A DNA stretch of 64,000 nucleotides from Cenococcum geophilum 1.58 (Eukaryota > Ascomycota > Dothideomycetes > Gloniales > Gloniaceae), in contig KV748198.1 of NCBI GenBank assembly GCA_001692895.1, positions 1,400,367 to 1,464,366 on the forward strand, read 5' to 3'. Numbering within the stretch: the first letter of the stretch is position 1; each line of letters opens with the position of its first letter. The notes beneath the pieces are model-generated. The model was not told the DNA's origin, did no database searches, and was given only the letters and a program-made list of their open reading frames with translations. This document shows positions 1 to 64,000 of this stretch, one piece after another. A program made the translations under genes and the position numbers.

Positions 1-3000
1 TTTTGTCGGGATGAGAGCTAAGCCACGCTTGTTCCATTTGTGTGTTCTGTTGAACTCATCAACTTCTTCACGGCGCCGAGCGTAGTCGGACTCCTCCTGG
101 ACCTGCTCGTACATGAGCGGAACAAACCAGTCCTTCAGCTCTTGGTTAAAGTGTGTGATTTCTCCAGGTTTGTACATGTTGATCTCGCGGAACTTCTCAA
201 CGGGCATGCCGAGATGGTCTGCCACTTCAGACATATAACTCTCGGCAATAAACATTCCTTGGGGTCCACCGAAGCCACGGAAAGCGGTGTTGGAGACCGT
301 GTTCGTTTTGGCTATCCTTCCTCGAACGTGAACGTTAGGGATCAGATAGACTCCATCGCTATGCGAAAGGGCTCTATCGCAGACAGCTGCACTGAGATCT
401 TGACTCCATCCGCCGTTGGCAAAGACGTCCGCATCCAGTGCTTGAAGTTTTCCATCGCTGTTGACAGCAACTTTCCATCTCGCCAAAAATGGATGTCGTT
501 GGCCAGAAGTCAAAATGTCCTCGTCTCTGTTGAGCATGCATCGTACCGGCCTGCGAGTCTTCTTTGCTGCTGCCGCGCAGATACCAGCAAGCTGAACGGA
601 ACGAGTCTCTTTGCCTCCAAAACCTCCACCCATGCGCTTAACTCTAGAGACAATCTTGTTCGCCGCCACACCAGTGACTTGAGCAACGTACGCTTGCCTA
701 TGATGATGTTAAACAAATATTTGAGAATCAGAAAGGATGAAACTCACGTTTCTGAAGGATTCTGTGTACTGCTGAATACTTCCATCTCGCCATCCTCAGG
801 TTTCGGAACTACGACGCAAGCCTGAGTCTCGAGATAAAAGTGCTCTTGACCTCCCATCCTTACGACGCCAGTGAAGACATGATCCGCCTCCTCAAATGCC
901 TTCTCGGCGTCTCCCTTGATGATGTAGCGGTGGTGATCGAAGTAGCTTTCCTTTTCAATTGCCTCTTCGATTGTGAAGATTGCTGGAAGTTCTTCGTACT
1001 CAATTTTGACGGCACGTGCAGCGGCTTCCGCATTCTTCGCCGAATCCGCGAGTATGATGCCAATGGGCTGGCCGGCAGTGAAAACCTCGTCGACTGCAAA
1101 GAAGACTTCGTCGCAACAAGGAGCGCCCCACCAATTGGCCTCCGGGTTCGGTAAATCATTGTGATCAACCCAGTCCATAACACCAGGGAGGTCTAGAGCC
1201 GCGGATGGGTCGACGTTAAGAAGTTTTGCACGTGCCTTCGTCGAAAGCACCAGGCAGCCGTACAGCTCGTTCTTCTGGACAGGAATGTCATCGGTATACT
1301 GGGCCTCTCCAGTACACTGCTTCATGGCAGCAACATGTGGGCGTTCCGAGCCAAGAATCTTCTGAGTGTAGGCTTCGGAAGCTCCGTGGTCCTTCTCACC
1401 TATAGAAATCATGCGTTCGATTTCTCCAATAGCCTGAGTGTCAACTTCAACGTCTTCAGCCTTGATCTCGGCAAGAACTTCGTTGTAGAATTTGTAGAAA
1501 AATCCAAGGGCAAGTGATTTACGATATGTGGCCATACCTCCTGGAACGCCAAACCGGAGGTTGAAGTCCTCTTCCAAGGCATTCATGACGCCCTCCAGAG
1601 TCATAGGATCGGTCCATTTCTTGCCCTCAAGGTATTCTTCTGCTTTCCTGGCAGGGATAGTAATGGGAGCCATACCGCCATAAACTAGATCAATACTTTC
1701 CACGACATGCTCCTCGTCCAAAGACACCCGTAGAGCAGCATTAACAATGGCGATATCATCGTCCTTCCTCTTTGCTTGCTTATAAGCTTTCATATACTCC
1801 CCGGTCTCAGCAGCAACTGGTATCCGTATGCTTGCAATTACAGCGTCAGGTGGCAGAGCTGTAACTCGGTAGCCCTTGAAGAACTCAGACATCGGAATCT
1901 CGGTTGTCTTGTCCAGGGATTTGGCAATCAGAATGGAGTTCGATGCGACGAATACGGGGTTCAAATCAGAGATTGGCGAAGCCGTTGCGAGATTTCCGGC
2001 CGGTGTACCAACGTTGCGAATTTGCCTGCCTGCAAAGTATCTAATCTGCTTAAGGATCGCTTCGAACGGCTGTCCACGCGTTGCTCCGTAGTGTTCAATG
2101 GCCTCTTTGGAGATCTTCTCCAAGTCGGTTAGAACGACATTTCCGCCGATCTCCAGGTAGTCTTCTTCGAAAGAATACTGCCTTAGCTCAGCTATATCAC
2201 CAACGAAGACCGAAGCACTGTATTGCATCGCTTTGAACTTGATCTCAATCTGCGTCTCTGTGCTGCCTCCAATAATCTTGGCGGAAGGGTAGGCGCTCTT
2301 AATCTCGAGGAGTTGCTGTAAGGTGACTGGCCTGTACCATCTCTTGCGTTTATTTCCAAATGCCAATGGCTTAAATTCGTGTTTGCGAAGCACCGGCGGG
2401 AAGATAAGTTCGGTTTCTGAATTGTATTCGATGAATCCAGGCGGCGTAAACCGCTTGATTGGCTCAGACTCCTCGCTATTGACTCCATTCTTACAGCACC
2501 CGCCACCATTGCCATTTTCCATACAGCATCCGCTACCTCCGTTTGTTGTAGCTTTGCCACATGCCCTCTCCACGCTGAAGCTTTGTGCTGCATCCAGTAT
2601 TGGCCTGTATCCCGTGCACCTGCACAAGTTGCCATCGAATGCTTCCTCGACGTCGTGTTCGGTGGGGTTCGGGTCGTTTCGTAGGAGCGCGTACAAGCTC
2701 TGAAGTCGGTGTTAGCTGTATTCTATACGGCGTAGGGGCTCTACGGACCATAACAATTCCAGGGGTGCAAAAGCCGCACTGGCTGCCGTTGCTCTTCGCA
2801 ATTCTCTCCTGCGCAGGGTGTGGCTGCTTCACATTCCCAATTCCTTCAACTGTGATGACATGCTTGCCATCCACACTGACTAGTGGCGCAAGACAAGCAT
2901 TAACGGAGGCATGGTATACTTTCTTAGTGGTAGGATTGTATTGCGATACAACCTAGAATATCTTATTAATTAGGCGTCCGGTGGACAGAGGGGTTGCGTA

Positions 3001-3234
3001 TATACATACAACTGTGCAGGCACCGCAACCGCCTTCTGCGCAGCCCAGTTTGGTTCCGGTAAGTCCAATGCCTCTGAGATACTCAAGCAAAGTCACTTCG
3101 GGGTCGGCGGAGTCTAGCACAACTTTGGTGCCATTCAGATAAAAGCGTAAGGTATCATCGTAGCTCTCAGTCACCGAGATTAGGGACCGCATCGACTCAG
3201 CTGGCACGGTGGGCTCGACTATTCCAGGAGCCAT
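1..3234 (-). CDS. Xanthine dehydrogenase (purine hydroxylase), 3' end outside window
   Basis: Exons on the minus strand read 3234..3010, 2952..2749, 2699..748 and 697 to the window edge, giving about 1026 residues of a family that is usually 1350-1400 aa. Introns (3009..2953, 2748..2700, 747..698) have GTATGT, GTCCGT and GTGAGT donors and keep the frame. The N-terminus has the plant-type 2Fe-2S motif [10 protein letters not shown], then the second Fe-S motif CGFCTPG and [11 protein letters not shown]; an FAD-binding middle ([22 protein letters not shown]) follows, then the start of the molybdopterin domain ([12 protein letters not shown] linker, later GGFGGKETR). The enzyme oxidises hypoxanthine and xanthine to uric acid with NAD, normally in cytosol or peroxisome, during purine use as nitrogen source. 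The start codon at 3234 gives MAPGIVEP; an upstream in-frame ATG exists but lies in sequence that looks like 5' leader. Orthologue of Aspergillus hxA by inference. Confidence 0.95.
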
Positions 3235-4649
3235 TTTGCAAGTATTCAGAAAGCCGTGAATAGTGAGTAGCTCCCACACAATCTTCATGCGCAAAGGAAT
3301 AGCCCTGAAAACCCTTCGAAAAGCTGCCCTGCAGCTGTGAGATGAACGGGGGTGGGGCAAGTATGTAAGATATGGGCCAGATGATCGAGCAGCGGCAAGA
3401 AATAGCCCGGAGGAAAAGAAAGATCAAGATCAGACGAATGAGAAAGAAGACAAACTGCCATCATTCGGCCTTATCACCTAGAGCTTTACGTCCCGACCTG
3501 TATCCTCCATTTTGCCGTTGGCGCAGGACGGCGATGGCCGCAACGCTAATCGTGAGGGGCGAACTCCTAGCCTTTGCTTGGGGAGCGAATCACGGGGATA
3601 AAATTCCGCTACGGATCGAGATGCGTTTGGAGATCTTCATCTAGCCAATCAGAGGACAACATAAACTAAATGTCACATATGGTTTTCAAACGGCCGCCTC
3701 CGAGAGATGCTGGCTTACATTGACCGCTACATGTTTGTATTTGATGTGCATTACCCAACAGAATTTCTCAAAGTCACGTGTCAGACCAATCATTCACTTG
3801 GGAAGCATCGCTGTTGGGTAGGGGGAGCATCTCGAGGACTTCTTGCATGGACTAGAAAAAAGCTGAGTGAGCCATAGTCAGAGGATACTGGGCGGCACTT
3901 GGAGTAGAGAAAATATATCATTAACTCTGTGGTCTTTTATTGCCCACGCCGAGCTAAACTGTTATGTTACATGAACTGAAAGAAAATATCCAGTGAATAC
4001 TCAGCTCGAGGCTAGCATACCGTCACCGATTGTGAGACATCGACGGCTACAATAAGCAAGCATTTACGGTACCTTACCATGAGGTTTGGACGTGTAGCCC
4101 GAATTATAGACATCGAAGAAAAAGGACTTTTCGCATGAAACCCGAAGGTATAAGTCGAGACACCGTTCGTCTCATCCATTCCAGAATTGCGGCAGCATCA
4201 CAAACCTGGCCAGGTAAACAGGGCCGCAAGCAAAATGATTTAGGTGATGAGTGACGCAATGAAACTGAGAGGCGTTCGAGCATTGATCACGGATACCATG
4301 CGAAACCAATCATGTCATCCAGGCTACAAGGTCAAGCCAGTCAATAGGCGCAGCAGAGGTCAAAGGTATCCATCCTGAGGTGTTCAAAGCATTCGAGGTC
4401 ATCGACGGTCCATAAGAGCAGAAATCAAGCATGATGGGCATGCAATTAGACGGTATCAGCCACAAGTCAAGACGTCATCAAAAGTTCGGGTCGCAGGTCA
4501 AAGCAGTCGAAAGCAGTCCAGGAGGGTAATAAGAATCAAGCCATAACAGAGTGGAAATCGCAAAAGCATCGGTCATGCATGCATGCATCAGTCGTTGAGG
4601 AGATTTCAGCAAGCGCATCAACGTCACGGTGGACACATCACGCTGTTGT
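3235..4649. other. Intergenic: xanthine dehydrogenase promoter and KH-protein 3' side
   Basis: About 1.4 kb without a supported gene. It holds the 5' leader and promoter of the minus-strand xanthine dehydrogenase gene (lower end) and the 3' UTR of the KH-protein gene (upper end, with a short TGCA tandem near 4573). ORFs here are short and show no recognisable protein. Confidence 0.6.
3471..3476 (-). promoter_or_regulatory. Possible GATA-factor (AreA-type) site upstream of xanthine dehydrogenase
   Basis: TGATAA on the minus strand about 240 bp upstream of the xanthine dehydrogenase start fits the HGATAR consensus of fungal nitrogen regulators. Purine catabolic genes are known AreA targets in Aspergillus. 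One six-base match is weak evidence; I did not find a convincing UaY-type palindrome next to it. Confidence 0.25.
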
Positions 4650-6588
4650 CTAGGCAGCCCCAGGCGGTCTCTGCTGCTCACCTTGGCCCGCTGCTTGTTG
4701 TTGCTGGGCTGCAGCAGCATACCACATCGCCAGATAATTTTGGTAGCCGCCCCAGGCAGCGTATGGGTCAACAGCAGCATCTCCTTGGGGCGGTGGAGCA
4801 CTCGACTGCGCTTGAGGCAGATTCTGTCCGGCACCTTGCGGCTGCCCGAATTGCTGCTGGGGTTGTGAGTGTGAGTAGTGGTCACTATAGCTGCCGGGGT
4901 CACGTCCTCCGGCCTTTTTATTTCCGCCACCATATCCACCATTCTTCTCTCGCTACACAGAGTTAGTATTCAGTCGTGGCCATTTGCACAGTCGATGCTT
5001 ACTACCGAATCAACCTTATCCCAAATCGCCCTTTTCGCATCCTCAATAGCCTGTCTAGTCCCAACAAGACCAATCTCACGTTCGATATCGGCACCCGAAG
5101 CTTGGGAAACATTGATTTTGCATCCAGTCGAGTTTTGCATTTCCTTAATGGTTTCTCCACCTATATTAAAATAAGCAACTACGCCGAGGTGGTGTGTAAC
5201 AAGAATGGATTTCTCACCTTTACCAATGATCATACCAACAGAATCTGAAGGAACCATGATAGTATCATTGATTTTACTACCACTGCTGCCTCCTCCGAAA
5301 GAGTCAAAATCTCCACGTCGCCCACCGTCTTGGGGTGGACCGCCTTGCGCAAGGGTCTTGGTATCGCTATCGACGATTTCCAGAATGAGTTCCTTGGCTC
5401 TGGCGGCAGCTTGAGGAGTTCCGATGAGATTCACAGGGCGTAATCCGTTCACGCTCTTATTTTCGCCAACAATATTAACATGGCATCCGCTTCGTTCTTG
5501 GAGATCACGTATGGTTTCGCCTCCACGTCCGATAATGAGGCCAACAGTTCGATCCGGGACCATGATTTGGATACTATTTTCTCCTTCCCGGAGAGCGGGT
5601 TGATGGCCAGCTTTTGCGCTTGCCCTACTACCACCGCGTCCGGCTTGCGCTTCCCGAGGTGGGTTACCCCCATTTTCTTCAATGATTCGGTTTATTTCCC
5701 TCTTTGCATCAACGCGTGCCCGTGGATTACCAGTAATCTTACATTGCCGTTGAGGTCCACCTACTTCCGGGCCTGTAACAAACTGAATTCTCGTTCCTGT
5801 GTCTTCTTCAATTCGACGCAGATTCTCGCCCTGTCTTCCGATGACCAAGCCGACAAGCGCGGAGTCAATTAGTATAGTCTCAGCGTTATCATTGGATGGG
5901 GGAGATCGATCCCGCCCGCCGTATGCCCTCGGAGGAGAAAAAGTGTTCCGTCCGCGCGGCCCAGGTGAGCGCGACCTCTCTCGTCCATATCCTATGCCTC
6001 CTCGCCGAGGATCTTCGCGTCGTTCGTCTCGGTAGGGATTGTAACTATCTCGAAGGTTATCTCGCCGCGGTGGAGTCCGCGATCGTGAACGCGATCGACG
6101 GTATGAACGGCCGGCTAACCTGGAATCTTCTCTCGAACCTGTGCGTAGTTAGTATCGATGAGACATTCTTGGAGTAAACGCGGTCGCACAATGACCCCAT
6201 ACACGTACCTGTACTGCCGCGTCCTGAATCATAAGCCAATCCTTTCTCGGCAGCGAATCCGCGTGCTTTTGCAAGCGCGTCTTGAAGGCTCACAGAGCCA
6301 GTGTTTACTGGCTTTATCGCGCTCAAATCTAAGCTGCCTGAATTTGTAGGTTGTGGTAGCGCATAACTTGGTATACCCGTAGGCGGTGTTGGAGTTGTGA
6401 GAGTGCCAGGGTAGCCTTGAGGAAGGCCAGGTTGTTGCTGCTGTTGTTGCGGCGTCTGAGAGGGGGTACTAGTAGGTCGCTGGGAAGCTATTAAATACCA
6501 CATTAGACCTCATTGCAGATGGCTTGGAAGCTTGTAATCGTATACCTAAAGCCGCTAAGATTGAAGAAATATCAGGTTGAGCTGCCAT
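4650..6588 (-). CDS. Triple KH-domain RNA-binding protein (FUBP/KHSRP-like)
   Basis: Five exons (6588..6546, 6487..6209, 6138..5218, 5160..5003, 4952..4650) give 567 aa. Residues 1-14 are MAAQPDISSILAAL, followed by a Gln-rich stretch (QTPQQQQQQPG), an SR/RGG-like arginine-rich part (RSYRRSRSRSRTPPRRD), three KH domains with GxxG loops GRQG, GRGG and GKGG, and a low-complexity Gln/Ala/Tyr C-terminus ending near QQRPPGAA. KH domains bind single-stranded RNA or DNA; animal relatives act in transcription, splicing and mRNA decay. Function in this fungus is inferred only. The third KH domain is split by a 57 bp intron (5217..5161) exactly in its GxxG loop; the intron has no stop and length divisible by three. 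The last donor is either GTAAGC at 5002 (used here) or GTAGTA three bases earlier. Confidence 0.92.
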
Positions 6589-7525
6589 ATTGAAAGAATG
6601 ACGGCGCAAAGACAAGAGCCGCCGGAATATGAAAAGACGAAGTTTATGCCGCTGATGCGGGTAGATCAAGTCAAGAAGTACTTTGCGAAAGGCTGGACGC
6701 GCTAAAGAAAGTGTCGAGAAAGAGCGGTTGAACAAGAGATGGAGGTGAGTAATGCGCCCTTGGCAAGCGCAAGCAAAGTTGTGAAAGTGCGCTAGCTATA
6801 TTTAGCCTAGCTATTTATTTCACTCCCGCTCTAGGCCTTTCACTTTGTCACCTTTTATACTCTACCATCATCCTAGCAGGAGCTCTCACCTAGCATCATC
6901 AAAAAGACTACGGGTAGAATGGAGTGAAATAAGGATTGTAAGGCTACTAGCTTTACTTCGTTCGAATGGAATGAGGATTGTTTAACGATATGTTGTGACT
7001 CTGGCCACACCACCTTCATAAGGGCAAGGTGATTTTGTATGCTTATCCGAAACATCTAGAATAAGGAAATTTATGTGGTTTAACCTCAACAATCTTTCTC
7101 TCCGTGCTTTTTTATTTAGAATACTCGCAAATAATTCCAACACTTCCGTGTACTTGAAATTTCACATTCTTGACTTTCTAAATAATAATATTCCCTTTAC
7201 TTCTACTCAGGCACTCGATTCAGGCTCCAAAATGTCACGAGATTCAGACCCTGGCCTACTCATATGTCTCCTGTCTCGCTCCATGCACGCTTCCCTCCTG
7301 ATAGCTTCCATCTCACTCAATATAGTAGGATTTTTGCTATTAGTCTTGGGCTCAACAATTCCCACAACAACCCTTCTTAACGCCAGGAATTAAGCGACAC
7401 TCTTAGTATGCAATTGGCTAGTAGATAAATACCTGGACAAACTAGAAACAGACAGTGAACACCAAAATGTTTTCTTTATCGGATTTACACTAAGTGCATG
7501 CAGCATCTTGCATCTAGCCACATAA
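6589..7525. other. Intergenic, no supported gene
   Basis: Promoter side of the KH-protein gene, then AT-leaning sequence. The only structure noticed is an inverted pair TTATTTCACTCC (about 6812) and GGAGTGAAATAA (about 6920). A 106-codon plus-strand ORF at 7073-7393 has no recognisable feature and is not called. Confidence 0.5.
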
Positions 7526-8403
7526 TTATTCATTAATACCAATAACATAATGCTCCGCCACATTGTACACATACCGCAATTGAATAAGTACCCCTTCGAT
7601 TTTCCTCAGATGCCGCATCTCGCTTTCCATGATTATCTTCCTGTCGTTCGGTAGAACCAATTCACCAGGACGCATATCCATAAACTGCTTTGCGATGTCC
7701 TTTAATGCGAAGTCCCCCTTCACAAGCCGCATTGTACGATCAGTAAGAGATCTTACCCTTTACCTGGATAACTTACTGCATCATCCCGAACGTCGTAGTA
7801 CCGATGCCCATCATTTTCCACCAGGCGAAACACACGTGGCCACCAGTGTGCAGCTTTCTAAGACTGTTGACTCTGCCTTTTGGCCTCTTTTCTCATACTT
7901 TTGAATTTTGCTCTCAATCCCGCTAGCATGGNAAGGACGTCATCATCAGAAGAATCTTCTTAGTCGTCAGGAAGCTCGTTGTCGTCTGTGTGCTCAGAAG
8001 GAGGATTATGGAGGATCCGAGATGGGAGGGCGGAGGATCTAGCATTGCCATTATTTTCAGAAGTAGCTTCTTGCACCGTTGTACGCTGTTGTTGAGAGCT
8101 GAGGACATTAGGGCGATTGGAGGGTGATGGGGAGCGCCAGTAGGACTGCCTGGACGGAGCGGAGGATCGAGGCGGAAAGGTTCAAGATTTGTAGCAGGAT
8201 CTAATATATTATTATCCTTAGAACTTGCATCTGCTATTATTGTACACATAGCTCGCTACCTCCGACAAGGTCTGTAGTAGAGGATTAGAGTAGGACTTAC
8301 CTGTATGGGGAGAGGACGGTACAAACCCCCGCTGCGAATCAATACGACCTTCATTTGTAGAGAGCAGAGGGCTGATGGGGGGAGAACAATGGAGCAACAC
8401 CAA
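7526..8403 (-). pseudogene. Doubtful relic of an unrecognised minus-strand gene
   Basis: Several minus-strand pieces look protein-like but lie in different frames: 8403-8218, 8249-7923 (Pro-rich, ends near an unresolved base), a basic stretch around 7915-7855 (AGLRAKFKSMRKEAKRQ), WWPRVFRLVENDGHRYYDVRDDA around 7845-7775, and 7732-7526 (DFALKDIAKQFMDMRPGELV). A GTAAGT donor at about 7777 could join the last two. I do not recognise the family. It could be an intron-rich hypothetical gene or a decayed one; the N at 7932 adds sequence uncertainty. Confidence 0.3.
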
Positions 8404-9138
8404 TGAAAGTAGATAATGGCCGAAGAAAGTAGGAGAAGAAGAGTTGGAAGCCTGAGACGGTGGTAGTGAGGTAGAAGTAAACTCTGATGACTGCTAGAAG
8501 TGAAGAAGAAGATATGATGAGGTCAAAGGGTTGTCGTACAACTAGTCAAAATGCTTGTATTGATGATATGGTTGTCGCCGGCAAAGCAGGGAGCAACGGT
8601 GAGAGCATCTACCAATAGATGAGAGACAAATAATGCCAACAGCATAGAGAAAACGAATATAAGAAAATGTTTACAAGTGTTGCGTACAACATGGAATACT
8701 GCCGGACGTTGCAGGTGACTTTATAGAGGGCAATGCGATGAAGGGATAGAACATGCTACCTTGATGTGAATGCACCTATTATGCCTCTACGCAATGAATT
8801 TATCATTCTACAACAATAAGACATTTATTTGGATATATATGTATGCACAGCACTTCGTGCGGCGGGCATGCGGCGTTTTCCATTGTGGCAGTTTTCTCCG
8901 CCACCAGTTTCGTTTAGGATAAAGACCCTAAGTGCGTGGAGTGAACCGTCCATAACCATGCTTTTGCGCCAAGGAGTCTCGCCTCAGCTAAGTGGACCTC
9001 GTGCATGGTAGTGGGCCTTCGAGTGCGGTCGTCATCACCACAACGGGTCGGAAACCCGCCTTAGAAAGCCGATTAACTTACCGTCCCTGGCGCCATATCC
9101 CCTGTTATAGCCTCTCTATGTGATAGATCTCGCTTATC
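8404..9138. other. Intergenic, upstream of the NLR gene
   Basis: No supported gene; presumably contains the promoter and leader of the plus-strand NLR gene that starts at 9139. Confidence 0.5.
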
Positions 9139-12100
9139 ATGACCACGCACAAAGCCCTGGAGAGTCGTGATCTATACACTGTGGGATGGATTGCCGCTCT
9201 TCCGATAGAGTTGGCAGCGGCGACCGCCATGCTTGACGAGCAACACGAAAAGCCTCTCGATTTCGCGCATCCTTTCTCTGACAAGAACTCATATACATGG
9301 GGCCGCATTGGCGAGCATAACGTGGCCATTGCATCGCTACCAGCGGGAGTTTATGGCGTAGCGCCCGCTGCGACTACTGCATCACATATGCTGTCTTCCT
9401 TTCCACAAATTCGTGTCGGGCTCATGGTAGGCATTGGGGCTGCTATCGCAAGGCCGGAACGAGGCCATGATATCCGACTGGGCGATGTTGTCGTTAGCCA
9501 ACCTGACGGACGAAGCGGCGGAGTTGTGCAGTACGACCTCGGAAAGGCAAAGGAGGGACATGGTTTCGAGCGCAGAGGTAATCTCAACATGCCACCGGAG
9601 GCTCTTCTTAAAGCACTAGCCAAGCTCCAGGCACAGCACGAGATGCGGCCGCCTAAAATTCCTGAATTCCTAGAAGAGATGGTAAAGAGGTATCCTCAGA
9701 TGGCGAAGTCAAAACCCGGTAAACCTGGGTACGTGTATCAGGGGAAAGAAAATGATCGGTTGTTCAAAGCAACGTGTCCGCATGTTGATGGCTTTGGGTG
9801 CAGCAACTGCGATTCTAAGGGAGAAATAGCACGGGATAATCGGGATTCTAATGAGCCGGAGATCTACTATGGCATCATCGCATCCGGCAACACTCTTGTC
9901 AAAGATGCCGCGTTCAGAGATTCAATTTGTAAGGATACCGGGGAGGAATGCATCTGTATTGAAATGGAAGCAGCCGGTCTGATGAACGGCTTCCCGTGTC
10001 TCATCATCAGGGGAATTTGCGACTACGCGGACTCGCACAAGAACGACCGGTGGCAAAGGTATGCTGCCGCAACCGCTGCGGCGTATGCAAAAGAGTTTCT
10101 TGGCGTTGTTCCGGGAGAGGATTTGGAAAAGACGCGAAGGGCTGCTGAAGTTCTGGACTCCGGTTAGTTTGCCTCTTTAACCTCATGAATGCCATTAATG
10201 ACAATCCAAAAAGTCGCAAACGACGTAGCTCGCATCCGCTCTAGTGTTGACAGGCTGCGCCTTGATGATCATCAACGCAAAATTATCAAGTGGCTACGTC
10301 CGCCAGATCCGTCAACAAATTACAACAAAGCGTTAGAGCAACGCCAGGAAGGGTCAGGCCTTTGGTTCTTACAAAACGATGTGTTCGCCAAATGGAAGAC
10401 ACGGCGAAACTCCTTCCTATGGCTATATGGCATTCCTGGGTGTGGTAAGACGATTCTTAGCTCCACAATCATTAAAGATCTTAGTAGAACTCCTTCCCAT
10501 CAGCCTCTTCTCTATTTTTACTTCGACTTCAACGATACAGCTAAGCAGGCGCTTGAGAGTATGGTTCGGTCACTTATCAGTCAGCTATGCTACAGGTGCA
10601 ACGATGCTTGGAAACAATTAGATTCGCTCTTTTCTTCGTGCCAAAAGGGACTTCACCAACCAACCTGCGAATCACTTTGTATGGTCCTCTTGCACACGAT
10701 AGAGCAGAACATGGAAGTCTGGATTATTCTTGATGCCCTTGACGAATGCCATACAAGAAAAGGGCCGCCAACAGAAGGGTTGCTCTCATGGATAAAAGAT
10801 CTCCTAAGCTCAGAGCAAAGGAACGTCCACCTTCTTACGACGAGCCGGCCAGAACAGGACATTATGTCGGGATTAAATAAGCTTATTTATGACGGTAACA
10901 CAGTTCCAATTCAGAGCGACCTAATCACTAATGATATCCGTGCCTACGTCCGCAAGAGGGTAAGAGAGGATGAGGGTTTCAAGAGATGGCAAGACCGATC
11001 GGACGTACAGGACGAAATGGAGACCCGGCTTATGGAGAAGGCTGATGGAATGTTAGTTCTAAGCGCCTTCCCTGAGGATTACTATCCGTAATTACATACT
11101 AAAAATTAACAGGTTTCGATGGGCTGCATGTCAACTTGACGCCTTAGTAGATTGCTTCGATTATGGAGAGCTTAAGGACGCGCTCACTTCCCTCCCGAAA
11201 ACCTTATACGAGACCTATGGTCGGATTCTACACGGTATACCTTCTCAACACAAAGAAAAGGCAGTAAGAATTCTACAATTCTTAGCATTTTCTGAGCGGC
11301 CGCTGCGAATCGAGGAGGCTGTGGATGTGATAGTAGTAAAACCTAAAGAAGAACCATTCTTCGATCCAAAAGCGCGGATACCTAACCCATTAGAGATCTC
11401 GCGTTACTGCTCGAGCTTAGTAGTGGTGCTGTCCACGAAGGGCCATTCGCACGATAAGGACGACGAACACATGGAACTTCAAATAGCTCATTTCTCTGTC
11501 AAGGAATATCTGATGTCAAACTATACTGACAAAGTCATCACTCAAAATTTTCAGGAGGAGGCTGCTAAAGCTTCAATTGCAACAGTTTGCCTTGCATATC
11601 TATTGCACCTGGACTTCGATCTGGACCTTCCAATCCAGAAGATCAAAGAGACCTTTCCGTTGGCCCAGTATTCGGCAACATACTGGATGATCAACGCCAT
11701 AGTAGCAGGAGGGGAGGATGAAACGGTACAAAGTTTAATCGTTAAGTTTTTCTGCTCCCATCAGAGGTCCTATAAAATCTGCTATAGTCTTTACCGCCCA
11801 GATCAGCCACGGTACGGTGTATCGGATCTAAGAGAGGGAAATCTAGCCCCGCCTTTATATTACGCATCGTTTGGAGGGTTCAGGAATATAGTACAAAGCT
11901 TATTAAATCGGGATGCCGACGTTAACGCGCAAGGAGGACGTTACGGTAACGCGCTGCAGGTAGCATCGGTCAAAGGTCACGAGAAGGTGGTCGAGCTGCT
12001 GCTTTGGAAAGGTGCTGACGTTAACGCGCTAGGAGGAGAAAAATACAGCAACACGCTGCAGGCAGCATCGGCCGGGGGCCACGAAAAGGTGGTCGAGCTG

Positions 12101-12985
12101 CTGCTCAGGAAGGGCGCTGACGTTAACCCGCTGGGAGGAGGATACTACGGTAACGCACTTCAGGCAGCATCGGGCGGGGGCCACGAGAAGGTGGTCGAGC
12201 TGCTGCTCGAGAAGGGCGCTAACGTTAACACGCGAAGACGAGGACGCTACGGCAGCAGCGCGCTGCAGGCAGCATCGAGAAAGGGCCACGAGAAGGTGGT
12301 CGAGCTGCTACTTGGGAGGGGCGCTGACGTTAACGCGCTGGGAAGAGAAAAAGGATACGGTAACGCGCTGCAGGCAGCATCGGGTGGGGGCCACGAGAAG
12401 GTGGTCGAGCTGCTGCTTAGGAAGGGCGCTAACGTTAACACGCGAAGACGAGGACGCCACGGCAGCGCGCTGCAGGCAGCATCGAGCGAGGGTCACGAGA
12501 AGGTGGTCGAGCTGCTACTCGGGAGGGGCGCTGACGTTAACGCGCTGGGAGGAGGAGGAGAATATGGTAACGCGCTGCAGGCAGCATCGGGTGGGGGCCA
12601 CGAGAAGGTGGTCGAGCTGCTGCTTGGGAAGGGCGCCAACGTTAACGTGCAAGGTGGATACTACGGCAACGCACTGCAGGCAGCATCAGGCAGCGGCCAC
12701 GAGAAGGTGGTCGAGCTGCTGCTTGGGAAGGGCGCTAACGTTAACATGCAAGGTGGATACTACGGCAACGCACTGCAGGCAGCATCATGCAGAGGCCACG
12801 AGAAGGTGGTCGAGCTGCTGCTTGGGAAGGGCGCTAACGTTAACGCGCAAGGTGGATACCACGGCAACGCGTTGCAAGCAGCATACTACGGCAACGCGCT
12901 GCAAGCAGTATTCTACGGCAAGGCAGCATCAGGCAGAGGCCACGAGAAGGTGGTCGAGCTACTGCTCGGGAAGGGCGCCGTGTAG
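9139..12985 (+). CDS. NLR-type protein: PNP_UDP - NACHT - ankyrin repeats
   Basis: Three exons (9139..10162, 10214..11051, 11113..12985) give 1244 aa. Residues 10-330 are a nucleoside-phosphorylase-like domain ([52 protein letters not shown]). From residue 342 follows the linker typical of these proteins (WLRPPDPSTNYNKAL, GSGLWFL), then a NACHT NTPase with Walker A GIPGCGKT (about residue 414) and Walker B WIILDALDEC (about 509). The C-terminus holds one degenerate and ten nearly identical ankyrin units of 33-35 aa. Introns 10163..10213 and 11052..11112 (donors GTTAGT) restore the frame. Fungal proteins of this architecture are NLR-like and some NLRs act in heterokaryon incompatibility or response to non-self; the trigger for this one is unknown. 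It reads as intact. Confidence 0.92.
11925..12982 (+). repeat. Tandem array of ten near-identical ankyrin-repeat units
   Basis: The core encoding HEKVVELLL recurs with starts near 11981, 12083, 12185, 12290, 12395, 12497, 12602, 12701, 12800 and 12944, so spacing is 99-105 bp until the last, enlarged unit. Conserved positions match at nucleotide level, not just protein level. Variation sits at the residues before HEK (VK, AG, GG, RK, SE, GS, CR, GR) and in the inter-repeat loop (ALGG, TRRRGR, VQGG). The last unit carries an extra GNALQAAYYGNALQAVFYGK stretch, which looks like slippage. Confidence 0.95.
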
Positions 12986-13153
12986 TTAGGTATAATCGAA
13001 GACGTTATATATATCTATAATATATAGATCTGCTTATAAACTAAATACTAGTATTTATATTTACTTTTCTATCTAGATCTCTATTTTGTAGAGGGGTCTA
13101 GGGGAGCACCTAAATATATAGTATAACTACTTTGCCACCCACCTATTCTAGAA

Positions 13154-13282
13154 TGTTACGCGGGAATGCAGGTATATAGTGGCGTAGAGTCGTTACGAAG
13201 AACGAATCTATATACAAGCGAAGCTATTACGTGATTGTAGGAAGCTCCTATAGATGTCCGTCACCCTCCCTCCCTACTAACA
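13154..13282. repeat. Possible short solo LTR
   Basis: Starts TGTTACGCGG and ends CTACTAACA, so the termini are the inverted TGTTA/TAACA usual for fungal LTRs, about 129 bp. No target-site duplication is evident, so this is weak. Confidence 0.3.
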
Positions 13283-13417
13283 CAAATTAATAATAATAGC
13301 TGGTGATTATCGACGTATACATAACCCCAGGTAATTTGCGATTGTATATTGCTCAGAGCGGCGCGGCTGCGGTGCAGCCATTAACCCTTTTAGGTTCGCA
13401 AAGATCACTACTAAACT

Positions 13418-13505
13418 ATAAAGATGTCTATTCAAAGCGAAGCCACGCCTCCTCTGAACAGCAACATTAATATCTATCACAATTAGCCTTTCGGCTTTTC
13501 GCTTT
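13418..13505. repeat. Short dispersed repeat R1, copy a
   Basis: About 88 bp, matching 14077-14164 except for C/T differences; both end in CGGCTTTTCGCTTT. Nature unknown. Confidence 0.7.
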
Positions 13506-13918
13506 GAAATAAGGCTTATTTAATAGAGATTTTGTTGTTTATTCGTCTTATAGCCCTAATAATGCTATGCCGTACGGCGTTGTGTTGTCGTTGCGATAAA
13601 ACGTCTTACCCCTGGAGGATCGCGAGGTTTCGCGTCGCGTCTTTCCACAGCAGCTGTTGATAAGTAGTCTTTCCTAACAATTTTTCCTATAGGGTTTTTA
13701 ACAGGTTTTAAATTGACGCTTTCTAGCTTCCTCTCTTCCTCCTTCCTACTACGTTGTTGTTGTTAATAGCCTTTAATATTACCTAGAGATTCTACGTTAT
13801 TTGAACGGTCTATTAACGATACCCTACGGGCGTAAAGAGACGATATATATTCCTACATTTATATTGGTTGTTGTGGCGCAGGCCTTGTACCGCTAGGTTC
13901 TAACGGTACGCGTTGTTT

Positions 13919-14076
13919 GGGGTAATGAGTGTGTAATTATCTACTACTGCTTGAGCAGTAGGGAACCTACTATGTAATACAGCAGGTTGGGCGAGATTAC
14001 CCTCTCCTTGGGCCTACACCCCCTAATACAATATAAATACATTATTTGGAATATATCTCTGCGAGCGTGTGTATAG
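13919..14076. repeat. Short repeat R2, copy a
   Basis: About 158 bp from GGGGTAATGAGTG to GCGAGCGTGTGTATAGA, nearly identical to 14223-14381. With TG near the start and GTGTGCA near the end it may be a solo LTR, but no clear duplication of the target was found. Confidence 0.7.
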
Positions 14077-14164
14077 ATAAAGATGTCTATTTAAAGCGAA
14101 GCTACGCCTCCTCTGAACAGCAACATTAATATCTATTACAATTAGCCTTTCGGCTTTTCGCTTT
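14077..14164. repeat. Short dispersed repeat R1, copy b
   Basis: Second copy of the 88 bp repeat, lying directly after R2 copy a. The differences from copy a (for example CAAAGC to TAAAGC) are C-to-T, as RIP would give. Confidence 0.7.
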
Positions 14165-14222
14165 CCCACCCTCCACCCTATAGATAGTTTTGCAGCCTTT
14201 TAGGCTTGCGGTAGGCCTAAGG

Positions 14223-14381
14223 GGGGTAATGAGTGTGTAATTATCTACCACTGCTTGAGCAGTAGGGAACCTACTATGCAATACAGCAGGTTGGGCGAGA
14301 TTACCCTCTCCTCGGGCCTACACCCCCCAATACAATACAAATACATTATTTGGAATATATCTCTGCGAGCGTGTGCATAGA
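14223..14381. repeat. Short repeat R2, copy b
   Basis: Second copy of the 158 bp repeat. The differences are again mainly C/T transitions, with copy b keeping the C. Confidence 0.7.
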
Positions 14382-14748
14382 CTAGCAGCGATATCTCTAC
14401 AACGCTAGACTTTTCATATCCGACTTTAGGGGCCACCTCTCCTCATTGCGAGCTATAAAGGGATTTATAGAACATGATGATACGGCTTGTGACTGGGGTG
14501 CAGAGGACATGGTTTGAGGTTGTCGTCTGGATCTTAGGGACAGGTGCCAAGACCCGGTTAAAGTGCTCAAATCGTGCGAGAAACTCTTAAAAACGGAGTC
14601 TTGCAAACCCCCGCTAAACAGCCTCTGCTTGTATTCTAAGCCCGCTTGTCGGGTCGTCGAACGCTCTCATTCGTTCTTGCTTGTTTTTCGAACCTAGCGG
14701 TCGACCACGTTTTCGCTTATCACCGCACCAGTATCTAAATTGTTTGTA

Positions 14749-15044
14749 CAGTCAAATCTCTTTAGTACGATACCGTTTGTTCACCCGAGCGTATCGTAAT
14801 ACCAATGGTATTGCTATATCAAGAGTCACATGTTAGGTGAATAAGTAGGAGAAAGAGGAGCTTAATACCTAAAAAGGCTTAGGATATCTACCTCACGGGC
14901 CAAATAGGGCCCTCTCCCATACAAATTCTCTACTGGTTATACCGATATTGGTGGTAGGTGTTTAACGATATTGTCAAAAGTCAGATTATCGCAATGCAGA
15001 AGATATCGTTGTGTATCCCATATCGCATTGAGGGGGTTTGACTG
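14749..15044. mobile_element. Pogo/Tc1-like MITE (about 296 bp)
   Basis: The left end CAGTCAAATCTCTTTAGTAC and the reverse complement of the right end, CAGTCAAACCCCCTCAATGC, form terminal inverted repeats that differ mainly by transitions. CAGT ends and a TA on the left (CA on the right) suit the pogo/Fot group. No coding sequence inside, so non-autonomous. Confidence 0.55.
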
Positions 15045-16235
15045 CATCGGGATTGGGGCGCTGAGATCGCTTACCGGGGTGCCCTGGCTGAGGCGCTGGT
15101 CGCTGTGATTGATATACCTATCTCAACTGTCCACCGCGGTGTTTCGCCGGTGATATTGAGCCACTCATGGCCCTGACCCGGACGCCGTGAGCTGGTTCTT
15201 TGAGTATGTATTTGCTTCCTGTATTTCCGCCCACCGCCCCCTGCCCCCTGTCCCTGAATGTCCGTGTGAAAGGATTTGGCTAATGTGTTGAGTAGTCGTG
15301 AAGAGTGCTACGGGAACCAGGTTGCAGTACGCTGGCCTGGCATTTCGGATCTCTCGACTATTAGCTTCGATAACAGGATCAAGAGCTGGACGTGCTGGAA
15401 GGACTGGCATGTTCCGGCGGGTAATCCGACGAAATTTTAAGGCGTTGAGCTCTGCTGCGGCTAGGAATATATAGATGGGGTTTGGTATGGCGGGTTTTGG
15501 TATGCTCTTTCTGAGATGGACAATTAATTGTATTAGCGGTTGCCGGTTCGACTGCCTGGTACCTAGCATGCGCCGTTAGGGCGTGTGCTTAATTTTCAGT
15601 GTCCTAACCATATCTTCTGAATAGCTTCAGGTACATATGAAAATTGTAAGATTCCACCATACACTAATTTTGAATTACTTTCAACGCTTATATAAACCGT
15701 ATGTAGTGTGCCAATGATTGTACGGATTACCACTCACGTGTGCGGAGGATATGCGGTGAAAACAAGCCTTCGCTAGTAGATCTCCAATTTAAGCCACATA
15801 TCTTTGCATCTGATAATTCTGTACTATATTTACGATTTTACCGGTTAATGTTACGTATGTATTTGCTCATGATCCACTGAGGATATTTGATCTACAGCCT
15901 CTAAGTTTCGCGAATTTGAGTGCTCTGCACTCTATATCCAAACAGAAAGCTCCAAGAATGTGCGAAAATCAATAGATAATTCCAAGCATATAAACACCCA
16001 CATCCTACTCCAGAATGAGTAACGCTGAACGTCCTCTCAGCCTCGCAACTCCGGGCTCGGCCAAAATGTCGAGGCCAGAAGGTCGAAACAGGGAACGTAT
16101 CCCTAATATTACGCATCCTCGATCTCATCTCAGTTTCTCCGTTGAGCAGAGTAACGCGCGTTCTTCTTCCATCTCTTTCTCTCACCCAAAATCCCTAGAT
16201 GATCCTAACCTAAGCTCCCAAAACCAGTCCCCAGT

Positions 16236-17855
16236 TCACCACTCCCCGACATCCGGCACCAACTCATCATCAATCTTAGTCCCCAAATCCCTCTCCTCCA
16301 AAAAGACGCGCCCCTTCATCTTCTCCGGCAAATACTCCTGCGCGACCCTCCCATCCACAAAATCCGGGTTATACTTATACTCGCGCCCAAACCCCATCTC
16401 CTTCATGAGCCGCGTCGGCGCACCCCGCAAATGCACCGGCACCGGCAATCCGGCGATACCCGGCTCCTGCAGCGCCGCCAGCGCATTCGACAAGCCGCGG
16501 TACGCGCGCGTGGACTTGGGCGCCAGCGACAGCGCGACAGCGGCGTGCGCGAGGTTGATGCGGCATTCGGGCATGCCGATCTTCTCGCACGCGCTGTAGG
16601 CGGCCGTTGCGAGCGGGAGCAGCGTGTTGTCGGCCAGCCCGACGTCTTCGGATGCGACGACGATCAGGCGTCGCGCGATGTAGAGCGGGTCTTCGCCCGA
16701 CTGCAGCATCCGCGCGAGGTAGTAGAGCGCGGCGTCCGGGTCGCTACCACGGATGGATTTGTGGAACGCCGAGATGGTGTCGTAGTGCTGGTCGCCGGCG
16801 CGGTCGTAGACGAGGGTTTGGGTGAGCGATTTCTTGATTTGCGAGGATGTGATTGCGGGCCGCGTGCTGAGATCCATGGCGAGTTCGAGCAGGTTGAGCG
16901 CGGTGCGGGCGTCGCCGTCCGCGAATGCCGCCAGGTACTGTAGCATCTCGTCATCTAGTAATGGGGACGTGCAGTTTTCGGCCTCGAGGGCCCGTCGTAG
17001 GATAGTGGTGAGGTCGGCGTCAGCGAGTTTGTTTAGAGTGAAAGTGCGACATCGTGAGAGCAAGGCGTTGACGACTTTGAAGGATGGATTTTCGGTAGTG
17101 GCACCGATGAGAGTAATTTGGCCAGCTTCAACAGGGCCGAGGAAGACGTCTTGTTGGGATTTGCTGAATCTGTGTATCTCGTCGCAGAAGATTATGGTCT
17201 TGCGTCCCGTTAAGGTAAGCTCAGTTCTTGCGTCTGAGAAGAGCTTCTTCACTTCCCCCACGCCACTGCTAGTGCTGTTGATTTCGACAAAACGACTGCC
17301 GGCTGTGTTGGCTATGAGCCGTGCGATTGTAGTCTTGCCAGTTCCCGGGTCGCCCCACAGAACCATGGAAGGGACGCGGTCGGCTTCCACAAGCCCGCGG
17401 AGCACCCCTGACGGCCCTACTAGCTCTTGTCCGCAAACCTCATCTAGTGTTCGGGGTCTCATACGTTCGGCCAGAGGAGCCACTTTTTGTAGAGTGCTCA
17501 ACTTAGTTCGTTTATGTAGTAGGGAGGGAGAGGGTGGCTCTCGGCTTGTGGTGGCGTTGATTACATCGTCGTACGATCGTTTCGTGCCCGTTGAGAGCGT
17601 ATTCGTAGGTTCTACATGTTGAGTAGGTGTTGGTGGAGCTAAGGCCGACGGAGACGAGGCTGCATTCTTTACGCTAGAGCTTGTAGCACGTCTCGAAGCA
17701 GGAGCTTGAAAGAAGCTTGACACATTGCTTGAGACATTGGTAGGCTTCTGAGTAGTTTCGTTCAGGTCGATGATGAAAGTCTCGCAGCCCGAGTCGATGT
17801 GGTCGTTAATGTCTTTCTCCTTGACAGGCTTACCGCATATAGGGCAGTCTACCAT
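16236..17855 (-). CDS. mgs1: WRNIP1/Mgs1-type AAA ATPase with UBZ4 finger
   Basis: Single-exon gene of 539 aa. An N-terminal UBZ4 zinc finger has C4, C7, H19 and C24, which binds ubiquitin. After a low-complexity linker comes the MgsA/RarA AAA domain with Walker A GDPGTGKT (about 168-175), Walker B FCDEIH (about 223-228), sensor LIGATTENPSF and an arginine-finger region LSRCRTF, followed by the MgsA C-terminal domain (VASEDVGLAD, RGAPTRLMKEMG). The family acts at stalled replication forks with PCNA and DNA polymerase delta in nuclear DNA-damage tolerance. The start at 17855 puts the zinc finger at the extreme N-terminus as in orthologues. It is divergent from the aminotransferase gene, sharing a 267 bp promoter. 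Confidence 0.95.
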   Translation of the reverse strand: MVDCPICGKPVKEKDINDHIDSGCETFIIDLNETTQKPTNVSSNVSSFFQAPASRRATSSSVKNAASSPSALAPPTPTQHVEPTNTLSTGTKRSYDDVINATTSREPPSPSLLHKRTKLSTLQKVAPLAERMRPRTLDEVCGQELVGPSGVLRGLVEADRVPSMVLWGDPGTGKTTIARLIANTAGSRFVEINSTSSGVGEVKKLFSDARTELTLTGRKTIIFCDEIHRFSKSQQDVFLGPVEAGQITLIGATTENPSFKVVNALLSRCRTFTLNKLADADLTTILRRALEAENCTSPLLDDEMLQYLAAFADGDARTALNLLELAMDLSTRPAITSSQIKKSLTQTLVYDRAGDQHYDTISAFHKSIRGSDPDAALYYLARMLQSGEDPLYIARRLIVVASEDVGLADNTLLPLATAAYSACEKIGMPECRINLAHAAVALSLAPKSTRAYRGLSNALAALQEPGIAGLPVPVHLRGAPTRLMKEMGFGREYKYNPDFVDGRVAQEYLPEKMKGRVFLEERDLGTKIDDELVPDVGEW

Positions 17856-18122
17856 TGCAGCGGATGCAGTTGGTGGTCGAATCGCGTAAATTAACCCTTG
17901 TGGTGAGAAAGTCCGGGGGAGACGGTGCTGCTTTAAAGCGATGTCGGCGCCCTAGCCCGGCGCCAGCCCGGCACCAGCCCGGCTCAAGCTGTGATGACGG
18001 AACGGAGCGGCTTGTTGCTTCAGGCCCATGGCAGTACAAGGAATACAACAGGGACCCTCGCACGCAATAAATTCCCTAAATCAACCTCGACCCCCCCTCC
18101 TTCAGGCAATTTTTATCTGGAG
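17856..18122. promoter_or_regulatory. Shared divergent promoter region
   Basis: The 267 bp between the start codons of the MGS1-type gene (minus) and the aminotransferase gene (plus) must hold both promoters. It includes GC-rich near-repeats of CCCGGC around 17955-17985. No specific factor site is claimed. Confidence 0.5.
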
Positions 18123-19841
18123 ATGTCCACTCTGCTTCAGTCATTGACTAGAAACACGAGATCAAAAGCAGCTGCGAAATACCTATCTCCAAGCTCAACC
18201 ATCACAACCCCCACTACTATCAACACTGCTCCTTTTAGAGCAATGTCGGCAAGTGCAGCGCGCGCTGACCCCTTCAGGCCGGCAAGGAGAGTAGCAGGAC
18301 AGAGACAGGATGTATGGTACGTGGCTGTCACTCAAGCTTCTGATTAAAACTTCGCTAACAATTACTTTTAAGGTCTATCGTCAACGAGGCCGCCGCCGCT
18401 TCTCCAGTCCAGCCCATTGTGAATATGGGCCAAGGCTTCTTCGGATACAATCCTCCTCAATTCGTCATAGACGCTGCCAAACAAGCCCTCGATAAGGTCG
18501 ACTGCAATCAGTACTCGCCCACAAAAGTATCGCATACTCATAACATTGGAGGTTTGGGAGAGTGAGACTGATGAGGAGTCAGGGCCGACCGCGGTTAAAG
18601 AAGGCTATTGCCGATGCATACTCTCCTTTCTTTGGCCGCACTATAGACCCAGAGAAGGAGGTGACGATTACAACTGGCGCAAATGAAGGTAGGAATTGAC
18701 AGCCTAGGGAGAGATGCCGAGTGCTGACTGCGTCTCTGCAGGCATGCTGAGTGCCTTCATGGGCTTTCTCGAGCAGGACGACGAGGTTATAGTTTTCGAG
18801 CCCTTTTTTGATCAGTGGGTATTTCGACCGTCTTTTCCATCCACAGCGCTAACTGTCATCAGGTATATAAGTAACATCGAAATGCCCGGCGGAAAGGTTG
18901 TATACGTCCCCATGCACCCACCACCAAACGGTGCCACCGAAACTTCGTCCGCAGGGGAGTGGAAAATAGACATGGAACAATTCGAGAAGGCTATAACACC
19001 AAAGACACGTATGATTGTCCTCAACTCTCCACACAATCCAATCGGCAAGGTTTTCTCGCGAGAAGAGCTGCAGGCAGTGGGCGATCTCTGCGTTAAACAC
19101 AATATAATCATCCTTTCCGATGAAGTCTACGACAGACTCTATTACGTTCCCTTCACACGCGTCGCAACACTCTCCCCAGAAATCGCCGCTTTGACCTTAA
19201 CAGTGGGCTCTGGCGGCAAGAACTTTTACGCAACCGGCTGGCGCGTGGGATGGCTCATTGGTCCCGAGCACTTGATCAAATATGTCAGCGCAGCTCATAC
19301 CCGAATATGCTATAGTAGTGTCAGTCCCCTACAAGAGGCCGCCGCCATAGGCTTCGAAGAGGCGGAGAAACACAACTTCTGGGATGAGTCAAAGAAGGAG
19401 ATGCGGGGCAAGATGACCAAGTTCAATGCTATTTGGGATGAATTAGGACTGCCAGTAAGTACCGCTCAGCAGTAAATGCCTTCCTAGCCTACTGCTTTAC
19501 TCGAACACAGACATTGGATCACTCATGAGCTTTGTGATGCTAACCCATTCTAGTACTCCGACCCCGAAGGCGGCTACTTCGTCCTCGTCAACATGTCCAA
19601 GGTCCAGCTCCCGGATAACTACGAATTCCCACCTCACGTGGCCGAACGACCGCGCGACTTCAAGCTTGCCTGGTTCCTTATCAAAGAAGTCGGTGTAGCA
19701 GCTATCCCACCAACTGAATTTTTCACTCCCGAAAACGCGCATATTGTTGAGGACTGGCTGCGCTTTGCTGTTTGTAAGAATGACGACGTGTTAGAGACAG
19801 CTCAGGAGCGTTTGAGGGGACTCAAGAAATACATCAAATAA
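18123..19841 (+). CDS. Kynurenine aminotransferase / cysteine-S-conjugate beta-lyase (Bna3-like)
   Basis: Six exons (18123..18316, 18373..18526, 18583..18688, 18742..18814, 18863..19454, 19554..19841) give 468 aa. Residues 1-60 (MSTLLQSLTRNTRSKAAAKY, Arg/Ser-rich, no acid) look like a mitochondrial presequence. The body is a fold-type I aminotransferase: NMGQGFFGYNPP, YSPTKGRPRLKKAIA, TTGANEGMLSAF, NSPHNPIG, SDEVYDRL and the PLP-lysine region GSGGKNFYATGWRVGW. The family converts kynurenine to kynurenic acid and cleaves cysteine conjugates; substrate here is inferred. The ATG at 18123 was chosen over in-frame 17991 because the latter falls in the MGS1 promoter; an internal ATG (MSASAARADPF) could make a cytosolic form. 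Confidence 0.92.
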
Positions 19842-20260
19842 TTAAATGAAGGAAAAGGGAAAAGAGGAGGAGAAATAGAAGGAGAAAGAACCTGTTATTG
19901 AGCAAGGTCAAGCACGTTGAATAGAAGGATTCCCCATCCCAGAGTTTGATCTTAAGAGGTTTAGAAATACAGGATCTACGCGAGAGCTGACTCGGCTTGG
20001 TTATAACATTGATTCGATGTTTATACTTTAGGTGTAGAGCAAGTGCTAGAGCTGCCTCAGGGGGGAGGGATTGGGTTCAATGGCATGCGATGAAACATTT
20101 AATTAGATAGTTCGCATCGCCAGATATCTCACATCTAGCATCTCCCAGCATCTCCTTCCGACATCACTTAGAGGCACTACTATAGAACTAGACCATCAAA
20201 CCCATCCATTAATCTACGCGTTCCAGCATTCGGCTTTGTACGCTCTAAGCCCCGACCAGA
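19842..20260. other. Intergenic, no supported gene
   Basis: 3' flank of the aminotransferase gene and the downstream side of the DUF3433-like relic. Purine-rich after the stop codon; nothing else seen. Confidence 0.5.
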
Positions 20261-20805
20261 CTACCAATCCTCATAAACAAACCCCTCAGCATCGACCCCA
20301 ACCCTCACCAGCCCACCCGTCCCCTCCCCCAGCCCAAGCCCATACCGCACGCCCATCTCCTCCACGCACCGGTCCTGCGCCCGCGTCCCCAGCCCCCCGA
20401 CATCCAACACCATCTCCGGCACGCGCGACCCGCACAGGTAATACGGCACCGCGGCCACCGTCCGCCGGCGCGGCGGTAGCGTGGGCCGCGAATAGAAGAA
20501 CAGCACGCACAGCGAGGCCTGCATGACGCACAGGATGGCGACGCTGAGCCAGGTCGAGACGGCGAACGCGGTCTAGGAGGTGGCGTTGTTGAAGGGGACG
20601 TTCGCGAGGGCCACGGTGAGAACGTCGACCAGGACGGCGGTGAGGGCGACGGGGGCGGCGGGGAGGTCGGCACGGCGGAGGAGGGTGGACGGGAGGGCGG
20701 TTAGGGGGCTGGAGAGCGTGGAGAGCAGGATCGAGGTGAGAGTCGTGGCGCGCCGCTTCGAGAGGCGGGTGTAGGGGGCTAGGGAGGCGATATCTGCGGC
20801 TGGGT
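20261..20805 (-). pseudogene. C-terminal relic of a DUF3433-like membrane protein
   Basis: The minus strand from about 20805 reads YTRLSKRRATTLTSILLSTL, then VDVLTVALANVPF, then after an in-frame TAG (20575..20573) TAFAVSTWLSVAILCVMQAS and LFFYSRPTLPPRRRTVAAV, PYYLCGSRVPEMVLDVGGLG, ending VYEDW. Hydrophobic segments and the order of these motifs resemble the C-terminal part of fungal DUF3433 membrane proteins, which are normally above 1000 aa. Only about 180 codons remain and the stop sits where a CAG glutamine codon is plausible, so a C-to-T change is likely. The base composition is GC-rich, unlike the RIP-affected repeats. The family assignment is from memory of the motif pattern. Confidence 0.5.
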
Positions 20806-21142
20806 TAGCGGGAGAAGCTGAGGGGGGGTTACGGGGGGCTGTGCGTGCCTTGGAAGGTGCGGTTCTAGGGAGGCCACAAAGCGGGAACGCGAGGATGATG
20901 GCGTGGATCCGGTGGGGATGGCTCATCTGCAGCCGCCATTGTATGGCAGAGTAGAGCATATAGCGACAACTATAGCTGCGATAACGCCACGTTACCCCTT
21001 TAAGAAATAGATAATTCATCGCCGATGAACTTTCTTAGAGAGATCGCAAAGCTCGGAACATTGCGCTTCACGTAGGAGGCGCAGGCGCAATCGGCAAAGG
21101 CAAAGGCAAAGGGTCTTTTCCAAGCATGTAACCTCCATGCGC

Positions 21143-22718
21143 TCACATAGTCAGCCAGGGATGTTTTAAGAGATCCTTAGCAGTCTTCCTCTTCTCCGGC
21201 AACCACTGAAGCATATGGCTCGCAAAATCAAGAAATAGTTCTTTGTCCTTGCCTTCGAGAGAAAGAACGGAGTCCGGGAGGTTAAAGCTAGAGGGAATCA
21301 GGTCTTTGTATAGGAATACACCTGCACGCTAGAGTCAGTACTGGAGTCTTCGGAAGGCAAGGGACGGTGAGGTTTCCAGCTCGCACACAGCTATGATCGT
21401 ACCTTCTGAGCTAAAGAAGGGCCCTCCATAGCATTCGCGAGCGGTCCAACAAAGCTTGCCTTCTACGCTTGGAAAATCCCTTCTCCATTCGACCCTACTC
21501 CACTTTTCCTCTCGATCAAGAAGCTCTTTAGGTGGAGGGCCCAGTAATGAAATCATCTCTGCAAGGTGCTTTCGACTGTCGTAAGCACCTTGGTTGGAAC
21601 AAATGTCTCGAAACAGGTCGCGGTTCTCTAAGAGGTTCCAAATCTAGGCGTTACATCGTAAGTAGAAACTAAAGCAGTCGATCGGCACTAAGGCTCACCA
21701 ATACGCCAAGGTTCCATATGTCTGCGCTGTATGACCAACCCGTGCCCAATATGACTTCTGGTGCATGGAAGAGGGGAGGTTGAATAGGGTGTCGCAGAGG
21801 TTCGGGACCATCTGTGTGTTGGGCTAACCCGAAGTCCACCAGATTTAGAAGTGTTCTGAATGATTTGAATCCACCAAAATCATAGCGTGAGAGATACACT
21901 AAGCTATCATCTCTCATCTTTCGCAGCATAGGAGCTTCGGCTAGGTTCTGGACAAAATTTTCGAGCACAGATGGATCCTCGAATGTCAACATGATATTGT
22001 CTTGCTTGATATCTAGTTAAAATAAGTATCAGAATGCATTGACCCTAGAAACGGCCGATTCCTCACCTGTGTGAACAATACCACACTCGGAATGAAGATA
22101 ATCGAGCCCCAGTAGGATATGCTGTAGGAACAGCTTAAGAAGTGGCCCTGGAATTTTGCCGTCGGGAACTCGCCTCTGGAAGAGTTTGAATGTCTCTCGC
22201 ATTGGCTCGTAGACTAGACAAGGGTGCGTGCCATGCGGTCCCGTGATTTCGAAATAGTTGATTGCCGTTCTTACAAACCTGAAGCCCTCATGCGACGGAT
22301 TTGCCTGCAGGTATCTACTGATATTGTGTTCATGTTTTGCTATATCCTGGTCATTAGATACAGCGACTTTTACAGCAACGTATCTCTTCGTCTGCCAAAA
22401 CCATCTAGGAAGGTGTTAGATGCAAAAGGAATAGACTTAAGCGAGGGCATACCGTGAAGTGTCTTCGGCCAGCCATACGGTCGAAGTAGAGCCCCATCCA
22501 AGCTTAGCTAATACCTTGTATTGTCCGCGTAATACTTGGCCTGGATTCACCGGATAGAAACGTTTGGGATCATAGCCGGGTAATGTCTCTTCCTCCACTG
22601 GAACATCGAGTGGGAGGATTTTGGGCTCTCGGCTCTTGACCATCATAGAGCTTCTTGGAAAGAACAGCTGTCGGAGGTGCGGACGGGCCCGGAATCTGAA
22701 GAGATTGAGTGCCGACAT
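21143..22718 (-). CDS. SRPK-like serine/threonine protein kinase
   Basis: Five exons (22718..22453, 22404..22067, 22012..21699, 21643..21403, 21321..21143) give 445 aa. After a basic N-terminus come PGYDPKRFYPVNPGQVL, the glycine loop LGWGSTSTVWLAED, the lysine strand YVAVKV, the catalytic loop HTDIKQDN, VDFGLAQH in the activation region, and the C-lobe ending KDLLKHPWLTM. HTD in place of HRD and the split kinase insert (FEDPSVLENF... to DFGGFKSF) fit the SRPK group of CMGC kinases; many filamentous fungi have expanded sets of these. Substrates are unknown. An upstream in-frame ATG at 22799 would add 27 residues. Introns: 22452..22405, 22066..22013, 21698..21644, 21402..21322. Confidence 0.88.
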
Positions 22719-23168
22719 TCGGTACCGGTAGCGGTGGCACGCCTTCATCAATTGGGTGGATCTTTGTATTAAGACAACCCCTCCGGGAGAAGGCAACATT
22801 AAATTTCTCAGCGGGCGTTTTGCCAAGCCACGGCCCCTTTGCTGTTTCGTGCTAGCCACGGTAGGGTCCAGGGCTGCAAGGGGGAGATCAATCGTTTATT
22901 TTATTGTTTTCCCGCAGATGCAAACACTGAAAACGTTAGAGCCAGTTGTTCTTGAAAGATTAATAGAAACTTCAACTTGAAAACCTCGAGTTTGCTCTAT
23001 ATTCCTACCTGTCGAACTGTGTCTTCTAGATATAGAGCAATAGAATTACACAACACTCCAAATATAACCCCAATCTTTCCCCCACCCGGCCAAACCCTAA
23101 CGCCGGCAATGCAAAGATGCAAAATTCCAGCCTTGCACCTTTCAAAAATTCTTTGACTCAACAAAACC
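22719..23168. other. Intergenic between two minus-strand genes
   Basis: 450 bp holding the kinase promoter and the 3' side of the membrane-protein gene. Nothing else supported. Confidence 0.5.
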
Positions 23169-25007
23169 CTAATCCGACCATCTACTGCCAGCTTTCTGCT
23201 CTGATCCAGCGAAATTCTTCTCCTCCTCTTCCCACTTCCTCCGCTCTACCCTCCTCCGCGCACTGAAAGCTCTCGCAAACCGCCACGCCTCCGTATCCGC
23301 CAGGTTCCACTTCTCTACCATTTCAACAGTCTGGGCTTGCTGGCGGACCTTGCTTTTGATTGCATCTCTTGCCTTCACTAACCTCTGCTTCTCCGTCTCC
23401 ACCTCTGGGATACTTAGCTTGTGCCCACCCTCGAGAGGGGGAGGAGGCGGGGGACGACGTTCCGGTCCCGGGACGGGCGTCTCGGATTTCCCATCATCAG
23501 CGGCTTCTTGCGGGAGGTGGAAGCCGAAGATCCAATCGAGGTCAACCTGGGACTCGCGCTCCGCGGTGAGCCAGATGGAATGGGAGGCTGTTCGGGGAGA
23601 CGCAACAGCTTCTTTAAAGCGGACAACGCGGGTGGCGCCGCTGACTGAAGGGCCGAGGAGTTCTTCCGTGGCAGCAAAAATCCAGGAGTCGCGTTTGGAT
23701 TGACGGCGGAGAAAACGGGCGTCAACGAAATCGCGTTGGTAGTGCAGCGTGGTAAGAGTGTAGGGGTGCGGCACGGTACCAATCGTGTAGAGCTTTGTGT
23801 TGTTGCGGAAGATAGGGAGGATCTCAATTCTTAAAGGATGTGAAGAGACGCAAGCTTTGCATTTGGGTTTGTTAGGTGGGCAAGAGGAAGGTATTGGACT
23901 GGTCGGGCATTGTGTGAGGTTGCGAGCAATGTCGATTGCTTCTTCAATCAGCGCGGTGGTATGTTCAGGGAGCGGTTTGAGGATGGCTATTCCGTCAGGG
24001 AAGTTGCTTTGCCAAGTGCTGTGGAGATGCGCGTTTATGAGAGTGGCCAGGAGTGAAAGACCTTCGACCTGAGTGCTGTTGGTCAATTTCTCAGCGACAG
24101 CTTTGTATTTCGATACGATTGTGTTTCCGTCGTAGTAAGCGACACCATCCCCTTTGGCATCAATGTCGATTGTGTCTTTATCCAAAAGGTTAATCATCGG
24201 TCCGCCGTCCATTTTAGCTAAAGTTTCAAGCTTGTCCTTGTTGACGGTCATATTCTTGAAGTATGAATGGTCTAGAGCTTTTTTGATCGCATCATTGATT
24301 GCTACTTCCTCGCCAAAGAAGATACCATTTTGCAAAGATTCAATCCGAGTCAGCTTGGGATATTCTCCCCTCCTCAGATAAGTCAGGAGAGCGTTATCAT
24401 ATGAAGCCATGGGCACTGCCAGCCAATTTGCCAATACACCTGTACCCATGTGACCCCATGCCAACCATCTCGCAAACTCCACTTCAAGCTTCGAATCAAG
24501 TTCTAACCGCTGCAGAGTCTCATATAATGGATTCTTCTGGGCTTCTGCCCTGCTCAGCACCTGGGGCTTGAATCCTTGTGCCCACCATGCCCGACGCCAT
24601 GCAAGCAACAGCTTGTTCTCTGCCTCCGTAATATTTTTATCCTGTTTCTTGCTCGGATCATAGAATGTGTATATTGGCGGTCGTGCTTTTAAGGGAGGAA
24701 GGACAGCGCGGTTTTCGTCAAGGGTGATTGAAGAGGAGAATGGGTTGCGCCATTTCCAGTCTGAGAACCACTTCGCATCTCCGCTGGTACTATTAGCCTG
24801 TACAGGCGGTTCATGGCTAGCTTGGCTGAAGGGATTCTTAATGGAGTCTTTGACTTCTGCAACCGTGGGAATATCGGCAGGTGATGGCGGCCCGAAGAAC
24901 AAAAGAGAGAGAACTATGAATATAATAATTCCGAAGAGCAGCTGGAATCGTCGTGGCGGTATTTGCAGGGCCACAGGATGCCCGCAACATGTGCGTTGTA
25001 CAGGCAT
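23169..25007 (-). CDS. Conserved fungal type II membrane protein, function unknown
   Basis: Single-exon gene of 612 aa. A short cytosolic basic N-terminus is followed by one membrane anchor (about residues 22-41, LLFGIIIFIVLSLLFFGPPS), so most of the protein should be lumenal or extracellular. The lumenal part has several NxS/T sites (NSTS, NITE, NMTV, NSTQ, NLTQ, NNTK), conserved-looking stretches WRRAWWAQGFKP and MASYDNALLTYLRRGEYP, a Cys cluster (CPTSPIPSSCPPNKPKCKAC) and a Pro-rich then basic coiled C-terminus. The layout recalls Golgi or ER glycan-processing proteins, but I do not recognise a catalytic motif and assign no reaction. Confidence 0.88.
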   Translation of the reverse strand: MPVQRTCCGHPVALQIPPRRFQLLFGIIIFIVLSLLFFGPPSPADIPTVAEVKDSIKNPFSQASHEPPVQANSTSGDAKWFSDWKWRNPFSSSITLDENRAVLPPLKARPPIYTFYDPSKKQDKNITEAENKLLLAWRRAWWAQGFKPQVLSRAEAQKNPLYETLQRLELDSKLEVEFARWLAWGHMGTGVLANWLAVPMASYDNALLTYLRRGEYPKLTRIESLQNGIFFGEEVAINDAIKKALDHSYFKNMTVNKDKLETLAKMDGGPMINLLDKDTIDIDAKGDGVAYYDGNTIVSKYKAVAEKLTNSTQVEGLSLLATLINAHLHSTWQSNFPDGIAILKPLPEHTTALIEEAIDIARNLTQCPTSPIPSSCPPNKPKCKACVSSHPLRIEILPIFRNNTKLYTIGTVPHPYTLTTLHYQRDFVDARFLRRQSKRDSWIFAATEELLGPSVSGATRVVRFKEAVASPRTASHSIWLTAERESQVDLDWIFGFHLPQEAADDGKSETPVPGPERRPPPPPPLEGGHKLSIPEVETEKQRLVKARDAIKSKVRQQAQTVEMVEKWNLADTEAWRFARAFSARRRVERRKWEEEEKNFAGSEQKAGSRWSD

Positions 25008-25291
25008 GGCTCTGAGTTGAAGATTCCGCGCGGAGACGTAACGATGTTTGTTTTATCAACACATTTGATGCGTTTTCTTTGGTAGAGGATGACACCCCTG
25101 TTAATAGTACTCGTCCGTTGACCCCTGATGGGAGTGACGCGGCCTGAGGACGTTTATTGAAGAAGAAAGAGGGGATGAGGAAGAGGACGGAAACGAGCGG
25201 TAAGATCTACAAGAGAAGTACAAATTCACACGCGGAAAATAATTAAAGAAGTGGGGCCACGTGTATATAGCGATCGTCTCGTCGTGGTATA

Positions 25292-25428
25292 CAGGGTCCG
25301 CAAGGTTCGGTGTCGCCCCCCCCGTGCGCGCAGCAGCGGTGGCATCTAATTTCGCTTAAGCTTCGCCTAAGTTAGTATGTAGAGCTAGCAGAATTAGATG
25401 TAGTGGCCGCTAGGGGGGGGGAGACGTT
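25292..25428 (+). repeat. Left terminal inverted repeat of the Tc1-type element
   Basis: Matches the reverse complement of 28746-28882 except for the length of C and G runs. Contains GC-rich blocks (GTGCGCGCAGCAGCGG, GGCCGCTAGGGGGGGG) untouched by C-to-T change. Confidence 0.85.
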
Positions 25429-28400
25429 GCCTCCTTGCATTTGAAGCTATTCGCAACTTCTCTTCCTTACCAATATTGTAATATCTACTCTAGATCTTAG
25501 TGTAATAGAGCCTTCCTTTTATCAATATGAGCTCTAAACATACTGCCGCTGCCGCCGTTAGAAGTCCTTCTTATCCACCCTATCAAAGGCCTTAACTATT
25601 ACCAATACTGTCCTTATCTATTCCTTAACCACCTATCTTAACGCAGAGCTTAAGTATAAGTACGGTCGTAACTCTGCCGCCCGTATTTAGTAGCCAGATT
25701 AGCACGTAGCTTAACTTCTCTCTACTAATAGCGTTTAATAGGTTGCCTCCATTATAGTAGGTAGCTACTTTTACTAACGGCGAGCTTAAGGAAATATTAA
25801 ATGATTTTAAGGCAGCAAAGGAGGCAGATTATAAGAAGGTTTAACGCTTTTATTAATCGCAGGATTATAATATAATAAGGGCTCCTCCGCAGCTACTATA
25901 TCTTACGTAGCTTTTAAATATAGGTTCCTATTATCCTTTAAGTTAGCAATAATATTATTAGTTACCATACCTCCACTTAGAGCTTAATCTAGATAATATT
26001 AGCCACTATATACAAACCCCGCGTTAATCGCGGAGACCCCCTATACTTCCTTTACAAGTATTTAAGCCAATACCTAAAGATTTAATGACGGAAAGTAAGG
26101 AGGAGGAGCCACCGCCAAGGCTTTAATTTAAGCATAAATTAGAGTAGCAAAGCCAAGCGGTAGAGGTATCTTTTTTAACTATTATCTCTTATTATTAGCG
26201 AAGCTTAAGAAGGGCGTACGGACTTAGAATATAGTTATATATACTTTTACTAACTCTCGCCTAAGCCTCTCGCTTACATATAGTTATAATATACTGCCTA
26301 TAATTAATAAGGCTATTAAGCAGCAGCTTCCTAGCCGTTGCGTTATATAAGAGTTATATAATACATCGGTTTTATATACTAAGAAGAATAAGACTTAAGT
26401 AATGTTTAAGATTAATCCTAGTTAGGAAGCTAGCTAGAGCTTAATTAATAGTAAACTTATAAGCTTAGTAAAGAAGCACCAGAATATAGATGGCTCTACT
26501 AAGCAGCTCTTAGTTAAAGTCAGCTTTATATATATTATGGTAAATAATTAAGCTAGATCTACCGCTTACTCTACTAATCGTTTTATAATGGCCGCATAGT
26601 TATTAATATAGCTATTATTAATACAGCTAGCTGCTACTGTCTCCTTATAGGATACGCCTCTAAATATACCGTAATCTAAATAGTATAAGGCTAGTAATAC
26701 TACTTATCTTCTAGCCCCCTACCTAAAGACTACTAAGCTCCGGTTAAAGCTATATAGGGAGTAAAAGTATAAGAAGAGGTGTCTAGGCTCTTCTTAGTGC
26801 TAAATCTATTACTAAGTTGACTATAAGCTAACGCAGGAGGACCTTAAGGAGTGGGCGCGGGCTATTAAGGATAGTTTAGCTACTATTTATATACCTTATA
26901 ATAAGCTATTAAAAAAGCTTTAAGATTAGAAAAAGGGAGATAGTAAGAAGTTTTAACTTGCCTTTACTAAGTCGCCTATACCTAATACTCCTAGTGTTAT
27001 TAATTAATTCTATATTAATCTAACTAATAGGCAGTATAGGCGTCTAGCTATACTACTATTAGGGCAAGACCTAATTACAAGATTATTACCTGTAGTTCCT
27101 TTACCTTATTCGCAAGGCCTAAATTATATAGCTAATCTACGGGAGTATTTTAACTGGTAGAAGCTCTTAGTATAAGAAGACCTAGAGTAGGAGAGTAATT
27201 TTAAAGCCGCCTATTAAGTTGCTTGTAAGAAGCGGTGGGACTTAAGGATTATTAGGGAGTAGAAGCTAAATAAAGAGGGTAAAACGCTAGTTAATATAAT
27301 AATTAATAAGGGAGTACTAGAGGTAATTGCTGAATAGGTATATTAGGATATTAAGAACTAGAGGACTTTGTAAGTTGCTTAGCTTTCTAATAGTATTAAG
27401 GATTTAGAGAAAGATAAGCAGTAGATTTTTTACACTAGTATAGCTTTGCCTAAAAGTTTAGGGTAAAATATAAATTTTACTAGTAATTTATATAAGAGTT
27501 TTATAATATAGTAAGCCGACTAAAGCAACGTCTAACTCCTACTAAAAAACACCACGCTAAGGATTATAAGGTTTAACCCAAATCTAATAACTTACTAACT
27601 CTTCTATTAATCCTTCCTTATATATACCTACTATAGCTAAAGTAGGCTCTAGCGTTATTACTCCTTTTACTTACAGTATCTATATACTACTATAGGAAGT
27701 TTTTAAACTTATTACCCTAAAGCTCTAGCTTACTCCTCTATAATTTAAAATATTATTAAATATACTCCTTTAGCTTACCAAAGAACTCCTTAATTAGATT
27801 TAAATTAGGCGAATATATAAGTAAATAAACAAGCACTATACCATGCTTAGTAAAAAGAGACTTAATCCATTCTAAATAGTAGAAGCTTATATTATCTATA
27901 ACAACTACTAACCTTAAAGCTAGATAAGGATTATAGTAAGATAGAAGGTAGTGTTTAATCTAGTAATTATAGCCTTCCGCGTTCGTTAAGCCGCTATATA
28001 CTAACGATATTAGTACACCGTCAATAGTATATATAGGTAAAATATTAAGCTGCTGCTCGCCGCGATTATATAGAGTATATAGGATTAGCGTCGTGCCTAC
28101 CGGCGCCTAAGCCAACTTTTATATACCTATTTTTAAATTAGCGCTAGATTTATCTATAAAGACAAGTTGCTTAATAGTAAACTATAAGATATTGGCCTAG
28201 TATTAATTACGGTCCTCCTAACTCCGCTTTAAAGTAATGCAATAAGCCTTATATATAAGTAAATTATTTCCTTATCCATATATTTAGAATATAGCTTACT
28301 AGCTTTCTACTCTAGCTAGTAACTCTTAACTCTACAGCAATTATTTACAGGCCTACTATAACTCTAAAACTGTTGTATATATACTAAGCCATCTTATCTA

Positions 28401-28745
28401 GATATAGATTTAGTGCCTTATTAAGTTGGTAAAGTAATACAATAATTATCTAAGAGCTTAGCGCACTCTTTAGGCCAAAGTATACACGACTAAGTCTCAT
28501 CCTTCTATACCTCTCTAGTTTCTATTAAATTTATTAAACAGCTCTACAAGAGCACTTGGCTTAAATACAACACTGTTAATTAGTGGCGCCCGCGTTAATA
28601 AGGATTTCAAGGAAAATATATTACTATTCGCGCATATTAGGCGCTATATTTAATAGAGGCGATAATAAGAGTTACACCATGATCTAGAATAAAGATCACG
28701 ATATTAGTAAGGAAGAGATATTATAAATAGCTTCAAACGTAAGGC

Positions 28746-28882
28746 GACGTCTCCCCCCCCCTAGCGGCCACTACATCTAATTCTGCTAGCTCTACATACT
28801 AACTTAGGCGAAGCTTAAGCGAAATTAGATGCCACCGCTGCTGCGCGCACGGGGGGGGCGACACCGAACCTTGCGGACCCTG
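28746..28882 (-). repeat. Right terminal inverted repeat of the Tc1-type element
   Basis: Mirror of the left repeat, ending GCGGACCCTG before the TA target duplicate. Confidence 0.85.
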
Positions 28883-28884
28883 TA

Positions 28885-29382
28885 GTCAGTAGAGGCTGTG
28901 AACTTTCCCTGGTCCCTGACAGGGCTGAGCTCGGCTCGGAAGATGATGTTGTTCCAACCCCAGAATATTTTTTTATGCACTGTAGAGTGCCGATTTTCGC
29001 AGGACTCAATTCCCCACAATGTGCACATTTTCACTTCTTTTCCTACTCTAGCACTTCTTATAACGCTATCTCCCTCTCACCCAAATGCACCGTATAGAGA
29101 AATTCAATTGATATTCTTAACTCCACTTTACTCCATTCTATAGCTCAAAGGTTATGCGTTAGGTACTGCGAGCATATTTCGAAGGTCTTTAAAACTCTAT
29201 CAAAAGTGAGTACTGCAAGACAGCGACTAAGCGAATTGCTTCTTACACTCCCTTCTTCTGTATAAAGCAAAGCAGGCACACAATCCAAAGGCGACTACAG
29301 CAGCGGAAGCTCCACCACCAACCTTGCACGCGACAGCTCCAATTACCCTCAAGAACTTCGCTAAGTGGATTGAATAGGAATC
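28885..29382. other. Intergenic, upstream of the LYS2-type relic
   Basis: Probably the former promoter and leader of the alpha-aminoadipate reductase copy. No gene supported. Confidence 0.5.
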
Positions 29383-32300
29383 ATGCCAAAACCAGCGGTC
29401 CTTTCGGGCCCTACAGCAGACCTATTCTGGTCAGATTTCAAGGAACCAATTTATGAGCTATTTGCGACAAATGCTAGCAGCATCCAGACCGACCATGCGT
29501 GGTGGAAACAGCATCGAGCCCCTCACCAGAGCGCCAATTTACCTACAAACAGATCTTTGAGGCTTGAGCAGTGCTGTCGCATCATTTTGTGGGGAGGGGA
29601 GTTCAACGAGGGGAGGTAGTGATGATCTTTGCTCACCGCGGAGTAGACCTTGTAGTCGCTATTATGGCTGTTTTAGCAGCAGGAACTACTCTCTCCGTGC
29701 TGAACCCCCTGTAAGCTTGAGATAATTAAGAGTCTCATTTTTGTATGCCACGCTAATTTCCAGCTCTATAGATACCCTACAGACCGCCAATGCATCTACC
29801 TCGAAGTCTCGCAACCCCGGGCGTTAGTTGTAATAGAAAAGGCCACTCAAGAAGCTGGACCTCTCTCGGATCAAGTTCGGTACCTACATGTCGGAAAACC
29901 TTGAACTACAAACGGAAGTACCAGCTTTGCGGTTGAAGGATGACGGAACACTTGTAGGAGGTTTAAAGAATGGAGAAGATTGTCTGGCAAACTAGCAAAA
30001 GCTGAAGTCCGACCTTTCCGGTGTGCTAGTAGGCCCAGACTCAACACCTACACTCTTTTACTTCGGGATCTAAAGAGAAGCCCAAAGGCGTCAAGAGTCG
30101 ACACTTCTCCTTCACTCACTACTTTCCCTAGATAGCAGAGACCTCTGGACTGTCAGAGAAAGACAAATTCACGATACTGTCAGGTATAGCCCACGAAAAC
30201 ACACACACCCATACAAAGAGACATCTTCACACCCTTATCTCTTGGTGCGCAATTACTAGTTCCAAGTAAGGAAGATATCCAACACGAAAAACTCTGAATG
30301 GATGCGCAAATTCGGAGCAACTGTAACTCACCTTACCCCTGCTATGGGTCAGATATTGGTTGGTGGTGCGTCGGCGACATTTGAAAGTTTATATCACTCC
30401 TTTGTCGGTGATCTTCTGATCAAGAGAGATTGTAGAAGATCGCAGGAGCTCGCCCCAAACGTGCGGATTGCGAATATGTATGGAACCACTGAAACACAAA
30501 CCTAGCCGTACGGACGCTCCAAATTTCTTAGATGATATGAGCAAAGTTATTCCAGCGGGCCCCGGAATGAACAACGTTCAATTGCTGGTAGTAGATCGGC
30601 AGAACAGAAACAGGCTGTGCGAGCCGGGTGAGAGCGGTGAGATATATGTCCGTGCCGGAGGTCTAGCAGAAGAGTATCTGGGTCTCCCTGACCTCACGGC
30701 AACCAAATTTGTCGAGAATTGGTTCGCCGATCTGAAGAAATGGTCGAAGAGACATAAATCGAGTCGAGAGTCAGGGTGGACCGGAGCCATGGCGACAATT
30801 CTGGCGTGGTCCACGCGACAGACTTTACAGATCAGATGACTTAGGGCATTATGGTCCTGATGGAAACATCCACTGCACTGGGAGAGTCGACTCCCAGGTC
30901 AAAATCCGGGGTTTCAGAATTGAGTTCGGAGAGATCGACTTATATCTTGCTGCCCATCCTCTTGTGCGAGAGAATGTCACCCTACTCAAGCGAGATGCAT
31001 GCGAAGAACTAACCCTCGTCAGTAAGTATATGCCACCTTCTGCTGATTCCTGAGCCTACTAATTTTCTCCAAGGCTACATTGTTCCTGAAATGAAACGAT
31101 GGTATCAGTGGCTAGAGGAAGAGGAGCAACTAATTACCCGAGCGACACAACCATAGTAGGAATGCTTAAGCGCTTTCGCTATCTGCGCGACGATGTAAGC
31201 GGGCATCTCAAGAAGGAGCTACCAACGTATGCAGTTCCGTCTGTTCTTGTGCCTCTTAGTCGTTTCCCACTTAACCCAAATGGCAAAATCGATAAACCCG
31301 CATTACCTTTCCCGGAACCACAACAGTTAGCAGCCGCTGGAGGAAGAAGGCCATCGCAACTTAGCAAGGCTCTTACTACTACCGAGAAGTCTCTTGCTGA
31401 GATCCGGGCTAAACCGATCCATGGGGTCAACGCTAACAGCATGAGCGGAAGTGATTCCTCCTTTGACCTTGGTGGACATAGTGTGGTGGGGTAGAATGTC
31501 CTAGCCTAGTATCTTGGCGCCTATCCAATTTTCCTATATTTATAGAGCCTTCGGCTTCCCTCCTTCTTGGACCATCACAAACCTACCGGAATACATTCTT
31601 TTCTTCTTTTCTTACTAACTGCTTTACTGATTACTTCTGACTGATTACGACCGACCGACCGACAGACAGACAGCACCGTGACTTCCCATCTGAGAGAGGT
31701 CGTACCCTCCCACAATAGCATCATTGCACAACAGATTCTCCTTGCTGTTAGGCAGAAGTGGAAGGATGTGGATGTTCCTATGAGCACCATCTTCCAGCAC
31801 CCAACGTTGAGAGGTTTCGCCGCAAACATTAGCCAAGCCTTAGACCCTATTGATCTTCGTCTTGATTCAGCGGATCAGCCGGAGGAGATTCCCGAGGATA
31901 AGGATTACTCGGCCGATGCCCGTGATCTTTGCAAGCATTTACTGGACTCCTTTTCAGCAGAACGCTTAAATTCTTCAGAAGACAAGACTGTTTTCTTGAC
32001 CGGAGCAACCGGGTTTCTGGGTGCCTTCATTTTGCAAGATCTGCTCACCCGAAATTCTCCCTCCGTTGGAGTTTTTGCACTTGTACGCGCTGAAGACCCT
32101 GGCTCCGCCCTTTCTAGAGTGAAAACAATCTGTCAAGCCTATGGAATCTGGAACGAGTCGTGGAGCTCGCGCCTGGAATGTGTAGCTGGTGATTTGGAAA
32201 AGCCTAACTTCGGCCTATCTCCCGACGTGTGGAACCGGCTCGCTGATGAGGTGGGCCTGGTTTGCCATAATGGTGCTTTGGTCCTCTGGGTTCTTCCATA

Positions 32301-33245
32301 TTCGCGACTGCGGTTGCCTAATGTCCTCAGCACCATTGACAATCCTTTCGCTTTGCGCTGCTAGGAAATCGAAATACTTTGGTTGGTTAGCTCCACTTCT
32401 GTGTTAGATTCCGATCACTACGTAAATCTCTCTGAGAAGAGCGTGGCGGAAGGTGGAACAGGCGTCAGCGAAGCCAATGACCTGGAAAGTTCTCGGAAAG
32501 GCCTTGGTTCTGGTTATGGCTAGTCTAAATGGGCTGCCGAGTATCTTGTGAGACAAGCTGGAAAGCATGGCCTAAAGGGCGCCATAATCAGGCCAGGTTA
32601 TGCTACAGGTGACCCCAAAGCAGGAAGTAAGTAAAAACATCTCTTGTCCGATGCCCTCAAAGCCACTCTAGGCCCTTCCAAAACGTTCATCGATACGACC
32701 ATATAGCAGTGTCGCAAGTAGATGCTGACAGCAGTTTGTAGCAACAAACGCAGACGACTTCCTCATTCACATGCTGAAAGGCTGCGTTCAGCTCTCCTCC
32801 CGTCCCAACATTACCAACACCACCAACATGGTTCCAGTCACGCACGTTGCCCGTGTCGTTGTTGCATCCATGTTTGACGCACCTGTAGAGCCTCTTGGTG
32901 TGGTCCAAGTGACGAGTCATCCCCGTCTCACTTTCAACGGATTCGTCGGATCCTTCGAGAACTATGGTTATACTATTCCGCAGGTTTCATACGACGAGTG
33001 GCATAAGAATATGGAGCAGTATGTTGCATCATCCGCGGGGGAGCAGATAGAAGATCACGCGCTGTGAGCGGTAGTTTTTTCACCTTGATTTTGGTCATGT
33101 GCTTATGTTGAGTGTATGAAGGCTTCCGCTGTACCACTTTGTTACTGCGGATTTGCCTGCCGATAGTAAAGCTCCTGAACTCGACAATCCCAATGCTGCA
33201 AAAGCGCTAAAGGCGGACGCGGCATTACCGTCGACATCATAGGGG
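29383..33245 (+). pseudogene. Broken copy of alpha-aminoadipate reductase (LYS2 type)
   Basis: Pieces in changing frames follow the whole enzyme. Start MPKPAVLSGPTADLFWSDF; adenylation domain (VDLVVAIMAVLAAG, FGATVTHLTPAMGQILVGGA, NMYGTTET, IRGFRIEFGEIDLYL, NPNGKIDKPALPFP); carrier-domain DLGGHS at about 31466; reductase domain with NAD-binding TGATGFLG at about 32000; NMVPVTHVARVVVASMFDAP; end near 33245. Introns survive at about 29712-29762, 31022-31073 and 32626-32740, so it arose by DNA duplication or is the decaying original, not by reverse transcription. Many frameshifts and stops (for example TGA after GLKNGEDCLAN and the lost GSEGKPKG-type motif near 30065) rule out function. A solo LTR splits the carrier domain. 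The living enzyme reduces alpha-aminoadipate in fungal lysine synthesis; an intact copy should be elsewhere if the fungus is a lysine prototroph. A plain A-T-R NRPS-like gene is less likely given the fit along the whole length. Confidence 0.85.
31482..31714 (+). mobile_element. Solo LTR inserted in the LYS2-type relic
   Basis: 233 bp from TGTGGTGGGG to CCCTCCCACA, flanked by the 4 bp duplicate ATAG (31478-31481 and 31715-31718). Its last ~160 bp match the LTRs of the gag-only element at 52085-57725, including the GACCGACCGACCGACAGACA run and GTGACTT..CCCATCTGAGAG. The first ~60 bp are more diverged. Fossil; only the LTR remains. Confidence 0.85.
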
Positions 33246-33839
33246 TCTACCTAGCCTATTTCATCGAAGGAGGCTTTATGCCACCGCCAACTAGTAGTTC
33301 TAGTAAAGCCCTACCAGAAATAAAATTGAGCCCCGAGCAGAGAGAGGGAATATCGAAGGTCAGAGATAGGGGAGGGGCTTCTTGATCGTAGTCAGTGTAA
33401 GTTCTTAGGGTTAGACAAAAAAAAGCGGGTTTATAGATTTGTAGACCCAATTGAGTTTCTTTTAAGAAACCGTACAGAAGCTCTATCAATTTAAAGAGCA
33501 TCATCGTAGATTGCTACGTGGTGAAGTAAAAGCAGTTTGCTTTTATGGAGGTAAGTAGAAGATATCTTCGGCATCTTTGGAAAAGGCTTCAACGGGCAAC
33601 AACGCAACTCTTAGGGTAACTCGTAGACGGCTCTCTTTGTCTGCAAGTTCATCTAGTTGTCCGATATCGGCTTAAACCGGCCTCGTATTCTCTCTTGGAA
33701 GCCTTGACTCATCTAAAATTCTCCGAGGTCTAGCATCCTGTACTTCAATTGTAGCACCCTAATTCTCATAGCCCTAGAGAAATAACACAGCAGTCTCTCC
33801 AACAAGCACAATCATCGGTGTCCAATAAATCCAACTTCA
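33246..33839. other. Intergenic between two relics
   Basis: No supported gene; an 82-codon minus-strand ORF (33504-33256) has no recognisable content. Confidence 0.4.
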
Positions 33840-34380
33840 CTCTCCACAAAGTCACACCAGCCGACATCCCAGCGCTCACCTCCCCCACCTCACTTTCCAT
33901 CCGCAGCCTAAACAAATCACTACACACGGTCCGAAATTGATGGCTCCATCGGCTTCATCTTCGGTCCCGGCACTCTGCTAATCGAGGACGGCACGCACTT
34001 CGTGTTCACGCTGCAAGAAAGCCCAGAGCTAATTGTCGCGTGCGGCTGGTGGAGCTTTCGCAAAACTCTGTACGGCGGCGATTTGGCACCGGGCCAGAAG
34101 CCTGCAAGACGAGACCTGCTGACCGAGCGCGCAAGTATTCGCGCAATCTTCACGCATCCGGATTGGGCTAGGCAGGGGCTGGGAACGATGATGATGCGTC
34201 ATTGTGAGGAGGCTGCGAGGGGGGAGGGTTTTTGAGGTTGGAGATGGGGAGCACGTTGACCGGAGTGGCGTTGTATGAGAGATGTGGCTATCGGAAGAGT
34301 GGTAGAGAGGAAGCGGTCAAGTTGCCCAATGGGGCGGGATTGAGGGTTGTGCACATGGTTAAAGATTTGCCTGAGGAGTA
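33840..34380 (+). pseudogene. Broken GNAT-family acetyltransferase
   Basis: Reading across frames: FTLHKVTPADIPAL (about 33840), GSIGFIFGPGTLLIEDGTHF, SPELIVACGWWSFRKTLYGG, then the acetyl-CoA-binding motif RAIFTHPDWARQGLGTMMM (about 34130-34200), then in another frame LRLEMGSTLTGVALYERCGY and LPNGAGLRVVHMVKDLPEE to a stop at about 34381. At least two frameshifts are needed, one near 33925 and one in the T-run near 34230. The order is that of an N-acetyltransferase of about 180 aa; substrate unknown. Confidence 0.7.
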
Positions 34381-34597
34381 GGTTTTGGCCCAGCTTGTAG
34401 CATTGTTTGCTGCTCAAATCGGCTAACGTTGTTGACAGTATTCAGCATCATGGCCAAAAACTAGTTTACGAAGGAAAACATGCTTATTCCCAAAGGCCCT
34501 TACGTGAATCAGCGCGCATGGGAACAAATCAAACCCAAGAGTCGCCATTTAGAACTCAAAGAAACGCCCGTAAAATCCTCCACAAACAGGCGTCTCA

Positions 34598-35476
34598 TTA
34601 AAGGTATTTCTTGAACCATTCAATGGCTTGATCTTTTGCGCCCTCAGCGCCCTCACCTTCCCCTGGTTTAAATCTGACAGCAAATCCATGGTGACAGTCC
34701 TTCCAGATTTTGATCTCATAATTGTACCCTCCTTCTCCCTGGCCATCACCAACTGCCTGTCTCAATCTTGCCTCTATATCCAGAACCTTCTCAGTCGGCA
34801 ATACAATGTCCACATCCGCCTGAGCAAGAGAGTACGGCACCTTGAACGTCGTGACTGCATCAACAATCATATCCGGGAGCGACAGGCCGGACGGATGCGC
34901 ACAAAACTGGGCGTCGACAAGCCTCACACTGCCACCCTCAACAGCCGGCTCCTTGCTCATATTAGTGCTCTGGTACCCGCCCCAGCAAAATCCAGCGACA
35001 CCCAGCTTTGCCCCCGCGGGCATGTCGGCCTTGAGTTTGCGCGTCCATTCCAGGACGCCGGGATATGCTTTTGCTGGGCTCGCGCGCATCATGAAGGGAG
35101 CAACGTACCAAATTGCACGGAATACGGCTCCGATACGCTTCAGCTGGCCCCAGACGTTCCACCAGCTCACCGGTTTGGAGATCCGGTCCATGATGCCCAT
35201 GACAGACGTTGACAAGCCGCCGCCGGGGATGAGGTCGGGGAGCAAGACCCGCAAGCCAGTGCCAGCGGCATATTTGTCGGCGAGCATTTTGTTGTTTATG
35301 AAATCAATGCCAAAGGCATCGGTCACAAAGAGAATGGTAGATTGAGAGTCTGCGGCGGTACTCGGAGTGGCAATGTAAGTCCGCTTGCCGTGTATTGTTT
35401 CTTCGTAGCCCTTGACCCCTTCAGCTCCCGGGCCATGGTTGTGGATTGTGCCTCTGAAGCAATCGGGACACGACAT
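34598..35476 (-). CDS. Dienelactone hydrolase family protein
   Basis: Single-exon gene of 292 aa, the usual length for fungal members. It begins MSCPDCFRGTIHNHGPGAEG, as many fungal relatives do, and has the alpha/beta-hydrolase fold with a cysteine nucleophile in GFCWGG, an acid in the ADVDIVLPTE stretch and the histidine in HHGFAVR, followed by AIEWFKKYL. Bacterial enzymes open dienelactones in aromatic breakdown; the fungal proteins are mostly uncharacterised hydrolases, probably cytosolic. It appears intact although its neighbours on the left are broken. Confidence 0.92.
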   Translation of the reverse strand: MSCPDCFRGTIHNHGPGAEGVKGYEETIHGKRTYIATPSTAADSQSTILFVTDAFGIDFINNKMLADKYAAGTGLRVLLPDLIPGGGLSTSVMGIMDRISKPVSWWNVWGQLKRIGAVFRAIWYVAPFMMRASPAKAYPGVLEWTRKLKADMPAGAKLGVAGFCWGGYQSTNMSKEPAVEGGSVRLVDAQFCAHPSGLSLPDMIVDAVTTFKVPYSLAQADVDIVLPTEKVLDIEARLRQAVGDGQGEGGYNYEIKIWKDCHHGFAVRFKPGEGEGAEGAKDQAIEWFKKYL

Positions 35477-35745
35477 GTTGGCGCTCGAGTCTGAATACGC
35501 ACAATTGATCTGTGAAGGTGGAAACGCTGGGTTCTACAATCTCGACGAGTGGGAGCCACGCACTCAAATATCAAGAAGTTTGAGCCAGGGTTAGTGTATC
35601 TCTCCGCCGGGAGTTTATCCCTCCGCAAGCACGCTATGCCTCACGATGATCGACAGATGGTGGTAAACCCTCGCTCCGGAGAGCTCGATATAACCATATC
35701 GTTCGGAGTTATCGTATCTCCGTGGCGGGTGCCGGGTCAGGCATA

Positions 35746-36170
35746 ACGTGTCTCACCAGTCAGTGGCGCACACCAGTCAGTGGCGCACCCTAAAAACCTA
35801 CCAAAAATCAGAAAAACTGCACCTTAATATCTTGACAACGGCTTAATAATAAATTCCAAAATTTTATAATTAGCCTTTTATACCTACATTAAGACTTTTA
35901 ATAAAGTTTTAGCGTAACAAGCCTGGCCGTTATTAAATATTAGTGTTTAGCCCCTAATTTTAAGCTAAATTGCGATATCTCTAGAGCTACTTAATAGATT
36001 ACTTTTTAAACCTAATAAGAGGTTTAAAATACGTATAAAAGGCTAATTATAAAATTTCGGAATTTATTATTAAGCCGTTGTCGAGATATTAAGGTGTAGT
36101 TTTTCCAATTTTTGGTAGGTTTTTGGGGTGCGCCACTGACTGGTGTGCGCCACTGACTGGTGAGACACGT
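35746..36170. mobile_element. 425 bp foldback MITE with TA target duplicate
   Basis: Left ~160 bp beginning ACGTGTCTCACCAGTCAGTG is the reverse complement of the right ~160 bp with few, mostly C/T, differences. Each end carries the motif CACCAGTCAGTGGCGCA twice in tandem. TA flanks both sides (35744-35745 and 36171-36172). No coding capacity; the element can fold into a near-complete hairpin. Likely a Tc1/mariner-mobilised MITE. Confidence 0.85.
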
Positions 36171-36348
36171 TACCGTGGGACACTTTCTGACTAAGCGTTT
36201 TCTTTGCAGCGTGATAACACAACTAAGGTTAAGAATAGAATGATAAAAAAGAGTAGTTAAAGTAATGCTGGGAGAGTCTTAGAAGGAATTTATAGAAGAT
36301 ATACCAAGAGTTGTGGTTGTGAAAGCTATCAATCTTCGCATAGGCTAA

Positions 36349-37063
36349 GGGTATGTTCGGTTGCAAATTGCCTCCAGATCAGAATTGTCTTGATCCGTGC
36401 ATCCTTTGGCGTCAATTAGTAAGGTACTCGTGGCGTCTAATTTGATGGCTTCGTTTGATCTGTAATTGAGTCGATTGTTCGGTAAGGCTCCAGAAGAGGC
36501 TCCAGAAGAGGCTGCAAATCATTAATCAATTTTTGAGCCCACCTTTGAGCCCACCTTTGCGCCCACCTCTGCCCTCAGGCCTCTATCGCGACTTCCTCCC
36601 TTAGTGTCGTAATACAATGGAGTCTCCTACTCCTGCCAATCGTCAATCAAGTCGATTGAGGCCCTCTACCCCGTCACCCGTATCACGCCCGGCTCGCCGC
36701 GCGTGCGCAGGAAGACTCTAATTACGAGAGTAAGAAGGACATCATATATAACGTACAGGTGCTGTGTGAGAATCGTGTACGCAAGTGGAGTCGCCATATT
36801 TGACAAAGGCGTCGTCGCGTAGAGCCCCAGATTGATTCTGAATCTGGAGATAGGCCTCCGGAATATTGTGGTGCCAAGAGCTCCAGAACAACTACCTCAT
36901 ACGGCAAAGCGTGCAAATTTGACGCGACTGCTGATCTGGAGGAGCTCCAGGTTGAAAAGTCGTCAGAATCACCGAACGATCGCGTCAGATTTAGATTTGA
37001 CCTCCAGATCAGATTAATTCTGGAGCCTCCAGATTGATTCTGGAGTTGCAACCGAACATACCC
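36349..37063. mobile_element. 715 bp TIR element, copy 1, with TAA target duplicate
   Basis: Ends GGGTATGTTCGGTTGCAA and TTGCAACCGAACATACCC are perfect inverted repeats; TAA flanks both sides (36346-36348 and 37064-37066). A three-base TWA duplicate is typical of PIF/Harbinger elements, which is the tentative family. Interior repeats of CCAGA and CTCCAG motifs and no clear transposase, so non-autonomous. Little RIP damage in this copy. Confidence 0.75.
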
Positions 37064-37314
37064 TAATTAAAAAGTGTCCCACAACTTATTTCGGTATGCC
37101 TGGTGCACGAGAGAGCCGAGGGCTTCAGATCCCTCTTGATTGCGCTTAGTACTAGTTACGCCACATAATGAAAATGCTTTATACAATAAGATATTTATGG
37201 CAGGTTTTATTGTGTAGGTTGCGCGTAAGATATAGCTTGCGTTGGTAAGGCTGAAAGATGAATTGCAACTAACTTGGCTAAGGTAGTGGGAAGGATTATT
37301 TGGCGTATGTGTTA

Positions 37315-40300
37315 GGGTATGTTCGATTAGAATTGTCTTAATCCGTGCATCCTTTGGCGTTAATTAGTAAGATAGTACGGAGTAGTGGCGTCTAATTTAA
37401 TGGACATGTCTATGTGGCTAAGCGAGCACTATAGCAGCACCCCTGCATCTTAGTAACACTAACATTATTAACATTTACAAAATTAAGCCTTGCTTGCTTG
37501 CTTTCTATATTAGTCTTATTTAAGAGCTAATGCCTTATTTACTTAATTTCTAATAATTAATTGTTGCTGTTAATAACTTAACGACCTATACGCTCGTCTA
37601 AACCTTCACAAATTATTTATAAAAACCTTAAAAACTTAACTAATAACAATATACTCGACGAGCTAAACTCCTTAGAGGTTATCTACCAGTCTCCCTTACC
37701 TTCCCCTATACCTTTAGGCGATACGCCGGCGTTATAGTCTTTATCCTCTATAATGGCGCCTCTCTCCGCGGCTTAACGCGAGACTTTAGCCGCTAAAAAA
37801 GCTAAAAAACGGTTCCAGTAACTATATAAGGAGGACCTAAGAATTAGAAGAGCTTAGGTAAAGGAGGTTAAGGATTAGGTAACTAACTAGAAAATAAAAC
37901 TCCTTTAGGAATAGAAGGACTGTACCGAAATACTACGCGTCTAAAAAGAATAGGAAGATTAGGCGACTAAACTCTATATATTAAGCCTCGCTACGGTAAT
38001 AGCGAGATTAGCTACGGCAGTATTATCCTTAACCCCAATTAATAAACTGGGTAAGTTGCTCCTATCTATAGCTAATATCCTAAATACCCTCCTCCCTGGC
38101 GTCCTAAATAAAGAGATACTTAAGGTATTTTGGGGTACTTTCTTACCTAATAACCTCTCTCGCCTTTAGATACACTAGCTCTAGTCTAAGCCTTAGAATA
38201 ATATCCTTATTATTAATAGCGTCCTTTTTATAAGACTAAAAGAAGGGACGATAAAGGACTACCCGTCCGTTAAAGTGTGGGTAAAGGGCTTCCTTAACTA
38301 TATAATAATTTTAATTATTATATATAAGAATCTTTCGGTAGATCTTATTCCCTAAATACTTATCTTCTACAATTAAGTTATCTAGCTATCTACTACCTAC
38401 TAAATTGCTCCCTTAATAACTATAGCCTTAGAGTACTACTTTATAGTTATTTAAAAGAACCAGTTAGAGCTAGCCAACTAAAAGATCTTTAGTAACTTCT
38501 TGGATATTTATTGCAATCCCAGTACTTATAAATCCGCATTTATCTCAAAATATACGCGAATAAGTACTAATATCTTAAGGACCTATTACAGCTTTAATAG
38601 AGGGAAGTATAACCTAGGTAAGAATTACAAGTTCCCATATACCTATAGTAAGTGCGGTAGCCTATATACTGCGAGGAATTATAAGTAGTAATTACTAGAG
38701 GAAAGTATTAATAAGGAAAAGGAAGAGGAGGAAGAGGATTTTATTAAGCTATACCTACACTCCGCTGAAACCGTGCTCTACCCTTATAGTATAGGTAGGC
38801 CAAATACTATACTATTATTTCTAGTCTTTCTACCCTCCTCTCCTCTATAGGACTCTCCCTCCCCCTTAATTATTTAAGCGTAGGGGCGTTATCTATTCCT
38901 ATACCCTAGCAACCTCTAATATAACATTATCGGTATTTTAAAGTTTAGATACTAGATTAGGGCAGACCTAAAAATTAAGCTCCTTTTCTAGAAGAACTAA
39001 GCCTTAATAGCTATAAATACGGTCCTAATCTTAGAGAAGATCAGCGCCGATTTAGACATAGGTAGAATTATAATAGTAACGTCTTCTATTATATCCTTAC
39101 CGCTAGGTTTAGTACCTAAAGCGGATAGGGGATGGCGCCGTATTTATAACTTATCCTTACTATCTAGCCGATCTGTTAATAACTTAATCCCTATAGTATT
39201 CGCCACACTATAATATTTAACAGTTAATTAGGTTCTCTAATACGTTATATATATAGGCTATAGTTATATAATTGTTAAGAGGGATATTAAGGACGCCTTT
39301 CGGAATATTCCACTTTTTATTAAAGCTTAACGCCTTATAGGGTTCTTTTAGAAGGGTATAGTGTATTTCGAACGTTGCCTCTTATTCGGCCTTTAAACTA
39401 CACCCTTTTTATTTAATCTTTTTACGGAGGAATTCCACTAGATACTTATCTAATATATTCTAAACGCCGCCTTAGAGTACTATCTAGATAATTTTATCTT
39501 TATACTCTCTAACGCTTCTATTCTCCCTTAATTACTTAGTATATATAACTAATTAAGCGATAAATTAGGTATTCTATAAAATAAATTAAAGAATATTAAA
39601 GGCACTACAGCTAAAGTCCTAGGTTATATTATAGATACTCTAAAGTTTAAGCTGCGTCTTTCTTCTTTAAAATAGGCCATTATAATTAAGGAGATTAATA
39701 AAGCGTTAAGTGGTAGATCCCTAACGCTGGTTTAGAGTTAAAAACTAGCTAGTAGACTCGCTTGGAGCGCCTAGGTAATTAGGCTTAGGCGTTTATATAA
39801 CCGCTCTATCTAAGAGTTTATCTCTACTTTTATAAAGGTAGGTAGTTATCCTTATTAATAACTAACAGCTAAACTTCGCTAAGACTTATTATAGTAAAGG
39901 GATGCTCTTACCCTTTTAAATAGTATCCTCTTCTTTAATGATACGGATTAAAAATAATTCTATCTCTTCTTAGACGTATTTGGGATTCTTAGTTACAGGG
40001 CCTTCTTCTTCCTTAAGGATTCTTAAGGGACAATATGGCCGCCCTATTCGGTATCTTTACCCTAAGATAATTCTTTAAGCTGCTACCCTAATATAGAACA
40101 CCGCCTTGCCCTAATTAATAAGTGGGAGGTCTAAGCGATTATAACCTTATTCTAGCTCTAGGCAACGCAGTAGGAGTATAGCTTAGTTTATATCTATATA
40201 GATAATATAATAGTACTCTTAGGATTCTAGAATATAGTGGTAAAAGGACTAGGTAATTACCCGCTCCGTAAGATCCTTTAACTAGCCGCAGCCTACAATA

Positions 40301-42749
40301 TTACGCTCTATGCGGAGTAGGTTTCCTTTACAGAAAACGGGCTAGCTGATACTTTATCTCATTTTAATCGCAATAGGGTATTATTACTATACCCATATTA
40401 GGATACTTCTAATTTACCATTACTATACGCTTCTTTATTATATTTAATTTAACGCTAAAATAGGAGACCTAGTCCCTCTTAAAGACCCCCTACCTAATTT
40501 CTAGATTAAGGTAAAAGCCCCCTTAGAATACTTCGGCTAACTATTATAGTATAGCCTCTCTAATGGAACGAGAGATTTATACCGTCCCGTAATTAAGAGT
40601 TAAAAGAGCTACTATAACCTTTATAGAGCGATAAAGTACCTAGCGCCCCTTTACTACCTAGGAGAATAGATTACCTAACAGATCTTCGGTAATGCTAGTC
40701 TAGGAATAAGCTATATTAAGCCTACTATAGTTAGAGCCTATATTTCCGTAATTTAATCCCACTATATTAACGCTAATTATAACACCTCCGTCTTTAATAA
40801 TCCTATTATTAAGAGGATCCTAGACGGTGTAATATCTATAAATCCCTCTACTACGGCTAAAAGATTGCTAATTACTAAAGATATCCTCGCCTAATTGGTT
40901 ACCCTAAATACCTAATCCGTTAAGGATCTTAACTTTAACGCCGCCGTTACCACGGCCTTTATAGGATTCCTTTATCTAGGCGAAATTACCTACACTAAGG
41001 CTTAGAAAGATAGCCACGCCTTCTCTACTATAAAATATACTAGAAACGATATAACGCTAGTAGAGAACTATATAATATTATATCTAAAGCGTAGTAAAAC
41101 GGACGTTAATTACTAAGGAGTCTTAATTATAATTACCGCTTTAGGGTAACCTAAATACGCAGTTCGAGCTATAAAACACCTATTTAAAAATAACCCCTAA
41201 CCCAGAAATGCCCCTCTCTTTCGCTTTAAGAGATCGGCCTTTATAAGCTACGCGGTTAGGAATAAGCTAAAGTACAGAGTTGCCGCTCTTAGCCTTTACT
41301 CTAAGCTCTATAACGGATACTTATTTTAAAAAGGTGCTACTTAATACGCTTAAGATAACGGTTTTACAGACGGCTAAATATAGTAACTAGGCCGGTGGTC
41401 CTTATAAGCGTTCCAGCTTTACTATTTATTATCCCCAAAAAACCTATTCTGGCTAAGTATAAACTTCTAATATAGAACGCTAATACTGTTCTTATTATTA
41501 CTCGCCCTAAATATAATAGGCGAAGGTATTTAGATATAACGGCGTGCAAGAGTACCTATTTTAGCACTCTAATATATTAACTTAAATCTCTTCTTTCCCC
41601 CCCTTTTTTATTTTTTATTTTTTCTTCCCTCTACTCTACCTTATATAGTACGGGCGCTGCGCTTCTAGGTCTATAGGCATTATATTTAGTTAAGGTAGGG
41701 CAATCCCCTATAAATGGCCTTGCGAATATACCCATTTTTAATTAATACCTTTAAGCCTATACCTACTAATTAGATTAATTAATCCTCTTCTCCACAAGCA
41801 TATAAATAATAGATGGATATGTCTATATAGCTAAGTAAGCACTATAGCAGCACCCCTGCATTTCAGCAATACTAACATTATTAACATTTACAAAATTAAG
41901 CCTTGCTTGCTTACTTTCCCTTCCACCTATACCTTTTTCTTTGGTTGTATATTTTGGGCTTTATAAATAGATACTGTAGCGATATGCTTGCGCACGGGTC
42001 CATAGGCATCACGTTTAGTTAAGGCAGGGCAATCCCCTGTAAATGGCCTTGCGAATATACCCATTCTCAATTGATGCCTTTGAGCCCGTACCCACCAATC
42101 AAATTAATTAATCCTCTTCTCCGCAAGCGTGTGAATAATAGATGGCTTCGTTTGATCTGTAATTAAGTCGATTATTCGGTAACGCTCCAGATAAGGCTCC
42201 AGAGCTCTAAATTACTATTAGCTTCGCTCACCAAAATAATCGATTTTTAAGCCTGCCTTTGCGCCCACCTCTACCCTTAGGCCTCTATCGCGACTTCCTC
42301 CCTTAGTGTTGTAATACGATGGAGTCTCCTGCTCCTGCTGATCGTCAATTAAGTCGATTAAGGCCCTCTACCCCATCACCCATATTACGCCCGGCTCACC
42401 GCGCAGGCGCAGGAAGACCCCAATTACGAGAGTAAGAAGGACGTCATATATAACGTGCAGGTGCTGTATAAGGATCGCGTACGCAGGTAGAGTCGCCATA
42501 TTTAACAAAGGCGTCGTCGCGTAGAGCTCCGGATTAATTCTAAATCTAGAGGTAGAGATTAAGGCCTCCAGATTAATCTGGTGCTAAGAGCTCTAGAACA
42601 ACTACCTCATATAGCAAAGCGTGCAAATTTAACGCGACTGCCGATCTGGAGGAGCTCTAGATTAAAAAGTCGTTAAAATTACCGAACGATCGCGTTAGAT
42701 TCAGATTTGACCTCCAGACTGATTCTAGAGTTGCAACCGAATATGCCCC
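37315..42749. mobile_element. Same TIR element, copy 2, split by a DIRS-type retroelement
   Basis: 37315-37403 and 42142-42749 together match copy 1 in order; the two halves are separated by 4.7 kb of inserted DNA. This copy shows more C-to-T and G-to-A changes. Left flank TTA, right flank CTA. Confidence 0.75.
37404..42141 (+). mobile_element. Fossil tyrosine-recombinase retroelement (DIRS/Ngaro type)
   Basis: About 4.7 kb. Parts in order: 5' repeat A1 (37404 to about 37504); gag-like region with a CCHC remnant near 38640; reverse transcriptase (LPLGLVPKADRGWRR at about 39100, RDIKDAFRNIP, then a YLDD-like site at about 39485); RNase H region at about 39990-40330; tyrosine-recombinase region at about 40560-41450; then B1 (about 41668-41812), A2 (41817 to about 41915) and B2 (about 41994-42141). 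The A1 ... B1-A2-B2 layout is the split direct repeat of Ngaro-type elements. No LTR-style target duplicate; ATGG lies at both edges and at the B1/A2 junction. Many breaks; strongly RIP-marked. Treated as a fossil. Confidence 0.8.
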
Positions 42750-43335
42750 TAATGCTTTTAATGCTTGGCATAAGGAGTTCCCGCCGAAAACGATGTTGAA
42801 CGTAGCACTTTAAATTGGTTTTATAGCTTAATAACTTTATAACCACGCACTTTACTAAAATAATTATAGAATATAAAGTATAGAGCCTTATAAGCCAAAT
42901 CTAATGGCACTGTTTTTGTTAGAATCTAACTATATATAGTTAAGATATTATGGGCTAAAGGTTATAAAAATTACCTAAATCCCTATTACGGCTCGAATAA
43001 ATGCCTCTAAGACGAAGCTTAAACAAATGCTATATTATGAAGATACTAAGCTAGAGAGCAGAAGGTAGAGAAAGGGATACGTCTATATATAGCGCTAAGT
43101 CTTTAGCCGAACCCCTAATTAGGCCCCCTATCTAGGCTATATATAATAGTATTATAATAATACCTACTTATATACCTATCTACTTATTTACTACCCACGT
43201 ATATATTCTTATTAATATAGGTTCTTATTTAACTTATTTCTAAATAGTATATTCTTATTAAGATATATTCTATTTAATAGTATATATTATAAAGAGAATA
43301 GTTATTAAAAAAGAGATTTTATAAGAAATAAAGGC
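42750..43335. other. AT-rich RIP-affected sequence, unassigned
   Basis: Dense TA, few CA or TG. No terminal repeats, ORFs or recognisable protein remnants. Confidence 0.5.
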
Positions 43336-43548
43336 CATTAACGAGTTAGTCAATTGAGGTATAAGTACAGTAGGAAGGATACGTATAAGCCTATACAATT
43401 GGATTGCCTATTAACGAGGATTTAAAGCTAGAGAAAGGAAAGGAGAAGAAGAGCAGCGCCGCTCGAAGTAGGATTTTTTATACGGTCCTCTAGTTATATA
43501 ACTACAGCCATTTACTATATTCTCCCGCAATCTACTAGTACTATAATA
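43336..43548 (-). mobile_element. LTR of a minus-oriented Ty3-like family, copy A
   Basis: About 213 bp matching 43608-43831 and 48274-48519 (shared GAGAAAGGAAAGGAGAAGAAG and GCAGCGCCGC). Followed by about 59 bp of the family's internal sequence before copy B begins. Fossil. Confidence 0.7.
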
Positions 43549-43607
43549 TTACCCCATCTCTAAGAAAAGCCTACCCTTAGGCTTTATATATCCGTATTAT
43601 ACCTATA

Positions 43608-44576
43608 TATTAGCGACTTAGTTAATTAAGGCACGAGTATAGCAAGAGGGACACGTAAGCCTATATAATTGGATTGTCTATAAACGAGGATCTAAAGCTA
43701 GAGAAAGGAAAGGAGAAGAAGGGTAGCGCCGCTGGAAGTTTTATACAATCCTCTGGTCACGTGACTAAAACTAACCAAAACTAACTGCGATTATCCGCCA
43801 CAATCCACCGTTTTCCACTAGTGCTATAACATTACCCCCTCCTCTAAAAAGCCTACTCTTAGGCTTTATATGTCCGTATTATGTCTATAAGGTGTTCTTA
43901 TCTTTATACTTAATAGGCAGCTTATTATCTTCACTATACTAACACTTTATTTACTTATTTAGGTACTTTAGAGGTTTAGGCTTATTAGGGTATTAGTTAT
44001 AAAACCTTTTAAAAGCTTTTAGGGGTAGCCTATAAAGTTTTAAATAAGGTACTAAGTTAGGTCTAAATTATAGCCTTTTTATTAAATATAGTATTATAGT
44101 ATTCCTTATACTAATTTATAGGCTAGTATTTTATTAACTTCCTATTTATTATCGCTATTAACTTAAATTGGTAGTGGTGGCTTATTTTTTTTATATCTGA
44201 GTAGTAGGTTATTTATAGCTTTCTATAGCTTATCTAGTAAAAAGATTAGGTAAACCTTTATTACGGAACAAGGGTAGTAGCTATAGAGCGTATGTATTTA
44301 AGGAGTCTATAAAATATTACACGATCGATCGTAAGGGTCGAGGGCGTAAGGAGGTAATATACCTACGCGTAGCTAACATAAGCTATACGCGAGGTATACG
44401 CAAAAGCACGGGGCTCTCCTATAGAGGCCCCTGCGGTAGGGTTCCGTAACAACCTTAATTAAGTCTAAAGGCTTAACTTTATATAAGTTATCTACTTTAT
44501 TAAAGATCTTATATAGTTTTACTATTTTATAGTCTAGCTTATAGCTAAGCTATTCTAATTTCTAGTTCTTTATTAT
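43608..44576 (-). mobile_element. Fossil 3' end of a Ty3-like element, copy B, cut by a later element
   Basis: LTR at 43608-43831 (224 bp, minus orientation) followed by about 740 bp that match the 3' internal part of the minus element at 48520-49140. A solo LTR of another family lies inside it (44259-44451) and the plus-strand Ty3-like element begins at 44577. Broken, heavily RIP-marked. Confidence 0.7.
44259..44451 (-). mobile_element. Solo LTR (193 bp) with ACCTT target duplicate
   Basis: Ends TATTACGGAAC and GTTCCGTAACA are inverted; ACCTT flanks both sides (44254-44258 and 44452-44456). The uninterrupted target sequence is seen in the related element around 49020. Fossil. Confidence 0.75.
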
Positions 44577-47500
44577 TGTTACGGGACTTACACATTCTTA
44601 CATCCCTATGCGTTTTAACATTCTTAACCTATACTCACGTTCGTCCTAAGACACCTACGCACGTTCCCATACAATCTCTATTTATACCCATACCTAACTT
44701 ATTCTATTTCTGTTCTATATCTAAATGTCTTTATATTAACTACACATAGTTACACGTACGTAGCCTTCTTCAATTACTACCCCGTTTAGTATATTGTATT
44801 CTAGCTCATGCCCACTATTAGGTAAAACCTAAGTAAATAGTTATATAGCCGTAAGGTATGGGCGACCCTAGGGCAACCTAGGGGTGACTCGCCCGTAAGG
44901 CACGTGCGCTATATATACCTAGGGAAAACCCTTCCTACCTTACACACAGACTCCTCCTTTTCCCTTAAGGATTCGTCTCTGTCTATACAATATACCTATT
45001 GTTCTATTATTGGACTCCCTATCTATATTCTTACCAATCCCCTTAGGAGGATAGCCGGTTTAATTTTTCTATAATGCCTCTAAAAAGAAAACCAACACCT
45101 ATACCTAATAGTAATACGCTAGTAATACAACCGTAAAACGCCTTAAAATCTAGTGTAGACGAAACCACTAAAAGTATACTAGTAGTATCTAAGCCACCTT
45201 TTAAACTTTAAAACGATTAAATATTTATAAACGCTAGAGACTAGTTTGACTTATATACCTAGGCTTAATAGGAGCTTAGTAAGGTTACCAGTATTTTACC
45301 TAATACCGCTAATATAAAGGAGCTAGATAAGCTGGCTAAGAAAATAGCCAACTTATAAAGCATTATTAATTTAATAAAGCCCTCCCGTTACCTCTTTAGT
45401 AAAGAGTATAAGTTATATAGCGAATATATACGCCGATTAAATCTTAATGCCCTAGTTAAGAAGTTACTACCTAATATTAGCGGTACTACTTAATAGTATT
45501 TTAACCGGTGGATTGCCGCAGTTAAGAACCAATTTAAGGTTAATAACGCTGACTATAACTATAAGCGACTCACACACTAGGCTATTAAAGGTCTTATAAA
45601 AGAAAAGATAATTACCTAACTAGTTTATTACTGGTTAGGCACTAAGAATAAGGGTCCTTTACTATAGGATAAGTTTAAGACTATAGTCTAAGACTAGATT
45701 AGGAACCCTATAGTAAGACGCTTTAATAACGCTATAATATACTATACGGCTGTTATAAAAGAGAACCAGAGGTTTAATGTCTTCTTAGCCTGTATACGTA
45801 GCTTAGAGGACTTCTTCTTATATACCCCTTTTATTAATCCTAAATAATAGGTAGACTTTTAGTTCTTATATCTCCTAGCCTACCTATAAGTAGAGCTCTT
45901 CTGCCAGAACTTTGCCTAATAGGTAAGAACCGCTAAAGACCTCTTTAATAAAATCCACTATATAGAGTAATTGCTTAATACCATAAAGCTCGCGGAAGAT
46001 CGCGTAAGTAGTAGTAGTAAATTATCGCGTATAAAGCGCGGTCGCAGTATAGGCTCTATAGAGTTAGGCTTAGGGAATAGAACCTAAAAAGGGCAACGCT
46101 TTAAGTAAACTCCTAAAAAGACCACCTAAAAGCCAGATAGCTTAGGGGACTCCTTAAACGCTAGTGCTATACACGCAAGTTAAAGGACCGTAGGCGGCTA
46201 CTATAAGAAATACTAGAAGTAGGCTAATAGAGAGAAGTTAGCTCGGCCTTTAAAAAACCTAAAGCCCTAATAGCGTATCTCTTTTAACTGCAACTAGGGC
46301 CTAATATAGAGGGAGAGAAGAAACGTATTATAGTATATATTATAATAGATACGCCTTAGGGCGAAGTTCGCCTATATACTTTATACAATAATAGGTGCTA
46401 AATTAACCTCATTAATTAAGATATCGTCCGTAGGTTTAACCTGCCTATATACTAAACACTATATTTATATAAACCTATTATACGTTTCCTTAATAGTAAC
46501 TAGATAATAATTTAGGATGCTTATAACCTAATAGTTACCACTAGTAACTCCTAGGGTACCCCTTATACTATTAGCCCACAGACCTTTTAAGGCGGCTTAT
46601 TTAATAGTTATAATATAGTTTTTAGATAGGATTAGCTCGCGGAAGTAGATCTATTAATTAGCTTCCGTTTTAAATAGTTTATCTAGGGTACTTTAGACCC
46701 TAAACGCCTCTAGATAGTTACCCTTAACGCTTTTTTAGTAGATATTAAGGCTAGCAAAATAGTCTATTCGCTATAGCTAAAAGACTCCTTCTTTACGCTA
46801 GTTATAAACATAATAGAGGACCTATTATTACTAGCAGTGAGTACCCGTATAGACCCTCTAAACATAAAGATACTAGTTATAAATATAATAGAGGACCTGC
46901 CGTTACTAGCAGCGAGTACCTATAAAGACCCTCTAGTACTAGCGTAGATTACCTATATATAAGGGGGAGGTGATTAAAACCCTAAAACTATTAAGTATAC
47001 TACAGTAGAGCTATATATACTCTTAGTATAAGCACACCTATAAAACGCATATTGACTGCACCCTTCTCTTTACTAGCTCCCAAAAGCACACTACTATATA
47101 ATAATTACTTTAACCTCTATAGCCCCTAGCCTACCAAATATATATAAGGAGGAAATTAATATCTTCTTTAATAAGCTAGTAAGCATATTACCGTAGAACT
47201 CTAAGTATAACTATATAATCAACTTAGAAGAAGGTAAGACGCCACTATAAATGCCCCTCTATAACCTCTTATAGAAAGAGTTATAGATCTTATAAGAGTA
47301 CCTAGATAGTGCTTTTAAAAGGGGCTAGATTAAGCCTAGTAAGTTACCTACTAAAGTGCCTATCCTCTTTATACCGAAAGTTGACGGTATAATATAGCTA
47401 TATATTAACTATAGACGCCTAAATAAGATTATAATTAAGAACCAGTACCCTCTACCACTAGTTAGCAAACTCTTTAATAGGCTTAGCTATATAAAGATAT

Positions 47501-48273
47501 TTATAAAGCTAAATCTTTATAATATATATTATAAAATTCGCATTAAAAAGGAAGATAAATAAAAGACCTTATTTAAGACACGCTATAGTCACTTTAAGTA
47601 CCTAGTAATGCCCTTTAGTCTTATTAATGCCCCTATAACATTCTAGAGCTACATTAATAAAGCTCTAAAAACCCTAGTAGATACTATCTATATAGTTTAC
47701 CTAGATAACATTCTTATTTACTTAAATAATAAAAACAAGCACGTTAAGTACGTTAAGCAGGTACTATAACAGCTCTACGCTTAGGGCCTATACGCTAAAC
47801 TATTAAAGTATATCTTTTATATTAAGAACGTTAAGTTCCTAGGCTTTATTATTACCCTTAGGGGTATTATAATAGACCCTAACCATATAAAAGCTATTAA
47901 GGAATGGCCTAAGCCTAAGTCCTATAGGGACATCTAGGTCTTCCTTAGCTTTGCTAACTTCTATAGGCGATTTATCTAGAACTACTTAAATACCGTATAC
48001 CCCCTATACGCATATCTTATATAAGCATATTATAACCTAATATTAGATAGGGAGAAAAAATAGAAACGTAAGTTAAAAGGGCCTACTAAATAGTATTAAC
48101 CTTAGTCCTAGCCTAATAACGCGTAGTAGGCGTTCTGTAAGCTATACGCTACGTTTATATAGGCTCCTCTACTTCGCCACTTTAACCCTAATCTACTCCT
48201 AAGAGTAACTACTAACGCTTTTAACTATACCTATAGCGGTATACTTCTATAGCCTTTAGGGTAAGAAAATTAA
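44577..48273 (+). mobile_element. Fossil Ty3/gypsy-like element, plus strand, 3' part missing
   Basis: 5' LTR from TGTTACGGGACTT at 44577 to roughly 45010; gag region from about 45073 (MPLKRKPTPIPN); protease region around 46300-46900; reverse transcriptase around 47340-47900 (YINYRRLNKII, VMPFSLINAP, VYLDNILIYL, FLGFIITLRG); RNase H begins around 48100 and ends abruptly where the next element's LTR starts at 48274. Many breaks; RIP-marked. Confidence 0.8.
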
Positions 48274-51200
48274 TATTAGCGACTTAGTTAATCAAGACAT
48301 AAGCACGGCAAAAGGGTCGCGCAAGCCTGTACAATTAGATTATCTATAAACGAGAATCTAAAGCTAGGGAAAGGAAAGGAGAAGAAGAGCAGCGCCGTTT
48401 GATGTTTTATAAGATCTTCGCGTCACGTGATCACAATATGCGGCAACCTGTGGCAACTTGCCGGTTCGTAGTTCTGCTAAGTTCTACTAAGTTCTGCCAG
48501 TTCTACCAGTGCCGTAACATTACCCCCCCCTCTAAAAAAGCCTGCCCTTAGGCTTTGCCGCTAAAAGTCTTAGCAAGAGAATCTAACTAATTAGACAACT
48601 TTAACCGCTGGTTAAAGTTCCTAAACATCTTAAGACCTTATATGACTAAGAAATTTCTAGGGCGTTTTTATCCTTATATTCTTCTAGTAGCTTATTATCT
48701 TTATTATACTAGCATTCTATCCACTTATCTAGGTACTTTAGCGGTCTGGGTTTATTAGGGTAACAGCTATAAAACTCCTAAAGCTTATAGGGGCTACCTA
48801 TAAAGTTCTATATAGGGTACTAAGTGGGGTCCGGGTTATATCCTTTCTAACTAATATAATACTTTAATATTCCCTTTACAAGTTTATAGGCTAGTATTTC
48901 TTTAATTTTCCATTTATTATTATCGTTAACTTAAATTAGCAAGGGAGGTTTATTCTTTTATCCGGGTAGTAGGTTATTTATAGCTTTCTATAGCTTATCC
49001 GGCAAAAAGATAGGGTAAACTTTAATTAAGTCTAGGAGCTTAACCTTATACAAGTTGCCTACTTTATTAAAAATCTTATACGGTCCTACTATTTTATAGT
49101 CTAGCTTACGGCTAGGCCGTTTTATCTTTTAATTCTTTATTATAACCTAGACCATATTGCCTACAGTAAAGTTAGGCTCGCGCCTATACTTATTTGCCTA
49201 CTATTCTATTAATTTCTAAGCCTTTTTTAGGTTTATATAGGCTACTTTCTAGGCTTCTTCTAAGCGCTTAGCGTACTACTGGGCTTCCTTATAAGATAGT
49301 TTTTCGCATACGGTCTAGGGCCCTTTTAGTTTTTCCTAGTTAAAGCTTATACGGGGTAGGTAACCTATTTCTAGTTAAATAGGGGCAAATCCAGTAGAGT
49401 CGTGGGGTAGGGTAGCTTAGGCGTAGTCTATTAAGGGTAGTAGTTCGGCCTAGTTATCCTAGAAGTAGTTAATAAAAGGCTAAAGTCTCTAGTCCAAGTA
49501 TTAATTTATAATCTCTATTTAACCATCTGTCTAGGGGTAATATACTATAAAAAGCTTTAGCTTAATACCTAGGATCTAGGTAAACTTATTCTAAAAGGCT
49601 AATATAAACTGCGGCCTATAGTTAGATATAATAGTATCTAGTGGTCCGTAAATTTAGTAGACATAATAGATATATAGTTAGGCCGCCTCTTTAGCATTAA
49701 TATTTTTATAATAGGGAATTAAGAACGGGCGTTTACTAAAGCAGTTAACTAGGATTATAACCATATTATATCCATTACGGTCTAGAGGTAGCTTATAAAA
49801 GTCTATAGAGATATATTACTAGGGGCGGTCGGGTATTAAGAGGGGTTTTAATAGTCCTAGGGTCTTATCTCGTGGAATTATAGACCTATAGCAGTTATTG
49901 CAGTTCTGTATATAGCGGTTAATATCTATAATTATTCCGGGCTAGTAGTAGCGGTCGCTAATAATCCTACGGGTTTTATTTTTTTTAGGGTAGGCTATAG
50001 AGACCTAGGCGTGTGCTTTGGCAATAAGCCGAGTCCATAAGTTCTATTCCTCTGCTACCACTAGCCGTTTATAGTGCTTAAGTAGTCCACTTTTAAGGGA
50101 CTATGGGCTAAAAACGTTCCTTACCTTTTCGCAGTACTCCTGTAGAGAAGGGGCTATATAGTTTACCTATAGTAGTTTATTAATAAGGTCCAGTTCTATA
50201 GAGTTAATAGGGTATATCTCGGCATTTAAAGAGTCTATATTTAGTTCTGCCCGTATTTAGGAGTTAAGGTGCTCTAGTTATAGTAGCGCTTAGGTCCGTA
50301 ATAAGATCTTTACAGCTATCTAGTTATTTATATCCTGTTTACGCCTTATAAGAGCGTCCGCACAGTTAATGGCGCCGGGCCTATATATAATTAGGAAGTT
50401 AAACTAAGATAGGGTGTCCGCCTAGCGCGCCTATCGGGCTATAAGGGCCTTTATTATTATAAAATATTCTAAGGCCTTATAATCGGAAACTACCTAAATA
50501 GACTTAAGGGTGCCTTTTAATTAGGCTCGCCAGTGCTAAAAGCTAAAGATAATAGCTAGCATTTCTTTATCGTAAATCGGGTAGTTTAGCTCAGTATTTA
50601 CTATTATCTTCGAATAGTAAGTAATAGGGTGCCATTTTCCATTTATCTGCTTTTGGGAGTAAACGCCAGCTATAACACTATCTAAGGCATCGGTTTCTAG
50701 CATTAAGGGCTATTTTAGGTTAAAGTAGGCGAGTAAGGGAGCAGAGACCAGTTATTTCTTAAGCTCGTTAAAGGCCTGCCTATATATAGTGTTAAAGTAA
50801 AAGGGCCGGTCCTTGTGGGTAAGTAGGCTTAGTAGCCAGGTAATTCTACTATAGTTCTTAATAAGCGTTGGTAGAAGTTACAGAACCCTAAGAATAACTA
50901 TACCCCCTTTACGGTCCTTAGGGGTACCTATTAGTTAATTACAGCTATCTCTTCTAGGTCTGCCTTAATCCTATTTATACTAATAATAAACCCTAGGTAT
51001 TTTATACGCTTAACACTAAATTCTAACTTCTTAATATTAGCTTAGAGGCTAGCTTTCCGAAGCCGTTATAGGACTTTATAAATATGCTCTTTATATTCTA
51101 GTTTATTTTCAGAGTAAATTATAATATTATCCAGGTATGCTATATAGAAGTCATTAAGGTAGTCAAATAGTACATTATTTATGTATCGTTAGTATGTGGC

Positions 51201-52084
51201 CGGTCCGTTAGTTAGTCTAAAAGGCAGTACTTTATATTTATATATTCTATAACGGGTCTAAAACATAGTAAGGTTTTCTAATTTAGGGTCCATCCTAATT
51301 CAGTAAAAAGCCTAGCGGATATTAAGCTTCGTAAAGATCTTAGCTCTACTTATTTAGGCCAAAGTCTTATTAAGTAAAGGTAGTAGGTAGCGGTCTTTAA
51401 GGGTTAAATTATTAAGCTTATAGTAGTTAATATAAAAACGAAGTCCTCTATTTAGCTTTTTAGTAAAGAGAATAGGTAAGTTAAAAGGGGCTTAACTAGG
51501 CTTAATAAAGCCCTTATCTAGGTTATTAATAAGATACTACTTTATAGCCTATAATTCAGCAGTAGATTACTATTAGAGGGGGCTATAACTAAGGGTAACT
51601 ACCTTGTCCGGCTCAATTTTAATCTTATAGTCGTACAGTCAGTAAGGCGGGAGTACATTAGACACTGCTTTAGAGAAGATATCTTTAAATTTCTAGTATT
51701 AATAGGGTAGTTTCTATTCTACTAGCTCCTCATCTATAAGCTTACCTTTCTCTTAGGCTAGGGCTTCTTTCTCTTTAATTATTTAGTTAATTTTGTATAA
51801 GCTAGTTATAAAGGTAACGGTATTAGGCTAAACTAGGTTTTAGTAGAATTCTATAGCGCTAATATAGCAGATATTAACTGGTGAAAGGTCTATAGGTTTC
51901 TTTACGGATATTTATTAGGCCGTATTTTGCGGTATAAGGTTTATAATCTTCCTTAGCTTACATTCCATTTTCTATAAGTTATCCTTCTAGTCTATTAGTT
52001 TGGTATATTATCCAATATCCCTAGCCTTTCTTTATAGCTGCGTAGGGCCTAAGTTTTCCATTAGGGACTTAGCTAGGCTACTAC
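48274..52084 (-). mobile_element. Fossil Ty3/gypsy-like element, minus strand, inserted in the previous one
   Basis: 3' LTR at 48274-48519 (246 bp, same family as 43336 and 43608). Read on the minus strand from 52.0 kb: protease-linker region, reverse transcriptase about 51.6-50.9 kb (VLPFRLTNGPATYQRYINN, AYLDNIIIYSEN, YLGFIIS), RNase H about 50.8-50.4 kb, integrase about 50.2-49.0 kb. Its 5' part is interrupted at 52084 by another element and no 5' LTR is seen beyond that. Many breaks; RIP-marked. Confidence 0.8.
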
Positions 52085-52308
52085 TGTAGTGGGGTAAAAT
52101 AGGCCACTGCTTAGTGCCTTAGCATTTTCCTGTATATATCAAGCCTTCGGCTTCTCTCCTTCTCTCCATCACAACCTACCAAGAATACATTCTTTCCTTT
52201 CTTCTTACTGACTACTTTCCTACTGATTAATTACGACTGACGACCGACCGACCGACAGACAGACAGCACTGTGACTTTCCTATCTGAGAGTGGTCGTACC
52301 CTCCCATA
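52085..52308 (+). repeat. 5' LTR of the gag-only element
   Basis: 224 bp; matches 57502-57725 with mostly C/T and G/A differences. Confidence 0.85.
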
Positions 52309-55300
52309 TATTTTATGGCATTCCACGTAGGGACGACGGCAAGCTCTTTGGATTAGAAGTCTGGCATTCTATACACAACTCTATACACAGGAGACACGCA
52401 GGAATATACTACAACTATAGAAGAACAACCAGCTGTAGAGGAACGGACAGCTACAGAAGAACGACCAGCCAAATAGACGAGACAAAAGCAGAGAACCAGG
52501 CAGTATCAGACAGCAAGGGAAATCAGGTAGTCCCTAAACAGAAAGACAGCGGAAAAGATAGACATTAGACTCAACGCACAGGCCAAAAAGTGGCAAAAGA
52601 GTGTCTCGGAAAGTTACAAGTAAGGACGTTAGGCGAACCAGTAAGCTAATTAGATAACTTTGACGGCGGCCAATATTTCTTCTACCTACGCACGGACATG
52701 GCCAGAGCTTTATTAAAGATGCAGAGACGATAGGTAGCTAAGGGCCAATCAATTAGATAGAAACAAGATCTAAGATATCTGGCGATAAAGGAAGTCAGCA
52801 CTATCCTTTAAGAACAGAGACAATACCAAGTAAGGTCGCAAGTATATAAGATCGGATCTGTCCTTAAAAGCTTCCTATTTTGGCTTAGCTTTATCTTCTT
52901 TCAAATTATCCAGATTATATCAGCGGCGGCTCTAAAGGCGTTCTATAAAGGAGCAGATACAAGCAAAAGCCTAAGGCGTAGCAGTACCCTACCGCGCGGA
53001 ACGATAGTAGGCCAAAACAGACGGACGTATCGAGGCCCAGCGGCTGTAGATAATAAAGACTCTATACTTTCTTAGGGAGACCCCCCCTCAGGCGTTAAGA
53101 AGCAGGTGCCTTCCGTTAGGGACGCAGATATACAAGTAGACCAGCCACAGCATACACGTACCAAAGTACCACCAGGACAGCCATCTAGAACACCCTTACC
53201 TTAGACAGCTATGCAAGCAGACCAACCGCAGCAGTTACCCATTCAGGCAGCAAGGGAAGTACACCACGTATTCATTCCAACGGTAGCAATACCAGATCCT
53301 TTTAGGTAGGAAGTTCCACAGTTTAACGGAAAGAACATCTCTAGGTTTATTAAGGACTACAAGGGCATATATCAAAGGTACTACGTAGGCAAAGATTATA
53401 GGCTCACGTGTCTCCCTAACTATTACAAAGGCTTATACGCGGAAGCCATTTAAATAATACCAAAATTCAAACAGGACGACTAGAGCCAACTAGTGACTAA
53501 ACTCCAAGCCAAATATTAAGCTGAGGACTACTACTAACGCATAAAGACAAGAGACTTTGTGGAAGCATTTATTAGAAAGTTAGCAGAGCAGCCAGGCGAA
53601 TTACGTCACTACGTATAGAACTTCACTATCTTTTCAGCTAAAGCGGTAGCCGTAGGAAACCTTACTAAGCAAGAGAAGGGGCGGTGGTTTATACAAGGTC
53701 TCCCTATCAAATTCCACAGGCACGCAATGGAAAAGACAGGGGCCGCAGCAGACGAGCCTAGAACCCTTATATTTAAAAGACTAAAGAAGGCCGTAGAGTC
53801 AAGAATAGTAGCTATAAAGGGCGCCAAGCAAATAAATATCCTTTTGGAAGAAGATGTCCTAAATATCCAGCTTATATAAGAGCTACGGCGGCAAAAACCA
53901 GGTGCACACAAAGGAGCCCTAACGCAATAGTAGTCACCACCCACTGTAGACCAGAAAATGGACGAAATAGCAAGCCAGTTAAGTCAAAAATTAAGCAAGA
54001 CGGAGCTTGCGGCAGCTATATAGTTGATACCATTCCTTAACCAAATCCAAAAAGACCCAGACAGGTTTATAACGCTATTAAATTAAGCTACAGTTTAAGA
54101 CCCAGCATAAGGATATAGCCCAGCACCAGGATATAAAGACTGGCGGAATAGTACCCAAGCTCCCTTTGTCCCGCAAGACTCTTAACCTCTATAGGATTAT
54201 CAATATCCGCAGGACTCCCGATATCCGCAAGATTCTACTACCTTTAGACGACCGCAGCAGGACGTACGGGGTTAGTAAGGCACGCGAGGACAAGGCCAAC
54301 GGACCTATTTTGGATGCGGAGAGAGTCACCATTTCACTAAGTACAAATGCCAAGGGCTTAGGGATCTTATTCAGTAAGGACTTGTATATCTGTCTAATTA
54401 AAAAAAACTAGTAGCTAGGACACACAAGCGGCCTAGACCTATACTTCCATAGCTTAGCAATAAAGGACAACTAAAGGGTATTAAGGACTAGCTTTATACA
54501 TACTAAGGGACAGACCTAAACAGACCAAGGAAAAAACAAACGCAGTAGCGGGCCTTTTATAACGGAGTAGCGCTAAAGATCAGTAATAAGAAAAGTATAA
54601 ACTAGGGGGACTACTATTAAAATTATATAATCTTTAGAGATAGCAGGACAGCCACTAAGCCGTAGGAGAATAATATATAACCAAAAGATTATATATAGAT
54701 TAGGTTACAGCCTACAAAGAAGACAGCTAAAGCTAGGGAAAACTACTATTAGAATCGTCCAACCCTTAGAGATGGTTATTAGAGATAGACGCTTAACCAA
54801 CAGGCTCCGCAGTAGGCTCTATAGTAGGCATTACAGTAGGCTCCGCAACAGGCTCCGCCGAGGGGTAGGATATTTAACTAGGGGATAGTTAAGTTCTAAG
54901 GTGGGAAAGGGGACGTAGGTGACGTATAAAAGATTTCTATTTATCTACTTAATTACAGTATTTCCTAAAGCTCCTTTCTTATTTACTTTCCTAATCGCGA
55001 CGCGTTAACGCGTTAATCAAAATAACCTACTGCAGAGATGTTAGTTTAGCTCACCGCCTATCACTAAGCTAATAGCGATTTTCCATACCGGGTACGGAAA
55101 ATCCTAATTAGTCCATTCAGCAGTAGAACCGGCAGAACTCTATACCGCCCCTAGAATTTAATAATACGCCAGCTGCACGACAAAAACGGCACCAAGAGCC
55201 TTAATTAATTACACGGATATAAAGCCGATTGTATAATATAGAGCTAGATACAGAGCTGTACGCAAAGCCTTAATCAAATGACTGTACGGAAGCCTTAGTC

Positions 55301-57501
55301 TCAAATAACCGCACAGAAGCTACGGTTAGTCGAAGGATCGAATTAAGCCAGAGCCTCAATATCAGCACGTCGCCGTCACTGAATCAAATTAGTCGAATGT
55401 CGTTAAATTAGAGCCTTCGACCGGGCCGACCTTGTTCCTTATTCAAACGACAGCTAATCACAGCTCTACCACTACCACCCAAATTCAGTACTATACTAGC
55501 TACACAACAAGAACAGACGCCGTAACAAGGAAGGGACCTATATAAAGGCAGCAGCATAATATTAGAAAATAAGCACTACGGAAACGGCAAAGTAGTATAC
55601 AAAGAGGCACTAATAAAGATACTCCGCAAGAGATCATATACAGAGCATAGCTAACTATATTAAGCCTAAGCTATCCTCATACAACTAAAGATAGGATAAA
55701 GCCGTATCTAACTAAGCCAGTAAAGGACCTTATTAAGGATTATAAGGGAAGCAGGAATTGGATGTACAGGAGCCAGCACTTCTTAAAAATCGTCTTAATA
55801 AAAGGACTATATTATAGACGTAAGGGCAAGGGATATGTGACGGAGGTAGTTATAACAGCTAAGAAGCTGCCACCGGATAACAAAGAGACTGGAAGCAGAA
55901 GACAGTCCCTAAAAGGCTCTTAAGCCGGAAGAAGATTAAGGATACGTAAGCGTACTGCTAGCAGCAAAGGTAAAAGAGCAGCCGTAAAGGCCTAGGATGC
56001 ACTAAAGAAGCTAAGAGTAAGGACGGTTTAGAAAAGGAAGAAAGCAGCTGTTAAGGACGTCCTATAAAAGCGCTAAGCCTATTATAGTGGTTTAGAGGAA
56101 GCTACCGTTAGTGCTCGCAAAGAAGGAAGTCTTAAGACAGGTCTCTGAATTAGACGTCTAGTGGACACTAAAAGCCTTAATTGACTACGGATGCAGAGCC
56201 CTAATTGATTAACTATATAGATATAAAGCTTTAACAGAACGACTACACAACCAGAATCTTAATCAATTATCTATAGATACAGGGCCTACGGATGCAGAGC
56301 CTAGGTCATACGTATAGCAGAAGACACCTTAAGTCAAGCCAGGACCTCATTAAATCTCGATCAGCTAAACGCTGTCTCCGCATTCAAATCAGGACAATTA
56401 GGGCCTTTAACCGGGCCGACTTTCTACCTTAATCAAACGACCGAACAATTAGTTGCAGCACGTCGTCGCCGACCGATTAGATAGTCTTCAGCCAGCAGTT
56501 AAAGCAGGCACATAGATACGTACGCAGAGTATGCAATACAGAGCTACTAATACATAGCCTAATGCGCAGCCTAATACACAGCTAGATGCAGAACAATACG
56601 GACATAAAGCCTAATAATGTAAAACCTAATGCAAAGCCACTGATAGAGCCTCAATTAAGAGCCGCGTACAATACAGACTAATGCAGAGCTAGATGTAGAG
56701 TCCTAATATTAAACGACCAGCCGAACCACCGAGTCGGGCCGTAGTCTCTGCCATTTTAATCAACTGCCCTACTACCGCCGCCGCCGCTGCTGCTATTCCG
56801 TCTGACTATTCTATCCCTACTATCTCAACCAACTGCTATCTCTACCGTCCTAGATCTGTACCGCTGCTAGGTCTATTTACTGCTAGATCTACTAGGTCTA
56901 TTATACCGTTCTATACTGCTATTCCAACCAATCTATTCTACTGCTGCCAACCAGCTATTCTACCGCTACTACTACTGCCATTACTATTACAACTGTTCCG
57001 TTATATTATTCCGATTATTCTACTGCTATTATTCTCACTAACTGCTACCAACTAACTACTACCGACCATCTACCGCTGCCGAGTGTTCTACTATTAAAAG
57101 CTCTACTGCCAGATATCCTACTGCTTACTATATAGACCGAGTTCTTCTACCAACTGTTCTATTACTAACCGCTCTACCGCTAACTATTTTATTTTATCTT
57201 ACCGCGCCAACTATCTGCTTTTATTACTATTTCTATTACCGTTGCTATTACTACTGTTGCTACTATTACTACTACCGTTATTGTTTCTAGTTTACTGTTG
57301 TCCTAGTTACTAGATTAGATCTTAGCTATAGGTAACAAAGGGGCACTATAGAACAGTTCTATAGGAGAGCTAAGGATAGGGTTATCTAAGTTCTTTTAGG
57401 GGTGTGCTTTCCTTTTTCTATTCTGCTTTTGCTTTACTTTCATTTAGCTATTCTTCTATAGTATAAAACGTTAGGGGACAACGTTCTTAATAAGGGAGGT
57501 A

Positions 57502-57725
57502 TATAGTGGGGTAAAATGGGCCACTGCTTAGTGCCTTAGCATTTTCCTATATATATCGAGCCTTCGGCTTCTCTCCTTCTCTCCATCACGACCTACCGAG
57601 AATACATTCTTTCCTTTCTTCTTACTAACTGCTTTCCTACTAATTGATTATAACTGATGACCGACCGACCGACAGACAGACAGCACTGTGACTTTCCTAT
57701 CTAAGAGTGGTCGTACCCTCCCACA
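57502..57725 (+). repeat. 3' LTR of the gag-only element
   Basis: 224 bp; followed by the CTAC target duplicate. Confidence 0.85.
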
Positions 57726-58069
57726 CTACTAACTTTATCAGGAAAATATAGTACCCTTTTAATAGCCTTAATAGCTAGTAGTTAACGCAATTAGCGCGCA
57801 GTTAAGGTCATTTAGCAACTCGACCGACTAGCCTATATCGTGTTTTTTTAACACGCAGCCTACGCGTAGCCTACGCGCAACCTGCGCGCAACCTGCCAGC
57901 AATCTACGCATTTAGCAACCATAATTATATTTACCTCTTTTATACTAATAGCATATTTTAAATAAATAAAAGCTACTTTAAAGCTATTTATAAGGCTAGC
58001 AAAATAAATATTATTATTTTAGATAATTTAATATAATATAGCGATAGTTCTCTTCTACCTATCTACCTA
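57726..58069. other. Unassigned AT-rich sequence
   Basis: Should continue the interrupted minus-strand element after the CTAC duplicate, but no protein remnant is recognisable. Contains a short run of GCGCAACCTGC-like repeats near 57855-57900. Confidence 0.4.
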
Positions 58070-58470
58070 TTAACTTACCTACCTGCCTACATTACCTATC
58101 TATCTACATTACCTACCTATCTACATTACCTACCTATCTACATCGCTACCTATCTACATCTACTTACCTATCTACATCTACTTACCTATTTATATCTGCT
58201 TACCTATCTATATCTCCTACTACTATCTATATTACCTACCCGTCTATATCGCCTACCTATCTATATCTACTTACCTATCTACATCTACTTACCTATCTAT
58301 ATCTTACCTACCTATCTACATCTACTTACCTATCTATATCTACTTACCTGTCTATATCTACCTACTATCTACATTTACTTACCTGTCTGCATTTACTTAC
58401 CTATCTATATCTGCCTACCTGTCTACATCTGCCTACCCGTCAATATCTCCCCGTTTTAACCTACCTGTCT
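58070..58470. repeat. Tandem repeat array 1 (ACCTATCTACAT type)
   Basis: Variable units of about 12-18 bp built on CTACCTATCTACAT and CTACTTACCTATCTACAT; imperfect. Confidence 0.85.
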
Positions 58471-58539
58471 ATGCTACCTTAATTCGATCAATCGATTAAA
58501 TCGTTTATAGTGTTTCGCTAGCTAGTCATTATCGTCTGG

Positions 58540-59385
58540 CTGGCGACAGTCGTCTAGTTCTGGCGATGGTCGTCTGACTCTGGAGACGGTCGTCTAGTTC
58601 TGGCGACGGTCGTCTGGTTCTAGCGACGGTCGTCTAGCTCTGGCGACAGTCGTCTGGTTTTGGCGACAGTCGTCTGGTTTTGGCGACAGTCGTCTGACTC
58701 TAGAGACGGTCGTCTGGTTCTGGTAACAGTCGTCTAGTTCTAGTAACGGTCGTCTGGTTCTGGCAACGGTCGTCTAGTTCTAGCGACAGTTGTCTGGCTC
58801 TGGCGATAGTCGTCTAGTTCTGGCGACGGTCGTCTGGTTCTGGCGACGGTCATCTGGTTCTGGCGACGGTCGTCTAGTTCTGGCGACGGTCGTCTGGTTC
58901 TGGCGACGGTCGTCTAGTTCTAGCGACAGTTGTCTAGCTCTGGCGATAGTCGTCTGGCTCTGACGACGGTCGTCTGGTTCTGGCGACGGTCGTCTAGCTC
59001 TGGCGACGGTCGTCTGGTTCTGGTAACGGTCGTCTAGTTCTGGCGACGGTCGTCTGGTTCTAGCGACAGTTATCTAGCTCTAGCGATAGTCGGTCTGGTT
59101 CTAGCGACGGTCATCTGGTTCTAGCGACGGTCGTCTAGTTCTGGCGACGGTCGTCTAGTTTTGGCGACGGTCGTCTTGGTTCTAGCGACAGTTATCTAGC
59201 TCTAGCGATAGTCGTCTGGCTCTGACAACGGTCGTCTAGTTCTGGCGACGGTCGTCTGGCTCTGGCGACGGTCGTCTAGTTTTAATAACGGTCGTCTAGT
59301 TCTGGTAACAGTCGTCTGGTTCTGGCGACGGTCATCTAATTCTAGCAATAGTCATCTAGTTCTAGCAACGGTCCTCTGCTAGCTG
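58540..59385. repeat. Minisatellite array 2, 20 bp unit, about 42 copies
   Basis: Unit TCTGGCGACGGTCGTCTAGT and variants (TCTAGCGACAGTTGTCTAGC). Variation is mostly G/A (CTGG/CTAG, ACGG/ACAG) at fixed positions, with single-base insertions near 59092 and 59175. Confidence 0.92.
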
Positions 59386-59504
59386 CCGTTCTAGTGCCTC
59401 CCTAGGTAGGGAGGATATAAGGAAGGAAGGAAGGGTAAAAAATAAGGCGGCTACATAGGGCAGAGACACATATAGACGCTATCGGGAAATATAGCGGGGA
59501 CCCG

Positions 59505-59967
59505 ATGCAGAGCTTCATATAGAGCCTCCGTACGCAGAGCTTCACGCAGAGCTTCGCGCAGAGCCTTGTGCAAAGCCTCTGTACGTAGAGCTTCGTATAG
59601 AGCTTCGTGTAAGAGCTTCGTGTAGAGCCTCTATATGCAGAGCTTCGCGCGCAGAAGCCTCGTGCAGAGCTTCGTGTAGAGCCTCCGTACGCAGAGCTTC
59701 GCGCAGAGCCTCGTGTAGAGCTTCGTGTAGAGCTTCGTGCAGAGCTTCGTGCAGAGCTTTGTGCAGAGCTTCGTGTAGAGCCTCTATGCGCAGAGCTTCG
59801 TGCAGAGCTTCGTGCAGAGCCTCTATGCGCAGAGCTTCATGCAGAGCCTCTATGCGCAGAGCTTCGTGTAGAGCCTCTATGCGCAGAGCTTCGTGCAGAG
59901 CCTCTGTACGCAGAGCTTCGTGTAGAGCTTTGTGTAGAGCCTCGTGCAGAGCCTCATATAGAGCCTT
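59505..59967. repeat. Minisatellite array 3, 12/15 bp units
   Basis: AGAGCTTCGTGC (12 bp) mixed with AGAGCCTCTATGCGC (15 bp), more than 30 units. The plus strand is open for 71 codons (RAS/RRAS repeats) only because of the unit length. Confidence 0.92.
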
Positions 59968-60089
59968 TAAGTAATAAGACTATATAAGATTGTATAAGAT
60001 TATATTAGATAATATATAATAGTTAAATATATAGCATATAACTTTACCTTAATTACATATTAAGAAATATACAGTTACCTTTTAAAGTT

Positions 60090-60370
60090 GCTAAGTAGGT
60101 TAACTGCGTATTATTTAACTTTTAAATATATTAAGTTAGTTAATTGCGTGTTAATTACGTATTAAGTTAGTTAAATTGCGTGTTAAGTTGGTTAATTGCG
60201 TATTAAGTTAGTTAAATTGCGTATTAAGTTAGTTAATTGCGTATTAAGTTAGTCGAATTACGTGTCAAGTTGGTTAATTACGTGTTAAGTTAGTTAAATT
60301 GCGTGTTAAGTTAGTTAAATGCGTATTAAGTTGGTCAATTACGTGTCGAGTTAGTTAAATTGCATGTTAA
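60090..60370. repeat. Minisatellite array 4, about 20 bp unit
   Basis: Unit GTATTAAGTTAGTTAATTGC with variants (TTGGTTAATTACGTGTTAAG); about 13-14 copies. Confidence 0.88.
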
Positions 60371-60899
60371 TTACGCGAAACGCGAAAATTAAAGTCTACT
60401 TAAATCTGTCAGATAATCTGTATTCTCGGTAGCGTAGGACGTGCACTGGTTACGTGCACGGGTTACGTGCATTGTAAATATCTTCGTCTAAGCCCAGGGG
60501 CCCTAGGTTAAGCAACCATCAAGACATGATTAAGATCATCAATTAATTAACCTATTTTATCAATGAATAGCTCTATATAAGTTATCTAATAGTTATAAGC
60601 CCGGTCCGCCGACATAAGAAGCTATTTAGCTATTACTCAATTATTTAAGGAAATTCTACCTCATCGTTAGACTCTGACACCTTATCGTCTAAAGACGACC
60701 CTGATTGAAATCCTACCTTAATTATCACAGGACGAGATTCTACGAGATTCCACGAGATTCCACCTCAATTGTCAAAGGACGATCCTAACGATAAGGACGA
60801 TCCTGACGATAAGGACGATTTTATGACAAGGACGATCCTGACGACAAAAATACCATCTTAATTCCCCCTTTGCCTATTAGTTAAATAACTCCACCGACT
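60371..60899. other. Unassigned, with short GACGATCCT tandem repeats
   Basis: Mostly featureless. About 60770-60845 repeats GGACGATCCTGACGATAA-like units several times; CTACGAGATTCCACGAGATT near 60737 is a smaller repeat. Confidence 0.5.
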
Positions 60900-62890
60900 A
60901 CCTTATTGAACACGATTATCCTTAATAAGTCAGAAGACTGGGAATAATGGCTATAGCAACTCCGAGCTCTTGTGGATTAGCAAATATGGGCCTACGTTAA
61001 CCTAGCTACAGAAGCACCTTAAGAAGGTCTACTTAAAAAACTACCTTATCCAAAGGTTACAGATTTCAATGAGAATGTAACTATATATATATAGCTCTTG
61101 TCGAATTAATAGAGAGCGTATAAGAATAGCAGACGATACTATAACTAGGATATAAAGTACTTCCTAAAATAGGAAGAGCATCTACAATAGATACGCACCT
61201 AGATTATAACCACAGTATCGATTTAGAAGAAGCTACTATTTAATCCTTCCTTAATAGTTAAAGAATGGCTATCTTAACTAAAGGAGAACATAGAACCTAC
61301 CTTATCATTCGTTAGGAAAAAGGTATAACACTAGTATATAGAAGCCCTTAAGGGGTTTAAATACTTATCAAAATTAAATTAGTGGTTAGATTAATAGGAA
61401 CACGTAATGGTACTAGGAGAGAAGTATAAGATCCCTTAAATATCCAATGGAATCTGGCTTTAAGATTTAGCAGAAGTTATTTAACCTTTTAGCGACGCCT
61501 ACTATATAAAGTACACTACTAAGTTAAATAACCCGTAGAAGTTAAGATCTTTTAAATACCGCAGAGTAGTAAAGGAGCTGCAGGAAGAACTTAGAACACC
61601 CTTAAAGAAAGCCAATACTACTATAAAAGGGAGTACCTTTAATACAGACTTCGCAGAGTAAGCTATTAAGGATTACTCTAATACTACTAAAGGTTTATAA
61701 AGAGGAAGAGCCTTAGTATATAATAGACGCTTAAAGAGAGCCGGGATACTAGTAGATAAGGAGACGTTCTATAAGAAGCCAACGCCTAAGTGCTTAGCGT
61801 ACGAAATATAAGGACACTCCCTACGGGACTATTAGTGTTTATTTAAAGATAAAAGACCTGTAGGAGTTATAATAGGAGATACGCGTATTAATAGGGCACT
61901 AAAGAAGGTAGAAAAGAATAAGAATCTCACTAACTAAGTTGCGAAGATTAGACTTAAAGAATAGGAAGACAAGGCTTAATAACGATAGGATAAAAGTTAG
62001 GAAGTTAAGATTAAGGGAGAAGCTAATGCGATATTCCTAGAATTGTATTATATAGGTCAAATCCATCCACTAAAGCTGTTAACTATTCTTAACTTAGGAA
62101 CTACTCTCTATATCTTTAATAACCTTTCTTATTTTTATAACTTTAGGAAAGCTCTAAGACTTAAATACGTTATCGCCGGCAGCTTAGAAGTACCTATACT
62201 AGGCTATAATAACATTACTATTTAAGTTATAAAACCAAATAAGAGCAAGGGAATCCTACGTCTTAAGGACGTTGCCTTTTATACGGACTTTAATATAAAT
62301 CTAGTATTATTCCGTCTACTTTAAAAATAAGAATACTATTAGGATAATAAAGGAGAGAATAATCTTCTAGTTTAAAAGGATAACTTAGTCCTATGTTAAA
62401 TGGAAGAACGTTATAAATAATAGACTATTAAATACGTCTAACTAGGAAGTCTATTAGCGTTTAATATAAGTTAACTGCTATACTAACGGAAGCGCAGAGC
62501 ATTATTAAAAGACGCTTATCTAAATTCGAAAGGAGATATATATCTATAGTATCTGCGTCTAGGTCATCTAGGACCTATAAGCCTTTATTATTTAGGTCTT
62601 AACGCCTTAGGAGTTAAGCTTTAAGGCCTAAAGACGACGGAATATTAATATTACAGTCTCGCCAAAATTAAGTGTTAGGTCTTAAGAAGGTTTTTAAAAT
62701 AAAAGATTAATAAACCCTATTTTAACCTCTATATTAACTAGACTAACCTTAAAGAAGCGTATGCTAGATTCGTACGAGTTATACTTATCCACAACACCTA
62801 CTTAGGAAGATCCTTCCCGTACTTTATAATAACGTACAGTAAGAAAAAGGAGACACTATTATAATGGAACCTTGTAGCAGGAACTACGAT
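60900..62890 (+). mobile_element. Partial fossil of a Ty1/copia-like element
   Basis: Gag-like start (about 60900, ILNKSEDWE), zinc-knuckle region near 61795-61850 (CLAYEI.GHSLRDY), protease region near 62075-62400 (FNNLSYFYNFRKALRLKYV, LRLKDVAFYTDFNINLVLFRLL), pre-integrase LRLGHLGPISLYYLGL near 62555 and integrase start near 62720-62880. Order gag-protease-integrase points to Ty1/copia. No reverse transcriptase and no LTRs seen. Many breaks; RIP-marked. Confidence 0.65.
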
Positions 62891-64000
62891 AGGCTCGTCA
62901 ATAGGCTAGGTATATAGGAAATGCAAATACAAAAGTCGGTTAGCGTAATAACAACTAGTGGAGTGGTTGCCCAATAGATTAACTCCAATTGTATTCTAAG
63001 AATCACTACAAGGAAGGAACTATCTAGGTAGGGACTAAGGGTCCTTAAATACACAACCGTACTCCTAAGAAAGTTGTTGCTTTGTCTACTCTATCTACTC
63101 TATTCGCTCTATAATAGATCTTATAGATTATATAGATTATACAGATTACATCACGTAACTCTACTTACTATTCCTTGTTATATAGTTCCACGGGTTCCAT
63201 TCTAGACTATACTTATATTAACCAACTAGCTTCTTCTAACTTCTTTCCAAGTAGTCGTAACATTATACTTAAAGCGTCCGTAACACTATCTCCCTCCTCT
63301 CTATCTTCGTCCTTAAAGATTCCTAGCATCTTTAGGTTGTTTACTAGAGGTATAATATCTATCTAATTAATTTAGTTAATATTGTTACTTATAATACCTA
63401 AAGCACCTTCTTTTTCCTTTACAGCCTGTCGGTCTCGTACCATTACTATAATATTATCTCTTAGTGAGATAATACCATCTCCGTATTCTTATTGCGTAAA
63501 AGAGGGGCTAGTTTACGTTATATTAGCGAGTCCTTTATCCTAGCAACCTTCCTCTTATTTAGAGTGCACTAAAGCAAACATTTGGTCATCCTATAATGTT
63601 TACTCTATCTCTAATATTAAATATACGCGACCTATTACTCTTAATAGTTATTTAGTTCCCTAATTAATTTGTCTTAGGGTCTCGTATTTAGTTTAAGGTA
63701 GAAAAACTTAAGGGTAATCTTACCATAGCGCTGGCGGAAGCCTATCGTTAATCCGAAGAGTCTACTTATGCCCTTAAGGCTTAGCAGTCTGCCTTTATAA
63801 AAGTTTAGCGTCTTTAACGCGTTTATAAGAAGGTTCGCTCTAAGGAGTAGAAACTTATAGAATAAGGTCTTTAGGAACTAGGTAATAAAAGAACGGATTC
63901 TCCTCTAATAGAGAAGGAAATAGATCTAAGTAGTTCGGCAACTATTCTTCTTAGGTCCCCCTTAGGTAACTTATTCTTTAGCGATCCTTCTTTATTAATA
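62891..64000. other. Unassigned RIP-affected sequence
   Basis: AT-rich. From about 63680 the plus strand could once have encoded a charged, coiled-coil-like stretch (FKVEKLKGNLTIALAEAYR, QSAFIKV, RLIE-like), probably part of another mobile element running out of the window. No family assigned. Confidence 0.35.

Follow-up and report, generated by a model that had tools for sequence, protein, structure and literature searches.

A RIP-killed, apparently Ngaro-like retrotransposon in Cenococcum geophilum and its probable integration at a short core shared with the target

In the current model, tyrosine-recombinase retroelements enter the chromosome as a DNA circle that recombines at a short core and leaves the target unduplicated, and their split repeats serve to restore the ends of the element. 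Can this route be read from a single resident copy? The edges of an insert alone cannot separate core recombination from a short duplication. In a stretch of 64,000 nt from Cenococcum geophilum 1.58 (the window), we found an insert for which an inner junction and an empty relative of the target can be read side by side with the edges.

Up to ~35.5 kb, the window consists mostly of host genes. Of its 26 listed ORFs, 10 were sent to Pfam and 9 gave a match, including xanthine dehydrogenase-like, KH-domain, phosphorylase and MgsA-type ATPase ORFs, as well as a series of adjacent NACHT and ankyrin ORFs. A RIP-mutated TIR element, which is not related to the insert, lies among these genes at 25290-28884. 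From 38 kb on, much of the DNA is A+T-rich and has few CpA/TpG but many TpA dinucleotides; this composition, together with the long, little-interrupted ORFs present in the window, suggests RIP in a filamentous ascomycete.

The insert comprises 4738 bp (37404-42141) and interrupts copy 2 of a host TIR element, copy 1 of which lies uninterrupted upstream (Table 1). As the preliminary description had proposed, the joined flanks of copy 2 (37315-37403 plus 42142-42749) were aligned to copy 1 (36349-37063). The alignment spans 744 columns, of which 80 are gapped, with identity at 589 of the 664 aligned positions and no gap at the junction. The 75 positions at which copy 2 differs from copy 1 comprise 46 C-to-T or G-to-A changes, 17 reverse transitions and 12 transversions. 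At the matching place, copy 1 contains ATGG once (36445-36448), within GATGG, while the filled site shows ATGG at each of its two edges. The single ATGG previously read in the unfilled target was thus found again, but its description as the true empty state of the locus did not hold: copy 1 is a paralogue, another copy of the host element rather than the empty allele of the locus of the insert.

Table 1. Features of the insert and of the interrupted host element (positions in the window)
Feature	Position	Strand	Basis
Copy 1 of host TIR element, uninterrupted	36349-37063		19-nt perfect inverted arms; alignment to joined flanks
Copy 2 of host TIR element, left part, ends in ATGG	37315-37403		sequence comparison
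Left-edge ATGG (core copy)	37400-37403		sequence
Repeat A1	37404-37505	+	91% identity to A2 over 106 nt, ATGG included; all 10 differences transitions
Zinc-knuckle-like stretch, degraded, of the gag-like region (frame from 37405)	38644-38685	+	by eye, weak
Reverse transcriptase remnant	39112-39633	+	Pfam RVT_1; coordinates from read-through match
RNase H-like stretch after the reverse transcriptase	39958-40380	+	by eye only
Tyrosine-recombinase-like remnant, next frame after the reverse transcriptase	40592-41503	+	spacing match 40973-41425
Repeat B1	41668-41812	+	86% identity to B2 over 149 nt, ATGG included; 21 of 21 differences transitions
Inner-junction ATGG, B1/A2, presumed copy of the circle junction	41813-41816		sequence and alignments
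Repeat A2	41817-41918	+	pairs with A1
Spacer A2-B2, 78 nt	41919-41996	+	outside the A and B alignments
Repeat B2	41997-42141	+	pairs with B1
Right-edge ATGG (core copy)	42142-42145		sequence
Copy 2 of host TIR element, right part	42146-42749		sequence comparison

The insert carries A at its left end and B at its right, unlike LTR retrotransposons, in which one direct repeat stands at either end. All of the repeats are direct and follow the order A1 ... B1-ATGG-A2 ... B2, and the alignments bear out the earlier placement of A1 at the left end and B1-A2-B2 at the right end, together with the coordinates of the insert and the ATGG found at each of its edges and between B1 and A2. The A alignment and the B alignment share exactly four letters, which are ATGG. 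Without exception, the 31 differences between the paired repeats (10 in A, 21 in B) are transitions (C/T or G/A); 20 of them stand in a plain CpA or TpG context, another 6 have a neighbouring position that differs as well, and the last 5 fall outside a RIP context. Since these differences are all transitions, mostly in RIP context, the repeats were most likely identical at the time of landing. GATGG is present in copy 1, at B1/A2 and at the right edge, and the left edge reads AATGG, which a single TpG-to-TpA change of the RIP type would explain; the shared core may therefore be GATGG rather than ATGG. The chance agreement of two tetramers of the element is 0.0084, and the frequency of ATGG is 0.0015 in the element and 0.0027 in the window. 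Inverted-repeat arms flanking the core were at chance level (best 7/13 vs a null mean of 7.2), and among the 25 longest of the 35 inverted pairs found, none links the two ends of the element.

Pfam searches were performed with selected forward frames of the element, that is, with degraded sequence. The reverse transcriptase remnant noted previously was confirmed by RVT_1, with an E value of 5.4e-7 when stops were given as X (30 bits vs a cut-off of 29.6) and of 1.8e-9 when they were read through (38 bits), a family that does not separate Ngaro reverse transcriptases from others. The remnant reads YLDN at the place of the YLDD box. With the same stretch, the PDB search returned one weak match to a reverse transcriptase/ribonuclease H (E 1.1), and NCBIfam returned one weak match to a retron reverse transcriptase (E 0.005), far below its cut-off. 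The gag-like frame matched no Pfam family at E values up to 1, and it contains, as judged by eye, a degraded motif that weakly resembles a zinc knuckle. No RNase H match was found by Pfam in the selected forward frames.

The next frame holds a stretch resembling a tyrosine recombinase, the limits of which in Table 1 were chosen for searching and are not measured borders. No recombinase match to this stretch was found in Pfam, NCBIfam, PHROGs (only chance-level other families) or PDB, a profile-profile comparison with Cre, lambda Int, XerC and XerD gave an E value of 0.6 and a probability of 0.1%, and the AlphaFold model built from the single sequence (pLDDT 42.8, pTM 0.30) was too poor for use. 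We then consider the spacing of catalytic residues: R..E, followed by His..Arg, by Gly with Trp or His, and by Tyr, where the His and Arg places were restricted to residues reachable by C-to-T and G-to-A changes. This pattern matches all four of Cre, lambda Int, XerC and XerD, the source of its spacings, and has a single start in the six frames of the 64 kb, at the place where a recombinase is expected. It occurred in 16 of 3000 sequences simulated to the length of the element with a second-order Markov model, and the C-terminal box alone in 63/3000 (65/3000 in another run) and, within a 1.2-kb forward stretch, in 7/3000, counts that are partly post hoc because the patterns were written after the stretch had been seen. 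From R-I to His there are 115 residues here and 116 in Cre. The codons at the Arg, His, Arg, Trp and Tyr places are now TAT, TAC, TAA, TGG and TAT, so that three of the four residues at the Arg, His, Arg and Tyr places have been lost. Three other forms of the pattern were set aside: the bare catalytic pattern without the glycine was uninformative (7 places in the window, 1496/3000 simulated sequences), the LG.W form (one match in the window, 0/3000) had been shaped on this very stretch, and the first spacing form was absent from the window and from all 4 known recombinases (2/3000). The recombinase remnant of the preliminary description is thus favoured by the spacing test, but no profile library supports it; the lack of recombinase similarity in Pfam, NCBIfam and PHROGs for 40.5-41.5 kb, which that description had itself named as a refutation, counts against its reading. 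We attribute the missing profile match to RIP damage, with the spacing test as our sole support.

These features suggest a layout of A1 - gag-like - RT/RNase H - recombinase - B1-A2 - B2, and the element is very probably a RIP-killed, Ngaro-like tyrosine-recombinase retrotransposon, the circle of which joined its target at a shared core of ATGG or GATGG. Split direct repeats and a reverse transcriptase are present as in Ngaro elements, and, if the recombinase reading is right, the inner repeats lie downstream of the recombinase, with the spacing match ending at 41425 and B1 starting at 41668. The assignment to the DIRS/Ngaro type is therefore narrowed to Ngaro-like: the terminal repeats are direct, not inverted as in DIRS1-like elements. 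Concerning its arrival, we infer the following order of events. An RNA that started inside A1 and ended inside B2 would have been reverse transcribed, and the inner B1-A2 copy would have supplied the missing ends, closing a DNA circle that contained a single B-ATGG-A junction. The recombinase of the element would then have exchanged strands between ATGG (or GATGG) in the circle and its counterpart in the host TIR element. Of the two cores taking part, that of the circle and that of the target, each edge would end up with one, no target sequence would be duplicated by a staggered cut, and the interior would have been mutated by RIP after integration. In part, this order follows by analogy the route modelled for DIRS1-like elements, integration through recombination at a short motif of the circle junction with no duplication of the target (PMC3266345), together with the Ngaro layout (PMC8547959).

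The short core is found at four places, namely both edges, the inner junction and the empty relative, in a single copy of the element and with a paralogous empty site. The edges and the empty site by themselves fit a 4-bp target duplication as well as a recombination core: ATGG at both edges and once in the empty relative is exactly the look that a staggered-cut insertion by a DDE integrase or an endonuclease would give, and the absence of a profile match for the recombinase is in keeping with such an origin. However, a staggered cut would leave the third ATGG, at B1/A2, to chance (~0.0015 to 0.008), whereas this ATGG favours a core because the circle junction is expected to be copied at B1/A2. 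A staggered cut would likewise leave unexplained the spacing match and the presence of split repeats instead of LTRs. Pfam found no integrase family, a weak argument given that the search covered selected forward frames of degraded sequence. We consider a staggered-cut insertion unlikely, and the earlier reading of ATGG as the core is upheld, with the possible extension to GATGG, by the split repeats, the reverse transcriptase, the recombinase-like box and the third ATGG.

The remaining alternatives concern the class of the element and the number of insertions, and the explanations considered are not mutually exclusive. PAT elements of the DIRS group, which carry a methyltransferase, also possess split direct repeats (PMC4157794). 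No methyltransferase was matched by Pfam in the selected forward frames, though the same searches miss the recombinase, and only ~200 bases, as judged by eye, separate the RNase H-like and recombinase-like stretches, leaving little space for one. We regard a PAT-type element as very improbable; it would integrate in the same way and is therefore compatible with the core reading. Still less probability attaches to a two-step assembly, in which a 4.4-kb circle (A1-interior-B1) recombined into the ATGG or the A repeat of an older, short insert (A2-spacer-B2), so that a tandem rather than one element resulted. The distribution of RIP damage could be read in this manner. The heavily mutated block extends from ~37506 (support 37499-37571) to ~41793 (41771-41851) and is nearly as long as one A-to-A period (4413); A1, A2, the spacer and B2 keep 10.7-15.2 CpA+TpG per 100 bases vs 2.7 in the interior; and the T/A state is found in B1 at 20 of the 21 B differences and in A2 at 8 of the 10 A differences. 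However, B1 is intermediate (5.5 per 100), single Ngaro elements have been published with this very layout, A1-B1-A2-B2 (PMC8547959), and sparing of the ends is also seen in the unrelated TIR element at 25290-28884, where the change points lie at 25479 and 28830. The sparing of edges thus looks general, as a RIP edge effect. The same observation led us to drop the idea, raised by the sharp RIP boundaries, that an element already killed by RIP had been mobilised in trans.

We also searched for relatives of the element. Blastn with eight query stretches revealed no other copy in the window, and tblastn of three protein stretches against the rest of the window gave no match at E values up to 1. 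Pattern matches to the recombinase stretch (67 in genome contigs and 22 in viral contigs) and to the reverse transcriptase stretch (142 and 36, respectively) were in no case confirmed by tblastn. A degenerate pattern for a recombinase motif, scanned in viral contigs, yielded 5 loci whose short ORFs at the motif were not recombinase-like by eye, with a best tblastn E value of 1.7 against the stretches of the window.

Elements of this kind are already known, in this phylum too, as published ascomycete Ngaro elements illustrate. Ngaro has been described in Basidiomycota, including Coprinopsis and Puccinia, and a survey of 177 fungal genomes mentions, for Ascomycota, a single truncated element without terminal repeats, in Neosartorya fischeri (PMC3783388); further counts in ascomycetes are tabulated in PMC9281073, PMC7601665 and PMC7181583. 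The preliminary description had seen a rare chance in the present locus; it is less rare than that, as Zymoseptoria tritici is reported to have one complete Ngaro family, RYN (PMC4502367). RYN and the Neosartorya fischeri element, compared by description only, share Ascomycota hosts with the element reported here, which differs from the latter in its complete repeats. It thus adds a Ngaro-like copy with complete repeats in an ascomycete. The copy belongs to a known kind and is unusually legible; it makes the circle-integration model readable and gives a core testable in other copies. With fungal Ngaro elements it shares the organisation A1-[ORFs]-B1-A2-B2 and, if the recombinase reading is right, a reverse transcriptase that precedes a recombinase, which may be frame-shifted (PMC3783388, PMC8547959, PMC4157794), with the inner repeats placed downstream of the recombinase (PMC4157794, PMC8547959); it differs in having been killed by RIP, in its ascomycete host, in its 78-nt A2-B2 spacer and in a recombinase and RNase H that are below profile detection.

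In the literature searched, outside of which the founding papers of the family lie, we found no statement on a Ngaro core. We tentatively raise the possibility, somewhat less likely than not, that this Ngaro family has a fixed core of 4-5 bp, (G)ATGG, exceeding the 3 bp of the DIRS1-like core. If so, integration sites would be sequence-specific, and the circle junction, the filled site and the empty site would be readable from genome sequence alone. DIRS1-like elements resemble the present one in that the circle junction is copied within the element and recombination takes place at a short shared motif (3 bp; PMC3266345), but they have inverted terminal repeats, inner complementary regions and a methyltransferase, in contrast to the direct repeats and the 4-5 bp core seen here. 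Cryptons, which are also recombinase-based, carry terminal direct repeats of 4 or 6 bp that are taken as recombination substrates (PMC3212892), but they are DNA transposons without a reverse transcriptase or long direct repeats.

In the Ngaro-like insert, the depletion of CpA/TpG typical of repeat-induced point mutation (RIP) extends over positions 37506-41793, with sharp limits close to the inner end of A1, the left member of its split direct repeats, and to the junction of the repeats B1 and A2. A1 and the A2-spacer-B2 segment at the right end lie outside this depleted block and show only light mutation. By eye, a sequence resembling TATA was noted at 41960-41970, within the spacer between A2 and B2. 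The unrelated terminal inverted repeat (TIR) element listed in the table also has a RIP-mutated interior, and its ends are likewise spared.

The row of phosphorylase, NACHT and ankyrin ORFs is NLR-like, and its ankyrin part contains a tandem repeat of ~102 bp. The diverged direct repeats may be LTRs that belong to a further inactivated element.

Other features of the window
Feature	Position	Details
Consecutive phosphorylase, NACHT, ankyrin ORFs	9127-12985	
TIR element	25290-28884	arms 143 nt, 99% complementary
Inverted repeat	35744-36172	arms 160 nt, 92% complementary, gap 109 nt
Direct repeats, diverged	43337-44576 and 48273-49143	spacing ~4.6-4.8 kb, in RIP-mutated DNA
Direct repeat, 220 nt	52087-52306 and 57504-57723	94% identity, separation 5.4 kb
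Succession of tandem arrays	58055-60370	
Tandem array within 58055-60370	58532-59378	20-bp unit, ~42 copies
Tandem array within 58055-60370	59506-59955	units of 12-54 bp
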